Below the pieces are notes generated by a model, which was not told the origin of the DNA, made no database searches, and was given only the letters and a program-made list of their open reading frames with translations. Below, one piece after another: positions 1 through 64,000 of a stretch of 64,000 nt of DNA (positions within the stretch are counted from its first letter, which is position 1; each line of letters opens with the position of its first letter). Origin of the DNA: an uncultured Bacteroidales bacterium (GTDB lineage Bacteria > Bacteroidota > Bacteroidia > Bacteroidales > UBA932); contig CALVDO010000004.1 of the NCBI GenBank assembly GCA_944326355.1, positions 62,001-126,000 of the forward strand. The letters are read 5' to 3'. The translations under genes and the position numbers were made by a program.

Positions 1-545
1 TGCATACAGTGTCTTCTCGTCCGTTCCGAGACATTTATAAGACTCCATATCTCGTCGAGGCTCATTGCCGCAGGCACCTCAATCGCCGCATGCTTGCCGT
101 GTTCCATCGCGTAGATGGCCATCTTCGCGTGAGACTTCCAGTCTGTGGCTATATACACGAGGTCGATGTCATCCCTCTCGCAGAGCCGCTTCCAGGCATC
201 TTCCGAGCCGTAGTACAAAGCCGCTTCAGGCCGTCCGAACCTTTCAAGGATTCCGGCTGCGGCCTCAGCCCTGTCCTGCTCGAAGTCGCAGAGGGCGACT
301 ATTTTCGTGCCGTCTATCTGGCACATTCTCTCCACGGCTCCCGGGCCGCGCATTCCCAAGCCGATGAATCCGATTCGCACCGTATCAAGCGGCGGAGCGG
401 CAAAACCGATCATATCCTCCTGACCGGCAGGTCTCTCCGGAACTTCCGTCCTTATCATTGACATCTTCTCTCCCCCGGAACAGGAAAACAGCAGCGGCAG
501 CAGCAAGGCCGCGACGGCAAAGACGAAAAAGCGTTTCATGGCCAT
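1..545 (-). CDS. GH109-like Gfo/Idh/MocA lipoprotein, N-terminal part (cut by window edge)
   Basis: Reading leftward from ATG 545 (or the in-frame ATG at 539), the protein starts with a lipoprotein signal (hydrophobic run, then LLFSCSGG). A Rossmann NAD-binding segment follows (IGFIGLGMRG, with GxGxxG) and later the segment EVPAAMSLDEIW. In this superfamily EVPAA in place of the usual EKP is typical of GH109, the NAD-dependent alpha-N-acetylgalactosaminidases of Bacteroidota. If so, it would remove terminal GalNAc from glycans at the cell surface or in the periplasm. The C-terminal half, with the rest of the active site, lies beyond position 1, so the GH109 assignment rests on the N-terminal third. 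It lies downstream of the RluA-like gene on the same strand, with a 15-bp tandem repeat in its leader. Confidence 0.8.
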   Translation of the reverse strand, partial: MAMKRFFVFAVAALLLPLLFSCSGGEKMSMIRTEVPERPAGQEDMIGFAAPPLDTVRIGFIGLGMRGPGAVERMCQIDGTKIVALCDFEQDRAEAAAGILERFGRPEAALYYGSEDAWKRLCERDDIDLVYIATDWKSHAKMAIYAMEHGKHAAIEVPAAMSLDEIWSLINVSERTRRHCM

Positions 546-585
546 TGATTTTTGGTAATTCTTAATATTTTTTGATAATTCTATA

Positions 586-641
586 ATATGAAAAACTTGA
601 ATATGAAAAACTTGAGATTACTGTCCATCACGGAAAACTTG
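586..641. repeat. 15-bp tandem repeat between rluA-like gene and GH109-like gene
   Basis: Two exact 15-bp copies (ATATGAAAAACTTGA at 586-600 and 601-615) are followed by a degenerate third copy of the AAAACTTGA core at about 630-641. The third copy lies inside the 3' end of the pseudouridine synthase gene. The repeat sits in the leader of the GH109-like gene on the minus strand. Confidence 0.9.
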
Positions 642-1397
642 AGATTTCTGCCCGCCTTCAGCAAGAGCCGCATCGGCGATCGGGGCCCAGCTGACCGGAA
701 GAGGAGCCTCTATCGTCATCTCCGTCTTTCTGACCGGATGCACGAAACTTATCCTTCTGGCGTGAAGACATATTCCTCCGTCAGGATTCGAACGCTGCGC
801 CCCGTATTTCAAATCTCCCTTTATGACGCAGCCGACGGAAGACAGCTGACACCTTATCTGATGATGTCTGCCGGTGAGGAGCTCGACCTCAACAAGCCAA
901 TAGCGGTCGGCATGTCCAAGAGTCCGGTATCTGAGCCTCGCCTGCCTCGCGTCCTTTCTCATCTCAGGATTGCCAGTGTACACATAAGACTTGTTCTGGA
1001 CCTCGTTGCGCACAAGCCAGTCCGTCAGCTCTCCTGAAGAAGGATATGGTTCAGAGCATACGAGAGCCCAGTAGATCTTGTGCATATCACCCGTGCGGAA
1101 CATGGCATTGAGCCTTTCGAGAGCCTTCGATGTCTTGGCGAGGACCGTCACTCCGCTCACAGGCCGGTCCAGACGATGGGGAATGCCGATGAACACCCCT
1201 CCCTCCTTCTTGTTTCTCATCGCGATGAAGGCACGATACAGCTCGGCCAGAGTCTCATCCTCCGTCCTGTCGGCCTGAACTATCTCTCCTGAACGCTTGT
1301 TGACCACGAGGAGATGATTGTCCTCGTAAAGAATCCGGCTCTCGGCATCGGCATATTCGCGTTCTGTCAATTCTCTATACAGCATTGCCTGAAACAT
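618..1397 (-). CDS. RluA-family pseudouridine synthase
   Basis: Converts a specific uridine to pseudouridine in rRNA or tRNA. The 259-residue protein carries the RluA catalytic motif HRLDRPVSG (about residues 74-82, catalytic Asp in HRLDR) and the second family signature GRHHQIRCQL near residue 175. The length fits a stand-alone catalytic domain without an S4 domain. The ATG at 1397 is used here; an in-frame ATG four codons later (1385) is equally possible. A Bacteroides-type -7 box lies upstream at 1441-1448. The exact target uridine cannot be told from sequence. Confidence 0.93.
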   Translation of the reverse strand: MFQAMLYRELTEREYADAESRILYEDNHLLVVNKRSGEIVQADRTEDETLAELYRAFIAMRNKKEGGVFIGIPHRLDRPVSGVTVLAKTSKALERLNAMFRTGDMHKIYWALVCSEPYPSSGELTDWLVRNEVQNKSYVYTGNPEMRKDARQARLRYRTLGHADRYWLVEVELLTGRHHQIRCQLSSVGCVIKGDLKYGAQRSNPDGGICLHARRISFVHPVRKTEMTIEAPLPVSWAPIADAALAEGGQKSQVFRDGQ

Positions 1398-1440
1398 TAA
1401 GTCCGGCCGCGGACCCGAAGCTCCTGCGGCTGACAGCGGA

Positions 1441-1448
1441 CAAATATA
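1441..1448 (-). promoter_or_regulatory. candidate -7 box for the pseudouridine synthase gene
   Basis: On the minus strand this reads TATATTTG, a full match to the Bacteroides -7 element TAnnTTTG, about 44 nt before the gene start. I see no good TTTG -33 element at the usual distance, so support is partial. Confidence 0.35.
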
Positions 1449-1514
1449 GAAAATATACTGAAAATCCCGCGCAGAACATCACGTAAATTAGTTTTCCCCA
1501 TCTGAAGACGTCAC

Positions 1515-1583
1515 TGTCATGACATGAGATTCTGACATTTTGACACATTCGGGGCGGCTCAGGCCATTGGCACAACATTCGAT
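1515..1583 (+). promoter_or_regulatory. putative heat-shock control region upstream of dnaK
   Basis: Three elements lie in order: a perfect palindrome TGTCATGACA (1515-1524), the direct repeat TGACATTTTGACA (1533-1545), and TTGGCACAACATTCGAT (1567-1583). The last resembles a sigma-54 -24 element (TGGCAC) but has a poor -12 element. Nearly the same elements, (C)GACATTTTGACA and TGGCACGGATTC, precede the small heat-shock gene at 24076-24115. Sharing between two chaperone genes supports a common regulator; its identity is inference. Confidence 0.55.
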
Positions 1584-1691
1584 AATAGCGGGTCGTCGTC
1601 TCGGGACTCCGGATGAGGAGGCCGCAGGAGGAAAACCTCCGGGAGACGGCGGAAAATTTTGGAAAAACAAAAAAAACAAGGAGAAAATATC

Positions 1692-3590
1692 ATGGGAAAA
1701 ATCATCGGAATTGACTTGGGAACCACGAACTCTTGCGTGGCAGTGATGGAAGGCAACGAGCCTACCGTCATCATCAACAACGAGGGACAGAGAACCACAC
1801 CTTCCGTAGTGGCGTTCACTGACGGCGGGGAGAGAAAGATAGGCAACCCTGCCAAGAGACAGGCCATCACCAACCCGCACAAGACCGTGTTCTCCATAAA
1901 GAGATTTATGGGAGAGACATACGATCAGGTGGGCAAGGAAATAGAGAGAGTGCCTTACAAAGTCGTCAGAGGCGACAACAACACTCCGAGAGTGGACATC
2001 GACGGACGGCTCTACACTCCGCAGGAAATCTCGGCAATGATCCTTCAGAAGATGAAGAAGACTGCGGAAGACTATCTGAGACAGGAGGTTACTGAGGCCG
2101 TCATCACCGTTCCTGCCTACTTCTCCGACTCGCAGAGACAGGCAACGAAGGAAGCCGGCAAGATCGCGGGACTCGACGTGAAGAGAATCATCAACGAGCC
2201 TACCGCAGCGGCTCTCGCCTATGGTCTGGACAAGAAGAACAAGGACATGAAGATCGCCGTGTACGACCTTGGCGGCGGTACGTTCGATATTTCAATCATG
2301 GAACTGGGAGACGGCGTGTTTGAAGTGAAGTCCACCAACGGTGATACCCACCTCGGAGGAGACGACTTCGATCAGGTGATCATCGACTGGCTCGCATCGG
2401 AGTTTGCCGCAGAGAACGGAGGCATCGACCTCAAGAAGGACCCTATGGCTCTTCAGAGACTTAAGGAAGCCGCTGAAAAAGCGAAGATCGAGCTGTCAAG
2501 CCAGACATCAACGGAAATCAACCTTCCTTACATCATGCCTGTAGACGGCATTCCTAAGCATCTTGTGAAGACGCTCACCAGAGCAAAGTTCGAGCAGCTC
2601 GCAGACAGCCTCTTCCAGAGGACTATCGAACCTTGCCGCAAAGCTCTTCAGGACGCAGGGCTTCAGGCTTCGGACATTGACGAGGTGCTTCTCGTCGGAG
2701 GTTCAACCCGTATTCCGGCAGTTCAGGAGATAGTTAAGAAGTTCTTTGGCAAGGAGCCTAACAAGAGCGTAAACCCTGACGAGGTCGTCGCAATCGGCGC
2801 AGCAATTCAGGGAGGCGTGCTCGCAGGCGATGTGAAGGATGTGCTTCTGCTTGACGTGACCCCGCTTTCACTCGGAATCGAGACTCTCGGCGGCGTGATG
2901 ACCAAGCTCATCGAGTCCAACACCACCATCCCTACCAAGAAGTCGGAAGTGTTCTCTACCGCGGCAGACAACCAGCCGTCAGTTGAAATCCACGTCCTGC
3001 AGGGAGAGAGGCCTATGGCAAAGGACAACAAGGAAATCGGAAGATTCCATCTGGACGGCATCGCTCCGGCACCGAGAGGAATCCCGCAGATCGAGGTCAC
3101 GTTTGACATAGACGCCAACGGCATCCTCAACGTGTCTGCAAAGGACAAGGCTACAGGCAAGGAGCAGAAGATCCGCATCGAGGCGTCTTCAGGGCTCAGC
3201 GATGCAGAGATCCAGAGGATGAGGGACGAGGCAAAGGCCAATGAGGCAGCCGACAAGGCCGAGAAGGAGAGAGTCGACAAGATCAACAACGCCGATGCGC
3301 TCTGCTTCCAGACCGAGAAGAACCTCAAGGAGTACGGCGACAAGATTCCTGCCGACAAGAAGTCTGCTATCGAGTCCGCCCACAAGAGTCTGAAGGAGGC
3401 CGTAGACGCCAAGAACATCAATGACATCGAGAGATACACCGAGGAGCTGAACAACGCTTGGCATGCCGCCTCAGAGGATATGGCCAAAGCCGCAGGAGCA
3501 CAGCAGGGAGGTCCTCAGGGTCCTTTCCAGGGCAATCCGCAGCAGGGTCCTCAGAACGGGCCGGACGATCAGGGTCCTGATGAGCAGTGA
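1692..3590 (+). CDS. dnaK: molecular chaperone DnaK (Hsp70)
   Basis: ATP-driven Hsp70 chaperone of the cytoplasm that binds unfolded peptides together with DnaJ and GrpE. The start chosen is the ATG giving [18 protein letters not shown]; an upstream in-frame ATG at 1659 would add 11 lysine-rich residues not typical of the family. The protein has 632 residues. The nucleotide-binding domain (1 to about 380) shows the phosphate motifs [10 protein letters not shown] and YDLGGGTFD, then the linker [16 protein letters not shown], a substrate-binding beta domain, a helical lid and a G/P/Q-rich tail ending in DDQGPDEQ. It is monocistronic here, with no grpE or dnaJ next to it, and ends at a strong hairpin terminator. 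Confidence 0.99.
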
Positions 3591-3715
3591 CAGGCCGGAC
3601 AGGAAACAGTGACAGGCCGGACTGCTATACGACAGGTCGGACTGCTATACGACGGGCAAATTATGTTCGGAATGCAGACGGCCTACATAAATGACAACGG
3701 CCTACATAAATGACA
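3585..3715. repeat. three successive tandem duplications after the dnaK stop
   Basis: Three pairs follow one another: CAGTGACAGGCCGGAC at 3585-3600 and 3607-3622; a 20-nt unit at 3615-3634 and 3635-3654 with one mismatch; and an exact 19-nt unit at 3678-3696 and 3697-3715. The first unit includes the dnaK stop codon. The region is otherwise non-coding. Confidence 0.92.
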
Positions 3716-3723
3716 AATGAATG

Positions 3724-3772
3724 AAGAGAGGCTGACCTCAGAGTCCGAAGACTCGGGGTCAGCCTCTCTTTT
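3724..3772 (+). terminator. intrinsic terminator of dnaK, probably bidirectional
   Basis: A 14-bp outer stem (AAGAGAGGCTGACC 3724-3737 with GGTCAGCCTCTCTT 3757-3770) encloses a second stem GAGTC-CGAA-GACTC (3741-3754). TTTT follows. A-rich sequence on the other side would let it also serve the convergent fimbrillin-type operon. Confidence 0.92.
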
Positions 3773-3824
3773 CGTTTTTCAGGCATGGCCTACAGATCCA
3801 GGCGTCTGAGATCCATGCGTCTGA

Positions 3825-6572
3825 TCAATAGGTGGAGAAATCCCCGTAATGCACTTCAATCAGACAGTTTGAGAGTCCCGTTCCGGCATCCGTCTGTCTG
3901 ACGAAATGGTAATATCCGTCAGTGCCGTAAGCCCGGCAATTGGAACGGTCAATCCTGATGGAGTCAACATATTCTCCGGAAAGGCCGATGAAACGGAAAG
4001 ACCCTGCCCGCCCTTCTCCGAACACGCCTGAGAGGGCGCTCAATGTGGCGTCGTAAGAGTACTGAGGATCCCGTATTCCGACCGGCAGATCGACAGAAGA
4101 TACGCCTACATTCTGAATCAGGCCGTTCGGACGGCAAGTCTTGCCTGTCTTGACATCATATATGCTGACATAGCAAAGGCTTTCCCAAAAATCAGCATAG
4201 CCGGCTACCGACCATCTGCTCAGAGGCACGTAATTCCATGAGACACGGGTGGAATTGCTGCTTGTCATCACCATGTCAACCTGAGCTATTATACTGACTT
4301 TAAGCACTATGTCAAGAGTATAATACCCCGTGGACACAAGTCCGTTCAGAGGATTGGTCTTTCTCCCCCTGATGACATACGAGCCGTTCGCGAAGAATTC
4401 TCCCGCGTCAAGCCGTTCAGGCGACTTCAGATAGAGCACGCTTGTACCGGTGGCACTGTTGCGGCGCGGTCCGTCAAGCAGACTGACATATTTGTCGTCA
4501 GACTCCTCCCATATCTGGGACAGAGACAGATTCCTGCCGTCGGGATAATACCTGCGGATCTCCCATTCAGCATCACCCGGCAATGCGATGCCGAGATCTA
4601 TCATGTCCGACTGGAGATCTCCCGGATCGATCTGATGATTGACGAACTCTCCGAGATGCCCCTGCCCGGCGAATGCGCTCTCCACTTCAACAGCCAGCTC
4701 CGTCTTCGGCATGTCTCCAAATCCATTTCTTCTGTTTGTGAGCGTAAGCTTAAACTCATCCGGAGCCGACGAAGGATCCGGCAGAGACATCGTGCCTACA
4801 TACAGATAGTCCTCTTCCGCATCCCATCCTGTAAGGCCGAATTCCACATTCAGCAGATCGCGATATTCGCCTTCAATATAGAAACTGTCCAGGAAATCTT
4901 CGAAAAACCGCTCATAGGGACTCATCTCGTTAATCTTCCGCAAGGCATCCGGCATCATGAATCCGGACAGTCTGATCTGCACATTGTTCTCATTGACCAG
5001 ATATAGCATGAACTCCTTTCTGCCGCCGTCGTCTTTCAGGACAACCCGGTTGTAGCCGTCATCCGTTGAAACGCGATAACGCGGATAAGCGGCATTCTCA
5101 AGGGTGATTCCTGAAGACGAGTGCCCCTGAGTCATCATCACAGGAGTATGTCCCGGATGCGGTCTGCAATTGATATAGACCGTGTTCCTGTTTTGAGAGG
5201 GCACATAATAAAATTCGTGAGACTCGGAACTGACCAGCTGAAATCTCGACACTTCGCCGTACGCGCCCACGAGAATCTCACTGCCTCCCACTGTCAGGCG
5301 CACAGGATTCTCCTCAGTCGCGTCAGGGAAATGCAGGCTGCCCCATTGGCCGACATAATGAGGCTCGTCAAGGTCATATCCCGTGAACGGATTTTCTTCA
5401 TACACTTCCACCACACATTCTGCCGAAGCGTCGAGGAGAGGACAGTACACGGTTACCGGCACTGTCCCTACCGCAAGACCACGCACTTTTCCGCCGGCAT
5501 CCACGGATACGGTCTCAGGCCAGGCAGAAGCGAAGGTGACCTCCGCGTATTCCGAGGCGGGCACCCGGATCTCCGCCTCGCCTCCGACCGGGATACTGAG
5601 ACGGTCATCATACAGAGCGAGCTCAGCCCCGCTCACCTCCACTCTGTACGAATCTTCATAAATCCCGTCCGCCGTAGCCTTGAACTCAATCCCATAACGC
5701 AGATTCCTCCGGATCTTCCAGTCGAGAGGCAGAGTGTAGTCCACATCGGCAGTCTTGAGCCCGGCAGAATTGACGACTCGGCCTCTCACACACATGAGCG
5801 GCACTCCGTCCGGCAATTCGGACGAAACGGGAACATCCTGATAAGGAGGAAGATCGTTTGAGCTCGACATATCCTCAAGAAGATAGAAAGCCACACTCTC
5901 CTCAGCCATAAGCTTCCCTGTGTCATCACCTGTGGAAAAGTCTCCCATTCCGCGCCTTTCCGGCTCAGACGAGGCGGAGAACGGGGCCATATCCATTGCC
6001 ACGCCCTCGAAACGGACCTCATCAAGAACAATCTCCAGATCGGCGTCATGGCTAAAGCCGAGTGAGACCTCGGCTACCGATCTTGTCATCAGGATCCTGA
6101 CCTGCTTCCCTGAGGAAGCAGACACCGGAGAACTGACTCCCGACATAGGAATATGCCCGGAAGAGACGATCTGCTCAGGAGAAGAGACCCGAAAACGAAT
6201 GCTCTCCAGCTCCGCCGACTCAAGGGGAGGTTCAATCCGCCCCACATTTGCCAGAGCATATATAGTGAATGTCTCATTTTCAGCTACTTCAAGGGATATT
6301 TCCTCATCCGAGCCAAAATACCCTCCCGCATGGAGCAGCCCTTTCGAATCATAGGCCATGACATTCAGATCAGATATTGCCATGGCATCATCCAGAGCAT
6401 CCGACACTGCGCTCCTGACCGAAGAAGGAGACATCGGCACAGGGATCACGTCAAGAGTGACGGTACCGGCACATTCACTGCCGTTCACCTGCGTCTCGGC
6501 CGGCTCCCGCTCACAGCCGGACGCCATCATCATGGCGACAAAAATCGCCGCAGCTATCCTCGTTCCCATCAT
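3825..6572 (-). CDS. large fimbrillin-like surface lipoprotein with Ig-like (BIG2-type) segment
   Basis: The 915-residue protein starts with a lipoprotein signal (MMMASGC near residue 20). The first 330 residues resemble Bacteroidales fimbrillin or FimB/Mfa2-type proteins: two halves of beta-strand-rich sequence with LNVMAYDSKGLL, FTIYALANVG and a VAFYLLEDMSS segment. An Ig-like stretch near 340-400 (VSVDAGGKVRGLAVGTVPVT) follows, of the kind seen in bacterial Ig-2 domains. The last 500 residues have no family I can name; DUF4906-like architecture is likely. It shares its N-terminal design with the protein at 19393-20982. Its start overlaps the stop of the preceding lipoprotein gene by 4 nt, so the two are translated as a pair. 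A role as a fimbrial tip or anchor adhesin is inference. Confidence 0.78.
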   Translation of the reverse strand: MMGTRIAAAIFVAMMMASGCEREPAETQVNGSECAGTVTLDVIPVPMSPSSVRSAVSDALDDAMAISDLNVMAYDSKGLLHAGGYFGSDEEISLEVAENETFTIYALANVGRIEPPLESAELESIRFRVSSPEQIVSSGHIPMSGVSSPVSASSGKQVRILMTRSVAEVSLGFSHDADLEIVLDEVRFEGVAMDMAPFSASSEPERRGMGDFSTGDDTGKLMAEESVAFYLLEDMSSSNDLPPYQDVPVSSELPDGVPLMCVRGRVVNSAGLKTADVDYTLPLDWKIRRNLRYGIEFKATADGIYEDSYRVEVSGAELALYDDRLSIPVGGEAEIRVPASEYAEVTFASAWPETVSVDAGGKVRGLAVGTVPVTVYCPLLDASAECVVEVYEENPFTGYDLDEPHYVGQWGSLHFPDATEENPVRLTVGGSEILVGAYGEVSRFQLVSSESHEFYYVPSQNRNTVYINCRPHPGHTPVMMTQGHSSSGITLENAAYPRYRVSTDDGYNRVVLKDDGGRKEFMLYLVNENNVQIRLSGFMMPDALRKINEMSPYERFFEDFLDSFYIEGEYRDLLNVEFGLTGWDAEEDYLYVGTMSLPDPSSAPDEFKLTLTNRRNGFGDMPKTELAVEVESAFAGQGHLGEFVNHQIDPGDLQSDMIDLGIALPGDAEWEIRRYYPDGRNLSLSQIWEESDDKYVSLLDGPRRNSATGTSVLYLKSPERLDAGEFFANGSYVIRGRKTNPLNGLVSTGYYTLDIVLKVSIIAQVDMVMTSSNSTRVSWNYVPLSRWSVAGYADFWESLCYVSIYDVKTGKTCRPNGLIQNVGVSSVDLPVGIRDPQYSYDATLSALSGVFGEGRAGSFRFIGLSGEYVDSIRIDRSNCRAYGTDGYYHFVRQTDAGTGLSNCLIEVHYGDFSTY

Positions 6573-7672
6573 TTCAACTCATACTCAGATACTTTCTTAA
6601 GTCCGGTTATACCGAAATAGGACTCGACGATGTCTCCCTTGAGGCAGACTCTCCTGCCGATCAGCTCCGGATGCGACGGAAGATTAAGCGCATCCCGCAC
6701 CGCTCCGGACGGAAGCTCAACTGAAATGCAGGACTCCTTTGAGGTTACGGACGACCTCGCCGCAATCGCGAGATTAGTGGGCGACTCGAACGGCGGAGAG
6801 AAAGAGACTGAAGTCCGGCTGAGATCCCCGCCCACGACATAGCCCGTCACCCAGACATCCTCTGCGCCGACCATATCCATGGCCTGAGCAACCGAGAGAG
6901 CCTCTCCGGCCTCCTCGCCTGCAGACGAAGACCCGCCTATTACATAGTCTTCCGAAGACCAGATGCGGGTAGTGTCAAGACTCACGGATATTCCGGACTC
7001 CTCTGCTCCGGCACCTTCCGCAACCTGCACGCTGACCACAAGCATCTCTCTGGCCTCCAGCCGTCTGGTGAAAAGAGTCCTGTCCGTCCCGGCCTCGCTC
7101 AGGACGAGAGACACATTGCCGGGCATGAAATAGGCCGCACGCCGTTCGCTGTAGCCATACATCAGACGCCCCCGGTCTGAGCTGAGGAACAGTACGCCCT
7201 GAGGACAGGCGGTCAGAAAGTCAGGCGATATCCTCAGCATGACTCCGGAATTGAGCTGCAGACATTCGAGACTGACGCTTACCTCGCCTCCTGCCGGGAC
7301 CACCACGCATCTGTCATCGCCGAACAGAGGGGCTGAAAAGGCGGGGGAACTGAACTCAATGGATCTGATGGACACGTCATAACTTCCTGACGGGAGCGAC
7401 ATGACCTCGGGAGAATCCCCGAAGGCGCCTGAATACACCGGTTCACCCGAGCTGTTCCGCACTTCCAGAATAAAGTCATTCGTGTCCGGGAGGCCGTCTA
7501 TTCCTCTCGTGACGCTCCGGACGCTCTCGCTGAACCTTATGCGCAGATTTCCCTGCTGAAATTCCCCGTCCGACGACCTTTCACAGGAGAGGGACAGGAC
7601 TGCGACGGCAAGAAACGCCGCGCACTGAAGCCGGGACCGACTCGCCTCCGGCACATGTCTCTTTCTTCTCAT
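6569..7672 (-). CDS. surface lipoprotein, DUF4493/OB-fold (DUF6359)-like
   Basis: The chosen start is the ATG at 7672 (a GTG at 7684 would add four residues). The signal ends in a lipobox at AVLSLSC. The N-terminal 200 residues (LRIRFSESVRSVTRGIDG, then SGSYDVSIRS) look like the DUF4493 beta-sandwich of Bacteroidales fimbrillin-related proteins. The C-terminal 110 residues (VWVTGYVVGGDL to KKVSEYELK) look like the small OB-fold-like DUF6359 domain. It is the first gene of a two-gene operon, overlapping the 915-residue protein gene by 4 nt. Three iterons and a -7 box lie upstream. Function is unknown; surface attachment is a guess from context. Confidence 0.75.
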   Translation of the reverse strand: MRRKRHVPEASRSRLQCAAFLAVAVLSLSCERSSDGEFQQGNLRIRFSESVRSVTRGIDGLPDTNDFILEVRNSSGEPVYSGAFGDSPEVMSLPSGSYDVSIRSIEFSSPAFSAPLFGDDRCVVVPAGGEVSVSLECLQLNSGVMLRISPDFLTACPQGVLFLSSDRGRLMYGYSERRAAYFMPGNVSLVLSEAGTDRTLFTRRLEAREMLVVSVQVAEGAGAEESGISVSLDTTRIWSSEDYVIGGSSSAGEEAGEALSVAQAMDMVGAEDVWVTGYVVGGDLSRTSVSFSPPFESPTNLAIAARSSVTSKESCISVELPSGAVRDALNLPSHPELIGRRVCLKGDIVESYFGITGLKKVSEYELK

Positions 7673-7715
7673 ATCTTTCTCCACTTTTATGCACCGCTTC
7701 GTTGCGGGTCGGAGG

Positions 7716-7723
7716 CAAAATTA
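7716..7723 (-). promoter_or_regulatory. -7 promoter box for the lipoprotein/fimbrillin operon
   Basis: The minus strand reads TAATTTTG, a full match to TAnnTTTG, 44 nt before the ATG at 7672. A CTTG tetramer 21 nt further upstream (7745-7748) could be a weak -33 element, which would explain a need for an activator. Confidence 0.5.
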
Positions 7724-7769
7724 CTTGAGAAGAAGCCCTTGAAACAAGAGCCTGAGAGCGATTTTTCTG

Positions 7770-7822
7770 TTTTTTGCGAATGATTTTTCCCTTTTTTGCG
7801 AAAAGAACATCTTTTTTGCGAA
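7770..7822 (-). promoter_or_regulatory. three TTCGCAAAAAA iterons upstream of the fimbrillin-type operon
   Basis: The identical 11-mer TTTTTTGCGAA (plus strand) occurs at 7770-7780, 7792-7802 and 7812-7822. The spacings are 22 and 20 bp, close to two helical turns, so all copies face the same side of the DNA. They lie just upstream of the candidate promoter at 7716-7748, an activator-like position. The binding protein is unknown. Confidence 0.6.
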
Positions 7823-7894
7823 ACTGAAGTCTGTTGAGCTTGCGATGCGGCTCTTTTCCGGAGAAAAGGGAAAGCCCCGACATCCGGGACAGAT

Positions 7895-10369
7895 TCACTC
7901 GACAACCCTGACCTTGGCGTATTTCAGCAGAAGTATCTTTTCGCCGTGATCGTCAAAGGCTATCTTCGCCTTGAGGTCGTCTCTTGTCCCTGATATGGAC
8001 ACAATCTTTCCATAACCGAACCTGTTGTGCTCAATCCGCTGCCCCTCCCTGAGCTCCAGCACAGGAGTCGGCACAAATTCCGCATCGGAAGCCCTTTCCG
8101 GGACCGGCCGGCTCACCCTGCGGACAACCGTGACGCCTGAGCTGTGACCCGCTGAAGAACTGTGACCCGCTGAAAGTCCGCCGCTCCGGGTCTGAGACAG
8201 AGAGTCAGATGAACGTGACGGGCCCGGCTGACGGCCGAAGCCACGATCCGCCCTCCGGCCATAAGAGCCATAAGAGCCATAAGAGCCATAAGAGAAATCC
8301 CGCTCATCATCCCCGTCCGAATTTCTTTCAGGAAGAGGATTGAGTATGTATCTGCTGTCTATCTCCCTGAGGAAGCGGCTCGGAGCATTGGACTCATGCT
8401 TTCCGTTGCGCATTCTCGTGGTTGCGTATGACAGCTGGACAGCCTTCTTGGCCCTTGTGACGGCCACATAGAAGAGGCGACGCTCCTCCTCTATCTCGCT
8501 CTCGGACGCCAAACTGCCGCCTGACGGAAAAAGATTCTCCTCCATGCCGGCCACATATACATACGGGAACTCAAGTCCCTTTGAGGAATGCACCGTCATC
8601 AGCGTGATCCTGTTGGTGCCGTTCTCATCATCCTCGACATCAACGGCACTGAGAAGAGACACGTTCTCCAGATAATCAGTCAGAGTGACGACCGGAAGTT
8701 CGTCTCGGCTTATTTCGATGCCCTCGCCGGCATCACCGTCAGCCTGCATCTCCTCAAAATACTCGTTCTTCTTCTGTTCGGTGAAAGAGCTTACGCTGTT
8801 CAGAAGCTCCTCCACATTGGCTGTCCTTGACTGTCCCTCTATGCTCGAGTCGGACTTGAAGGCCATCAGCAGACCGGAGTCCATGGCCACCGACATGGCA
8901 AGCCTGTCGGCATCCTCCTTTTCCGTCTTCCGGCTGAACCCGCGTATCATTTCGCAGAACGCCCGGATCTTCGACACGGCGGCAGTCTTGAGCCCGTATC
9001 CCTCAAGTCCGTCGGAAAGCCCCGCCTCATAAAGAGACTTTGACGAATCAGCCGCAGCGGCGACAAGAGCCGCGAGAGATGTGTCTCCTATGCCCCTCAG
9101 AGGCTTGTTTACCACCCTCTTGAACGACTCGTCATCATTCGGATTGGCCACAAGCTTGAAATAGGCCATCATGTCCTTGACCTCAGCCCTGTCATAGAAG
9201 GAGTTGCCGGAATATATCCTGTACGGCAGATTGCGCCTTCGCAGAGCCTCCTCAAGAGCTCTGGACTGGGAATTGGTACGGTACAGGATGGCGAAGTCCT
9301 GATACTGCGCATGCTCGGCCTGTATTCTGGACACTATCGCGGAAGCGGTGAGAAACGCCTCCTCCTGCTCAGTATAGGCATTCAGCAGTTTTATCTTCTC
9401 CCCCTCGTCCCCTTCAGAAAAACATTTCTTCGGAATCCTTGCGCTGTTTTTAGCTATAAGCGAGTTGGCGGCGTCCACAATTGTCCTCGTGGACCTGTAG
9501 TTCTGCTCAAGTCTGAACAGACGGCAGTCGGGATAGTCTTTCTTGAAATTGAGGATATTCTCGATCTTAGCGCCCCTGAATGCGTAGATGGACTGGGAGT
9601 CGTCGCCCACGACACAGATGTTGCGGTGTGTCTGTCCGAGCTTCTTAAGTATGAGATACTGGGCGTAGTTCGTGTCCTGATACTCATCGACCATAAGGTG
9701 GGTGAAGCGTGAGGAGATGGAATGAAGGGCCTCCTGGTCATTCTTGAGAAGAATGTTCATGTTGAGAAGGATGTCGTCATAGTCCATCACCCCTGACTGA
9801 ATGCATTTGGCCGCATACAGGCGGTATATGTCACATATTCTCGGTTTCTTCGCAGCCGCGTCCCTCTGCAGGGCCGCCGCGTTGGCCGCATACCCTGCCG
9901 GAGTGACGAGATTGTTCTTCGCCATCGAGATCCGGGACAGGACATCCTTAGGCTTGTAGACCTTGTCGTCGAGCTGAAGCTCCCTGATGCAGGCCTTTAT
10001 GGCGCTCACGGAGTCGCTCGTGTCATATATGGTGAAGTTGGACGGGTAGCCTATGCTCTGGGAAAATTCCCTGAGGAAACGGATGAAGACCGAATGGAAA
10101 GTCCCCATCACAAGCCGTCTGGCGAGCCTGTCCCCAACTATGGCGGCCACCCTCTCCTTCATCTCGTTCGCGGCCTTTCTCGTGAAAGTCAGCGAAAGGA
10201 TGCCGGAAGGTTCGCATCCGCCGGCCAGCAGATACGCTATTCTTCCCGTAAGAACGCGGGTCTTTCCCGACCCTGCGCCCGCAACTATGAGCACCGGGCC
10301 TTCCGTACAGCACACGGCCTTCTTCTGCTCTTCATTCAGTCCCTCCAATATAGCTTCAACCTTTTCCAT
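7895..10369 (-). CDS. uvrD: UvrD/PcrA-type superfamily 1 DNA helicase
   Basis: 3'-5' DNA helicase used in repair and in clearing stalled replication forks. Motif I is GAGSGKT (residues 31-37), motif II VDEYQDTN, motif III GDDSQSIYAFRGA, motif IV QNYRST, and motif VI VAVTRAKK. The C-terminus has a small beta-barrel segment (GQRIEHNRFGYGKIVSI) typical of PcrA. Between core and tail lies a low-complexity linker with (SYG)x4 and (AGHSS)x2, coded by tandem DNA repeats. The length (824) is somewhat above the usual 720-780 because of this linker. It is divergent from nqrA with 74 bp between the starts. Confidence 0.97.
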   Translation of the reverse strand: MEKVEAILEGLNEEQKKAVCCTEGPVLIVAGAGSGKTRVLTGRIAYLLAGGCEPSGILSLTFTRKAANEMKERVAAIVGDRLARRLVMGTFHSVFIRFLREFSQSIGYPSNFTIYDTSDSVSAIKACIRELQLDDKVYKPKDVLSRISMAKNNLVTPAGYAANAAALQRDAAAKKPRICDIYRLYAAKCIQSGVMDYDDILLNMNILLKNDQEALHSISSRFTHLMVDEYQDTNYAQYLILKKLGQTHRNICVVGDDSQSIYAFRGAKIENILNFKKDYPDCRLFRLEQNYRSTRTIVDAANSLIAKNSARIPKKCFSEGDEGEKIKLLNAYTEQEEAFLTASAIVSRIQAEHAQYQDFAILYRTNSQSRALEEALRRRNLPYRIYSGNSFYDRAEVKDMMAYFKLVANPNDDESFKRVVNKPLRGIGDTSLAALVAAAADSSKSLYEAGLSDGLEGYGLKTAAVSKIRAFCEMIRGFSRKTEKEDADRLAMSVAMDSGLLMAFKSDSSIEGQSRTANVEELLNSVSSFTEQKKNEYFEEMQADGDAGEGIEISRDELPVVTLTDYLENVSLLSAVDVEDDENGTNRITLMTVHSSKGLEFPYVYVAGMEENLFPSGGSLASESEIEEERRLFYVAVTRAKKAVQLSYATTRMRNGKHESNAPSRFLREIDSRYILNPLPERNSDGDDERDFSYGSYGSYGSYGRRADRGFGRQPGPSRSSDSLSQTRSGGLSAGHSSSAGHSSGVTVVRRVSRPVPERASDAEFVPTPVLELREGQRIEHNRFGYGKIVSISGTRDDLKAKIAFDDHGEKILLLKYAKVRVVE
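8259..8294. repeat. 4 x 9-bp tandem repeat inside uvrD
   Basis: The 9-mer CCATAAGAG is repeated four times without error and codes for (SYG)x4 in the helicase linker. The unit is a multiple of three, so copy-number change would not break the frame. A nearby 18-bp duplication (about 8136-8175) codes for AGHSS twice. Confidence 0.95.
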
Positions 10370-10443
10370 AGCGGGCGCGAAAATACGAAAAAAATCACTA
10401 TATTCGCGGCGATTTTTGAAAAATACTCAAAACGGTTTTTATA

Positions 10444-11802
10444 ATGTCAAACACCATCTATTTGAAAAAAGGGCTGGACATTCCGATCTCGGGGATGGCG
10501 GTTCAGAAGACCAAAAAGGTGACAGCTCCCGACATGGTCGCGGTCAAACCGACTGACTTTCGGGGTCTTAAGCCAAAACTGCTGGTCAAGGAAGGTGACA
10601 AGGTTCTCGCAGGATCACCTGTACTGTGCGACAAGGAGACCCCTGATATCCTGTTCACCTCTCCGGTAAGCGGAACGGTGACCGAAATCGTCCGGGGCGA
10701 AAAGAGGAAACTTCTCGAAGTCCGCATCAAGGCAGACACCGCTCAGGAATATCTCGACTTCGGGGTCAAGAAGACGTCTGAGCTCAACGCCGATCAGGTG
10801 AAGTCGCTCCTGATGAAATCCGGTCTGTGGCCTGCCATAGTACAGAGACCTTACGGCATCATTGCCAGTCCGGAAGTAAAGCCGAAGGCTATATTCGTCT
10901 CCGGTTTCTCCACCGCTCCTCTGGCGGCAGACGTCGAATTCACTCTCAAAGACGAATTCGCCAACATTCAGACCGGCGTCAACGCCCTCTCCAAACTCAC
11001 TGACGGAGGCATCCACCTCTCACTCTGCGCGGACAACGCGCTCGGGACTCCTCTCCACAAGCTTGAGAACGTCACGTTCCACACTTTCAGCGGGAAACAT
11101 CCTGCCGGCAATGTGGGAGTCCAGATCCACCACATATCCCCTATCTTCAAGGGAGACGTCGTATGGACAATATCCCCGCTGATGCTGGCAGCCATAGGCA
11201 AGCTTCTCAACACCGGGAAATACGACATGAGCAGACTTGTTGCCGTCACCGGTCCGAAAGCCAAGGAACCGGCTTACGTAAAGGGGCTTCCGGGCATGCC
11301 GATGAAGATGGTGAGCGAGTTCGCGGACGGACCGGCATCTGAAATCCGCTTCATAAGCGGCGACGTCCTCACCGGAGAGAATGTAGGAAGCGACGGATTC
11401 CTCGGATTCTTCGACAATCAGATCACTCTCATAAAGGAAGGAAATGAATACGAGCTTCTCGGATGGGCAAAGCCTATGAGGACCAAGCTCTTCAGCACCT
11501 CTCACACATATTTCTCCTGGCTCACGCCGAAGAAGAGATACGACATGGACACCAACATACACGGCGGCCCGAGGGCTTTCGTGATGTCCGACGTATATTC
11601 AAAGGTGCTTCCGATGGATCTCTATCCCGTGCACCTCGTCAAGGCCTGTCTTGCGGGAGACATCGACAAGATGGAACAGTTCGGCATATATGAAGTGCTT
11701 GAGGAAGATCTCGCGCTCTGCGAATACGTGTGTCCGTCCAAGATCGAGTTCCAGTCGATCATTTCAGACGGCATCAGCCTCATGATGAAGGAAATGGCTT
11801 AA
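10444..11802 (+). CDS. nqrA: Na+-translocating NADH:quinone reductase subunit A
   Basis: Peripheral cytoplasmic subunit of the sodium-pumping Nqr complex that oxidises NADH and reduces quinone. The 452-residue protein starts MSNTIYLKKGLDIPISG and carries the biotinyl-like hammerhead segment (LFTSPVSGTVTEIVRG) seen in NqrA and RnfC. There is no Fe-S ligand set, which separates it from RnfC. It is the first gene of six in the order nqrABCDEF, all on the plus strand with gaps of 12-17 bp. The start lies 74 bp from the divergent uvrD. Confidence 0.98.
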   Translation: MSNTIYLKKGLDIPISGMAVQKTKKVTAPDMVAVKPTDFRGLKPKLLVKEGDKVLAGSPVLCDKETPDILFTSPVSGTVTEIVRGEKRKLLEVRIKADTAQEYLDFGVKKTSELNADQVKSLLMKSGLWPAIVQRPYGIIASPEVKPKAIFVSGFSTAPLAADVEFTLKDEFANIQTGVNALSKLTDGGIHLSLCADNALGTPLHKLENVTFHTFSGKHPAGNVGVQIHHISPIFKGDVVWTISPLMLAAIGKLLNTGKYDMSRLVAVTGPKAKEPAYVKGLPGMPMKMVSEFADGPASEIRFISGDVLTGENVGSDGFLGFFDNQITLIKEGNEYELLGWAKPMRTKLFSTSHTYFSWLTPKKRYDMDTNIHGGPRAFVMSDVYSKVLPMDLYPVHLVKACLAGDIDKMEQFGIYEVLEEDLALCEYVCPSKIEFQSIISDGISLMMKEMA

Positions 11803-11814
11803 AGAGTTGAAGTT

Positions 11815-12987
11815 ATGAGAAAATTTATCGATAAAATCAAACCGTCCTTTGAAAAAGGCGGAAAATTCGGATTCCTGCATTCGACTTTCGACGCCTTCGA
11901 GTCATTCCTCTATGTTCCTAATACAGTGACAAAGAGAGGCTCGCATGTCAGAGACTGCGTCGACCTGAAGAGAATCATGATAATAATGGTGCTGGCCCTC
12001 GTTCCGGCCATGCTTTTCGGCATCTGGAACACCGGCTATCAGCACAGCCTCGCGTTCGGTCTCGACTGGGGATTCTGGAACATCGTAGGCTACGGCCTCG
12101 TGAAGGTGATTCCTCTCTATCTCGTGTCCTACATTGTGGGTCTCGCCATAGAGTTCGTCTCCGCACAGATCCGTGGTCATGAAGTGAATGAGGGCTACCT
12201 CGTCACAGGCATGATCATTCCTCTGATAGTGCCTGCGGACGTTCCGCTCTGGATGCTTGCCCTGGCAGTGGCCTTCGCCGTGATTCTCGGCAAGGAAGTG
12301 TTCGGCGGCACAGGCATGAACATCTGGAATCCTGCCCTCCTCGCCCGCGCCTTCCTGTTCTTTTCATATCCGAGCAAGATGTCCGGAGACACCATCTGGA
12401 CTGCGGGCGTGACCAGGTATCTCGCTGAAGGCAAGGCATACGCATGCGGAGAGGGACTTGTAGACAGCTTCTCCGGAGCCACGCCGCTCGCACATCCGTC
12501 AATGGACGGCCTCGCCGCCGCCGGCACCTCGACATGGGATCTCATCGCGGGATTCATTCCCGGCTGTGTCGGAGAGACTTCCGTAATAGCAATTCTCATA
12601 GGCGCTGTAATCCTCATCTGGACAGGCGTGGCAAGCTGGAAGATAATGCTCTCGTCCGCCATCGGAGGACTTGCAATCGGCTATCTGGGATATGCCACTG
12701 GCGTAACCGACCTTCCGGGCTACTACCAGCTCCTCCTCGGAGGCTTCGCGTTCGGAACGGTGTTCATGGCTACCGACCCTGTGACATCTGCACAGACCGA
12801 GACCGGGAAATGGATCTACGGCTTCCTTGTCGGAGCCCTCGCGGTGACCGTAAGACTCTTCAATCCGGGCTATCCTGAAGGCATGATGCTCGCCATCCTG
12901 CTCATGAACACGTTTGCTCCTCTCATCGACCACTATGTCGTCAACGGGGCCATCAGCAGAAGAGCCAAAAAATTCAAAACCGCTTAA
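11815..12987 (+). CDS. nqrB: Na+-translocating NADH:quinone reductase subunit B
   Basis: Integral membrane subunit with about ten hydrophobic helices; it is part of the sodium channel and binds covalent FMN plus riboflavin. The FMN attachment motif SGAT is present, with the acceptor threonine at residue 223. The protein (390 residues) starts MRKFIDKIKPSFEKGGKFGF. The flavin would be attached by the maturation enzyme ApbE, whose gene is not in this window. Confidence 0.98.
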   Translation: MRKFIDKIKPSFEKGGKFGFLHSTFDAFESFLYVPNTVTKRGSHVRDCVDLKRIMIIMVLALVPAMLFGIWNTGYQHSLAFGLDWGFWNIVGYGLVKVIPLYLVSYIVGLAIEFVSAQIRGHEVNEGYLVTGMIIPLIVPADVPLWMLALAVAFAVILGKEVFGGTGMNIWNPALLARAFLFFSYPSKMSGDTIWTAGVTRYLAEGKAYACGEGLVDSFSGATPLAHPSMDGLAAAGTSTWDLIAGFIPGCVGETSVIAILIGAVILIWTGVASWKIMLSSAIGGLAIGYLGYATGVTDLPGYYQLLLGGFAFGTVFMATDPVTSAQTETGKWIYGFLVGALAVTVRLFNPGYPEGMMLAILLMNTFAPLIDHYVVNGAISRRAKKFKTA

Positions 12988-13002
12988 TATTATATATAAG
13001 GT

Positions 13003-13842
13003 ATGAATACAAACGGCAACACATATACGGTGATATATTCCACCGTTCTTGTCATTCTCGTGGCGGCCATCCTGGCATTCGTGGCTATGAGCCTTCAGGA
13101 CAAGCAGAACGAGAACATCAAGCTCGAGACGATAACGAAGGTGCTCACCGCAGCTGCACAGTCCGATGACAACGTCAGCATCGATGAGACTACGGACGTG
13201 CTCAAGATGTACACTGACATGATTTCCGCCGCCTTCTATGTCGACGGGGAAGGCACGGTCAAGGACCAGATGAACATGGGCAAGAATAACGTGAAGGACA
13301 TCGTCGTACCTTCCACCTCCGACCTCAAGAAGCAGAACGACATCATCAAGAAGATAGAGGACGCCAAGGACGAAGCTTCCAGGGCCGAGCTTCTCAAGAC
13401 TCTTGACCTTCCGGTGTTCGTCTTCAACATCAACGGCAAGACTGTCACCGTGATGCCTTGCTACGGAGCGGGCCTCTGGGGTCCGATCTGGGGCTACATC
13501 GCTCTGGCAGATGACGGAAAGACAATCGTAGGAGCCATTTTCGACCACAAGGGAGAGACTCCGGGACTCGGCGCGAAAATCGCCGAAGCACCGTTCTACC
13601 TGTCGTTCAAAGGCAAGGCCTTAAGTGACGGAGAGCCTGTTTTTGCAGTGGAGAAGGGCAAGCATGAAGGCGAGCCGAGCTGCGTCGACGCCATCAGCGG
13701 AGCAACCATCACTTCCCGCGCCCTCGGAATCGGCATCAATCTATGGGCAAAATATTATCGTCCATATCTGAACGCGTCAGCCGCTGAAAATGCTGCTCAG
13801 GCCGCTGAGGATGCTGCGACGTGTCCGGAATCAGTCAACTAA
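13003..13842 (+). CDS. nqrC: Na+-translocating NADH:quinone reductase subunit C
   Basis: Membrane-anchored, periplasm-facing FMN-binding subunit. There is one N-terminal helix (about residues 8-28, VIYSTVLVILVAAILAFVAM) and then a soluble domain. The flavinylation motif SGATIT gives threonine 235 as the FMN acceptor. The C-terminal tail is Ala-rich. The length (279) fits the family. Third gene of the nqr operon. Confidence 0.98.
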   Translation: MNTNGNTYTVIYSTVLVILVAAILAFVAMSLQDKQNENIKLETITKVLTAAAQSDDNVSIDETTDVLKMYTDMISAAFYVDGEGTVKDQMNMGKNNVKDIVVPSTSDLKKQNDIIKKIEDAKDEASRAELLKTLDLPVFVFNINGKTVTVMPCYGAGLWGPIWGYIALADDGKTIVGAIFDHKGETPGLGAKIAEAPFYLSFKGKALSDGEPVFAVEKGKHEGEPSCVDAISGATITSRALGIGINLWAKYYRPYLNASAAENAAQAAEDAATCPESVN

Positions 13843-13857
13843 CGGAAGAGAAATATC

Positions 13858-14481
13858 ATGAAAGACATAAACTATAAAGAAGTACTGCTGAAGCCGATAT
13901 TCAAGGGCAATCCAGTGACCGTCCTGGTTCTCGGCATCTGCTCCTCCCTCGCTGTGACCGTACAGCTCAAGGGAGCATTCGTAATGGCGCTTTCCGTCAT
14001 TATAGTGACAGGACTCTCGAGCTTCGTGGTGTCCATCCTGAGAAATTCCATTCCGAACCGCATCCGTATCATCGTGCAGCTTGTGGTCGTGGCTCTTATG
14101 GTGATTCTCGTCGACCAGGTGCTGAAAGCCTACGCATACAGCATCAGCAAGACGCTGTCCGTGTATGTCGGACTCATCATCACGAACTGTATCGTCATGG
14201 GACGCATCGAGGCGTTCGCTCTCGGCAACAAGCCTATACCGTCACTTCTTGACGGTCTGGCAAACGGAGCCGGCTATGGACTGATCCTCATCGTCGTGGC
14301 GTTCTTCCGCGAGCTTCTCGGCTCTGGCACCCTGTTCGGATTCAGAATCATCCCTCAGTCGTTCTACGATGCCGGCTATATGGACAACGGACTCGTCATC
14401 CTGCCTCCTATGGCTCTTATTCTGCTCGGTCTGATAGTATGGATTCAGAGAAGCATCCAGAAGGATCTGCAGGAAAAATAA
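13858..14481 (+). CDS. nqrD: Na+-translocating NADH:quinone reductase subunit D
   Basis: Multi-helix membrane subunit (207 residues) that pairs with NqrE around an intramembrane iron centre. The family pattern is clear: CSSLAVTVQLKGAF near residue 23 and ITNCIVMGRIEAFA in the middle, followed by further helices. It belongs to the same superfamily as RnfE; position between nqrC and nqrE fixes the name. Confidence 0.97.
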   Translation: MKDINYKEVLLKPIFKGNPVTVLVLGICSSLAVTVQLKGAFVMALSVIIVTGLSSFVVSILRNSIPNRIRIIVQLVVVALMVILVDQVLKAYAYSISKTLSVYVGLIITNCIVMGRIEAFALGNKPIPSLLDGLANGAGYGLILIVVAFFRELLGSGTLFGFRIIPQSFYDAGYMDNGLVILPPMALILLGLIVWIQRSIQKDLQEK

Positions 14482-14498
14482 CATAAACTCAAATCGAA

Positions 14499-15107
14499 AT
14501 GGAATATTTAAGCTTGTTCGTAAGGTCAATTTTCATTGACAACATGATATTCGCCTACTTTCTGGGCATGTGCTCATATCTGGCGGTATCAAAAAGCGTG
14601 AAGACAGCCACCGGTTTGGGTGTCGCTGTTGTGGCGGTGCTCCTCGTGACGCTGCCGATCAACTACCTGCTCAACGAGCATGTGCTCAAGCCCGGAGCCC
14701 TCTCATGGGCCGGACTTCCGGATGTGGACCTGAGCTTCCTCAGTTTCATCATATTCATCGCCGTCGTGGCGGCCATAACACAGATTGTTGAGATGGTCGT
14801 CGAGAAATTCTCTCCTACACTGTATTCGCAGCTGGGAATCTTCCTTCCGCTGATTGCGGTGAACTGCGCCATCCTCGGAGGCTCCCTCTTCATGCAGGAA
14901 AGGGATTTCGTCAACTGCGGTGAGGCAACCGTCTACGCCCTCGGCTCGGGAATCGGCTGGTTCCTCGCGATAGTGACGCTGGCCGCCATCAGAGAGAAGA
15001 TGGCCTACTCGAATGTTCCGGCCGCACTCAAGGGTCTTGGAATCACCTTCATTACGGTGGGGCTTATGGCAATCTCATTCATGACTTTCATGGGCATTCA
15101 ACTTTAA
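14499..15107 (+). CDS. nqrE: Na+-translocating NADH:quinone reductase subunit E
   Basis: Multi-helix membrane subunit (202 residues), homologous to NqrD in inverted topology and to RnfA. It shows [20 protein letters not shown] near the start and [13 protein letters not shown] in the middle; the cysteines in these two segments are those that bind the shared iron centre in studied Nqr complexes. Fifth gene of the operon. Confidence 0.97.
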
Positions 15108-15122
15108 AACGGGAGGAGAACA

Positions 15123-16382
15123 ATGTTTACGACAATAATATCAGGTGTAATCACAATCACAGTCATCACTGTGCTGCTTGTGGCCGTGCTCCTGTTCGTG
15201 AAAATAAAGCTCACGCCCGCAGGAAAGGTCAAGATCAGCATCAATGACGGAAAGAAGGAGATTGAAGTGACTCCCGGATCATCACTTCTGAACACACTCG
15301 CCGAGCAGAAGATATTTCTCTCGTCAGCCTGCGGAGGAAAGGGAAGCTGCGGCCAGTGCAAATGCCAGGTCATCGAAGGCGGCGGGACAATCCTTCCGAC
15401 GGAGACCGGCTTCTTCAACAGGAAGCAGATCAACAATCACTGGAGACTCGGCTGTCAGGTGAAGGTGAAGGAGAACATGAAGATAGTCATCTCCGAATCC
15501 GCCCTCAGCGTAAAGAAATGGGAGTGCGAAGTCATTTCCAACAAGAACGTAGCCACATTCATCAAGGAGTTCGTTGTCAAGCTTCCTGAGGGAGAGCACC
15601 TGCACTTCAAGTCAGGAGGATACATCCAGGTGGACGTTCCTGCATGCACTGTTGACTACAGGAACATCGACGTCGATCCTGAATACAGGGAAGACTGGGA
15701 GAAGATGGGAGTGTTCGACCTCAAGATGGTCAACACCGAGCCTACGATCAGAGCCTACAGTATGGCCTGCTATCCGGCAGAAGGGGACATCATCAAGCTC
15801 AATGTCCGCATCGCCACACCTCCGATCGACAGGGAGACAAGAAAATTCCTGCCTGTCAACCCTGGAATATGCTCATCCTACATCTACTCCCTCAAGCCGG
15901 GAGACAAAGTGACGATCTCGGGACCTTACGGAGAGTTTTTCCTTCCGGACAACCTTCCGGAAGATCAGGAGCTCATCTTCATCGGAGGAGGCGCCGGAAT
16001 GGCTCCAATGAGAAGCCACATCATGCACCTCTTCAAGACTGAGAAGACCACGAGAAAGGTAAACTTCTTCTACGGAGCCCGCAGTCTCAAGGAAGCCTTC
16101 TATCTCGAAGACTACCACGAGATCGAAAAGGAATTCCCGAACTTCAAGTTCCACCTTGCCCTCGACAGACCGGATCCTGAGGCGGATGCAAAGCATGTCG
16201 CCTATACGGCAGGCTTCGTTCACAATGTCCTCTACGAGACCTACCTCAAGAATCATGAGGCTCCTGAGGACTGTCTGTACCTGATGTGCGGACCTCCTAT
16301 GATGTCGGCTTCCGTGGAGAAGCTTCTCGACAGCCTCGGAGTGCCGCCGGAGAACCTGCTCTACGACAACTTCGGAGCCTGA
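15123..16382 (+). CDS. nqrF: Na+-translocating NADH:quinone reductase subunit F
   Basis: NADH-oxidising subunit (419 residues) and electron entry point of the complex. One N-terminal membrane helix (about 4-25), a plant-type [2Fe-2S] domain with ACGGKGSCGQCKC plus a later Cys in RLGCQV, an FAD domain with RAYSMACYP, and an NADH-binding domain with IGGGAGMAPMRSH. Last gene of the operon. The stop is followed at once by a 19-bp copy of the gene's own end, a short hairpin and a strong terminator. Confidence 0.98.
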   Translation: MFTTIISGVITITVITVLLVAVLLFVKIKLTPAGKVKISINDGKKEIEVTPGSSLLNTLAEQKIFLSSACGGKGSCGQCKCQVIEGGGTILPTETGFFNRKQINNHWRLGCQVKVKENMKIVISESALSVKKWECEVISNKNVATFIKEFVVKLPEGEHLHFKSGGYIQVDVPACTVDYRNIDVDPEYREDWEKMGVFDLKMVNTEPTIRAYSMACYPAEGDIIKLNVRIATPPIDRETRKFLPVNPGICSSYIYSLKPGDKVTISGPYGEFFLPDNLPEDQELIFIGGGAGMAPMRSHIMHLFKTEKTTRKVNFFYGARSLKEAFYLEDYHEIEKEFPNFKFHLALDRPDPEADAKHVAYTAGFVHNVLYETYLKNHEAPEDCLYLMCGPPMMSASVEKLLDSLGVPPENLLYDNFGA

Positions 16383-16400
16383 CGACAACTTCGGAGTCTG
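16363..16400. repeat. 19-bp tandem duplication across the nqrF stop codon
   Basis: The 19-mer at 16363-16381 (last codons of nqrF plus the start of the stop region) is repeated at 16382-16400 with a single C-to-T change. The copy is out of frame with nqrF and lies after its stop. Confidence 0.93.
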
Positions 16401-16410
16401 ACGGTTTACG

Positions 16411-16434
16411 TCCAAGCCGCTCCGGCGGCTTGGA
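16411..16434 (+). other. perfect hairpin after nqrF
   Basis: CCAAGCCGC (16412-16420) pairs fully with GCGGCTTGG (16425-16433) around a TCCG tetraloop, with one more T-A pair outside. No U-run follows, so it may protect the 3' end of the nqr message rather than terminate it. Confidence 0.6.
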
Positions 16435-16445
16435 TACGCCATAAG

Positions 16446-16495
16446 AAAAAGAGGAAACGGTTGACCTTTACGGTCTCTTCCGTTTCCTCTTTTTT
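16446..16495 (+). terminator. intrinsic terminator of the nqr operon, bidirectional
   Basis: A 15-bp stem (AAAAAGAGGAAACGG 16446-16460 with CCGTTTCCTCTTTTT 16480-16494) has an inner GACC/GGTC pairing and ends in a T-run. The A-run on the other side would terminate the convergent DUF47 gene as well. Confidence 0.93.
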
Positions 16496-16518
16496 ATGTA
16501 AACGTCTCGACAGGATGT

Positions 16519-17178
16519 CTATTTTTCCGAATACGAGAGAAGCACTTTCCTCACCTGGTCCGAAACCTTTTTGGCCGAATCCGAAGTGGTCTCGAGATTC
16601 TCCGCGATATTCTTGTATTTCATCAGCTCAATCGGATTCTTCTCGTTCTGAAAGATATATCCGATATATTCCTCATAGGAATCATCCGCGGCATGCTCAA
16701 GTTCCGATATGCGGTCGCACTGAAGGGTGATTGAAGAGAAGCAGTGCCTGATATCCATCAGCATGGCGATAATCTCCTTCAGCGCATCCGCTTCCGACTC
16801 GATGTACTGAGCCAGTTCGAGAAGTCCGGTGTCAATCCTGTCCGGCAGATACAGCAGTATAGACTTCGCCGAGACATTGATATTGTCAAGGAATTCGTCA
16901 ATATACATCGCGATGGTCTGGAGATGGTCACGGTCCACCGGAGTCACGATGTTCTCGTAAAGCTCTCCATAGAACTCGGCCAGCATCGCGTCGCCCTGCA
17001 CCTCGCACATCTTGACCTCTTTCTCCAGCCTTCTCCATTCCGACTGGTCCGAAGTCTTCATCATGGCTGTCAATGCCGTAGAGGCCTGCCTGATATAGGC
17101 TGCCTGACGGGAAAAGATGGGGAAGAAATGTGTCCTGGAAGCGAATGCCCGCCTCCTGAAATAACCGAGGAATCTCAT
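16519..17178 (-). CDS. DUF47 (PhoU-like) family protein
   Basis: All-helical cytoplasmic protein of the PhoU-like DUF47 family, which usually works with Pit-type inorganic phosphate transporters. Family features visible are the N-terminal FFPIFSRQAAYIRQAS, the helix LEKEVKMCEVQGDAMLAEFY and YENIVTPVDRDHLQTIA. The ATG at 17178 is used; the TTG at 17184 would overlap the upstream gene. No pit gene is adjacent, so the partner must be elsewhere. It follows the glycosyltransferase gene by 2 nt, which suggests one transcript, though no functional link is apparent. Confidence 0.9.
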   Translation of the reverse strand: MRFLGYFRRRAFASRTHFFPIFSRQAAYIRQASTALTAMMKTSDQSEWRRLEKEVKMCEVQGDAMLAEFYGELYENIVTPVDRDHLQTIAMYIDEFLDNINVSAKSILLYLPDRIDTGLLELAQYIESEADALKEIIAMLMDIRHCFSSITLQCDRISELEHAADDSYEEYIGYIFQNEKNPIELMKYKNIAENLETTSDSAKKVSDQVRKVLLSYSEK

Positions 17179-17180
17179 GA

Positions 17181-18017
17181 TCAAATGATTTTACTGAACC
17201 TGTCCGGAATGCGGACGACTATGTCAAGGTTAAACATCGCAGGCTTGTTCCATGCATACGGCGGCCTCACACAAGTCTGCACCCTTCTGGCGAAACGAGT
17301 CCAGCGCTCCCAGTCTCCTGCCTTTTTGCGGCTTACCACGGCTATTGTCCTCGCCCTCTTTGCAAGATGCCGGCTCCAGCCGCCCGCGAGACGGTCCTTG
17401 TCGCTGAACCGCGCCTCAATCCGCTTCAGGTCGAGATAGCCGAAATGAAAGAGATAGAGTCCCTTTACAATATGAAAGCCGTGGCCCTTGATCCGGTGGA
17501 AACCCGAGCCCCATGAGACGGGACGGGTGATGACGGACGGCTTCGTATATCTTGTGCTCAGAAGCGCGTGCCGTCTCTGCGAAAGGAATGGACGAGAGGG
17601 ATCAATCTCATCCTCGCATCCCGTGTGCTGCCCCACGTCAACCCCCAGCCCGGACAGCGAGACATGCTCCGGAGCGTTTGACAGAAACTCCGCCAGTCCC
17701 ATGCCGAGATCGGGATCCGGAACGAGAAATTCGTCCGCATCCGTACCGATCACCATGTCATATCTCTCAAGAAGTCCGGCTGCCTCGGAAGAGAGAAATG
17801 CAAGCCGTCTCCTGTCCAGCTCGACCACCTTTCCGGGAATCTTCTCGCAGACGGTCACATTGACGCCCGGACACCAGTCGGGCACCGGCTGATCCTTGCC
17901 GTCAAGATAGACATAAAGATTTTCCATCCCGAGCTCCCCGCCATAATAGCTGACCCATTTCCGCAGGAAGAACTCGTCATTCCTTGCCATCGTAAGTGCA
18001 CAAATCCGTTTCTTCAT
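17181..18017 (-). CDS. family 2-type glycosyltransferase (Glyco_tranf_2_4-like)
   Basis: The start chosen is the ATG giving MKKRICALTMARNDEFFLRKW; the longer reading frame begins with GTG at 18059. The protein has the pattern of the Glyco_tranf_2_4 group: an N-terminal strand with MARND, the donor-binding segment MVIGTDADEFLVP (a DxD-like DAD), and HIVKGLYLFHFGYLDLKR near the end. Such enzymes are often found in polysaccharide gene sets, but here it stands alone with DUF47 downstream. Donor and acceptor sugars are unknown. Confidence 0.82.
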   Translation of the reverse strand: MKKRICALTMARNDEFFLRKWVSYYGGELGMENLYVYLDGKDQPVPDWCPGVNVTVCEKIPGKVVELDRRRLAFLSSEAAGLLERYDMVIGTDADEFLVPDPDLGMGLAEFLSNAPEHVSLSGLGVDVGQHTGCEDEIDPSRPFLSQRRHALLSTRYTKPSVITRPVSWGSGFHRIKGHGFHIVKGLYLFHFGYLDLKRIEARFSDKDRLAGGWSRHLAKRARTIAVVSRKKAGDWERWTRFARRVQTCVRPPYAWNKPAMFNLDIVVRIPDRFSKII

Positions 18018-18066
18018 ACAAGATGTCTGTAATTCAGGAATCCTCATAACCGTACACACGCCAATC

Positions 18067-18074
18067 CAAATTTA
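18067..18074 (-). promoter_or_regulatory. candidate -7 box for the glycosyltransferase-DUF47 pair
   Basis: The minus strand reads TAAATTTG, matching TAnnTTTG. The -33 position has no TTTG at the usual spacing. The rest of 18075-18225 is very A/T-rich and holds the divergent fimbrillin promoter, where only an imperfect TATTCTTTG at 18160-18168 is visible. Confidence 0.35.
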
Positions 18075-18225
18075 TAACAATTTTTCTTCAAAAAAGAGAA
18101 AAAAGGATAAAAAAGAAAAATGGAATTCAAAAAACAGAAAAATATCAAGTTTTTATTTTTATTCTTTGCATACTCTCGAAAATTCCTCAATAGATTTGCC
18201 GTCGCTACTGAAACGGAAAACGGGA

Positions 18226-19332
18226 ATGAACGACATGAAAATTAAGCGACTTGAAAAGAAAGGCCGGAAAGATTCTCTACATTTTCTCTTTACCAGCAGG
18301 ATTCTGCCTGCGATCGCCTTGCTTTATTATATTTTTCCGGCCTTTTTAATGATGACAGCCTGCGTCAAGGGCATTGATCCCGCAGACACGGCTGGCGTGA
18401 ATCCAAGAGGACAATCCGTGCTGAACATAAATCTGATGCACAGCGGCAGCCTGAAAAGCGTCACCTCCGGCACCATGGACATCTTCGTGTTCAACGACGA
18501 CAGGCTCAAGCGGCTCGACTCCTATCAGAGATTCACCGGGGAGAGCATTAACGGCGTCACCGCAGCCTCGCGCAAAGGCAGGAAGATAGTGGCGGCAGTC
18601 ATCAACTCGGGGAAGGAGAAGTCGGACTGGGCCGGAATCAACTCTCTTGACGCGCTGCTCAAGACGGTGGTGGAGCTCGGCGATGAGGATCCTGCTTATC
18701 CGGTGATGTGCGGAATGACGGAGGTGAACATGGGAGAGGAAAATGAATGCGTGCTCGCGGTCAGTCCGATGATCTCCGAAATCTACATCAGATCCATCAG
18801 ATGCGACTTCTCAGGCACTTCATATCCTAATGAAAAGCTGAAGCTCGTGAGGATCTATCTCACCAATGTGAACGGACGGGCGAGGCTCTTCGACAAGAGC
18901 GGATTCATGCCGGAACAGATAATAAACGGAGGCAGGCTCTCGGAAGCCGACATGTCGGCAATGCTGCATCCGGAGATGCTGCTGAAAGAAACGGACATGA
19001 ACATCGGCTACGGGACCGCCTACCCTGAAATCAGGCTCTGCTGTTTCCCGAACGACTGTCGGGAGGAGAGCCCGGGATCGCCGTTCACTCGTCTGGTCAT
19101 CGAAGGGAAGGTAAGGGGAATGACCTACTACTATCCGATAGAGATCAACCGGGAGGAGATCTCGGCAAGCGGAGAGGCGGGCATAGGCCGCAACCGCCGC
19201 TATGTCTATGACATAACTCTGACCAGAGTCGGCACCATCAGTCCGGAAATGCTTGCCAAGCCTACGTCGGTCAGCCTGCAATGCGCCATCCTGCCGTGGG
19301 AAGAGCTGCCGGAGCAGGAAGTCGGATTCTGA
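18226..19332 (+). CDS. fimbrillin family (Mfa1/FimA-like) lipoprotein
   Basis: The ATG at 18226 is taken as the start; the frame is open back to a TTG at 18166. After a basic N-terminus comes a hydrophobic stretch ending in the lipobox MMTAC. Mature sequence opens with GQSVLNINLMHSGSLKSVTSG and MDIFVFNDD, then GRKIVAAVIN, followed by MCGMTEVNMGEE and a C-terminal RRYVYDITLTRVG segment. This order (TxxDIFVF, then a VANS-like strand, then PMSG-like, then YxxxITLTR) is the pattern of Mfa-like 1 fimbrial subunits. In that family the lipoprotein is exported, cleaved by a protease and polymerised by strand exchange. Together with the next gene it forms a small fimbrial operon. Confidence 0.8.
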   Translation: MNDMKIKRLEKKGRKDSLHFLFTSRILPAIALLYYIFPAFLMMTACVKGIDPADTAGVNPRGQSVLNINLMHSGSLKSVTSGTMDIFVFNDDRLKRLDSYQRFTGESINGVTAASRKGRKIVAAVINSGKEKSDWAGINSLDALLKTVVELGDEDPAYPVMCGMTEVNMGEENECVLAVSPMISEIYIRSIRCDFSGTSYPNEKLKLVRIYLTNVNGRARLFDKSGFMPEQIINGGRLSEADMSAMLHPEMLLKETDMNIGYGTAYPEIRLCCFPNDCREESPGSPFTRLVIEGKVRGMTYYYPIEINREEISASGEAGIGRNRRYVYDITLTRVGTISPEMLAKPTSVSLQCAILPWEELPEQEVGF

Positions 19333-19345
19333 CGGGCTCAGGGCT

Positions 19346-19401
19346 GAAAGATGGAAGATGAAAGATGGAAGATGAGACATGGAAGATGAGACATGGAAGA
19401 T
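19346..19401. repeat. four 14-bp tandem units overlapping the start of the next gene
   Basis: The units are GAAAGATGGAAGAT twice (19346-19373) and GAGACATGGAAGAT twice (19374-19401). Each carries an ATG at about the same place. The first ATG of the next gene (19393) lies in the fourth unit. Confidence 0.95.
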
Positions 19402-20982
19402 GACGACAGAAGAAAGATGAATGTGAAGGATATGCAGAGAAGGCTGATGCGTGCCGTCCTGCCGGTCATCATTCCGGCGATGACTTGCGGAGCATGTGCG
19501 GAGGATGGCTGGATGGAAATGGGGATGACTCAGGAAAAGGCGCTGATAGTCATGGACACCGGCATCCCCGGCATACGGTCGGCGGATCCAGACGAGAATC
19601 TCGTCAGTGACATGAACATATTTATCTTCAACTCATACGGCCTGCTGGAGGAAGCAGTCTATCTGGACAGCGGGCAGATGCTTAAGGAAGACGGGAAATA
19701 TGCCTATGAGACAGTCCTGCTGGAGGGATGCAGATACTCGGTATATGCCTGCGCCAACATCGGATACAGACTTCAGGCGGAAACTTCGGAAGAGCTTGAA
19801 GACATCAGATACCACCTCGTCTATCCTGACGACTACAGAATCGGGATTCCCATGAGCGGAAAGACCTTGGACATGACTGTTCCGGCCGACGGCAGAATAA
19901 GCGTACCTATGAAGAGACTGATGTCAAAAGTCTCGCTGTCGGTGGACAGAAGCGCACTTTCGGATGATGTTGAGTTTCATGTGCGAAGGGTGAAAGTGGG
20001 CGCATGTCCGAGGTCGGCCCTGCTCTTTTCTGAAAGTTCCGTACGCACGGAGGACGACACCTTCATCACAGGATTCAGTAAAAGTGACGGGGAAGTCACC
20101 ATGCTCAACACCGACATCGGGTTCGGAAGAAGCGGAGAAGTGAGCGTGTACCTTCTCGAAAACATGAACGGCGACCTGCTGCCTCCGGACACTGACGACG
20201 GGGACAGGCACTTTGCGGAAGGAGATCCGATGGCGGCAAGATGTTCCTACATAGAGATTGAGGCCGACTATGTGTCAGACACCCATTTTTCCACAGCGGA
20301 AGAGCCGCTCGTCTGGCGCTTCTATCTCGGCGAGGACAACGGCAATTTCGACGTCAGGAGAAACTGTCATTATAAGGTATGCGTCAAACCGGAAGACGAC
20401 GGGCTCTCGGACGACGGCTGGAGGATAGAGAAAGGAGGCCTCGGCACCTACATATCCTCCATCAGGCTCTCTTACGACGCATTGAGGTTCAGCTATATGG
20501 GTGAATCAGCCGTTCTGAGGGCCTATGTCACTCCAGAGGAGGCCACCGTCAAAGATCTCGAATGGGAGTCCGACAACAGTTCAGTCGCCGAAGTTTCAGC
20601 CACAGGTGCGGTGACCGCAATGGATGAAGGCACTTGTACGATACGTTGTTCGGCGACTGACGGGAGCGGAGAATACGCCGTATGCGAAGTGGAGGTAGCC
20701 TTCTCTCCATACTACATGAAGATATACCCGGGCAATTTCATCCGGGGAAAGACAGGGGACGAGATTCACGTGTTCTGCGAATATTTCCCGCCCACGACGC
20801 CCTTCGACATAGGACTTGAGGAACTGGAATACGACTCATCGAGAGGGATATACGACTATCGCGTGGATGATGACGGGAAAGGCGTGAGGCTGAGACTGAA
20901 GAATCCCGGAAGCGGTCTCCTCTACATGGAGACCGGATACCCCATCAGTCAGAGCGAAATGATAATGATCGTAGTCGACTGA
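19393..20982 (+). CDS. fimbrillin-like surface lipoprotein with Ig-like (BIG2-type) C-terminal part
   Basis: The 529-residue protein is a shorter relative of the one at 3825-6572. A lipobox (AMTCGAC) ends the signal. The fimbrillin-like part contains MNIFIFNSYGLLEEA, YSVYACANIGYRL, IGIPMSGKTL and VSVYLLENMNGDLLPP. An Ig-2-type segment (EATVKDLEWESDNSSVAEVS, then VTAMDEGTCTIRC) covers about residues 365-440. The start is uncertain because the first ATG sits in a tandem repeat; the ATGs at 19417 and 19432 also leave a complete signal peptide. It is 60 bp behind the Mfa1-like gene, so it may be the anchor or tip of the same fimbria. Confidence 0.77.
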   Translation: MEDDDRRKMNVKDMQRRLMRAVLPVIIPAMTCGACAEDGWMEMGMTQEKALIVMDTGIPGIRSADPDENLVSDMNIFIFNSYGLLEEAVYLDSGQMLKEDGKYAYETVLLEGCRYSVYACANIGYRLQAETSEELEDIRYHLVYPDDYRIGIPMSGKTLDMTVPADGRISVPMKRLMSKVSLSVDRSALSDDVEFHVRRVKVGACPRSALLFSESSVRTEDDTFITGFSKSDGEVTMLNTDIGFGRSGEVSVYLLENMNGDLLPPDTDDGDRHFAEGDPMAARCSYIEIEADYVSDTHFSTAEEPLVWRFYLGEDNGNFDVRRNCHYKVCVKPEDDGLSDDGWRIEKGGLGTYISSIRLSYDALRFSYMGESAVLRAYVTPEEATVKDLEWESDNSSVAEVSATGAVTAMDEGTCTIRCSATDGSGEYAVCEVEVAFSPYYMKIYPGNFIRGKTGDEIHVFCEYFPPTTPFDIGLEELEYDSSRGIYDYRVDDDGKGVRLRLKNPGSGLLYMETGYPISQSEMIMIVVD

Positions 20983-21064
20983 GCCTGCATATCGGAGGCA
21001 CACGCCGGCGCCTCTACGGCATGCTCCGAGCCGCAGGGATTTCCCACACGCCAGCCGGAGGACT

Positions 21065-24031
21065 TCACCTCAGATAGCGGGCAGTGTATGAATCGGATTT
21101 TGCGATGAGGTCTTCCGGAGTTCCCTCGAAGACTACCCTGCCGCCTCCGTCTCCTGCCTCAGGACCGAGATCGATGACCCAGTCCGCAGCGCGTATGACA
21201 TCCGGATTGTGCTCCACGACCACAATGGAATGTCCTCTGGAGATGAGCTCGTCAAAAGACTTCAGCAGCTTTTCCACATCATAGAAATGCAGGCCGGTAG
21301 TAGGCTCGTCAAAGATGAACATGATCTTGCCAGTGTCCTTGGACTTTGGCTGTGAATCGCTCATTGACAGGAAATACGCGAGCTTTATCCTCTGACTCTC
21401 TCCACCGCTGAGCGTGCTGCTGCTCTGACCGAGCTTTATGTAGGACAGGCCCACATCCACAAGCGGCTGTAGCCGCTCCGCTATCCGCACCGCAGCCGCC
21501 TCCTTCTGGGCTGAGAAGAAAGCTATGGCCTCTTCCACGCTCATGTTGAGGATGTCGTCTATGTTCTTGTCCCTGTATCTGACTTCAAGTATATCTGGTT
21601 TGAAACGCTTGCCGCCGCAGGCCTCGCACACCATCGTCACGTCGGCCATGAACTGCATGCCTATCTTAACGAATCCCTCTCCCTGGCATTCCGGACAGCG
21701 TCCTCCGTCCATGTTGAAGGAAAAATGGGACGGAGTGTAGCCGTTGAGCTTTGCGTAAGGCTGTTCCGACAGCAGCTTCCTTATGTCGTCATAGACCTTG
21801 AGATAGGTGACCGCATTCGATCTTGAGCTTTTCCCGATAGGATTCTGGTCTACATATTCCACCTGAGAGATTCTGTCCACATTGCCGGAAAGCCCTCTGA
21901 ACGTACCGGGAGCGGAACCGGTGTGATTTATATGCCTGAACAGCGCGGGATACAGTATGTCTCCGACAAGGGATGACTTTCCGCTGCCGCTCACCCCGGT
22001 CACTACCGTAAGGACTCCGAGCGGGAACTTTACGTCCACATTCTTGAGATTGTGCTCCATAGCCCCCTCGACCGTGACCGAATATATCCACGGCCGCTTT
22101 TCCCGGACATATCTGCTCCGGCGTCCAGAGAGATACTGAAGGGTGAGGGAATCCGCCATCTCCTCATCGCTCACCGGGTCGTCGGCGCGTCCCTTGAACA
22201 CTATCTCGCCTCCGTTCACTCCGGCGTATGGCCCCATGTCGATAAGCAGGTCCGCGGCTCTCATGATCTCCTCGTCGTGCTCCACCACTACGACCGTGTT
22301 GCCTATGTCCCTCAGCCTCTTGAGGACCGCTATCAGCCTGTCGGTGTCCCTCGGGTGCAGGCCTATGCTCGGCTCGTCAAGAATATAAAGAGAGCCGACA
22401 AGCGAACTGCCTAATGCTGTCACGAGATTGATGCGCTGGCTCTCTCCGCCGGAAAGAGTGTTGGAGGCGCGATTGAGCGTCAGATAGGAGAGGCCGACGT
22501 CCTGTATGTACTGCAGACGCGTCATAACCTCGCCGATGGCCTTGGACACGATGGCCCGCTCATATTCCGTGAGGCTCAGATTGCGGAAGAAGTCAATGAG
22601 AGAATCGACATTCATGCAGAGAAGCTCGTGGATGTTCTTGCCGCCGACCTTCACATAGAGGGCCTCCTTCCTCAGACGGCTGCCTCCGCAGTCCCGGCAC
22701 ACCGTCTTGCCGGAGTAGCGGCTCAACATGTATTTGTACTGCACCTTGTACTTATTGGCATCGACCCATCTGAAGAATTCGCTTATTCCTATTATGGAGT
22801 CATCCTCAGTCTCCCCTCTCCTTCCATTCCATACGATGTCCTTCTGTTCATCGGTCAGATTGCAGTACGGCTCGAATACCGGCACTCCGTATCTTGATGC
22901 GTTCATGACGAGGTGATCCTTGAACCAACCCATCTTCTCGCCCCTCCAGCAGGCTATGGCACCGTCATATATGCTCTTGCTCTTGTCCGGAATCACCAGA
23001 TCCTCGCTCACTCCTATCATCTGTCCCAGACCTCCGCATACAGGACATGCCCCGAGAGGGCTGTTGAAGCTGAACATATATTCATCCGGCTCGCGGAAAG
23101 TCATGCCGTCAGCCTCAAAACGGTTGACAAACTTCCTGAACCCTCCCTCCTCTTCAGCCTGGTTTTCTTCAGCACGGTTTTCTGCAGCATGGTTTTCATC
23201 AGCCTGGTTTTCTTCTGTTCCGCCTCGCTGAAACTCCTTCTTCACCAGAATGGTCCCGTCCCCCTTGTCGAAAGCGGTCTGGATCGACGAATGCAGCCTT
23301 GTGCAGAGATCCTCCCACTCTATCTGGGGAATTCGCGTACCGTCCTGAGCAAACGCCTCTGCCTCACCTGTGTCCGAGTTCCACGACACCGAAGGGACAC
23401 GAAGCCTGTCCACAAGCAGGTACAGCCGCTCGGGATAGTCGCCGGTCTCGGCCATCTTCATCACTTCCTCAATCCTGACAGGGCTGTCCGTGAAAAATCG
23501 GGAATACCCCTCCTCCTTAAGGCTCAGCATGAGCTCCACCTTGTCCTCCCGTTCCGTCCAAGAGATGTCGGCGAGCAGATACACTGTGGACGCTCCGCCT
23601 GAAAACACGTGCTCCAGCACGTCATTGACGGTATGGCATTTCACTTCCTTCCCGCTGACAGGAGAGTAGGTCCGGCCTATCCTCGCAAAGATAATCCTCA
23701 GATAGTCATATATTTCAGTGCTTGTAGCCACTGTAGAGCGAGGATTTCGAGTGTTGACTTTCTGCTCTATCGCTATAGCTGGAGGTATACCCTCGATCAG
23801 CTCCACATCCGGCTTGACCATCCGTCCCAGAAACTGTCTGGCATACGAAGACAGACTCTCGGCGAAACGCCGCTGTCCCTCGGCGAAAAGAGTGTCAAAG
23901 GCGAGAGAGGACTTTCCGCTTCCTGAGATTCCGGTCATCACCACGAACTTGCCCCTCGGTATCTCGACCGTGACATCCTTAAGGTTGTTTACTTTCGCCT
24001 TCTTTATAATGATGCTGTTGCCGTCAGACAT
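21065..24031 (-). CDS. uvrA: excinuclease ABC subunit A
   Basis: DNA damage recognition ATPase of nucleotide excision repair. Two ABC modules are visible: Walker A GISGSGKSSL near residue 35 with signature LSGGESQR and Walker B YILDEPSIGLHPRD, then GVSGSGKSSLVGD with a second LSGGESQR and FIFDEPTTGLHFYDV. The start is the ATG at 24031 behind a GGAGG; a GTG at 24037 is less likely. Two oddities stand out. A four-unit acidic linker (ENQA/ENHA/ENRA type) interrupts the protein near residues 270-295. The first zinc finger has only the second Cys pair (GACPVC), the first pair being absent. The zinc finger of the second module (CPECQGEG with CEACGGKRF) is complete. Confidence 0.96.
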   Translation of the reverse strand: MSDGNSIIIKKAKVNNLKDVTVEIPRGKFVVMTGISGSGKSSLAFDTLFAEGQRRFAESLSSYARQFLGRMVKPDVELIEGIPPAIAIEQKVNTRNPRSTVATSTEIYDYLRIIFARIGRTYSPVSGKEVKCHTVNDVLEHVFSGGASTVYLLADISWTEREDKVELMLSLKEEGYSRFFTDSPVRIEEVMKMAETGDYPERLYLLVDRLRVPSVSWNSDTGEAEAFAQDGTRIPQIEWEDLCTRLHSSIQTAFDKGDGTILVKKEFQRGGTEENQADENHAAENRAEENQAEEEGGFRKFVNRFEADGMTFREPDEYMFSFNSPLGACPVCGGLGQMIGVSEDLVIPDKSKSIYDGAIACWRGEKMGWFKDHLVMNASRYGVPVFEPYCNLTDEQKDIVWNGRRGETEDDSIIGISEFFRWVDANKYKVQYKYMLSRYSGKTVCRDCGGSRLRKEALYVKVGGKNIHELLCMNVDSLIDFFRNLSLTEYERAIVSKAIGEVMTRLQYIQDVGLSYLTLNRASNTLSGGESQRINLVTALGSSLVGSLYILDEPSIGLHPRDTDRLIAVLKRLRDIGNTVVVVEHDEEIMRAADLLIDMGPYAGVNGGEIVFKGRADDPVSDEEMADSLTLQYLSGRRSRYVREKRPWIYSVTVEGAMEHNLKNVDVKFPLGVLTVVTGVSGSGKSSLVGDILYPALFRHINHTGSAPGTFRGLSGNVDRISQVEYVDQNPIGKSSRSNAVTYLKVYDDIRKLLSEQPYAKLNGYTPSHFSFNMDGGRCPECQGEGFVKIGMQFMADVTMVCEACGGKRFKPDILEVRYRDKNIDDILNMSVEEAIAFFSAQKEAAAVRIAERLQPLVDVGLSYIKLGQSSSTLSGGESQRIKLAYFLSMSDSQPKSKDTGKIMFIFDEPTTGLHFYDVEKLLKSFDELISRGHSIVVVEHNPDVIRAADWVIDLGPEAGDGGGRVVFEGTPEDLIAKSDSYTARYLR
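23156..23215. repeat. 4 x 15-bp tandem repeat inside uvrA
   Basis: Four 15-bp units of the type AGCCTGGTTTTCTTC (23156, 23171, 23186, 23201) with one to four changes each code for a repeated acidic pentapeptide in UvrA. The unit length keeps the frame. Confidence 0.92.
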
Positions 24032-24075
24032 AACCACCTCCTGAAAAAAGCAGCCTCAAAGTTAGCAAAACGGAA

Positions 24076-24116
24076 CGACATTTTGACATCTGAATGGACA
24101 ATGTGGCACGGATTCA
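24076..24116 (+). promoter_or_regulatory. putative heat-shock control region upstream of the small heat-shock gene
   Basis: CGACATTTTGACA (24076-24088) and TGGCACGGATTC (24104-24115) match the elements TGACATTTTGACA and TGGCACAACATTC upstream of dnaK. The distance between the two elements is 15 nt here and 22 nt at dnaK. The rest of 24117-24271 shows no gene and no other clear site. Confidence 0.55.
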
Positions 24117-24271
24117 TGACATTTTTTCGCCTTTTTTGCCGCTTCCGCCGCTTTGGGGACAGAGGCACGGCGATTGTTCTTATCCGAGTCGTCCGGATGA
24201 CGGAAACGGGACACCGGGACCGGAATACGGACAGGAAATTAAAGTGAAATTTAAAAATAGGAGATTTAATC

Positions 24272-24703
24272 ATGATACCTTCAAGAAGAAACAGCCAGAC
24301 TTGGCTTCCGGACATTTTCAATGATTTCTTTGACACCGAATGGATGGGAAGAATGAACGCCACTGCCCCGGCAATCAATGTGCTGGAGGACGAAAAGGGC
24401 TACGAGCTTGAGCTCGCCGCTCCGGGAATGACGAAAGAGGACTTTCAGGTTCACCTCAACGAAGACGGCAACCTCGTCATCGAGATGGAGAAGAAAGTCA
24501 ACGAGAAGGAAGACAAGAGAAGAGGACACTACCTCCGCAGAGAGTTCTCATATTCAAAATTCCAGCAGACCATGCTTCTGCCTGAAGATGCGGACAAGGA
24601 GCAGATCAGCGCTCGCGTCGAGCACGGCGTCCTCACCGTCGAGATTCCTAAGGTGGTAAAGAAAGCCATCGACGAGTCGAAGAAAATGATTGAAGTGAAA
24701 TAA
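24272..24703 (+). CDS. small heat-shock protein (Hsp20/alpha-crystallin family)
   Basis: ATP-independent holdase chaperone (143 residues) of the cytoplasm. The alpha-crystallin domain runs from about residue 30 to 125, with APAINVLEDEKGYELELAAPG at its start, a middle loop GHYLRREFSYSKFQQT and the closing ARVEHGVLTVEIPK. The C-terminal tail ends in SKKMIEVK. It has its own transcription unit: an upstream module shared with dnaK and a hairpin terminator just after the stop. Confidence 0.97.
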   Translation: MIPSRRNSQTWLPDIFNDFFDTEWMGRMNATAPAINVLEDEKGYELELAAPGMTKEDFQVHLNEDGNLVIEMEKKVNEKEDKRRGHYLRREFSYSKFQQTMLLPEDADKEQISARVEHGVLTVEIPKVVKKAIDESKKMIEVK

Positions 24704-24795
24704 GCCGGAGCTGAAGGCGGAGACGCCTGCGGCAGGACAAGGGCTTTCTAAAGGCCTCCTGTCAAAAAACGGACGTCAAAGCCATAGCGATACAA

Positions 24796-24834
24796 AAAGA
24801 GGACTTGCCTTACAGTGAGGCAGGTCCTCTTTCG
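24796..24834 (+). terminator. terminator between the small heat-shock gene and the deaminase gene, bidirectional
   Basis: AAAGAGGACTTGCCT (24796-24810) pairs with AGGCAGGTCCTCTTT (24818-24832) with one G-T pair and a 7-nt loop. A/T runs lie on both sides, fitting the convergent genes. Confidence 0.88.
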
Positions 24835-24862
24835 CATTTCTGAAGTGCCGACCTCCTCCGCA

Positions 24863-25330
24863 TCAGTATTTGATCCTGTCTTCCTTGCCGTTCCATGCGA
24901 GAAAGGCCTCCTGTGCCTCTTTCCGCATGATGTTTTCTGACGGCAGAGCACGTTCCTCCGGCTTGAGAGCAAGTTCACCGTATATGAACGCATCCCCGAA
25001 ACCGGCGGATTCCGCATCCTGACTTGTACCGCCGTAGAACAGCCTGTCGAGTCTTGCCCAATAGATGGCGCCGAGGCACATCGGACATGGTTCGCACGAG
25101 GCATAGATCTCGCAGCCGCTGAGGTCGAAAGTTCCGAGCTTACGGGCAGCCGCCCTGATTGCGCTCACTTCTGCATGCGCCGTGGGATCATTGTCCGCAG
25201 TCACCCTGTTGACTCCGGTGGCGATGATCTCGCCGTCCCGGGCTATGACGGCGCCGAACGGGCCGCCTCCTTCAGCCACATTGCGGACCGAAAGTCCTAT
25301 GGCCTCCTTCATCAGTTCGTCTCTTGTCAT
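24863..25330 (-). CDS. nucleoside/guanine deaminase of the cytidine-deaminase fold
   Basis: Zinc-dependent deaminase (155 residues). The zinc and proton-transfer motif HAEVSAIRAA and the second zinc motif CEPCPMCLGAI are intact. The short C-terminal part with RLFYGGTSQDAESAGFGDAF and the length point to guanine deaminase (GuaD-type, guanine to xanthine) rather than tRNA deaminase TadA, but substrate choice cannot be settled by eye. The gene starts 48 nt after the GNAT-AAA+ fusion gene on the same strand, so the two may share a transcript. Confidence 0.88.
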   Translation of the reverse strand: MTRDELMKEAIGLSVRNVAEGGGPFGAVIARDGEIIATGVNRVTADNDPTAHAEVSAIRAAARKLGTFDLSGCEIYASCEPCPMCLGAIYWARLDRLFYGGTSQDAESAGFGDAFIYGELALKPEERALPSENIMRKEAQEAFLAWNGKEDRIKY

Positions 25331-25378
25331 GATTTCCGGTATTCAAAAAACCTCGGCATGACAAGCAAAGACCGTTCC

Positions 25379-27130
25379 TCAGAAGAGTCTGCCTCTGTAT
25401 AGGGAAGGGCGGTCCATCCTTGTTCCCATGCAGCACAGGTCCACGCCGTCCCAGTCGTTCTCAAGAGTGAAGAAGCCGAAGCCGTCAGGCTCTGACGCCA
25501 CCGTTCCGTAGCGTATGCTCTGCCCGAGGTACAGCACAGGACTGACAGACGGCTGAGTCTGGATGCTGATCCGGCAGTCATACTTCTCCTCGATCATGTC
25601 CTTGTTTCTCCGAGGCTTCTTGTCCGGGGCATCGTCCCGAGCGTTGTCCATGGCCGTCTTCATCAGCCACTCCTCCACCGACTCGTCCGGACCGAGCTGC
25701 GAAATGATGAGCCTGCGCACCTCCTGATGCAGCCCGGCCTCGATATCGTCGAAAGTGATTATCCTTATCCGGAACTTCGCCCTCGGGATGTTGAGCATCT
25801 GGCACGACGGAGCCTCTCCCATGATATTGCATTCATCCACAATTGACTTCAGGATGTCTATCGTCGAAATCTCGAGACTGTCGACGAGCTTAAGCACCTC
25901 GTCCTTCAGTGACTTGTCCCTGAGATTGTCGTCGATCACCTCATTGATGGCGGATGAAGGCAGATTGGAGAACTCCTTGATATAGCGGATCCGTCCCGGG
26001 CGTCCAAGAAGGTTCTCATCTACGGTCAGACGGTTGGTAGTGAGGACATAAAGCTTCCTCGCATTGTTGTAGACCCCATCTATCATCTTGAGCAGCACCT
26101 CCCTGTCATCGCTGAAGGTCTTTTCCGCCTCGTCGATGAGGATTACGCACTCAAAGCAGAGGGACTGTATGAACTCCAGCAGCCCGTCCATCGGCCTCGA
26201 GATGACGACCGCCGGCAGCCCCATGCGGTTGCAGAGCAGCTTAGCCGCAATCGTCTTCCCCGTGCCCTTCAGGCCGTTGAAGATGACGCCCAGATTCTTT
26301 CCGCTTCCCGAAAACAGGTCGGATGTCCATGTCCTGATGACTCTCGCGATGACATCCTCACAGTCAAGGTCATAAATCTTGAAACTGAAGGTAAATGAGT
26401 CGTCGATCTTCTCCAGCCCGAGACGCTTCGTGCGCGGGTCTTCATAGATGCGGAACACCCCTCGGCCAGGGCTCGGAAGCAGAGTCGCATATCCCGGAAT
26501 GGGATAAAGTATGCCTCCCTCATTTATCCATTTCTGCTTCTCCACGGTCTGCACCTTCTCCTTCACGACCTTCTTTCCCGGATTCAGATACTCCTCCCTA
26601 TCAAGGACATAGAACTCAAGATCAACGAGCTCGTCCATGAATGAGATCCCGCAATTCCTGTCAAGCCGCTCGTAGGTGAAGCCATTTTTCAGCGCAACTC
26701 TCCTTGAGGCGTCATTCCGAGGCAGGACCGAGATGGTCAGCGAATCCGCCTTGCGCTCCGTGAAGAGATAGTCCTTCATCATCTCCACGACCTCGGTCAT
26801 ATAGCCTTTTCCCCGGGCCTCCCTGCGGAGAAAGTAGCAGAGATTGAAGTCGCATCTCTCCCCCGAGACTGTCTGAGTCCTGTGCGGCGCCACCTCAAAC
26901 ACTCCGACGATATGCGCAGGAGCCCCTTTCTCCTCTATGACGAACATCTGCTCGTCCGCAACCCCCTTCCGGATCGCACCCTCCGCCTCGCTCGGCGTAC
27001 ACATGGGCCGGAAACCTACCGACGCAGCGATCTCGGGATCGCTCATCAATGCAAATACCTCATGCACATCACCTTCGTCCGGTGTTCTGACAATAAGACG
27101 CTCTGTGGCAAGCTCAATTTTCCGAGTCAT
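25379..27130 (-). CDS. GNAT acetyltransferase fused to a phage-type AAA+ ATPase
   Basis: A two-part protein of about 583 residues. Residues 1 to about 180 are a RimJ/RimL-like GNAT domain (IELATERLIVRTP at the start, the acetyl-CoA loop ARGKGYMTEV, and LPRNDASRRVALKNGF). After a linker, residues about 205-480 form an AAA+ ATPase: Walker A GLKGTGKT, Walker B CVILIDEAEKTF, sensor-1 YVLTTNRL and the arginine-containing NLLGRPGRIRYIKEF. The AAA+ half recalls ATPases I know from Bacteroides phages and prophages; the match is from memory. The last 100 residues are unassigned. The ATG at 27130 is used (a TTG lies at 27139). It stands between the orphan SusD-like gene and the deaminase gene. Function unknown. 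Confidence 0.82.
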   Translation of the reverse strand: MTRKIELATERLIVRTPDEGDVHEVFALMSDPEIAASVGFRPMCTPSEAEGAIRKGVADEQMFVIEEKGAPAHIVGVFEVAPHRTQTVSGERCDFNLCYFLRREARGKGYMTEVVEMMKDYLFTERKADSLTISVLPRNDASRRVALKNGFTYERLDRNCGISFMDELVDLEFYVLDREEYLNPGKKVVKEKVQTVEKQKWINEGGILYPIPGYATLLPSPGRGVFRIYEDPRTKRLGLEKIDDSFTFSFKIYDLDCEDVIARVIRTWTSDLFSGSGKNLGVIFNGLKGTGKTIAAKLLCNRMGLPAVVISRPMDGLLEFIQSLCFECVILIDEAEKTFSDDREVLLKMIDGVYNNARKLYVLTTNRLTVDENLLGRPGRIRYIKEFSNLPSSAINEVIDDNLRDKSLKDEVLKLVDSLEISTIDILKSIVDECNIMGEAPSCQMLNIPRAKFRIRIITFDDIEAGLHQEVRRLIISQLGPDESVEEWLMKTAMDNARDDAPDKKPRRNKDMIEEKYDCRISIQTQPSVSPVLYLGQSIRYGTVASEPDGFGFFTLENDWDGVDLCCMGTRMDRPSLYRGRLF

Positions 27131-27140
27131 ACGATTCAAA

Positions 27141-27194
27141 TTTTCAGCAAAGATATGCCGTCATTACGCCAAATTACGGCACATCTGCTGAAAA
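27141..27194 (-). other. long hairpin directly upstream of the GNAT-AAA+ gene
   Basis: TTTTCAGCA plus AGATATGCCGT (27141-27161) pair with ACGGCACATCTGCTGAAAA (27176-27194) with one bulged base and one G-T pair. It lies 11 nt before the chosen start and 47 nt after the SusD-like stop. It could end the upstream message or act in the leader of the downstream gene; there is no clean U-run. Confidence 0.5.
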
Positions 27195-27240
27195 CTGATA
27201 TACACCACGGAAAACCGCCGAGATACGCCAGCCGGCTGAA

Positions 27241-28560
27241 TCAATACCCCGGATTCTGATACATGTCATCCATCATCATCAGCACCGCCGCAGGAATCGG
27301 CATCAGAAGTTCATGATCCTCACATCCGCTGACGCTTTGAGCCAGTCCGGTTCTTTTCAGCATAGGCCAGTACCCATAGTACAACTTATTCCGGTTCCAG
27401 CTTGTGTCCAGGTCTGATGCGGAACCGTCCTCGCCCATATTCGCTTCCTGCAGGAGAAGATCAATTTTTACCGGAGTGTAGACGGGGATTGCATCACCGA
27501 ACAATTCGTAAGTGTAACTGTTCGGAGCGATGGACAGGCTGAAATCGGCCCTGCAGTTCTTCAAAAGGTCTCCGGCCTTCTGCATATCGCCGCAAGTCAA
27601 GGCAATTTCAGCCCTGAGAGCTTTGACTGCTTCAGCGGAAATCCTGTATGAGCCATTATGTTCCGGAAGATCAGAATCAATGTCCAGCAGCATGTTTTCG
27701 AGAGCGGAATATGTGCTTTCCGCTGACATTATGGCATATTCGCCGGCATCGCAGTCCGTCACATCTACGACCTGACCCCAAAGCTGAGCGGCACCGAACA
27801 TCGCCATGCTCTTAAGAGCCTTGACTTCATTCGTATATGCGGATATGGCGCTTTGCGTCATGTCAACTTCGTTTTCAGACAAAGAGCCAAGCCGATTTAT
27901 CTCATAAGTAGACTTGCATATGACTTCATAGACAGCATTCCAGGCATCTTCCACATAGTCTCCGTACGGCTCTATGTAAGCCTCATTGCCATAAAAATCT
28001 TCATGCGTCAGACGGATTCTCTCAAGCTGCAGCTGGTTTTCGACAAACTTGACCAGATCCTCATATAAGGCATCCACGATAGTCAACAAGTCCTTTTCAG
28101 TATTTGGAAATTCGTCGGGATCCAGATGACCGGACCCGTTCTCAATCCAATTTTCTTCAATGTATCTCTTCTGCTCCTCCAGATCGCCGATATTGCCGCT
28201 ATACCTTGTCATGACGATTATTCTGCCCTCAGCCGAGACGGACATACTGCCCCCTGTCACTGCGGCCGGACACATCCATACCCCTTCCTCTGTATTGAAT
28301 ACAAGTGCTTCATCCGAAACGGTGAAGTCGAACTGATAAGTCTCCTCCGTCCACTCAGAGTCTTTCCATATATGATGTACACAATCCCCCGAGCCATCCG
28401 GATTGAAGGTCAGACAGGACAATTCGTTATCTTCGATATAAAACCAATGTCCATAAATGTCTCTCGATAGCTGCCCGTCTGAAGAATTATCGTCTTGAAC
28501 GCAGGACATCAAGACCGCCGCCAGACATACGGACATAAAAGCAGTGAAGACAGTTCTCAT
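27241..28560 (-). CDS. orphan SusD/RagB-like lipoprotein with an extra N-terminal beta domain
   Basis: The lipoprotein signal ends at VLMSC. The first 120 residues (GHWFYIEDNELSCLTFNPDG, then EGRIIVMTRYSG) look like a small lipocalin-like beta domain. The rest has the helical SusD pattern: YINRLGS-type helices, VKALKSMAMFGAAQLWGQVV, a TPR-like middle and the family ending HELLMPIPAAVLMMMDDMYQNPGY (shortened SusD C-terminus). SusD proteins bind glycans at the surface next to a SusC channel, yet no susC is adjacent. The start chosen is the second ATG. It may be a remnant of a glycan system or a protein with a separate role. Confidence 0.75.
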   Translation of the reverse strand: MRTVFTAFMSVCLAAVLMSCVQDDNSSDGQLSRDIYGHWFYIEDNELSCLTFNPDGSGDCVHHIWKDSEWTEETYQFDFTVSDEALVFNTEEGVWMCPAAVTGGSMSVSAEGRIIVMTRYSGNIGDLEEQKRYIEENWIENGSGHLDPDEFPNTEKDLLTIVDALYEDLVKFVENQLQLERIRLTHEDFYGNEAYIEPYGDYVEDAWNAVYEVICKSTYEINRLGSLSENEVDMTQSAISAYTNEVKALKSMAMFGAAQLWGQVVDVTDCDAGEYAIMSAESTYSALENMLLDIDSDLPEHNGSYRISAEAVKALRAEIALTCGDMQKAGDLLKNCRADFSLSIAPNSYTYELFGDAIPVYTPVKIDLLLQEANMGEDGSASDLDTSWNRNKLYYGYWPMLKRTGLAQSVSGCEDHELLMPIPAAVLMMMDDMYQNPGY

Positions 28561-28641
28561 GCCGATAATCATTAATGAATATTATATTTTGTCATCATAA
28601 GTTTACGTATGAGCGGAGCAAGTACATCTTTTATTGCATTT

Positions 28642-28902
28642 TCATCCAATCTGTGCCCGCCATTGATACATACCGCCCATGCTGGTACCGACTACCACAT
28701 CAGGCTCAATATCCATGCAAAGAACTCGCAAAAAAGGCAATGCCTCAGCCGGGTCAACAGGAATGTCTGGCGCAATGATGTCAAAATCATATAGAAGACG
28801 GCGCAATGTCTTGACAGTACCTCCAGCACCCGACGAACCGAAGCCGTGCAGGTAGATAAGTTTCGTCTTCACAAAAGTATTTTTAGATTCCTCCGTTTCC
28901 AT
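28642..28902 (-). pseudogene. truncated YqiA-like alpha/beta hydrolase
   Basis: The 86 residues contain the oxyanion-loop segment IYLHGFGSSGAGGTV and the nucleophile elbow VVGTSMGGMY of a small alpha/beta hydrolase (UPF0227/YqiA type, usually near 190-200 residues). The sequence ends right after the elbow (QWRAQIG, stop), so the Asp and His of the triad are missing. I cannot find the remainder in any frame to the left. It is most likely a broken gene. Confidence 0.7.
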
Positions 28903-28944
28903 TCAAAAACGCACAATCTTTCATACATAGGTTTTAATCAAACA

Positions 28945-29061
28945 CAAAAATACAAAGAAAGATTCATTGAAGCTCAAGACATGTGGAACACTTACCAAAC
29001 TGCTTTAGCGGAAGTTAAGGCGGGCAAGAAAGTCACTCTAAACCTGAAAAAGATAAACTGA
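28945..29061 (+). pseudogene. possible 3' fragment of an unknown gene next to tRNA-Asp
   Basis: The frame ending at 29061 reads QKYKERFIEAQDMWNTYQTA and continues to KKVTLNLKKIN. It has protein-like composition and stops just before a good terminator, but it has no suitable start (only an ATG at 28981). It may be the tail of a lost gene. Confidence 0.25.
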
Positions 29062-29105
29062 AACACCCTACTTTACATTCTTGGGTGTAAAATCGGGTGT
29101 TTATT
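29061..29105 (+). terminator. nested hairpin terminator
   Basis: AAACACCC (29061-29068) pairs with GGGTGTTT (29095-29102), and inside it TTTACA (29072-29077) pairs with TGTAAA (29086-29091). ATTTTGT follows. It ends plus-strand transcription towards the tRNA genes. Confidence 0.75.
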
Positions 29106-29135
29106 TTGTAAAACATTGATTTTCAATGTTTATTG

Positions 29136-29210
29136 CGGTGCGGACGGGACTCGAACCCGCGACCTCCGGCGTGACAGGCCGGCGTTCTAACCAGGCTGAA
29201 CTACCGCACC
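29136..29210 (-). tRNA. tRNA-Asp (GTC)
   Basis: The minus strand folds as a full cloverleaf: acceptor GGTGCGG/CCGCACC, anticodon loop CTGTCAC (GTC, reading GAC/GAU), T-arm GGTTCGAGTCC. Discriminator base G. It follows tRNA-Val by 16 nt in the same transcript. Confidence 0.97.
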
Positions 29211-29226
29211 AGTAGTTTCAGAAAAG

Positions 29227-29301
29227 TGGGAGCTGAGGGAGTCGAACCCCCGACCCTCTGCTTGTAAGGCAGACGCTCTAAACCAACTGAGCTAAGCTCC
29301 C
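29227..29301 (-). tRNA. tRNA-Val (TAC)
   Basis: The minus strand has acceptor GGGAGCT/AGCTCCC, D-arm TAGCTCAGTTGG, anticodon loop CTTACAA (TAC, reading GUN codons) and T-arm GGTTCGACTCC. Discriminator base A. First of the two tRNAs behind a consensus promoter. Confidence 0.97.
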
Positions 29302-29349
29302 GTCATTCTTTTTAAGAACTCTGTGTCCCTCTCTTTTCGTTTGGGATTG

Positions 29350-29380
29350 CAAAGGTATGAAAGAATTTTTATTCTGCAAA
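29350..29380 (-). promoter_or_regulatory. Bacteroides-type promoter of the tRNA-Val/tRNA-Asp operon
   Basis: The minus strand reads TTTG (29380-29377), a 19-nt spacer, then TACCTTTG (29357-29350). Both elements and the spacing match the -33/-7 consensus. The tRNA 5' end is about 48 nt downstream. The remainder of 29381-29527 shows nothing further that I can name. Confidence 0.8.
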
Positions 29381-29527
29381 TATTTTTTCAATATTTCACA
29401 AAATATTTTTCTCTTTTTTCAAAGACTGAGGCTCTGAGGGAGGTCAATACGAAGGCCGCCACCCTCGACAGTGCGGCGGCACAACCTGATATTCAACGCC
29501 GTGCGGCATTCAGTCATGAATTATGCG

Positions 29528-32500
29528 TCATTCGACTCTCATCTGTCCGTCAAAAGCGCCGTTGGCACGGTAATGAGGCGCATAAAGGCATTCGATTTCT
29601 GACACAGGCGAAGTGAACACGCCCTCCTGAGTGACGATGAGCTGCTCCCTTATGCAGGACGTCTCCTCAGGACACACCTCAAGGAAGTATTCTGTGCGGT
29701 CCGTCTTGACCTCGCGGTAACCGTGAGCAGGATAAACGGAAGTCGTCAGACATACACTGGCGGGCACTCCGTCCCCAGAAACGGCATATCGCCACAACGC
29801 CCCGTACAGATGTCCGGACAACTGGTTGACCGGCCTCAGAGAGGCATTGCGCGGCAAAGTGGCCTTGACGAAACTCCGGTTCTCATCGCTATGTATCTCG
29901 TAGACGGCCATAATCTTATCCCCGACGGAAAGACTGTCGCCCTCATGAAGCGGCACAAGCGACATCTTGCTCCCGGAGGCAGCCTCCACGTCTACGACAC
30001 GCTCCACATACCACTTTGCTGTCAGGCCTATCCCGTTTCCGGACGGAAGGATGGCATCAAACGGCTTCTCCACACGCTGCCTCAACGCCACGACGGACAC
30101 GTCGCCGACCGAGGCAAGTCCATCGGCCACAGACGCGACGGCCTCGACAAAAGCCGGATCATCAGACCAGTTCTGCGTCTCCTTCTGCACCATCATCCAC
30201 ACTCTCACCCCGTCCGCGATCTCTGCCGCCTCTGCAGATCCGGAGCTCTCAGCATATTCTGAAAGCAGACGGCACAGGAGCGCATGGGCATAAAGTTCGC
30301 TCTCCAGAAGCCCCCTGAACGGCATCACCGCATTAGGGAAATACCTTCCTCCGGAACCGTGGGCCACAGCATATTCCATCAGTGACGCCATGTCACGACC
30401 GACATTACGCTCGAGCCGCTTAAGGGAGGAAGCGCTCAGGCCGAGTTCCTTCGCGAGCCTGCCGTCCGAAGCGGTCAGATTCATGAGAACGGACAGCCTC
30501 CGGGCCTTGCCGAGAATCATGCCTTCCAGCGCCTCTTTACCCTTGACGTCGAGGCACTTCTTCACCTGCCTGCGGAAATCCGCCTCGGCACTCCGGCCAA
30601 GAGACAGATTCAGAGGAACGGAAGGGTACATAGTCCTGACATGGAGATACTGAGAGAGGGATAGACCGGCAAAATGCAGCCCGAAAGCATTTTCAGTCAC
30701 GACAGCGGAATCAAGATAGGCCACTGCGCCGCCGATCACGCCATTAGGGAGAAGAGAAGTGTCCAGGATGCCCCTGTCCAGCATCGCCGCGACATATTCG
30801 AGGACGACCGCCGTCACAATCGGAGACGAATCCATGCCGGAGAACCATGCGAAGCCACCATCGGCATTCACATAGTCGGCCAGCAGCGCCGCCAGCTCGA
30901 ACGCGCCGCCGACAGGCTTTCCGTCCCTGCACGCCTCGACACGGGCCGCATCCGATTCGCCGCCGGAACGCAGCTCGGCCGACAGGCACACCGAATAAAG
31001 CGCCCGCACAAGAGATATGACATCCTTCCCGTCAATCCCGACTTTCTCCGGCAGAGCGGCCATTACCATGTCCGTAAGCGAACATTCAGACGTTTCGGCC
31101 CCATACCCCGAGACATTGACGAAGCGCCCCCTCAGGTCGGCAAGAAGAGAATCCCGGTCCATGCCGGGCAGAAGAACGGCAGAATGAGCCTCTTCGACGG
31201 TCTGGACCGACGGCTTCACAGGGACGGAGACAAAGACTCCGTCGGAATACTTCACTTCCGGGACTTCCGCCTCGGCAGAAGCATCCTTTGAGCCCGCAGA
31301 GGCTTTCGCACCGCTGAAGACAATCTTGAAGCCAAGAGAGTCGACATGTTCCGGCACATCCACCTCGAAGCGCTCCATCTCCGCACCGCCTTTGCTCACC
31401 GCAAGAGGCCTGCTCATCACTACAACGGGCGTTCTGCCCTCATGCTCAGAGCCTTCGTAGACAGACACGGTCAGCATTCCCTCAACATCGGAATCCGAGA
31501 TATTGCTCACGGAAGCCCTCATGACATACCTGTCTCCCTCATGAAGGAACTGGGGCTCCATCACAGAGACGAGCACATCCCGAGAGACAAGCATCTCCCT
31601 GCGCAGCACGCCGTTACGCATCGATTTGTCATGAGCGAAGAGAGACACCCAATATGTCGAGGCCTTGTCCGAGGCCCTGAAAGAGAAACTCACGGTACCG
31701 TCTGGCGACGTACGGAGGAACGGCTGGAATGTCAGAGTGTTTGCGAAGTCGCTTCTTACGCTCACTTCCGAGCCCCCGGCTGCCGCAGGAGAAGGAGAAG
31801 CGGCAGCCAGATCATCAGACTTCGACATGACCGCCTCGGCTTTATCGTAAACCACTCTGCCGAGAGTTGCGCCGTCGGCCGACGCCGACTCTTCTGACGC
31901 AATGCCATTGACAGGTTCACTCAACAGATAATGGCCGCCATACGAGAATCTGCGCCCGTCTCCGCCAACAGAGCCGTCGGAAGTGCCGATGTAGACCGTA
32001 GGTACACGCATTTCCTCCGGGAAGACGATTCTGCGCCACTCGTTCGGCATGATGTCCTCCGTGCTCCTGTCAAACACCGAGGCAAGCACCTCAGTCTCAG
32101 GCAGAGCCTTCACCTCAAAAGTGCATTCCTGTCCCGGAGAAGTCCTGTCGACGAAAGAGGAGAACTCCAGCGGCATGAGCGACTTCTTCTCCTGACGCTC
32201 ATACACATGGCTGAAGCGGCAGGTCCTTCCGTCCCTGAAATAAAGCGCCTCAAGCCGCACCTTGTCCGGATAATCTTCCCTAAATCCATATCTAAGAACC
32301 CTGAGCGAACCGTCCGCGCCGCGCTTTCCGTCAAGATGCACCAGCTCGGAGCGGAGCAGCCTCGAATCCATGCCCCAGAGCTCGACAGACACCCACACCG
32401 GACCATCAGAAGCGCCGACGAGAAGAGCGATGTCATCCTCTGAATCAATCACTTTGAATACGCTCTCGACTTCAGTTCCGAGCTTCCCGTCAGCCTCGCT

Positions 32501-35170
32501 GATCTTAAAGAAGGAGTGGCTGCACTTCGCCGTCACTGACGAGTCGCGTCCCTCAGCAGAAACATAGCTCATACTGCACTCCGCCTCGAGAATATACTCT
32601 CCCGAAGGCATCCCGGACAGGTCCAGGCTGACAATCTCGTCCGGTGAAGCCGTGCCAGAAGAGACAGTCTCACCGTCCCTTGTCACGGAATAGACTATCT
32701 CACAGCCGCGTACCGTTCTGCTCCACGCATTTCTAAGCGAAAAGCTCCACTGCGCGACATCAGACTTCACAAGCGACTCTCCGCGCATGAGTCCGGTCCT
32801 CGTCACAAGGCCGTCGGCAGCATCGGCCGGCACCACGGAGAGAGAAAGCGCATACGAGGCGATGACACTCTGAGAGAGCTCGCAGGTCTCCCCAGTCGCA
32901 TCCGTGACCGTCACCTTAACCTGATAATATCCATAGCTGTCCGACCTGTCTCCCGCCTTGAAGGCGAATGAGAAGCGTCCGTCAGAATCGACTGCGGGGA
33001 AGCCAGAGGCCACAATATCAGAATATTCAGTGACGGAATATGACACCGACGCCCCGGCCAGGCTGTGGCCTGAATAGCTTGTGATCTTTCCCGTGATCTT
33101 CACGCTGTCTCCCGGGAATACGACATCCTCCAGAGGATCAAACGAAAGGCTGAACGTCGGCAGCACGAAATCGTCCACCCTCAAATACGCAGCCCCGGAA
33201 CCGGAAGCCGCGCCATCGACAGCCGCCTCGATCCGGTACATTCCGTTCTTTCCGTCGGACGGCAGAGCGAAACTTCCCGCTGTCGAGCCGAAGTCATTTG
33301 TGCGCAGACGGCACACCTCAACGACATTCCCGTCCGGGTCCAGCAGCCTGACGGCCACATCCGCGCCGGCTACACAAGCCGCATCCGCATCCTCACGGCC
33401 TTCCGTGCAGAACACGCCCTTGAAGCGTACGGTGTCTCCCGGAGAGAAGGCCAACCTGTCCAGATATACCGAGCACAGAATCCCGGATGTCGAGGCTGGA
33501 GAAACGTCAGGCGCAGCCCATCCGAAATTAATGTCCTGAGACCTCACGAAACGTCCCGACTCATCGGCAGCCGAACACCTTAGCCGCAGCCTATAGAGAC
33601 TGTCACCGTATTCTGCGGCCAGATCTCTTTCAAGCCGTTCATAACCCGCGAAGTCGATGTCCTTCACCGAATGCACGAGCCGGCCTCGGTCATATACCTC
33701 TATCGCAGCGTTCCTCAGCGGCTCTCCCGTCACAGCGTCCGCAGCGAAGACCCCCAGGCCCGCTCCGGAGACCGAGCCCGGACCTGCATATCTATATGCG
33801 GCCGACACCGATCTCCAGCGGTAGTCGGCCGCATCAGTGACTTTTCCGGAAAATATCACGATCGTATAGTCCCCGTCGTCAACGGCAGGGAGAGACACAT
33901 TCAGCGTATCCGGGACATAAAAGCTGCCGACTTCATTCACAAGCGGAGTCTCAAAGACGGTCTCCCTGTCCTTCACCAGACGGAATGTGGCCTTGTCCAG
34001 ATTTCTGAGCTTCACCTTCACAGTGTCTCCGCTCCATTCGTGCGAAATCTCCTTCGCGTCAAGAGTCTTCATCAGCGAAGCGACCTCAGCGCAGCCTTCT
34101 GCCACAATCTTTTCCGCCCCTCTGAATGACGCACGCCAGGACTCAAAGGCGGCGCAGTCCGCTCTCAGGACCCTGTACATTTCAGACAGCTCCTCCCTTT
34201 CCTGACCGGGGTCACAAGATCCGTCGCCGCCTTCAGTGTCCTCCGGAGTCAAAAGTGATCTGCTGCCGGGAATCCCGTAGAGCAGGTCGTTGCACTCATT
34301 GAACCGGATCATCAGCAGATCCTGCCGCGCATACAGGGCAATCGCCTTTCCCTCGTATTTCGAGGCAAACTCCACCAGCCTCTTCTTCTTCAAGGCCGCA
34401 GCATCCGCCCCGCCGGCCTCAGGAGCTTTCGCAGCCCTGTCATAATCGAAGTGACGCACTCCGAGAAGTTCGAGATAAGCTCCTGACGGATAAGCATCTC
34501 CAAGGTATTCTGCAAGAACTGAGCGCACGCGGTTCCAGTCGTCCGAGCCATAACCCAGGCCCGAAAGCAGGGACCACATCACATATTCATAGTCATTGGA
34601 CATTCCGCTGATGACGAAATCCGGCAGGGAGGAATATCCGTAAAGGCTCATTTTCTGAGCGGACCCGCGGGAATAAAACGCGGCCGAACGCGACGCCTTC
34701 AGGACCGGGGCCTGAGCCTCAGCAAATCTCAGGACCGAATCCACATCCGAAATCTGAGAATAATTCAGACAATAGGCGACCAGCGGATCTCCAAATTCCA
34801 GAGCCTCCTCCGCCATACGCCTGCTCAGCGGATCGTTCTGCTTCCAGTCGCGCCTGACCGCAATCGTCCTGTACTGAATCCACGCGTCGCAGTAGTCCCA
34901 TGCCAGATGCCGGCTCTTCGCCTCGGAAATCACCTTCTCCAGAGAAGAGAGCGCCGCCTGCGGACGGTCCTCACCGACAGCTCTGTCCACTGTCTTCCAT
35001 AGTTTCACAAGGACATGTCCCTCTGCATCAGTCTTTTCCGGCTTCTGCCCGGCTCCACCCTCTGACAGCGCCGAAAAACCCACGGCCCCTGCCGTTCCGG
35101 CGATGCCTACCGCACCCGCCATCAAGATGATCGCCGACTTGAATTTCGCAATAAAGCCCATATCTCTCAT
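29528..35170 (-). CDS. alpha-2-macroglobulin-like giant secreted protein
   Basis: At 1880 residues this is the longest gene here. A hydrophobic N-terminal segment (IILMAGAVGIAGTAGAVGF) is a signal or membrane anchor. A helical region comes first. MG2-type beta domains follow (SVYLDRLAFSPGDTVRFKG, near residue 585-690) and then the A2M core (TLTFQPFLRTSPDGTVSFSF, near 1190; VMEPQFLHEGDRYVMRASV). After it a helical thioester-domain-like part has DGGFAWFSGMDSS. The CxEQ thioester motif is not present in this part, so covalent trapping of proteases is unlikely. Bacterial A2Ms are periplasmic protease inhibitors; in Bacteroidota such large versions are common and of uncertain role. It follows folC by 54 nt and is probably co-transcribed. 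Confidence 0.9.
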   Translation of the reverse strand: MRDMGFIAKFKSAIILMAGAVGIAGTAGAVGFSALSEGGAGQKPEKTDAEGHVLVKLWKTVDRAVGEDRPQAALSSLEKVISEAKSRHLAWDYCDAWIQYRTIAVRRDWKQNDPLSRRMAEEALEFGDPLVAYCLNYSQISDVDSVLRFAEAQAPVLKASRSAAFYSRGSAQKMSLYGYSSLPDFVISGMSNDYEYVMWSLLSGLGYGSDDWNRVRSVLAEYLGDAYPSGAYLELLGVRHFDYDRAAKAPEAGGADAAALKKKRLVEFASKYEGKAIALYARQDLLMIRFNECNDLLYGIPGSRSLLTPEDTEGGDGSCDPGQEREELSEMYRVLRADCAAFESWRASFRGAEKIVAEGCAEVASLMKTLDAKEISHEWSGDTVKVKLRNLDKATFRLVKDRETVFETPLVNEVGSFYVPDTLNVSLPAVDDGDYTIVIFSGKVTDAADYRWRSVSAAYRYAGPGSVSGAGLGVFAADAVTGEPLRNAAIEVYDRGRLVHSVKDIDFAGYERLERDLAAEYGDSLYRLRLRCSAADESGRFVRSQDINFGWAAPDVSPASTSGILCSVYLDRLAFSPGDTVRFKGVFCTEGREDADAACVAGADVAVRLLDPDGNVVEVCRLRTNDFGSTAGSFALPSDGKNGMYRIEAAVDGAASGSGAAYLRVDDFVLPTFSLSFDPLEDVVFPGDSVKITGKITSYSGHSLAGASVSYSVTEYSDIVASGFPAVDSDGRFSFAFKAGDRSDSYGYYQVKVTVTDATGETCELSQSVIASYALSLSVVPADAADGLVTRTGLMRGESLVKSDVAQWSFSLRNAWSRTVRGCEIVYSVTRDGETVSSGTASPDEIVSLDLSGMPSGEYILEAECSMSYVSAEGRDSSVTAKCSHSFFKISEADGKLGTEVESVFKVIDSEDDIALLVGASDGPVWVSVELWGMDSRLLRSELVHLDGKRGADGSLRVLRYGFREDYPDKVRLEALYFRDGRTCRFSHVYERQEKKSLMPLEFSSFVDRTSPGQECTFEVKALPETEVLASVFDRSTEDIMPNEWRRIVFPEEMRVPTVYIGTSDGSVGGDGRRFSYGGHYLLSEPVNGIASEESASADGATLGRVVYDKAEAVMSKSDDLAAASPSPAAAGGSEVSVRSDFANTLTFQPFLRTSPDGTVSFSFRASDKASTYWVSLFAHDKSMRNGVLRREMLVSRDVLVSVMEPQFLHEGDRYVMRASVSNISDSDVEGMLTVSVYEGSEHEGRTPVVVMSRPLAVSKGGAEMERFEVDVPEHVDSLGFKIVFSGAKASAGSKDASAEAEVPEVKYSDGVFVSVPVKPSVQTVEEAHSAVLLPGMDRDSLLADLRGRFVNVSGYGAETSECSLTDMVMAALPEKVGIDGKDVISLVRALYSVCLSAELRSGGESDAARVEACRDGKPVGGAFELAALLADYVNADGGFAWFSGMDSSPIVTAVVLEYVAAMLDRGILDTSLLPNGVIGGAVAYLDSAVVTENAFGLHFAGLSLSQYLHVRTMYPSVPLNLSLGRSAEADFRRQVKKCLDVKGKEALEGMILGKARRLSVLMNLTASDGRLAKELGLSASSLKRLERNVGRDMASLMEYAVAHGSGGRYFPNAVMPFRGLLESELYAHALLCRLLSEYAESSGSAEAAEIADGVRVWMMVQKETQNWSDDPAFVEAVASVADGLASVGDVSVVALRQRVEKPFDAILPSGNGIGLTAKWYVERVVDVEAASGSKMSLVPLHEGDSLSVGDKIMAVYEIHSDENRSFVKATLPRNASLRPVNQLSGHLYGALWRYAVSGDGVPASVCLTTSVYPAHGYREVKTDRTEYFLEVCPEETSCIREQLIVTQEGVFTSPVSEIECLYAPHYRANGAFDGQMRVE

Positions 35171-35224
35171 ATATTATATATTGTCATTTTCCGTTTCCTC
35201 ATGCCGAGACGCCTTCTCTGGAAG

Positions 35225-36706
35225 TCAGGCCCCAGCTCCGAGAAAGGCCATCGCCTCCGACACGACATAAGTGCTCCCGCCCACATAAATCAGCGGTGCA
35301 GCTCCGTCTGCCGCCCCGGACCGCCTATCCCGCATCCCGGAGACAACATCCAGCGCCAGCCGCATGGCCTCCGGAACGGTGCCGGCCGAAAGGACCGTGT
35401 CTGACCGGACCGGCCGATACGCCTCAAATTTTTCTTTCAGAATCTTTGCCGGACAGGCTCTTCGCCCTTCCGCGCTCGTAAATATCAGCGTCGCACCCGA
35501 CGGAATCAGAGGAAAGACCGACTCGTAGTCCTTGTCTGCCACAGAGCCGTAGACAATCACAAGCGGATCGGCCTCTCCCGAAGCCAGCATGTCGGCAAGA
35601 CGGGCAAAATTGTATTTCAGACCGTGGGCGTTGTGCCCTATGTCGCAGATTATGCGCGGGTCTTCCGAAACGAGCTCCCATCTGCCGTGCAGCCCCGTCC
35701 ATGACGCCGCATGGACAATCGCGTTCTCCACGGCATCCTGTTCCAGAGTCCACTTCCGGCGCAAGACGTCGACTGCCGCAAGAACGGTCCTGAGATTGCG
35801 GATCTGGTATGAACCCTGCAGATCCATCGACGCGAGAAGATCGCCATGCCTCTCCCATCCCGAAGGGACGGTCTTGTCGGCGAAAGTCAGCAGGCCCATG
35901 ATTCTTTGCGACTTTCCCATGTAAGTCGGATCCGACGAATTGGAATACAGAACCTTGCGTCCGAACACCGGATCAGTCTCCGGATCGCTCTCCCCCACTA
36001 CCGCCGGGACTCCGGGCTTGATGATGCCCGCCTTTTCAAAGGCGATTTCCGGAAGCGTGCCGCCGAGCATGTCGCAGTGGTCGAGCCCTATATTTGTAAT
36101 TATGCTGAGCACCGGAGTGACGACGTTGGTGCTGTCCAGACGGCCTCCGAGCCCTGTCTCTATCACGGCCACATCCACTTTCTTCCCGGCGAACCAGTCG
36201 AATGCCATCGAAGTGGTTATCTCGAAAAAGGAAAGGTCAAGATGGTCAAAAGTCTCCCTCCATCTGCAGACGAAGTCCCACACTTCCCGCTTACTTATGA
36301 GCGACATGTCCGGAGGCATCCCTGCCGAAGCGCCCCGACCGTCCACGATACGCATTCTCTCCCTGAAGTCCAGGATATGCGGAGAGGTGTAGAGGCCCAC
36401 ACGCAGGCCGGAAGACGCAAGGACAGCCGCAAGCATACTGCACACAGACCCCTTGCCGTTGGTGCCGGCGACATGAACGCATGGGTATTTCTCATGCGGA
36501 CGCCCGTTGAGACTGTCAAAAAACTCCATGCCCGCAAGACCGGGCTTATATGCCGAGGCCCCGTCTCTCTGAAATGACGGGAATCTCACGAAAAGCCTCG
36601 AGATCATCTCTTCATACCCGGCCTCGGAGAACTCGTCCCCTGCCGCCCCGCTCCCGTCCGGCGAGGACACAGGCGCCTCTTCTTTCAAGTCAAAGCCTTC
36701 TTTCAT
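35225..36706 (-). CDS. folC: folylpolyglutamate synthase / dihydrofolate synthase
   Basis: Adds glutamate to dihydropteroate and folates in the cytoplasm. The P-loop region HVAGTNGKGSVCSML, the following LYTSPHILDFRERMRI, IETGLGGRLDSTN and ITNIGLDHCDMLG are classic FolC/Mur-ligase-like motifs. CDIGHNAHGLK lies in the C-terminal domain. The ATG at 36706 is used; a TTG at 36724 would add six residues. The first 30 residues are acidic and not family-typical, so translation might start later. It is divergent from the PurL-like gene (92 bp between starts). Confidence 0.95.
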   Translation of the reverse strand: MKEGFDLKEEAPVSSPDGSGAAGDEFSEAGYEEMISRLFVRFPSFQRDGASAYKPGLAGMEFFDSLNGRPHEKYPCVHVAGTNGKGSVCSMLAAVLASSGLRVGLYTSPHILDFRERMRIVDGRGASAGMPPDMSLISKREVWDFVCRWRETFDHLDLSFFEITTSMAFDWFAGKKVDVAVIETGLGGRLDSTNVVTPVLSIITNIGLDHCDMLGGTLPEIAFEKAGIIKPGVPAVVGESDPETDPVFGRKVLYSNSSDPTYMGKSQRIMGLLTFADKTVPSGWERHGDLLASMDLQGSYQIRNLRTVLAAVDVLRRKWTLEQDAVENAIVHAASWTGLHGRWELVSEDPRIICDIGHNAHGLKYNFARLADMLASGEADPLVIVYGSVADKDYESVFPLIPSGATLIFTSAEGRRACPAKILKEKFEAYRPVRSDTVLSAGTVPEAMRLALDVVSGMRDRRSGAADGAAPLIYVGGSTYVVSEAMAFLGAGA

Positions 36707-36761
36707 GTCAACAAGTCTATACAATCATGCGGGATTGCTCCCGAAACATTTGAACTGACGC

Positions 36762-36769
36762 CAAATTTA
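36762..36769 (-). promoter_or_regulatory. candidate -7 box for folC and the A2M gene
   Basis: The minus strand reads TAAATTTG, a full TAnnTTTG match 55 nt before the folC start. No clear -33 element is seen. Confidence 0.35.
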
Positions 36770-36798
36770 ACTAAATTTACCGGGTATAATGGAATTTT

Positions 36799-38013
36799 AT
36801 GAAGGAGAATTCAGCCGCTTTATATTCTGAGTACATCATTGACGGGATGAGGATGGACGAGACACCGGCTCAGATGCTCGGCGAGTGCATGGCCAGAGAC
36901 TGTTCCGAAGAGAGTACGCGCAAGTCCGCGCCGGCAGGACAGATCATCGACGAGAGCAGGGATCCGACTCCGGGGCAGACAGTCCCCGACGAGGCGGAGA
37001 CAGACAGCTATCTGCAGAAGATCCTCGCGCTGAACAAAAAGGAGCGCGGATTTCTCCTCACCTGCCCGGACTTCTTCACAAGACTGAAGACAGCGTCAGC
37101 CGTCATCGACTGCCTATGGCTCGAAGGCCATTTCCGCCTTGAGAACATCACGATGGACGCAAGATGGGAATGGGACTCCGCACCGGTCGGCAACATGACC
37201 GCGTTCTACGCTTCCGCCCGGGCGCTGAGCGAGTATGCTTACGACCTCGGCGTCACTCTTTCCGGCTTCGGATTCAGCGACTTGGCCGCAGAGCCGCGCA
37301 CGGAGAGACCGGATGGCGGCAATGGAGCTGAGGAGTGTCTGCTGAAGCTCCGCGTGACAGGCGCATGCGACAGAAGCGTTCCCGATCCGGAAGAAGAAGA
37401 CCTTGAGACAGGAAAGGACGCAGCGATCCCGCACCGCAACGGCATCCGTCTCGAAATGAGACGCAGATGCGCAGACACTGCCGTCGCGGATCCGAAAAGC
37501 CGCCTCCTCTACATCCCTTTCGACACATGCCGACACAGGCTCGGAGGCTCGCTCCTCGAACAGGTCACAGGACCGCTGGGGGATCCGACGCCGGAAATAC
37601 GCGACCCCGACTACTTCATGGACTGCTTCGAAGTCTTGAGGGAACTGGCCGAGGACGGCATCATCGCCGCCGGAGTCACCGTATCTGACGGGGGCCTGCT
37701 AACGGCTGCGTCAAAGATGTGCTCGGAGACCGGAGCTGACCTTGACATCAGCGGCATAATGTCTTCCTATATGGAAAAAGACATGATCAAAATCCTCTTT
37801 GCCGAGATTCCCGGCGTCATAATCCAGATACGGGGCGCGGACTTCGATTATGTGGACTCCCAGCTGCTGCTTCAGGACATAGCCTACTACCCCATAGGAA
37901 GCCCATGCACGAAGGACGCGAAGGTGACGGCCGGCAAGACGTCAAGACAGGGAGTCGCCGGAATCCTCGCCGCCCTGATGTACGGACAGGGACCGTCAGA
38001 GGGAGAGGACTGA
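36799..38013 (+). CDS. PurL-derived protein (AIR-synthase-like fold), probably not a FGAM synthase
   Basis: The 404-residue protein matches the third quarter of large-type PurL (FGAM synthetase). Residues 105-160 (LENITMDARWEWDSAPVGNM, then FYASARALSEYAYDLGVTLSG) follow the PurL segment that begins VKLSANWM. Residues 230-375 follow the AIRS C-terminal domain: HRLGGSLLEQVTGPLGD, VSDGGLLTAASKMCSETGA and FAEIPGVIIQIRGADFDYVD. The glutaminase domain, the PurS-like part and the first AIRS half are missing. The catalytic loop after LSG (GKDSMSM in PurL) is not kept, and HDRSDGGL has become VTVSDGGL. It ends 48 nt before phoH on the same strand. Its role is unknown. Confidence 0.7.
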   Translation: MKENSAALYSEYIIDGMRMDETPAQMLGECMARDCSEESTRKSAPAGQIIDESRDPTPGQTVPDEAETDSYLQKILALNKKERGFLLTCPDFFTRLKTASAVIDCLWLEGHFRLENITMDARWEWDSAPVGNMTAFYASARALSEYAYDLGVTLSGFGFSDLAAEPRTERPDGGNGAEECLLKLRVTGACDRSVPDPEEEDLETGKDAAIPHRNGIRLEMRRRCADTAVADPKSRLLYIPFDTCRHRLGGSLLEQVTGPLGDPTPEIRDPDYFMDCFEVLRELAEDGIIAAGVTVSDGGLLTAASKMCSETGADLDISGIMSSYMEKDMIKILFAEIPGVIIQIRGADFDYVDSQLLLQDIAYYPIGSPCTKDAKVTAGKTSRQGVAGILAALMYGQGPSEGED

Positions 38014-38061
38014 AGCCGGCATGACTTGGGAAATGACACTGAACAGATAATAGCCACAGCA

Positions 38062-39444
38062 ATGAAAAGGAACGACGGATCATCAGTTGGAAGTCATGGA
38101 GGCAAGCTTCCCAAGATATTTGTCCTCGACACCAACATCATTCTGCATGACCACAAGGCCATACACCACTTTCAGGAGAACGACATCGTGATCCCTATCA
38201 CGGTTCTGGAGGAGCTCGACAAATTCAAGAAAGGGCACGAAGCCCTCAACTTCAACGCGAGGGAATTCATGCGCGAGATTGACAAGCTCTCAGAAGACAG
38301 CAACTTCAGCCGCGACGGGGCGTCCCTCGGCAGACACAGGGGCAATCTGCGCGTCGAGCTCAGCCACCCGTTCCCGGAGGCCCTCAAAGGCTGCTTCCAG
38401 GACGACATCCCGGACCACCGCATCCTGTCGACCGCCATCTGGGTCAAGGAACAGAATCCGGACAGATTCGTGGCCCTCGTCACGAAAGACGTCAACCTGA
38501 GGATGAAGGCAAAGGCCGTGGGCATGGAGGCGCAGGACTACCTCACCGACAGAGTGGAGGAATCCCGTCTGGAATACACGCGCAACGAGGTGATAGTCAA
38601 GGAAGACCTGCCTCAGGAAAAGATCCAGAGCCTCGCATACGGACAGGGAGGCATCCCTTACAGGGACGTGAGCGACGAAGAGCCGATGCCTAACCAGCTG
38701 TACCAGTTCAGATGGGAGAAGGGCGCGGACTCGTTCGTCACCTGCGCGAGGTACGACTGCCGCCAGAAGAGGATCATCCTCGTCAAGGTAAGGCACGCGT
38801 GCGGAATATCGCCGAGAAACGACGAGCAGAAGTTCGCCCTCGACGCCTGCCTCAACCCGGACATTAAGCTCGTCTCCCTGACAGGAGGAGCAGGCACGGG
38901 AAAGACCCTGATCGCCCTCGCCGCAGCCCTTGAACAGGAGCACGACTACGACCAGATCATTCTGACCAGGCCGACGATAACCCTCGGCAATCAGGACATA
39001 GGCTTCCTTCCGGGCGACCAGAAAAGCAAGATGGGGCCGTTCGTACAGCCTCTGCTGGACAACCTCAACGTCATCCGCAACTGCTTCAGGCCGGGCAGCC
39101 GGCAGGTGCAGAAGATAGACGCAATGCTCAAGGAGGAGAAGCTGCTCATATCGCCCCTCGCCTACATCAGGGGACGAAGCCTCGGAAAGGTGTACTTCAT
39201 CATCGACGAGGCGCAGAACCTCACCCCGCACGAGACCAAGACCATAATCACCCGTGCCGGAGAGGGGACGAAGATGGTGTTCACTGGCGACATCTTCCAG
39301 ATAGACCAGCCATATCTCGACATGTATTCCAACGGGCTCACGCATCTCGGGGAAAAGATGGCGGGACAGCCGCTGTTCGAGCACATAAACCTCAGAAAAG
39401 GCGAGAGAAGCGAGCTCTCCGACATTGCGAGCCGCCTGCTCTGA
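38062..39444 (+). CDS. phoH: PIN-PhoH ATPase (PhoH2 type)
   Basis: Fusion of a PIN ribonuclease domain with a PhoH RNA helicase/ATPase. The PIN part (about residues 15-150) has IFVLDTNIILHD and later acidic residues in DDIPDHRILSTA. The PhoH part has Walker A GGAGTGKTLIALAAALE, TRPTITLGNQDIGFLPG and Walker B VYFIIDEAQNLTPHE. The ATG at 38062 is chosen; the longer frame starts with TTG at 38026. PhoH2 proteins act on RNA and can work as toxin-antitoxin-like units with an upstream partner; here the upstream gene is PurL-like, not a known PhoAT. Confidence 0.95.
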   Translation: MKRNDGSSVGSHGGKLPKIFVLDTNIILHDHKAIHHFQENDIVIPITVLEELDKFKKGHEALNFNAREFMREIDKLSEDSNFSRDGASLGRHRGNLRVELSHPFPEALKGCFQDDIPDHRILSTAIWVKEQNPDRFVALVTKDVNLRMKAKAVGMEAQDYLTDRVEESRLEYTRNEVIVKEDLPQEKIQSLAYGQGGIPYRDVSDEEPMPNQLYQFRWEKGADSFVTCARYDCRQKRIILVKVRHACGISPRNDEQKFALDACLNPDIKLVSLTGGAGTGKTLIALAAALEQEHDYDQIILTRPTITLGNQDIGFLPGDQKSKMGPFVQPLLDNLNVIRNCFRPGSRQVQKIDAMLKEEKLLISPLAYIRGRSLGKVYFIIDEAQNLTPHETKTIITRAGEGTKMVFTGDIFQIDQPYLDMYSNGLTHLGEKMAGQPLFEHINLRKGERSELSDIASRLL

Positions 39445-39602
39445 TGTCCCCATGGAAAAACATTTGCGGCAGAGGGCAGATAAATTTTCCCAATCTGATT
39501 ATTTTTACTAATTTAGCGCGGATTTAATTAAACATTGACAGGAATATCCCCGATTTTAAGAAAGAATCAATCGATCACATAAAATAACTTGTTTCATACA
39601 TT

Positions 39603-42332
39603 ATGACTGACAGAAAAAAAAGAGTCTACCGCTTTGGCGGTAAAAACGCCGAAGGAGACGGTTCGATGAGGGAGCTGCTCGGAGGCAAGGGAGCCAATCT
39701 CGCTGAAATGTGCAAGCTCGGAATACCTGTTCCGGCAGGCTTCACCATCACGACAGAGTGCTGCGCGGAATATTACGCTCTCTGCGGAGGCTACCCTGAG
39801 GAGCTCAAGCAGGACGTGGCCGAGGCGATGAAGGCGACTGAAGCCATCATGGGAAAGAAGTTCGGAGACAAGAACGACCCTCTCCTCGTGAGCTGCCGCT
39901 CAGGCGCCAGGAGTTCGATGCCGGGAATGATGGACACCATCCTCAACATCGGACTCTGCTCGGAGACAATTCCGGGAATGATTGAAAAGACCGGGAATCC
40001 GCGTTTCGTCTACGACGCATACAGACGTCTGATAATGATGTATTCGGACGTCGTGATGGAGAAGGCCGAGGGCATAGAGCCCGCAGACGGCCAGGGCATC
40101 CGCCAGCAGCTCGACAGGATGATGGACGAGCTGAAGAAGGCGAAGGGCTACGCTTCGGACACCGACATTACCGCAGAAGAGCTCAAGGAGCTCTGCGAGA
40201 AATTCAAGGTCAGAGTGAAGGAAGTCCTCGGAGTGGAGTTCCCGGACTCTGCCGAAGCCCAGCTCTGGGGCAGCATCGGAGGAGTGTTCAAGTCGTGGAA
40301 CGGCAAGAGAGCCATCGCCTACAGAAAGATCGAGGGCATTCCTGACGACTGGGGCACGGCCGTGAACGTGCAGTCGATGGTGTTCGGAAACATGGGCAAC
40401 ACCTCTGCTACCGGAGTGGCATTCTCCCGCAACCCGGCGACCGGAGACAACAAGTTCTACGGAGAATGGCTCATCAACGCTCAGGGAGAGGATGTCGTTG
40501 CCGGAATCCGCACGCCTAATCCGCTCAACGAGGCGACCAAGAATCCGCACAACGCCGGGCTCGAATCTCTCGAGAAGGCCATGCCTGAGGTGTACAAGGA
40601 GCTCGACGGCATCAGAGTGCTCCTCGAGGACCACTTCAAGGACATGCAGGACATCGAGTTCACCATTCAGGACGGCAAGCTCTGGATGCTCCAGTGCCGC
40701 ATAGGCAAGAGAACGGGAGTCGCCGCCCTTACGATGGCGATGGACATGGTGGAGGAAGGAATGATCGACGAGAAGACGGCTGTCATGAGAGTGTCTCCGG
40801 CACAGCTCGACGAGATTCTCCACCCTATTCTCGACCCTGCGTCCGAGAAGAAGGCCAAGGTGATAGCCCGCGGTCTGCCGGCAAGTCCGGGCGGCGCAGT
40901 GGGAAAGATCGTCTTCACTTCAGAGGAGGCGATGGAGCTCAACAAGAACGGCGAGAAGGCCATCCTCGTCAGGGAGGAGACTTCGCCTGAGGACGTGGAG
41001 GGAATGAGAGCCGCAGCAGGCATCCTCACCGCCCGCGGAGGAATGACGTCACACGCAGCCCTCGTGGCCCGCGGCTGGGGGAAATGCTGCATCGTAGGCT
41101 GCGAGTCGATGCACATAGACCTCGAAAACAAAGTCCTCAAATTCAAGGGAGCAGAATATCATGAAGGAGACGTGCTGAGCCTCAATGGCTCAAAGGGTCT
41201 CGTCTACGGCACGGCCATCGACACGATGGATGCGTCTGAGAACCCGCGCTTCATCAAATTCATGCAGATCGTGGACAAGTTCCGCACCCTCGGAGTCCGC
41301 ACCAACGCCGACACTCCTGAGGACGCCGAAAGGGCTCTCAGCTTCGGAGCTGAAGGCATCGGACTTTTCCGTATCGAGCACATGTTCTACGGCAAGAATT
41401 CAGAGATTCCTCTTGCCAAGCTGCGCAAGATGATCCTTTCCAAGACCGACGACGAGAGACGCGCGGCCCTTGCAGAGCTTGAACCGTTCATCAAGGCTTC
41501 TGTCAAGAGCACCATGAAAGTCATGGACGGAAAGCCTGTGACCTTCCGTCTCCTCGACCCGCCTCTCCATGAGTTCGTGCCTCAGGCGCCTGAAAAGAGG
41601 AAAGAGCTTGCACAGGAGCTCGGCATCTCGGAAATGGACATCGAGAAGAGGGGCGAATCCCTCCACGAGGTCAACCCGATGATGGGACATCGCGGAGTCC
41701 GTCTCCACATCACATATCCGATGATCTCCGAGACTCAGTTCCGCGCCATCTTCACGGCTGCGGCAGAGCTGAAGCAGGAAGGCTACCACCCTATGCCTGA
41801 GATCATGATTCCGGTGACCATCTCCGACCGTGAGCTCATCTTCCAGAAGGCCATCTGCGACAGAGTGAAGGCAGAAGTGGAAGGCAGCACCATCAGGGAG
41901 CCTATCGACTACAAGTACGGAACGATGATCGAGATTCCTCGCGCCGCCCTCATAGCCGACAGGATGGCCCGCACGGCTCAGTTCTTCTCATTCGGAACCA
42001 ACGACCTCACCCAGATGACGTTCGGTTTCTCTCGCGACGACGTGGGCACCTTCATGGGCGACTACCTCGGCAACAAGATCCTTGATGCCGACCCGTTCCA
42101 GACCATCGACAAGCGTGCCGTCGGCAAGCTCATCGAGATCGGCGTCAAAGGCGGCCGCAGCACCCGTCCTGACCTCAAGGTCGGCATCTGTGGCGAGCAC
42201 GGCGGCGACCCTGCCTCCGTCGAGTTCTGCTACAAGATCGGCCTCAACTATGTCTCCTGCTCACCGTTCCGCGTTCCTATCGCCCGCCTCGCCGCCGCAC
42301 AGGCTGCGATAAAGGCCGGAGCAGAGAAATAG
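39603..42332 (+). CDS. ppdK: pyruvate, phosphate dikinase
   Basis: Interconverts pyruvate, ATP and phosphate with PEP, AMP and pyrophosphate, a central step in anaerobic glycolysis or gluconeogenesis. The 909-residue length fits. Visible motifs are the N-terminal ATP-grasp region LLGGKGANLAEMCKLG, SCRSGARSSMPGMMDT, the phosphohistidine swivel ILTARGGMTSHAALVARGWG, and the TIM-barrel part with FSFGTNDLTQMTFGFSRDD and GICGEHGGDP. The 3' end is repeated 957 bp further on (see repeat). The leader 39445-39602 is A/T-rich without a clear consensus promoter. Confidence 0.98.
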   Translation: MTDRKKRVYRFGGKNAEGDGSMRELLGGKGANLAEMCKLGIPVPAGFTITTECCAEYYALCGGYPEELKQDVAEAMKATEAIMGKKFGDKNDPLLVSCRSGARSSMPGMMDTILNIGLCSETIPGMIEKTGNPRFVYDAYRRLIMMYSDVVMEKAEGIEPADGQGIRQQLDRMMDELKKAKGYASDTDITAEELKELCEKFKVRVKEVLGVEFPDSAEAQLWGSIGGVFKSWNGKRAIAYRKIEGIPDDWGTAVNVQSMVFGNMGNTSATGVAFSRNPATGDNKFYGEWLINAQGEDVVAGIRTPNPLNEATKNPHNAGLESLEKAMPEVYKELDGIRVLLEDHFKDMQDIEFTIQDGKLWMLQCRIGKRTGVAALTMAMDMVEEGMIDEKTAVMRVSPAQLDEILHPILDPASEKKAKVIARGLPASPGGAVGKIVFTSEEAMELNKNGEKAILVREETSPEDVEGMRAAAGILTARGGMTSHAALVARGWGKCCIVGCESMHIDLENKVLKFKGAEYHEGDVLSLNGSKGLVYGTAIDTMDASENPRFIKFMQIVDKFRTLGVRTNADTPEDAERALSFGAEGIGLFRIEHMFYGKNSEIPLAKLRKMILSKTDDERRAALAELEPFIKASVKSTMKVMDGKPVTFRLLDPPLHEFVPQAPEKRKELAQELGISEMDIEKRGESLHEVNPMMGHRGVRLHITYPMISETQFRAIFTAAAELKQEGYHPMPEIMIPVTISDRELIFQKAICDRVKAEVEGSTIREPIDYKYGTMIEIPRAALIADRMARTAQFFSFGTNDLTQMTFGFSRDDVGTFMGDYLGNKILDADPFQTIDKRAVGKLIEIGVKGGRSTRPDLKVGICGEHGGDPASVEFCYKIGLNYVSCSPFRVPIARLAAAQAAIKAGAEK

Positions 42333-42427
42333 TCCGACTCCGAACAAACGATTCACAAATACAGATTTCTTTGTGAATCAATACGATAAAAAGGGATTTG
42401 CCCACAGGGGTGAATCCCTTTTTACTT
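42291..42427. repeat. first copy of the duplicated ppdK 3' end
   Basis: From the last 14 codons of ppdK (AAAQAAIKAGAEK, stop) through a small hairpin (42351-42378) to the terminator. A second copy at 43248-43384 is in the same orientation, 957 bp away. The first 100 bases differ at about four positions, and the divergence rises in the terminator arms. Confidence 0.96.
42388..42423 (+). terminator. intrinsic terminator of ppdK
   Basis: AAAAAGGGATT (42388-42398) pairs with AATCCCTTTTT (42413-42423). A second hairpin, ATTCACAAA/TTTGTGAAT (42351-42378), lies just before it. Confidence 0.85.
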
Positions 42428-42537
42428 TGTAAGCAGGAGTAGTTTATCTTTGTTTTTCAGACAATTGTTTGACTCTATAAGTGAGAATGAATGACATCGA
42501 TAGCGCAAAAGTCTGTGACAAGTAACTGAATTTTCAT

Positions 42538-42545
42538 TAACTTTG
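42538..42545 (+). promoter_or_regulatory. candidate -7 box for the ORF6N gene
   Basis: TAACTTTG matches TAnnTTTG, 92 nt before the ORF6N start. A good -33 is lacking. The rest of 42424-42637 is AT-rich and shows no gene. Confidence 0.3.
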
Positions 42546-42637
42546 GATTGCGGTTATTGGATAGAAACTCTGATTAGCTGCCATCCCTATAAAGTCGCAG
42601 ATGCGCTCGAAAATTATTAATTGAAATTCAAACAATT

Positions 42638-43186
42638 ATGAAATTATTGCCATACCAGGAAGTTAAAGACAAGATTATCCACTTACGAGAACAGGATGTA
42701 ATTCTGGACTTCGCAGTGGCCGAACTCTACGGCGTGGAAACAAGGGAGATAAACCAAGCAGTGAAGAATAATCCCAACAAGTTCCCGGAAGGATATGTGT
42801 TTGAGATTGACAAACAAGAATTTGCAGATTTGCGATCAAAAAATTTGATTGCAAATAGTCCGAAAAGCCGTACAATCCCTAAAGCATTTACGGAAAAGGG
42901 CCTGTACATGCTGGCGACAATCCTCAAGGGAGACAAGGCCACAGATACAACCATCGCCATCATTGAAGCATTCGCAAAGCTGAGGGAGCTGTCACGCACT
43001 ATCGGGGAACTGGCAGCAAATCCGGATCAATTTACGCAGAAATCGCTCATGCAGAAAAGCGGTGAGATTATGGCCGACCTGTTCGGAGAGGACATGCAGA
43101 CAAGCGAGACGGAAACGGAAATCGAACTCAATTTCGCCGTACTGAAGCTGAAACACACGATAAAGAGGAAAGACAAGAACAAATAA
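42638..43186 (+). CDS. ORF6N domain protein (phage antirepressor-like)
   Basis: The 182-residue protein begins with a complete ORF6N domain: VKDKIIHLREQDVILDFAVA, then AELYGVETREINQAVKNNPN and FPEGYVFEI, and AFTEKGLYMLATILKG. ORF6N is a DNA-binding domain common in phage antirepressors and in mobile elements of Bacteroidota, related to KilA-N. The C-terminal 60 residues are helical and charged. The gene lies alone between two copies of the ppdK 3' end, with base composition more AT-rich than ppdK, so it was probably acquired. No integrase is beside it. Confidence 0.88.
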   Translation: MKLLPYQEVKDKIIHLREQDVILDFAVAELYGVETREINQAVKNNPNKFPEGYVFEIDKQEFADLRSKNLIANSPKSRTIPKAFTEKGLYMLATILKGDKATDTTIAIIEAFAKLRELSRTIGELAANPDQFTQKSLMQKSGEIMADLFGEDMQTSETETEIELNFAVLKLKHTIKRKDKNK

Positions 43187-43247
43187 AACACATGTTGACA
43201 AACTATTGAACAAAATCGCACAACTCATTGAAAAGAGACCGGACTTT

Positions 43248-43384
43248 GCCGCCGCGCAGGCTGCGATAAAGGCCGGAGCAGAGAAATAGTCCGACTCTGA
43301 ACAAACGATTTACAAATACAGATTTATTTGTGAATCAATACGATAAAAAGAGATTCGCTCGCTGGAGTGAATACTTTTTTATGT
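43248..43384. repeat. second copy of the duplicated ppdK 3' end
   Basis: The codons AAAQAAIKAGAEK plus stop, the intervening spacer and the ATTTACAAAT/ATTTGTGAAT hairpin are kept. The terminator arms have drifted (AAAAAGAGATT against AATACTTTTTT). In the codon frame the copy is joined to an open stretch reading LNKIAQLIEKRPDF just upstream, which is not from ppdK. Confidence 0.95.
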
Positions 43385-43877
43385 CTAAGAGTCAAAATAT
43401 CCTTGCGCTTCGTTCCGACCGGAAACACATCCAGAAGCAGATGAACCAGAAAAACCTGGTAATAACATCTATACGACATAGCATAGTCTTTTTTATAATT
43501 GAAGTATCTTTGTATACTTAAGAAAACTGCCCACGCCACTGTATGGTTCGTTGATATTCCAGTGAAAAACTTGCAATAGTCCGTCTCTTTGTCTGTATCA
43601 TTATGCTGAAAAGTTTATAACTTTGAAGTTCAATACAAGAAAAAGACACTATTATGTAAAGTTTAACAAGGACATATCATAAAGAAAGTATTTACAGTTA
43701 CTTGATGCATTCAGGAAATCGCCAATCTTCAAGAATGTAGCTATCTGAGTAATATGTGAATGCTTGCATCATACAATGGTGCGGGCTTCCATATTGTATA
43801 GCTACAGGTGTTTGGCGATACCTCTGAATGACAATAGGAATCCTGCACCTTTCTTTTTGTTTTGTCTGAAAAGGCAA
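43385..43877. other. AT-rich stretch without a recognisable gene
   Basis: About 490 bp between the duplicated ppdK end and the HNH gene. It holds two matches to the -7 consensus on the plus strand (TATCTTTG 43505-43512 and TAACTTTG 43618-43625), neither with a well-placed -33 element. No coding frame is convincing. It may contain the promoter of the HNH cluster. Confidence 0.4.
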
Positions 43878-44654
43878 ATGAATATGAATGATTATATAAG
43901 TTTAAGGGATTATCCGTCACAATTAGAAACATATGAATGGAAGCAAAAGCGAATAGAAATATTAGAAAGAGACAAATATCGGTGCCAAATTTGTGGCAAA
44001 GGGAAAAGCACTGTGCTATACAATCCTAGTAGTGATAGGGATAGCGATATAAGTATAGGAATAGATTATAGTTATTCCACAATTAGTATTGATGATATAT
44101 TATTCACACATTTTTCCGTACAAGACTTTATAGATATTATATCCGCTAAAAATTTATCTCTAACACCTACAGATTATGTAGTGAGCAGTAATGATATTTT
44201 AGGGGTACTAGCCGAACCACATACGAATGAATTTCCTGTAAATTGTGAAGATGTGGAAATTAATCTTGTAAGGCATCCAACAGGTATGTTATATTTTATT
44301 GTGAACAGAGAAGAAGACAATTTATCAAATATTAAGTTACATACTCCATATTTTATAGACCATCCCATATCATTAAATGTACATCATAAACATTATATAA
44401 TTGGCCATAAAGCCTGGGAATATGATGATGAGGACCTTGTTACTCTATGCAACGAATGCCACACAAAAGTACATCATGCAATAGGCGCTCCTGTGTATTT
44501 ACATAAAAACGGATATATGAAAGAAGTGCCATTAACCCCATGTTTTAGATGTGAAGGCACCGGGTATTTCCCAGAATACAAGCATGTTGAAAATGGCATA
44601 TGTTTCAGATGCAGAGGAGCAAGATTCGAGGAATTGAGACCATATGTAAAATAA
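43878..44654 (+). CDS. HNH endonuclease-like protein with a long insertion and a C-terminal DnaJ-type zinc motif
   Basis: The start chosen is MNMNDYISLRDYP; the frame is open back to a TTG at 43764. Near residue 25 comes WKQKRIEILERDKYRCQICG, the usual entry to an HNH domain with the first CxxC. After an insertion of about 120 residues follow NVHHKHYIIGH and LVTLCNECHTKVHH, which give the HH-x-H core and the second CxxC. The C-terminus has CFRCEGTGYF and CFRCRGARF, a pair of CxxCxG motifs like the DnaJ cysteine-rich repeat. Base composition is far more AT-rich than the chromosome around it. It is first of three close genes. Role (defence, mobility or other) is not known. Confidence 0.78.
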   Translation: MNMNDYISLRDYPSQLETYEWKQKRIEILERDKYRCQICGKGKSTVLYNPSSDRDSDISIGIDYSYSTISIDDILFTHFSVQDFIDIISAKNLSLTPTDYVVSSNDILGVLAEPHTNEFPVNCEDVEINLVRHPTGMLYFIVNREEDNLSNIKLHTPYFIDHPISLNVHHKHYIIGHKAWEYDDEDLVTLCNECHTKVHHAIGAPVYLHKNGYMKEVPLTPCFRCEGTGYFPEYKHVENGICFRCRGARFEELRPYVK

Positions 44655-44672
44655 GAATAATATACTGTAAAA

Positions 44673-45269
44673 ATGAAAAAAGTATATATAATATATATTA
44701 TAGCATTATGCCTATTTGCTATCAGTTGCGGGAATTCAAATATATCTTCTCTCAATTTCGGCTATAAAAAATATGAATTTAATACCAATGGAGTAAAAAT
44801 ATTGAAATTTGAGAACATAAGAGCAGATGAACAAGAGGTCGTATATAATCTAAGCAATGTGGAGGAAAAAAATTTACCACAAATTGAATATGTAAAAATT
44901 AACCTCAAAAATATCCGGGCTCAATGTCGTACTCCGAATGATCCCTTTCGATGTGTTTATATAAAATTTAAAGGGCAACCTCCTGTTAAATATGAATGTA
45001 GTAGAGGAAGCGGAAATCCTATGTATATAGACACCAATTCATGGATTGCTATCAAGGATGATGGAACTATATTTATGAAGGGATGTTCTTCAGTAAAGGA
45101 AGCCTTATACTCAATAGGGGTGACGGACCTCTTGAAAATTGATAAAATAAATACTCAAATAAAAACAGTGTTATTTGAAGAATATGAGGATAATTACATC
45201 TTTCACAATGGAATATATTATATTTATCATAACAGCAATTGGTATATTTTTCCTTTGAAATTAAAATAA
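44673..45269 (+). CDS. small lipoprotein of unknown function
   Basis: The 198-residue protein begins with a clear lipoprotein signal (basic MKKVY, hydrophobic core, lipobox FAISC). The mature part is rich in Lys, Asn and Ile and has scattered aromatic residues; I recognise no domain. It starts 18 nt after the HNH gene and ends 5 nt before the membrane-protein gene, so the three are likely one operon. It shares their AT-rich composition. Confidence 0.72.
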   Translation: MKKVYIIYIIALCLFAISCGNSNISSLNFGYKKYEFNTNGVKILKFENIRADEQEVVYNLSNVEEKNLPQIEYVKINLKNIRAQCRTPNDPFRCVYIKFKGQPPVKYECSRGSGNPMYIDTNSWIAIKDDGTIFMKGCSSVKEALYSIGVTDLLKIDKINTQIKTVLFEEYEDNYIFHNGIYYIYHNSNWYIFPLKLK

Positions 45270-45274
45270 AGTAT

Positions 45275-45952
45275 ATGGAAATAGTTGTAAAAATTATTTT
45301 AACTATTATCTGTTTAATTGCTGGTTCATTTGGTCCAACTCTAATTTTAGAAGCATATGGCTTATCTTTTGGGCTTATGACCATGTCATGTGCTTTGGTA
45401 ATAGCTATTTGCACTTTAGTCTGGAGATGCCCATCCAAATATATAGTAACTGGATTTAAAGATCCTAGTTGGGGGAACAATAAAAAAGATGTATATGGGC
45501 TTAGATCTGAATTGTTTAGACATATTAACACAAAAAATTTTCTATCCCCTTATGACTATGAAAAGATATTATGCTCAAATAATTTAATTAAACAACTTGA
45601 TAGGATAGATGCATATGATATTGTACGATTAAAAGAGATACGAAAAACTGCGGAATACAATCTTTCCATTAAATTAAATGCAGAGGCTTTTTACAATCAC
45701 TTAATGGCAGTTTTTTCGCCTATTAAATTCTTAAAAAACGAGAACTTGTTTAATCAAATGAATATGTTATGTCAAACATTATCTGAAATTAACCATAAAG
45801 ATATTGATATTATAGAAAACACATTGAATTATATCAACGATAATATTATTAATCCGCAAAAAGAGCATAGATCTTTACATATTAAACTTATAATTACCCT
45901 ATTCGGATGTCTTATAATAATGGATTTAATAACCACAATATCAGTTGGATAA
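45275..45952 (+). CDS. membrane protein of unknown function
   Basis: The ATG at 45275 (MEIVVKIILTIICLIAGSFG) is preferred to a codon inside the preceding gene. Two hydrophobic helices come at once (about residues 4-22 and 30-50), then about 140 mainly helical hydrophilic residues (with YDYEKILCSNNLIKQLDRID), and a final helix (KLIITLFGCLIIMDLITTI). Its topology suggests a cytoplasmic helical domain held between membrane anchors. No family recognised. Third gene of the HNH cluster. Confidence 0.72.
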   Translation: MEIVVKIILTIICLIAGSFGPTLILEAYGLSFGLMTMSCALVIAICTLVWRCPSKYIVTGFKDPSWGNNKKDVYGLRSELFRHINTKNFLSPYDYEKILCSNNLIKQLDRIDAYDIVRLKEIRKTAEYNLSIKLNAEAFYNHLMAVFSPIKFLKNENLFNQMNMLCQTLSEINHKDIDIIENTLNYINDNIINPQKEHRSLHIKLIITLFGCLIIMDLITTISVG

Positions 45953-46033
45953 GAAATACAGGAGAGCTACTGTTCATCATTGGGTCATACAAGGTTGGCA
46001 GAAAGAAGGCAATGAGCAAGCCAATGATGCTAT
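45953..46033 (+). other. possible gene remnant between membrane-protein gene and exported-protein gene
   Basis: One frame reads RATVHHWVIQGWQKEGNEQA before a stop near 46044. It looks protein-like but has no start, so it may be a decayed gene end. I cannot name its family. Confidence 0.2.
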
Positions 46034-46522
46034 GTGCATATAAATGAGTTAAACATAAGTTTCCAATTGAAAATATTGACAACAAGTCTGATGTGTATAT
46101 TTATTATATTTGCTGTCCATGGCAAATATATAACTGCACCTATCATGAAAGACAATACAACAGCCAAGGCGACTTCTGCCTGCGATTATGAACCCGTTGA
46201 ATTTCCCGGTTTACCTGAAATAAAACTTCCTGCAGTATCCGCAGACAGCATCGGACTTCTTACAAAATCAATAGAAACGATGACAACGGAGGAATCCCAA
46301 GCCACTGCAAAGTACTTTCCGTGGGAAGATGTGCTGGCCTGCATGAAAGATGGCCGTGTATTTTACTCCGAAGAAAAGGGTGACTGCGGAGAACGGCTTA
46401 TTGCAGTGAACTTTTCTTCTCCCCGATGGACTTGGGAGAAGTTGTGCGGCAGGTCGGGGCTTCTGTATATCTGTCCTGTATGCAAAAGGCAGGTAAAGTT
46501 TGACTGCCGGATAATGAACTGA
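46034..46522 (+). CDS. small exported protein of unknown function
   Basis: The frame from the GTG at 46034 gives 162 residues; the ATG at 46091 or a TTG at about 46067 would start closer to the hydrophobic segment MCIFIIFAVHGKYITA, which looks like a signal anchor. The mature part has a proline-rich stretch (FPGLPEIKLPAVSADS) and ends with LLYICPVCKRQVKFDC, a lone CxxC. No family recognised. Base use is intermediate between the AT-rich cluster and the chromosome. Confidence 0.5.
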   Translation: MHINELNISFQLKILTTSLMCIFIIFAVHGKYITAPIMKDNTTAKATSACDYEPVEFPGLPEIKLPAVSADSIGLLTKSIETMTTEESQATAKYFPWEDVLACMKDGRVFYSEEKGDCGERLIAVNFSSPRWTWEKLCGRSGLLYICPVCKRQVKFDCRIMN

Positions 46523-46616
46523 TTGCAAAGCCGCTGTAAGCCACTGACGATATACACGGCAGTAGAAGAAGGCCATAGGAGGATGCGCGTCAGAGGAAAC
46601 TGGACATTGGCCTGTT

Positions 46617-46649
46617 TTTGAGTAATGCGGCAATAAATCACTATATTTG
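46617..46649 (+). promoter_or_regulatory. Bacteroides-type promoter without an obvious gene behind it
   Basis: TTTG (46617-46620), a 21-nt spacer and TATATTTG (46642-46649) match the consensus. The product could start near 46656. Confidence 0.5.
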
Positions 46650-46658
46650 CCGCAAATA

Positions 46659-46766
46659 TTGCGTCGTTTTCGATATAGAGATGCTTCAGTGCTTAGTTCA
46701 ATTCTTGAAGAGGTGAACCGTAAGCAGGGGCCACTTGAGAATCCGCTTGGCCAATACTGCTCTTAG
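46659..46766 (+). other. 35-codon open frame behind a promoter; small protein, small RNA or truncated gene
   Basis: From a TTG the frame reads LRRFRYRDASVLSSILEEVN and continues to GQYCS, stop. It has amphipathic-helix character. With no ATG and no known family, it may be a gene remnant. The rest of 46523-46844 shows nothing else I can name. Confidence 0.25.
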
Positions 46767-46844
46767 CTTAGAATAAATTAAGCCGTTCTTTGGGTATCAC
46801 GACTAAAAAAGCAAAAGAGAATCAGAGTCTTGAAAAACTCGACC

Positions 46845-47390
46845 CTAATCAGTCTGAAGACAGTGCGGAGCGCGGTGGAACGCCCAGAGGATGATGCCGA
46901 CGGACACGGAGACGTTGAGGGAATGCTTCGTGCCGTACTGGGGAATCTCTATGGACATATCGGAAGCATCTACTACCGGCTGAGACACTCCGGACACTTC
47001 ATTGCCGAATATCAGCGCATATTTCGCTGAAGGGTCCGGAGTGAATGTGTCAAGACTTACCGAGCCGACGGTCTGCTCCACGCTGACTATCACATAGCCC
47101 TCGGCCCGAAGCCTGCGGACGGCCTCAAGAGTGTCATCGAAATGTTCCCATGCCACACTGGACTCCGCTCCGAGAGCGGACTTGTGGATCTCGGCGGACG
47201 GAGGGACGGCACAGATGCCGCACAGAATCACCTTGTCGACCTTGAACGAGTCGCTGCTCCTGAAGGCCGACCCCACGTTATGCGCACTGCGGATGTTGTC
47301 GAGCACGACGACCAGGCCGGAATCAGGCAATTGCCGGTATTCTTCGGGACTTACGCGCCCGAGTTCGATGTTCAGAAGCTTCCTGTTCAT
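46845..47390 (-). CDS. TrmH/SpoU-family RNA methyltransferase
   Basis: SPOUT-class 2'-O-methyltransferase acting on tRNA or rRNA with S-adenosylmethionine. The 181-residue protein (start MNRKLLNIELGR at the ATG 47390; the longer frame begins with TTG) has the family motifs VVVLDNIRSAHNVGSAFRS (motif 1), YALIFGNEVSGVS (motif 2) and IPQYGTKHSLNVSVSVGIIL (motif 3, which forms the knot). The target base is not predictable. Divergent from glyA, with a shared 99-bp control region. Confidence 0.94.
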   Translation of the reverse strand: MNRKLLNIELGRVSPEEYRQLPDSGLVVVLDNIRSAHNVGSAFRSSDSFKVDKVILCGICAVPPSAEIHKSALGAESSVAWEHFDDTLEAVRRLRAEGYVIVSVEQTVGSVSLDTFTPDPSAKYALIFGNEVSGVSQPVVDASDMSIEIPQYGTKHSLNVSVSVGIILWAFHRAPHCLQTD

Positions 47391-47435
47391 GAATGATGCG
47401 GAAAAACGCTCAAAAAAGAGCAAAAGTTATCAACA

Positions 47436-47443
47436 CAAAGGTA
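47436..47443 (-). promoter_or_regulatory. -7 box for the trmH-like gene
   Basis: The minus strand reads TACCTTTG, the same -7 octamer as in the tRNA promoter at 29350-29357. It is 46 nt before the ATG at 47390, supporting that start. No -33 match is seen. Confidence 0.42.
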
Positions 47444-47462
47444 GCAAAAATAAAATTTTGAG

Positions 47463-47470
47463 TACTTTTG
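47463..47470 (+). promoter_or_regulatory. -7 box for glyA
   Basis: TACTTTTG matches TAnnTTTG. Transcription would start near 47477, after the first ATG (47472), so translation more likely begins at the ATG 47490. Confidence 0.4.
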
Positions 47471-47489
47471 TATGCTAAACTTATCTGAA

Positions 47490-48818
47490 ATGAAACAGGA
47501 CCTGCAGATTTTCAATCTGATCAAAAAAGAGGAGGAGAGGCAGACCATGGGCATCGAGCTCATCGCCTCGGAAAACTATGTCAGCGACCAGGTTCTCGAA
47601 GCCCTGGGTTCGATCTGCACGAACAAGTACGCCGAAGGCTATCCCGGAGCAAGATATTACGGGGGATGCGAAGTGATCGACCAGATCGAACAGCTCGCCA
47701 TAGACCGTGTCTGCGAACTCTTCGAGGCTGAATACGCCAATGTCCAGCCGCATTCCGGAGCTCAGGCGAACATGGCCGTCATGATGGCATGCCTCAAGCC
47801 GGGGGACACTTTCATGGGACTTGACCTCTCGCATGGCGGACATCTGACGCACGGCTCTCCTGTGAACATGTCAGGAATCCTCTACAACGCAGTATCGTAC
47901 GGTCTGGACGAAGTCACCGGCCTCATCGACTACAGCCGCATGGAGAAGCTCGCCCTCAAACACAGGCCGAAGCTCATCATAGGAGGCGCGTCGGCATATT
48001 CCCGCGAGTGGGACTGGGCGAAAATGAGGGAGATAGCCGACAAGGTCGGAGCTATCCTCATGGTGGACATGGCTCATACGGCGGGCCTGATAGCGGCCGG
48101 GCTTCTCAGCAATCCGGTGAAATACGCCCACATCGTGACTTCCACCACCCACAAGACCCTCAGAGGTCCGAGAGGAGGCATCATCCTCATGGGCAAGGAC
48201 TTCGACAATCCTTGGGGGCTCACCACTCCGAAGGGCGTCATCAAGAAGATGTCACAGATACTGAACTCGAGCGTGTTCCCGGGCGTTCAGGGAGGTCCGC
48301 TGGAGCACTGCATCGCAGCCAAGGCCGTTTCCTTCTACGAGGCCCTGCAGCCTGAATTCAAGGAATACCAGAAGCAGGTGGTCGCAAACGCCGCCGCAAT
48401 GGCTGAGGCCTTCAGCGAGAAGGGATACAAGATAGTGTCCGGAGGCACTGACAACCATCTGATGCTCATTGACCTGCGCACCAAATTCCCTGACCTGTCC
48501 GGAAAGGTGGCAGAAAAGGAGCTCGGCAAGGCAGACATCACCATCAACAAGAACATGGTGCCGTTCGACTCAAGATCGGCGTTCCAGACCTCGGGAATCA
48601 GGGTCGGCACTCCGGCCATCACCTCAAGAGGCTTCGTTGAGAAGGACATGGAGTTCATCGTCAACCTGATTGACACGGTGCTCTCCAACGCCGCCGCCCA
48701 CCTTGACCTCATTGCGGGCAAGACCGAGGAAGGAAAAGAGGAATATGAGGAGGTACTGGCTTCAGTCCGCAGACAGGTGAGAATGAAGGTCACAGGAATG
48801 CCTCTGAACAGATACTGA
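47490..48818 (+). CDS. glyA: serine hydroxymethyltransferase
   Basis: PLP enzyme that converts serine and tetrahydrofolate to glycine and methylene-tetrahydrofolate. Motifs: [12 protein letters not shown] near residue 22, [29 protein letters not shown], the active-site lysine region [14 protein letters not shown], and [16 protein letters not shown]. The start at 47490 ([15 protein letters not shown]) is favoured because the ATG at 47472 sits 2 nt after the -7 box. With 442 residues it is slightly longer than the E. coli enzyme. It stands alone and ends at a hairpin terminator. Confidence 0.97.
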
Positions 48819-48976
48819 TCCGCCGCCTGCGGACATTCCCCCGGCAGACGGACTGCCCGCCGATCAGGCGTCAGGACAGGACAAAGCCGGACAGACCGGG
48901 CCGGACACGGCGGACAAGATGTACAAGACGGAATATTCTGAGGAACAAGCCGTTCCGAATGCAGAAACACAAAACG

Positions 48977-49010
48977 AATCGGGCTGACTTTCAGGAGTCA
49001 GCCCGATTTC
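48977..49010 (+). terminator. terminator between glyA and the porin gene, bidirectional
   Basis: AATCGGGCTGACT (48977-48989) pairs exactly with AGTCAGCCCGATT (48996-49008) around a 6-nt loop. A/T-rich flanks on both sides suit the convergent genes. Confidence 0.88.
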
Positions 49011-49024
49011 ATTAAAGTGCCATG

Positions 49025-50431
49025 TCAGAAGTTGAAGCGGGTCATCAGCTGAATGCGATGGTTGGCCACCCAGTTTCTCGTTGCAGTGACGCCGTTCGAG
49101 ACGTCCGCGCGGTCCGCCATCACCGTACCGTTCAGATTCAGATGCGATCCGTACTGCGCCGCCGTCATCTCATATTCCAGCCCGAGAGTGAACTTGCCTA
49201 TATTCCACACCACGGTAGGAACTATGCGGAAAGCCTGTGCCATATTGCGGAAACTGTAGCTGTCCTTATTGAAGAAATAATAAGAATCGGCGTTGGTGCC
49301 TATGAAGTCCTCCCCTGCTCCGAGATTGTTTATATAGCCCGCCATAAGCACGCCCTGAACCTTCTTTCCATAGGCCACGGAGACCCAGGTGGAGCTTGAT
49401 CGCGTTGCGGCATAGTCATAGTGCCCGTCCTCGGCGGCGGACATCCCGATGATGCCATAGCCTCCAATCAGGTTGAGATGGTCGGCGGCACTTCCGAGCA
49501 CGGTCTTGGCCTTGACCGAGAGCAGCTTGTGCCTGTACTGCAGATAGAGGAAAGGAGACAGCGAGGTCATCCTGTCAGACACCTTGCGGGTGACGGTCTG
49601 TCCGTCAACGGTCATGTCGCCTGTGCGGCGCGGCTTGATGCTCAGCAGGCTCACTCCCCCCTTTACGAGAAATCCTCCGGCACGATAGGTCAAGCCTGCA
49701 TAGACCTCAGGCAGGATGCCGTACTTCATATAGTTGGCCGTGTTGCCCGCAGGACCGGCAGTAGTGTACTGCATCTGATAGATGAGCGAGCCGGTTATCG
49801 TGAAATGCTTTCCGAGATCGGCGTCCATAGTCACCTGCGGGCTGCGGTTGAACGGGTTGAACGGCGCTCCGGTGGCAAGGCTTATCACTTCCGGCTGGTC
49901 GGCTGCCATCGGATGCCACGCCTGCCCCATGAGCAGAGAGACGGAGGCAGTGTTGTCACCGCACATCGGGAGTTCCTTCCATCCGAGCTTCATGTATGCC
50001 TGACGCAGACGCAGTGTGGCTGTTCCCGTAGATCCGTTGAGACCGGCGTAGAAGTCAGTCTCCACCTTTGCCGATATGTCCGTCCTTCCTATCCTGTAGC
50101 CGAGCACGTCGAGTCCTACTCTGGAGGTTATCGACAGGAAACGGAACGAAGGCGATGCGTTGAGATCCTCTCCGAGCTCATTGTAGTCATGGTCAAACGG
50201 AAGGTAATAGAAAAGATTGCCCGTGCCGGACGCGCTCTCACGCGAGTCGAAGGTGAAATAGTTTCTGATGAAGCCGTATATGTTGAAATGGCTCTTCAGC
50301 TCTTCCTTCACATTGCTCTTTCGCTCCCTCTTTTCCGAGGAGTCCGGTGCGTCCGCCGCATGGGAAGCCGCCGGTGCCGACAACATCAGCGACGCGCACA
50401 TTGCCAGCAGCAGAAATGTCCTTGTCTTCAT
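49025..50431 (-). CDS. outer-membrane beta-barrel protein (porin-like)
   Basis: The 468-residue protein has a signal peptide (MKTRTFLLLAMCASLMLSAPAASHA) and a short charged linker. A long series of alternating strands follows, with frequent Gly, Tyr and Phe, starting at FNIYGFIRNYFTFDSRES and ending in a terminal phenylalanine (LMTRFNF), the outer-membrane sorting signal. It resembles DcaP-like or hypothetical porins of Bacteroidota; substrate unknown. It lies behind the SLC13 transporter gene but has its own promoter and the transporter has its own terminator. The pairing suggests a role in anion uptake across both membranes, as inference. Confidence 0.82.
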   Translation of the reverse strand: MKTRTFLLLAMCASLMLSAPAASHAADAPDSSEKRERKSNVKEELKSHFNIYGFIRNYFTFDSRESASGTGNLFYYLPFDHDYNELGEDLNASPSFRFLSITSRVGLDVLGYRIGRTDISAKVETDFYAGLNGSTGTATLRLRQAYMKLGWKELPMCGDNTASVSLLMGQAWHPMAADQPEVISLATGAPFNPFNRSPQVTMDADLGKHFTITGSLIYQMQYTTAGPAGNTANYMKYGILPEVYAGLTYRAGGFLVKGGVSLLSIKPRRTGDMTVDGQTVTRKVSDRMTSLSPFLYLQYRHKLLSVKAKTVLGSAADHLNLIGGYGIIGMSAAEDGHYDYAATRSSSTWVSVAYGKKVQGVLMAGYINNLGAGEDFIGTNADSYYFFNKDSYSFRNMAQAFRIVPTVVWNIGKFTLGLEYEMTAAQYGSHLNLNGTVMADRADVSNGVTATRNWVANHRIQLMTRFNF

Positions 50432-50498
50432 GTCTGTATAAAAGTTCTGTCTGTTATTAAAAATAAGGTCAAGATCCCCGGAACTTGCGCCGGGGGCG

Positions 50499-50506
50499 CA
50501 AAGGTA
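50499..50506 (-). promoter_or_regulatory. -7 box of the porin gene
   Basis: The minus strand reads TACCTTTG, followed by C as in the tRNA promoter. An imperfect TTTC at about 22 nt upstream could serve as -33. The leader would be about 60 nt. Confidence 0.48.
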
Positions 50507-50529
50507 ACGATTTTTTCATTTACTGCATG

Positions 50530-50572
50530 AAAAGCGGGACATGACCGCTACCATCTTGGCGACATGTCCCGC
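50530..50572 (-). terminator. terminator of the SLC13 symporter gene
   Basis: GCGGGACATG (50534-50543) pairs with CATGTCCCGC (50563-50572); on the minus strand TTTT follows the stem directly. Confidence 0.78.
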
Positions 50573-50591
50573 AGCAATATCCCGGCCTGTC

Positions 50592-52043
50592 TCAGAATTT
50601 GAACAGGAAAAGGAGAAGATAGCCGAGCACAAAGCCTATCAATCCGATGATGAGGCCGACCTTAGTCATGTCCTTTGTGGTGACGAGCCCCGTCGAATGA
50701 GCGAGGGCGTTAGGAGGCGTACTTATAGGGAACAGCATGGCGAGCGACGTACACAGGACAGCGCCGATGATGAGCGTCTTCGCTCCTCCGACAGGGTCGA
50801 GGGTCTCTCCCATTCCGACGGACACGGCGCAGAGAATAGGCACTATCAGGCTGGCCGCCGCAGTATTGGAGATGAAGTTGGAGATGAAATAGCCGATAAA
50901 TCCCGACACGAGGATGACCACCAGCGGCAGCCACTGTCCGAACGGTATCGAAGTCACGAGATGCTCGGCAAGGCCGGTATTGGTGAGGGCGATTCCGAGG
51001 GCGAAGCCTCCTGCCACCATCCACAGCACGCTCCAGTTGATTTCCTTGAGATCTTCCTTCGTGATCACTCCGGTGACGCAGAACACGGCTACCGGAATCA
51101 TGGCCACGACATTGCAGTTGATGCCGGTGATGCCCTCCGTCATCCAGAGCAGTATGGTGACGGCGAAAGTTATCCACACCACGTATGTGCGCCACGTCTT
51201 CTCATGCGAACCCTCTATCTTGAGCTCGATGGTCTTCTGCTTGAACGGATACAGCTTCAGGAGCACAAGCCATGCGATGAAGAGCATGACAAATACGTAT
51301 GGCACCATCCTGAGCATCCAGTCTCCGAATCCGACGTCCAGATGGAGAGAATCGTTGAGATACTGGAACGCTATCCCGTTCGGCGGAGTGCCGATCGGAG
51401 TGCCGATTCCTCCGATGTTGGCAGCAATCGGGATAGCAAGCGCAAGGGCAATGCGTCCCTTTCCGTCCGGAGGCAGAGTCTTGAGCACAGGAGCAAGAAA
51501 AGTGAGCATCATGGCGGCCGTGGCCGTGTTGCTCATGAACATCGAGAATGTGCCTATGACGAGCAGAAAGCCCAGAAGCACGAATTCCGACCTCTTGCCA
51601 AACGGCTTCATCAGCACTCTGGCGAGCTGCACGTCAAGCCCCACCTTGGTGGAGGCTATGGCGAGGATGAAACCTCCGAGGAAAAGCATTATGACAGGAT
51701 CGGCGAATGTCGCAAGCAGAGACTTGTAGCTGACGAATGTACCCATTTCTGACGGAATGCCCGACCCCTTCATGAAGGAGAAGCTGCTGTCGGAAATGGT
51801 AAGCAGCATGACGACTATTATCAGAACGGACGTTGTCCATGTAGGTATGATTTCAAACATCCACATCAGGGCAGCGAACACGAATATGGCTATCGTGCGC
51901 TGCTCGACGACGGTCAGGCCGTCAATACCGTAAAACGAAGTCGGGACAAGCCAGAGAAAGAGAGTGATTGCGAGAACAATCGGAAGCATGATCGTCAGCT
52001 TCTTCGACACTTTGTTCTCTTTAGGGAGCGGTGTAGTCATCAT
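50592..52043 (-). CDS. SLC13/DASS-family sodium:anion symporter
   Basis: Inner-membrane transporter of 483 residues with about 11-12 hydrophobic helices. The two family signature motifs are present: SNTATAAMM in the first half and SNTAAASLIVPI in the second, which in known members bind Na+ and the carboxylate. Matching loops GIGTPIGTPPNGIA and FPISTPPNALAHSTG precede the ends of each half. Likely substrates are C4-dicarboxylates such as succinate or fumarate, or sulfate. It could use the sodium gradient made by the Nqr complex coded nearby. Confidence 0.95.
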   Translation of the reverse strand: MMTTPLPKENKVSKKLTIMLPIVLAITLFLWLVPTSFYGIDGLTVVEQRTIAIFVFAALMWMFEIIPTWTTSVLIIVVMLLTISDSSFSFMKGSGIPSEMGTFVSYKSLLATFADPVIMLFLGGFILAIASTKVGLDVQLARVLMKPFGKRSEFVLLGFLLVIGTFSMFMSNTATAAMMLTFLAPVLKTLPPDGKGRIALALAIPIAANIGGIGTPIGTPPNGIAFQYLNDSLHLDVGFGDWMLRMVPYVFVMLFIAWLVLLKLYPFKQKTIELKIEGSHEKTWRTYVVWITFAVTILLWMTEGITGINCNVVAMIPVAVFCVTGVITKEDLKEINWSVLWMVAGGFALGIALTNTGLAEHLVTSIPFGQWLPLVVILVSGFIGYFISNFISNTAAASLIVPILCAVSVGMGETLDPVGGAKTLIIGAVLCTSLAMLFPISTPPNALAHSTGLVTTKDMTKVGLIIGLIGFVLGYLLLFLFKF

Positions 52044-52154
52044 TTTATAGTGTTAAAAATGCGGTAAAATCCGACAAATCGTATGATTTTTGATTTTCGG
52101 GATGTAAATTTAATTATAATTTGATTAAAACAACCAACCTTTACCGAAATAATC

Positions 52155-52212
52155 AAAAAGCCTGCGTCCCCCGTCCGGCGGCGTGAGAGGCCGCCCTCAG
52201 CGGGACGCAGGC
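52155..52212 (-). terminator. terminator of gdhA
   Basis: GCCTGCGTCCC (52160-52170) pairs with GGGACGCAGGC (52202-52212) and encloses a second GGCGGC/GCCGCC hairpin. On the minus strand TTTTTGATTATT follows. Confidence 0.88.
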
Positions 52213-52260
52213 ATATCTTCCGTTCATCTCCAGCAGATGCGGAGACAACGAGGCGGGGAA

Positions 52261-53598
52261 TCAGATCACTCCCTCTTCAAGCATAGCCCTGGCAACCTTC
52301 ATGAAGCCGGAGACATTCGCGCCCTTCACATAGTTGACATAGCCGTCCGGCTGGCGTCCGTGCTCTACGCAGGCGTGATGGATGTTGGCCATGATCTCAT
52401 GGAGCTTCTTGTCGACTTCCTCGGCGCTCCAGCTGATGTGCATTGCGTTCTGCGTCATCTCAAGTCCGGAAGTGGCCACTCCTCCGGCGTTTACGGCCTT
52501 GCCAGGGGCAAAGAGGATTCCGGCCTTCTGGAATGCGGCTATGGCCTCAGGAGTACAGCCCATATTGGACACCTCGGCGCAGCACCATGTGCCGTTCTTC
52601 AGGAGTTCAGCAGCATCATCCCCGTTAAGCTCGTTCTGGAATGCGCAAGGCATGGCGATGTCGCACTTCACGCTCCAGGCCTTCTTCCCCGGAGTAAAGA
52701 CTGCGGACGGGAACTTGTCGGCGAACGGAGCGACCACGTCGTTGTTGGACGCGCGGAGCTCGAGCATATAGGCTATCTTCTCCTCATTCATGCCCTCGGG
52801 ATCATAGATGACGCCGTCAGGTCCGGAGATGGCGATGACCTTTGCACCGAGCTGCGTAGCCTTCGTGGCAGCACCCCATGCGACATTTCCGAAGCCTGAT
52901 ATGGCAACGGTCTTGCCGGCTATGTCCTTGCCCTGAAGATGAAGCATGTGCTGGACGAAATATACTGCGCCGAAGCCGGTGGCCTCAGGACGGATGAGCG
53001 AACCGCCATAGGTGAGCCCCTTTCCGGTGAGCACTCCCGTGTGCTCCCTCGCGAGTTTCTTGTACATTCCGAAGAGATAGCCTATCTCTCTGCCGCCGAC
53101 TCCTATGTCTCCGGCAGGGACGTCGGTGTCAGGGCCGATGTTGCGCCAGAGCTCGAGCATGAAGGCCTGGCAGAAGCGCATGATCTCGGCGTCCGACTTG
53201 CCCTTAGGGTTGAAGTCCGATCCGCCCTTTCCGCCGCCCATAGGAAGCGTCGTGAGCGCGTTCTTGAACGTCTGCTCGAATCCGAGGAACTTGAGGATCG
53301 AGAGATTCACCGAAGGGTGGAAGCGGAGACCTCCCTTATACGGGCCTATCGCCGAATTGAACTGCACTCTGTATCCCGTGTTCACCTGAATGTCGCCGTT
53401 GTCGTCAACCCATGTCACTTTGAAGGTGAAGATCCTGTCAGGCTCCACGATGCGCTCGACAATGCGGGCCGCCTCAAATTCAGGATGTCTGTTGTAGACG
53501 TCTTCAATGGTTTCAAGGACTTCACGCACGGCCTGGAGATACTCCTTCTCATTGCCATACTTTGCCTGAAGTCTCGACATTATTTCATTTGTGTTCAT
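52261..53598 (-). CDS. gdhA: glutamate dehydrogenase, hexameric type
   Basis: Interconverts glutamate with 2-oxoglutarate and ammonia in the cytoplasm. The 445-residue length fits the NADP-type hexameric enzymes. Motifs: PYKGGLRFHPSVNLS, the catalytic-lysine region PMGGGKGGSDFNPKGKS, PAGDIGVGGREIGYL, and the dinucleotide fold AISGFGNVAWGAATK. It lies downstream of korB on the same strand with a 149-bp gap containing tandem repeats, and has its own terminator. The coenzyme (NADP or NAD) is not certain from motifs. Confidence 0.97.
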   Translation of the reverse strand: MNTNEIMSRLQAKYGNEKEYLQAVREVLETIEDVYNRHPEFEAARIVERIVEPDRIFTFKVTWVDDNGDIQVNTGYRVQFNSAIGPYKGGLRFHPSVNLSILKFLGFEQTFKNALTTLPMGGGKGGSDFNPKGKSDAEIMRFCQAFMLELWRNIGPDTDVPAGDIGVGGREIGYLFGMYKKLAREHTGVLTGKGLTYGGSLIRPEATGFGAVYFVQHMLHLQGKDIAGKTVAISGFGNVAWGAATKATQLGAKVIAISGPDGVIYDPEGMNEEKIAYMLELRASNNDVVAPFADKFPSAVFTPGKKAWSVKCDIAMPCAFQNELNGDDAAELLKNGTWCCAEVSNMGCTPEAIAAFQKAGILFAPGKAVNAGGVATSGLEMTQNAMHISWSAEEVDKKLHEIMANIHHACVEHGRQPDGYVNYVKGANVSGFMKVARAMLEEGVI

Positions 53599-53625
53599 GA
53601 TTGGATTGGTTATTTAAAGTGTCTG

Positions 53626-53680
53626 AATATTGTAATGTCCGAATATTTTAATGTCCGGTCCGGATAATGCTCAATGTCCG
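53626..53680. repeat. 16-bp tandem repeat upstream of gdhA
   Basis: AATATTGTAATGTCCG (53626-53641) and AATATTTTAATGTCCG (53642-53657) are adjacent and differ at one base; a partial third copy ends at 53680 with AATGTCCG. They lie 28-82 nt before the gdhA start, within the promoter region. Confidence 0.85.
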
Positions 53681-53747
53681 AATGAAACCGCAGACCCCTG
53701 CGCGGCATCTCAAGACCGTGGACGCCGCAAGACGGGCCTGCGCGGCG

Positions 53748-54767
53748 TCATTTGACCTCCCACACGGCGCCGCTGTGAAGCAGGTCATCCATGCAGTGAA
53801 TCTTCGACTTCGCCGTCACCTGCTCCACCTGCATCCTCACGGCGGCGTCATAAGTTATGTCATTGACATCCCTTATGACTCCGAGTGCGACAGGATACTC
53901 GGGATACTTCATGTCCGCAAGCATCAGATGTATTCCGACGTTGTCGCTGTGGGCGTCGTGGGTGAGGATGTCATCCTCGGTGATGCCCTTCTCGCCTATC
54001 GTCACCACCTTGAGTCTCAGACCGTCCAGGATGAGACCCTTGTCACGGTTCTTGCCGAAGATCATCTTCTGCCCGTGCCGAAGCACTATGGTCCGGTCCT
54101 CACGGTACGCCCTGTCGGAGATTTCCGCATGGGCCCCGTTGTTGAAAATGACGCAGTTGGTGAGCATCTCCATAACGGAGGTCCCGTTGTGCACAGCTGC
54201 AGCGACCATTATCTCCTCATTCAGCTTCAGCTCCGTGTCGAGTCCCCTCGCAAAGAAGGTCCCCTTAGCCCCGAGCACGAGACTCCCCGGATTGAACGGG
54301 TGTTCCACCGTTCCGTAAGGCGAGGTCTTGGTGATCGCCCCGAACTTAGAGGTCGGGGAATACTGGCCCTTGGTGAGACCATAGATGCGGTTGTTGAAGA
54401 GGATTATGTTGATGTCGATGTTTCTCCTTATGGCGTGGATGAAATGGTTGCCTCCTATGGCGAGGGCGTCACCGTCTCCGCAGGCCTGCCAGACCGTGAG
54501 TTCCGGATTGGCCACCTTGATGCCGGTCGATATGGCCGTAGCACGGCCGTGGATGCTGTGGAAGCCGTATGTATCCATATAATAAGGAAGCCTCGACGAG
54601 CAGCCGATTCCGGAGACGACCACATAACGCTCCTTGTCATAGCCGAGAATCTCGCTCACTCTCGGCATGGCCCGCTGAAGGGCCGCCAGCACCGCATGGT
54701 CTCCGCATCCCGGACACCAGCGCACTTCCTGATCGCTCTTAAAGTCTTTGAAAGTATATTTTTCCAT
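53748..54767 (-). CDS. korB: 2-oxoacid:ferredoxin oxidoreductase beta subunit
   Basis: TPP-binding subunit (339 residues) of a two-subunit 2-oxoacid:ferredoxin oxidoreductase, probably using 2-oxoglutarate. Visible are VRWCPGCGDHAVL near residue 15 (conserved Cys pair), GIGCSSRLPYY, the TPP-Mg motif GDGDALAIGGNHF and NNRIYGLTKGQYSPTS. It starts 10 nt after korA. The hairpin GACGCCGC/GCGGCGTC (53721-53749) overlaps its stop but lacks a U-run. Confidence 0.95.
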   Translation of the reverse strand: MEKYTFKDFKSDQEVRWCPGCGDHAVLAALQRAMPRVSEILGYDKERYVVVSGIGCSSRLPYYMDTYGFHSIHGRATAISTGIKVANPELTVWQACGDGDALAIGGNHFIHAIRRNIDINIILFNNRIYGLTKGQYSPTSKFGAITKTSPYGTVEHPFNPGSLVLGAKGTFFARGLDTELKLNEEIMVAAAVHNGTSVMEMLTNCVIFNNGAHAEISDRAYREDRTIVLRHGQKMIFGKNRDKGLILDGLRLKVVTIGEKGITEDDILTHDAHSDNVGIHLMLADMKYPEYPVALGVIRDVNDITYDAAVRMQVEQVTAKSKIHCMDDLLHSGAVWEVK

Positions 54768-54777
54768 AATCGGGATT

Positions 54778-56613
54778 TCAGCAGATGTGACTTTCTATTG
54801 CCGAGACAAGCTCCTGCACGAGGAACGGCTGCCCCTGCACCTTATTGTACTGAAGATAAGTAAACTGTGGGTAAAGCCCGCGCAGCCAGCCGGCGAAATG
54901 GCCGCTGTTGAGCTCGCACACGAGAATCTTCCTGAAGCCGGAGAAGACCTCGCCGGTATTCTTCGGAAGAGGGTTGATGTAGTCGAAATGCGCATAGCTC
55001 ACTTCCTTGCCAGAGGCACGGACCTGGGACACGGCAGTCTGCAGATGGCCGTATGTTCCGCCCCAGCCCACAACGAGCAGTCCCCCGCTCTTCGGGCCGA
55101 TCACTTCAAGCTCCGGAATGACGTCCGCAAGCCTGGCCACCTTCTCCGCCCTCTCACGGACCATGATCTCATGATTGACCGGTTCGGACGAAAGGACGCC
55201 GTCGTGATTTTTCTCGAGACCTCCGACGCGGTGTTCAAAGCCCTTCACGCCGGGAAGCCCCCATTTGCGCACCAACGTCTGAGGGTCGCGCCGGAACGGC
55301 TTGAACGGCTTGTCCTCCTCAGTGGCGAAAGGCGGGCGTATCTCAGGATAGTCCTTCATGGACGGGATCTTCCACGGCTCTGAGCCATTGCCGAGGAAGC
55401 CCTCCGAAAGCATTATCACCGGCATCATGTGCTCGAGAGCCAGCTTGGAGGCATAGAATGCCGTGTCGAAGCAGTGGGCAGGAGAATGTGCCGCAATCAC
55501 CGCAAGAGGGCACTCTCCGTTTCTGCCGTAGAGCACCTGATTGAGATCGGACTGCTCTGTCTTGGTCGGTATGCCCGTCGAAGGGCCCGCACGCTGCACA
55601 TCCACCACCACGATAGGAAGCTCCGTCATGACGGCGAGCCCCAGAGCCTCGGACTTGAGCGACAGGCCGGGACCTGAAGTTGTGGTCACGGCGAGGTCGC
55701 CGGCATAGGCCGCACCTATCGCAGTGCAGATGCCCGCAATCTCGTCCTCAGCCTGCAGAGTCTTGGCGCCCAAGCTCTTGTGTATGGCAAGTTCCTCGAG
55801 AATGGAAGTGGCGGGAGTAATCGGATAAGAGCCGCAGAAGAGAGGCCGTCCGGACTTCTCCGAGGCTGCGAGGAAGCCCCACGCCGTCGCCTGATTGCCC
55901 GTCATGTTGCGGTACAGGCCCTTAGGCATGTGGGCCGGTTCAATGGTATAAGTGTTCGGGATTGCCTGTATGTTGGCCGCATAATTATAGCCGTCGTTCA
56001 GCACCTTCTTATTGGGAGCCACCATCTCCGGCTTCTTCTTCCCGAACTTCTTTTCGAGATAGGAGTATACATATTCCACGGGACGGCTATAGATGAAGCA
56101 GGCCATCCCGAGGGTAAACATGTTCTTGCACTTGTGTATTGCCCTGATGTCCATGCCGCTGTCCTTCAGGCTCTCTTCCGTGAGCGAAGTTATCGGCGCG
56201 ACGACTATGGTGCGGTCCTCGATGCCGAGCTCCTTGACAGGATCCTCGCGGAAGCCGGCCTTTCTGAGGCCCTCCTCATCAAATGCGTCCCCGTCGATGA
56301 GCACCATTGCCGTACGCTTGAGCCATCTGGCATTGGTCTTGAGAGCCGCAGGATTCATCGCCACAAGGAGATCGCAATAGTCTCCCGGAGTAGTGATGTG
56401 CTCGCTGGCGATGTGGACCTGAAAGCCGGACACCCCAGAAAGAGTGCCGTGCGGGGCACGGATTTCAGCGGGAAAATCAGGAAAAGTGGAAAGTTCGTTG
56501 CCGTAGACAGCCGACATGTCAGCAAAAAGAGATCCGGTGAGCTGCATTCCGTCACCCGAATCTCCGGCAAACCTTATCACAACATCTTTAGTATCTATTA
56601 CTTTGTGTTGCAT
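54778..56613 (-). CDS. korA: 2-oxoacid:ferredoxin oxidoreductase alpha subunit (gamma-alpha fusion)
   Basis: The 611-residue protein joins the gamma domain (residues 1 to about 190, FAGDSGDGMQLTGSLFADM, FPAEIRAPHGTLSGVSGFQV) with the alpha domains (GSYPITPATSILEELA, QAEDEIAGICTAIGAAYAGD, TTTSGPGLSLKSEALGLAVM). This is the usual KorA layout of Bacteroidota. With KorB it oxidatively decarboxylates 2-oxoglutarate (or makes it reductively) with ferredoxin. First gene of the korAB operon, behind a good promoter. Confidence 0.96.
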   Translation of the reverse strand: MQHKVIDTKDVVIRFAGDSGDGMQLTGSLFADMSAVYGNELSTFPDFPAEIRAPHGTLSGVSGFQVHIASEHITTPGDYCDLLVAMNPAALKTNARWLKRTAMVLIDGDAFDEEGLRKAGFREDPVKELGIEDRTIVVAPITSLTEESLKDSGMDIRAIHKCKNMFTLGMACFIYSRPVEYVYSYLEKKFGKKKPEMVAPNKKVLNDGYNYAANIQAIPNTYTIEPAHMPKGLYRNMTGNQATAWGFLAASEKSGRPLFCGSYPITPATSILEELAIHKSLGAKTLQAEDEIAGICTAIGAAYAGDLAVTTTSGPGLSLKSEALGLAVMTELPIVVVDVQRAGPSTGIPTKTEQSDLNQVLYGRNGECPLAVIAAHSPAHCFDTAFYASKLALEHMMPVIMLSEGFLGNGSEPWKIPSMKDYPEIRPPFATEEDKPFKPFRRDPQTLVRKWGLPGVKGFEHRVGGLEKNHDGVLSSEPVNHEIMVRERAEKVARLADVIPELEVIGPKSGGLLVVGWGGTYGHLQTAVSQVRASGKEVSYAHFDYINPLPKNTGEVFSGFRKILVCELNSGHFAGWLRGLYPQFTYLQYNKVQGQPFLVQELVSAIESHIC

Positions 56614-56655
56614 AAAGTGGTTAGGATTTATAATCTATTTATTTAAAAATGCACA

Positions 56656-56689
56656 CAAATGTATATAAATTCCCTCACATTATAACAAA
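56656..56689 (-). promoter_or_regulatory. Bacteroides-type promoter of korAB
   Basis: The minus strand reads TTTG (56689-56686), a 22-nt spacer, then TACATTTG (56663-56656). The korA start is 43 nt further on. Confidence 0.62.
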
Positions 56690-56764
56690 AATCGTAATTA
56701 TTTTTTCATGTTTACGAAAGAATGCCGGATATCGGAAAAACTTGCTAACTTGCAGAAGATATGA

Positions 56765-60037
<3,273 letters not shown>

Positions 60038-60082
60038 TCACCCTCGGCATCTTTTCTGCAAAAAATTATGAATCACCTCTCT

Positions 60083-60104
60083 GCGGCAGGCATAGTCCTG
60101 CCGC
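60083..60104. other. perfect hairpin between the GH2 gene and the DUF5017 gene
   Basis: GCGGCAGG (60083-60090) pairs with CCTGCCGC (60097-60104). No U-run is directly attached; a T-run on the minus strand lies about 18 nt further. It may be a weak terminator. Confidence 0.4.
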
Positions 60105-60112
60105 GGAATCTT

Positions 60113-61123
60113 CTATTCGGCAGAACCGGCAGGCATGTTGAGGACAGTCACCCGGAATGTCTTGACTTCTTCGCTGCTGCCGATATAATTGGCATTGCGG
60201 CCCACGAAAACGGCCTGATAGGTGCCGGGCTCACTGTAGGTGTATTCATACGAATCGAGATAATTCTGCATGTTCTTCACCACAGTGCCCTGATCGGGAG
60301 TCGTCGAATTGAATCCCATCGGGGTCGAGAAGAGCCATCCTTCGCAATAATGACCGAACTCGGAATAACGTCCTCCTGCGAAAGTGATGTCCTGATTGGT
60401 GTCGAGGCGGATGCTCCCGTTGCCTGAATTCATGTGATACGCATCGATAGTCTCATCCATCATCACTGCCGTTCCGAACAGGGTCTCGAGATCGTACTGC
60501 ATCACGTCCATGCCCTCAATCTCCACCGTAAGAGTGCCGTTGACCCAATATGTATCTATTTTGTCATGCTCCTCGTCGGACATGCTCGGATGCCAATGGA
60601 AGGCAATGCAGAGATTGGAGATGCAGTTCTGAATGTCCGTCGTGACAGGCAGGAACACGTCCTGCTGCACTCCGGGATCATCATACTCAATCCTTGTCCA
60701 CCCGGGCATTCCGTCATCATACATCTGCTGCACCAGCGCCCTGTCAGCGGCTCCGTCATTTCCGTTCAGGCCTGCAAAATCATTCGTATAGTAGATGTCG
60801 AGAGCCTGAGGAGCATTGCCTGAACGATGCTGTATCTGCAGTTCGAGAGTCATGGCGATAACGTCCTCCTCCGGGATTTCATAGCGGTTGCGGTTTGCAT
60901 ATTCATGCCCGTCCTCCCCGCTGTAGAACACGAGATTTTCCGGATTGCCGGTTATGTTGAAGCGCACCGGATCACCCGCATAATATGTGTTGGACGGGTC
61001 CAGAGTCACATTGTAGTCAACTTCTGAATATATGTTCGCCTGTTCGCACCCGGCAACGGCGAGACACCCTGCAAGGGCAAGACAAGCGTATGTCAAAGGT
61101 CGTCTGTTCATGTCAATAGCCAT
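60113..61123 (-). CDS. DUF5017-type surface glycan-binding lipoprotein (SusE/F position)
   Basis: The 336-residue lipoprotein (lipobox LAVAGC) has FNITGNPENLVFYSGEDGHE and then YANRNR, the opening typical of DUF5017 proteins of Bacteroidota. It ends in an Ig-like strand set (EPGTYQAVFVGRNANYIGSS, then TFRVTVLN). It is the third gene of the SusC-SusD operon, in the place of SusE/F, which bind glycan at the cell surface. It may determine which sugar chain the SusCD pair takes up. The start could also be the ATG at 61111. Confidence 0.82.
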   Translation of the reverse strand: MAIDMNRRPLTYACLALAGCLAVAGCEQANIYSEVDYNVTLDPSNTYYAGDPVRFNITGNPENLVFYSGEDGHEYANRNRYEIPEEDVIAMTLELQIQHRSGNAPQALDIYYTNDFAGLNGNDGAADRALVQQMYDDGMPGWTRIEYDDPGVQQDVFLPVTTDIQNCISNLCIAFHWHPSMSDEEHDKIDTYWVNGTLTVEIEGMDVMQYDLETLFGTAVMMDETIDAYHMNSGNGSIRLDTNQDITFAGGRYSEFGHYCEGWLFSTPMGFNSTTPDQGTVVKNMQNYLDSYEYTYSEPGTYQAVFVGRNANYIGSSEEVKTFRVTVLNMPAGSAE

Positions 61124-61140
61124 TTGTCGATTGAATCAAA

Positions 61141-62853
61141 TTACCAAAGAGGATTCTGCACAAGTTCCTTGTTGACGCCGAGTTCGATGGTCGGTATAGG
61201 CAGCACCACATGGCGCTCCTGCACCGACGACGCCATGGCGCGTACCACGTCGGACGTGTTGCCGGTCCAGTCCGTGCTCTGAGAGTCGCTGATATACCCG
61301 TGCATTGTCTCAACGAATATGCCCCATCTTATGAGATCGTACTTCCGCAGCGACTCGAAGCACAGCTCGCGTCCGCGTTCGTTGCGGACAAAGTCACGGA
61401 ACGACTCATAGTCGGAATACTCGGAGTAGTCCCTGGTGGAGATGCCGGCCCTGTCGCGCACCTCCTTGACATATTCATAGGCCTGCTGCGAAGGAGTCCC
61501 GTTATATTCATTATACGCTTCGGCATACATCAGCAGCACGTCTGAATACCTCAGAATCGGATAATTGACAGGAGTATAGGTACCCCTGTCACCCTTAACC
61601 CCCTCATAAATCGTCTCCCTGCGGTATTTGCCGCAGTTACGCACCGCCTTCGCTATCGTAGGATAGTCGAACGTCGTCCTCGACGACTCCCTGTACGGAG
61701 TCTTGTCTACGCCGGCAGTCCATTCTGCTATCACGTTGTTCCCCTGCCTCAGCGTTCCGCCCTGATAGTTGTACGGACACATGTTCCACATCTGACGCGC
61801 ATCCCAGTGCGGATCCTCGTCGTCCTCGAGAGACATCTCCGCGTCTGTCCTGTCCACATTCCAGTACAGATTCCAGAGCTTGAGAGAGCCGTTGTACTGT
61901 GCGTATGAGAAATTGCAGTTAACCTCTCCGTAATTGCCGGTAGGCTGGCTCATCAGCCCGATGAGATCGCCGATGCGCCCGTTGCTCCAGTTGCTTGAGC
62001 TCGAACGGTTGCCCATGAAGTCCGCCTCCCACATCGACTCATGGTACTCAGTGTCATACTGATCGCTTATCATGTTGATGAACACCTGCGAATAGCTCGG
62101 ATTCAGCCGGTGCAGGCCGCTCTGGATGACCGAGTCCGCATAAGCCATCGCCTTGCCGTAGCAGTCGTGCCTGATCTGGTCGTTTCCTGAGACGGTGGCA
62201 CCCGCAGTGAAGAGGTTGACCCTCGCGAGGATGCCCCACATCGTCGTCTTGGTCACCCTCGACGGAGACTCCGTAAGATCCATGTCGGCGAGAGCCAGAC
62301 AGGACTCCATCTCTGATATGACCCATCTGAGCACCTCGAGCTGAGATGTCGCAGGACATGACACTTCAGACGGTGAAGTCGCCGCAGTAGTTCTGAGCGG
62401 GACGTCGCCCCACGCCTGCGCAAGGATGAAATAATACCAGGCTCTGATGAAACGAGCCTCGTTCCAATACTTGTGGTCAGAATCATGCTCAGAGTCGGCT
62501 ACCGCCTCCATAAATGAATTGGCATTGCCTATCCCCTTATAAATCATGGTCCAGGCGTCATATATCTCCGGAGAGCTGGCGTCATGCTGATACCAGACCG
62601 AATAATTGTTCGCAGAGGTCCTGTTGTAATAGCAGAGGTCGTCCGTATTGGACAGCATAAGTGAATAATAGTTACCGTAGAAAGCCTCATTGTTGATAGC
62701 GCCATACACTCCGGCAAGGCCGTAGAGCACCTCTTCCTCGGAATTGTAATATGTGTCGTCAGTGATCACCACCGGCTCCACATCAAGGAAACTGCAGGAT
62801 ACCGCTCCGAGGGTCAGGAGCAGGGAGGCTGATATGTTTTTCAATTTCTTCAT
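61141..62853 (-). CDS. SusD/RagB-family surface glycan-binding lipoprotein
   Basis: The 570-residue lipoprotein (signal ending at GAVSC) has the SusD order: FLDVEPVVITDDTYYNSEEE, YGLAGVYGAINNE, ARFIRAWYYFILAQAWGDVP, four TPR-like helix pairs, YPILRYSDVLLMYAEAYNEY, NERGRELCFESLRKYDLIRW and the family ending ELVQNPLW. It lies over the SusC channel and captures the glycan. It is 12 nt behind susC and 17 nt ahead of the DUF5017 gene. Confidence 0.96.
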   Translation of the reverse strand: MKKLKNISASLLLTLGAVSCSFLDVEPVVITDDTYYNSEEEVLYGLAGVYGAINNEAFYGNYYSLMLSNTDDLCYYNRTSANNYSVWYQHDASSPEIYDAWTMIYKGIGNANSFMEAVADSEHDSDHKYWNEARFIRAWYYFILAQAWGDVPLRTTAATSPSEVSCPATSQLEVLRWVISEMESCLALADMDLTESPSRVTKTTMWGILARVNLFTAGATVSGNDQIRHDCYGKAMAYADSVIQSGLHRLNPSYSQVFINMISDQYDTEYHESMWEADFMGNRSSSSNWSNGRIGDLIGLMSQPTGNYGEVNCNFSYAQYNGSLKLWNLYWNVDRTDAEMSLEDDEDPHWDARQMWNMCPYNYQGGTLRQGNNVIAEWTAGVDKTPYRESSRTTFDYPTIAKAVRNCGKYRRETIYEGVKGDRGTYTPVNYPILRYSDVLLMYAEAYNEYNGTPSQQAYEYVKEVRDRAGISTRDYSEYSDYESFRDFVRNERGRELCFESLRKYDLIRWGIFVETMHGYISDSQSTDWTGNTSDVVRAMASSVQERHVVLPIPTIELGVNKELVQNPLW

Positions 62854-62865
62854 GACAAATTCTCC

Positions 62866-64000
62866 TTAAAAAGTGAATGACAGGCCGGCGGTGAGACCGA
62901 ATGCCCTCGGATATGCGGACCAGTCAAAGCCAGGCGTAAGTACCGAGCTTCTCGTGGACACCTCCGGATCCGGACCGGAATAATTCGTCCATGTCCAGAT
63001 GTTGTCTGCGGAGACATACACTCTCAAAGTGTCGAAGTGCATCTTTCTGAGCACGCGTCTCGGGAGCGTGTATCCGAGAGAGACATTCTTCAGACGCAGA
63101 TACGACCCGTCCTCGACGACTCTTGAAGAATAGACGAACATTCCGTTTGCGTTTATGGCCGGGATATCGCTGTCAGGATTCTTCACCGAGTCATATCTGT
63201 TCACATAAGTGGCGAACTGGTTGAGGTTGGTCAAATTGCCGTTCTCGAATATGAGGCGGTTGGCGTTGAGGATGTCATTGCCGTAGCTCCAGGTGAAGAA
63301 GATGTTGAGGTCGAATCCGTAGAAAGTGAACGTGTTGCCGAAGCCTCCCGTATGCAGAGGCTGGCCGCAGCCTATGATAGTGCGGTCGTTGTCATCGACG
63401 ATGCCGTCACCGTTGATGTCGCTGTACTTCGGATCGCCGGGCTTCACCGAGTCCTTTCCGACGCTGGACATGTACGGGATGCCGTCCTTCAGAAAGTTTC
63501 CCGTAAACTCGTCTGCCTTGTAAGTGCCTTCATACACATAGCCGTACATCATTCCCGAAGGCTTGCCGACCTGAGTGATGTAAGGATACTGGCTGTTGAA
63601 GCGCTGCTCCCACGACACCGAGGTCAGGAGGGATTGCTGCCCGCTCGTCAGCGCCGTCACCTTGTTGCGGTTGAACGCGATGTTGAAAGACGTCGTCCAC
63701 TGGAAGTTCTTGTGGCTGATGTTGACCGTCTCAAGGGAAATCTCCACTCCGCTGTTGCGCATCGAGCCGATGTTCATCATCGCCGTCTCATATCCGGTCG
63801 ATGAAGGCATGGTGGCCTGAAGAAGAAGATCATAGGTATTCTTCATGTACCAGTCTGCGGTGAGCCTGATCCTGTCCCCTTCGAAGAAGGAGAGATCCAG
63901 ACCGACGTTCCACTGCTCAGTGGTCTCCCATCTCAGATCATCATTGGCCATGTTCGCAGGATAATATCCCGGCACGATCTCACCTCCGAACACATAGTCA
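62866..64000 (-). CDS. SusC/RagA-family TonB-dependent receptor, C-terminal part (cut by window edge)
   Basis: The right edge cuts the gene; the frame stays open past 64000 (DYVFGGEIVPGYYPANMAND at the edge). About 377 residues of the C-terminal barrel remain: LRWETTEQWNVGLDLSFFEG, the late SusC segment DPKYSDINGDGIVDDNDRTI, and the final strands TAGLSFTF with terminal phenylalanine. It is the outer-membrane channel for glycan import, driven by TonB. First of the susC-susD-DUF5017 operon; the plug and N-terminal domains are outside the window. Confidence 0.96.
   Translation of the reverse strand, partial: DYVFGGEIVPGYYPANMANDDLRWETTEQWNVGLDLSFFEGDRIRLTADWYMKNTYDLLLQATMPSSTGYETAMMNIGSMRNSGVEISLETVNISHKNFQWTTSFNIAFNRNKVTALTSGQQSLLTSVSWEQRFNSQYPYITQVGKPSGMMYGYVYEGTYKADEFTGNFLKDGIPYMSSVGKDSVKPGDPKYSDINGDGIVDDNDRTIIGCGQPLHTGGFGNTFTFYGFDLNIFFTWSYGNDILNANRLIFENGNLTNLNQFATYVNRYDSVKNPDSDIPAINANGMFVYSSRVVEDGSYLRLKNVSLGYTLPRRVLRKMHFDTLRVYVSADNIWTWTNYSGPDPEVSTRSSVLTPGFDWSAYPRAFGLTAGLSFTF

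Follow-up and report, generated by a model that had tools for sequence, protein, structure and literature searches.

The 404-residue protein described here was derived from the large form of the purine enzyme PurL, has lost the catalytic residues, and has been conserved across a bacterial genus. It is near certain that the protein is a pseudoenzyme, defined as a conserved enzyme homolog in which the catalytic residues are lost, and it very likely does a new, non-enzymatic job. We favor the reading that this is a neofunctionalized pseudoenzyme that would act as a soluble acidic adaptor or inhibitor for a putative partner, and we assign that reading a probability of roughly 0.55. The gene lies within a 64,000-nucleotide stretch of DNA (the window), where it and its two neighbors are placed as follows.

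36799..38013, + strand: gene for the PurL-derived pseudoenzyme of 404 aa, an intact ORF with an ATG start
35225..36724, - strand: folC, the divergent neighbor that marks the ancestral folC-purL-phoH2 locus (Pfam; sister-genus loci)
38026..39444, + strand: PIN-PhoH (PhoH2) gene, a neighbor judged to be outside the function of the short gene (Pfam)

The sole Pfam match of the protein is AIRS_C (residues 252-340, E 5e-6). Models of large PurL are its top NCBIfam matches, lying over AIRS2_C (residues 229-374), and PRK05297 was matched in that search at E 2.6e-23; searching the PDB also led to the second AIRS half of large PurL. The anatomy was then read from an alignment to E. coli PurL and five Bacteroidales PurLs. 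By this alignment the protein is a mosaic of PurL pieces. In order, these are the first AIRS1_N strand (FxIDG), a segment of linker, the W-x-W-bearing second part of AIRS2_N and, beyond a variable linker, AIRS2_C.

36820..36888, + strand: residues 8-30, remnant of the AIRS1_N start (LYSEYIIDG..., where PurL has RHKIFNxxFIIDG; alignment to E. coli and family PurLs)
36943..37011, + strand: residues 49-71, linker taken from the PurL linker preceding AIRS2, with D51 and E52 invariant and Y71 conserved (alignment)
37078..37281, + strand: residues 94-161, second part of AIRS2_N, with W123xW125, G131 and Y137 kept (alignment)
37453..37908, + strand: residues 219-370, AIRS2_C domain (Pfam AIRS_C; structure match to StPurL)
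37675..37698, + strand: residues 293-300, VTVSDGGL, a degenerate HDRSDGGL (alignment)

Within the AIRS1_N remnant, I14, D15 and G16 are invariant or nearly so among the short forms. An earlier, sequence-only reading of the window had described the protein as the AIRS-like middle part of PurL only. This is correct for the second AIRS half, which is kept, but part of AIRS2_N is deleted and a short piece from the start of AIRS1_N is present as well. The same reading was right that HDRSDGGL is altered, as E. coli PurL residues 883-890 correspond to VTVSDGGL with H883 and D884 lost. It had also described a changed catalytic loop, while the alignment shows that the whole catalytic first half is absent and not mutated.

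The losses are extensive. The short form has lost the N-terminal domain and almost all of AIRS1, H296 included, together with the beginning of AIRS2_N, where residues 678/679 lie, and the glutaminase. Where the catalytic half of AIRS1 would be, the H296 region is deleted in the aligned members and the Gly loop (307-318) is unrecognizable. Neither Pfam nor NCBIfam gave a GATase match in the 404-aa ORF, which stops just past AIRS2_C. For the Mg-ADP site of the second half we used residues 678/679, E718, N722, D884 and S886, numbers that we take to be those of the StPurL/E. coli annotation. Of 31 PurLs, 30 have the whole Mg-ligand set E718/N722/D884; of the 50 short homologs aligned, none does. 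The segment holding 678/679 (first part of AIRS2_N) is deleted in these homologs, H883 and D884 are never retained among the 50, and S886 is retained in 18 of the 47 short proteins from the genus. Judged by its residues, the short form is without the parts needed for FGAM synthesis or for holding Mg-ADP as PurL does.

These residues also bear on the proposal of the sequence-only reading that the protein senses purine nucleotides and works with PhoH. A sensor would draw on the ADP of unknown function that StPurL holds in its second half, the active site being in the first (PMC3815217), and phoH2 does adjoin the short gene. However, none of the 50 short homologs aligned has an intact Mg-ligand set, their 678/679 segment is deleted, and the short gene is kept both where phoH2 is missing and where purine synthesis is missing, as described below. 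We regard such a sensor as distinctly improbable.

The short form descends from a native large PurL of the TIGR01735 type and not from the TIGR01857 PurL that the genome also encodes. The 404-aa protein matches TIGR01735/PRK05297 and not TIGR01857 in NCBIfam, and the short forms make up a single clade in the tree (100/100 support). Among the sixteen loci with flanking sequence from sister genera of this family, nine have a full-length TIGR01735-type PurL directly before PIN-phoH, and in the one sister-genus locus read whole, folC is divergent on the far side of the full purL. Because sister genera have full purL between folC and the same phoH2, the short gene stands at the ancestral purL locus. 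In the family sample, the short form accompanies a TIGR01857 PurL in all 11 genus genomes and all 3 sister-genus genomes, and most other genera have a full TIGR01735 PurL, or a small PurL plus a separate PurQ. As a locus control, TIGR01857 replacements in other genera were inspected in nine genomes; eight of these had no phoH2 match, and other genes flank it in the ninth.

Two other origins were considered and rejected. A copy of the genome's own PurL is ruled out by type (TIGR01735 versus TIGR01857). A frameshifted full PurL at this site is likewise ruled out, as only 74 bp lie between folC and the short gene and relatives have either a full PurL or the same short form. The full PurL in relatives, which the sequence-only reading would have taken as the sign of a gene split by frameshift, was found, but it reflects shared ancestry at the locus.

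Some variation in these loci was also observed. In L044 the genes run short gene-phoH2-ppdK-folC, which means that folC has shifted to the other side, and in L043 the region upstream of the short gene likewise yielded no folC. In genus g10 (G009, G029, G089, G100, G143) the full TIGR01735 PurL is apparently split, with two ORFs on different contigs covering approximately profile positions 33-640 and 642-1307.

The short gene is present in 97 of 101 sampled Candidatus Cryptobacteroides genomes, including 46 of the 47 high-quality ones, and also in the sister genus (g18); the relatives named here are MAGs. Across a sample of 393 Bacteroidales genomes, short forms occur only in Cryptobacteroides among the matches listed, the others being full-length PurLs or larger pieces. 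Those listed matches include a few frames of 598-999 aa outside the genus, which exceed the short form in length and may have been truncated at contig ends. In close species pairs, dN/dS of the short gene is 0.03-0.12, with similar values for folC and phoH2 in the same pairs, and no stop codons were found inside the short-gene matches of the 101 genus genomes searched. The gene is under purifying selection, and because it is carried so widely at such low dN/dS, its presence is not due to chance or decay; here the sequence-only reading, which called the gene intact and not decayed, was borne out. A gene that derives from a replaced enzyme and adjoins phoH2 upstream might be suspected of being a relic in decay, retained solely as a leader translated ahead of phoH2. 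We find this hardly credible, given that its dN/dS is about as low as that of its neighbors, its matches are free of stop codons, its tail is conserved at the protein level, and it is kept where phoH2 is gone.

A full purL is present elsewhere in the genome, as the sequence-only reading had thought worth checking, but it is of the other type (TIGR01857, 1721.7 bits). This PurL is full length, glutaminase included, and lies within a purE-purK-purL-purCF-purM cluster, in which purE and purK were named from reading the ORFs. The cluster also has a PurC-PurF fusion, where a single 721-aa ORF (L048:3472-5637, - strand) matches purC and then purF. In a tree without an outgroup, the TIGR01857 PurLs of the genus (L095-L110, L048:5796-9599) form two lineages that group with different other genera, which suggests at least two horizontal acquisitions.

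TIGR01857 PurL is missing from 34 genus genomes, 32 of which are also without PurM and PurD by family-level scores. PurD was found by the same search in six of six PurL-bearing genomes that served as a control. Incomplete genomes may give some false absences, but ten of the genomes lacking PurL have a completeness of at least 90%. Because PurL, PurM and PurD are all missing in 32 genomes (G154, G168, G186, G200, G203, G216, G221, G226, G227 and G234 among them), de novo purine synthesis has very likely been lost in about one third of the sampled Cryptobacteroides. The short gene is kept in 32 of the 34 genomes without TIGR01857 PurL and in 30 of the 32 without all three enzymes. Its retention is independent of purine synthesis, and the purine-linked function suggested earlier does not hold. 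The same counts weigh on the idea that the short protein serves the acquired TIGR01857 PurL as a subunit or regulator, much as PurS supports small PurL. The two genes do co-occur in most genus genomes, but the persistence of the short gene in genomes without that PurL, nearly all of them also without PurM and PurD, argues against a shared task, as does the fact that the acquired PurL is full length with its glutaminase and came from two lineages within the genus. We consider this role very improbable.

The PIN-PhoH gene directly follows the short gene on the same strand, as had been seen from the sequence, and the pair is conserved. In 77 of the 78 genus genomes having both genes, phoH2 directly follows the short gene on one strand at a spacing of -38 to 116 bp; in the lone exception the two are on different contigs. 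This adjacency is inherited, because full-length purL fills the same place before phoH2 in sister genera. In 19 genus genomes the short gene occurs without a detected phoH2, although in incomplete genomes some absences may be artifacts. The short-gene locus continues into ppdK with no phoH2 in G181, G221 and L037-L039, and phoH2 is absent from the stretch read at the locus in G234. Signature residues of the short protein, and its C-terminal tail, are nearly all unchanged in genomes without phoH2 and in those without purine synthesis. Retention of the short gene is independent of PhoH2, and the joint work with PhoH that the sequence-only reading proposed is not supported.

An acidic protein made just upstream could also be a PhoAT/VapB-like antitoxin or regulator that masks the RNase of the PhoH2 PIN RNase-helicase. 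The tight, same-strand spacing and the strong acidity of the short protein (pI about 4.4) are consistent with this, and in mycobacteria PhoH2 is partnered by the small PhoAT, encoded upstream (PMC7390352). However, full-length purL holds the same position in sister genera, and the short gene persists in the genomes where no phoH2 was detected; at the loci that run into ppdK, the signature residues and the EGED tail described below are kept in those checked. We consider an antitoxin quite unlikely.

Two further features were observed near these genes. L037, L038, L039, L060, L061, L063 and L066, from lineages without phoH2 at this place, share sequence around TAAATTCGCG in the gap that separates the short gene from the next gene downstream, possibly a promoter element. 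Downstream of ppdK, the window encodes an ORF6N-domain protein (phage regulator type) at 42638-43186 on the + strand.

What the short form has gained was assessed by comparing 50 short forms with 31 PurLs. Residues that are invariant in the short forms of both genera but variable in PurL fall on two elements of AIRS2_C, the invariant or near-invariant positions being D271, D275, E278, E282 and D286 along helix 270-286; and D348, Y351, D353, L358, Q359, A362, Y363 and P365. These elements and the C-terminal tail are placed as follows.

37603..37656, + strand: residues 269-286, helix on which an acidic face is newly conserved (D269, D271, D275, E278, E282, E285, D286), invariant or almost so in pseudo-PurLs and mostly variable in PurL; helix 270-285 in the model
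37846..37893, + strand: residues 350-365, new conserved motif DYxDxxxxLQDxAYxP, here DYVDSQLLLQDIAYYP (comparison of short forms with PurL)
37999..38010, + strand: residues 401-404, conserved C-terminal tail EGED, with which 46 of 48 complete genus proteins end

The AIRS2 part carries a net charge per 100 residues of -8.2 in the short form versus -3.3 in PurL. Because the synonymous codons of EGED vary among the genus genes, the constraint on the tail acts on the protein. The sister genus lacks the tail, as do two genus proteins, and EGED was therefore not part of the original function. An EGED-like end was found on none of the other window ORFs among 190 frames of at least 100 aa. A Shine-Dalgarno or RNA cause of the tail was considered and ruled out, since synonymous codons vary and the tail stays where phoH2 is gone. 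An AlphaFold model of the short protein, built from 12 sequences (mean pLDDT 71, pTM 0.74), has its best matches among PurL structures, reaching Z 26 against StPurL (1T3T) over residues 209-972.

We propose that in-frame deletions shortened the native large PurL (TIGR01735) of the folC/phoH2 locus in an ancestor shared by Cryptobacteroides and g18. The short gene was then maintained under purifying selection. The AIRS2 fold may present the acidic helix face, the DYxDxxxxLQDxAYxP element and the exposed C-terminal EGED tail to a partner. The acidic face and tail would bind a partner that is probably basic and occurs genus-wide, making the short protein an adaptor or inhibitor. For this putative adaptor mechanism the odds are about even.

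The conserved acidic cluster could instead bind metal or serve as a newly evolved active site. D242, D269, D271, D275, E278, E282, D286, Y351, D353 and Q359 are conserved in both genera and mostly not in PurL, as would suit a D/E/Y/Q cluster of AIRS2_C that binds metal and does new chemistry. However, most of these residues are spaced along helices, which, by secondary structure only, suggests a surface rather than a pocket, and there is no hint of a substrate or operon; we think such a site unlikely. It is conceivable, though unlikely, that a purine enzyme was remodeled to carry out new biochemistry or to take a central place in regulation, whether through a new metal or active site or as a genus-wide hub, and was kept genus-wide even after purine synthesis was lost.

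Returning to the pseudoenzyme itself, the locus offers a clean natural experiment in which a core metabolic enzyme became a non-enzyme. Sister genera still carry the ancestor at this position, a PurL of another type has taken over from the original enzyme, and roughly one third of the genus genomes sampled keep the remnant after losing the pathway. The short gene is an uncharacterized conserved gene of a gut genus that has received little study, and its AIRS/PurL matches and phoH adjacency can mislead annotation and pathway calls. The literature searched gave nothing relevant on PurL pseudoenzymes in Bacteroidales and no description of the short form.

Among known systems, PurM, SelD, ThiL and HypE share the AIRS/PurM fold (structure matches at Z about 15-16), but these are ATP-using enzymes, and the short form has half of AIRS2_N deleted. 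The mycobacterial PhoAT-PhoH2 pair is alike in that a PIN-PhoH gene is immediately preceded by another gene (PMC7390352); however, PhoAT is short and VapB-like, whereas the short form is a PurL derivative that occurs without phoH2. Large PurL, or FGAR amidotransferase (TIGR01735, PRK05297; StPurL 1T3T), is the direct ancestor, as seen in the AIRS2 fold, the W-x-W, GG and LFxExPG motifs, and the ancestral locus beside folC and phoH2. Compared with that enzyme of about 1240 aa, the 404-aa short form lacks the AIRS1 catalytic half, the glutaminase and an intact Mg-ADP ligand set, and has gained an acidic face and a C-terminal tail of its own. In kind, the nearest precedent is found in the vFGARAT proteins of gammaherpesviruses (e.g. 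ORF75; NCBIfam TIGR01739), PurL homologs without enzymatic activity that act via protein contacts (PMC5691659). Those are viral tegument proteins of near full PurL length by the family model, some of which recruit the host PurL enzyme, whereas the short form comes from bacteria, is only a third as large, and persists in cells that have no PurL at all.
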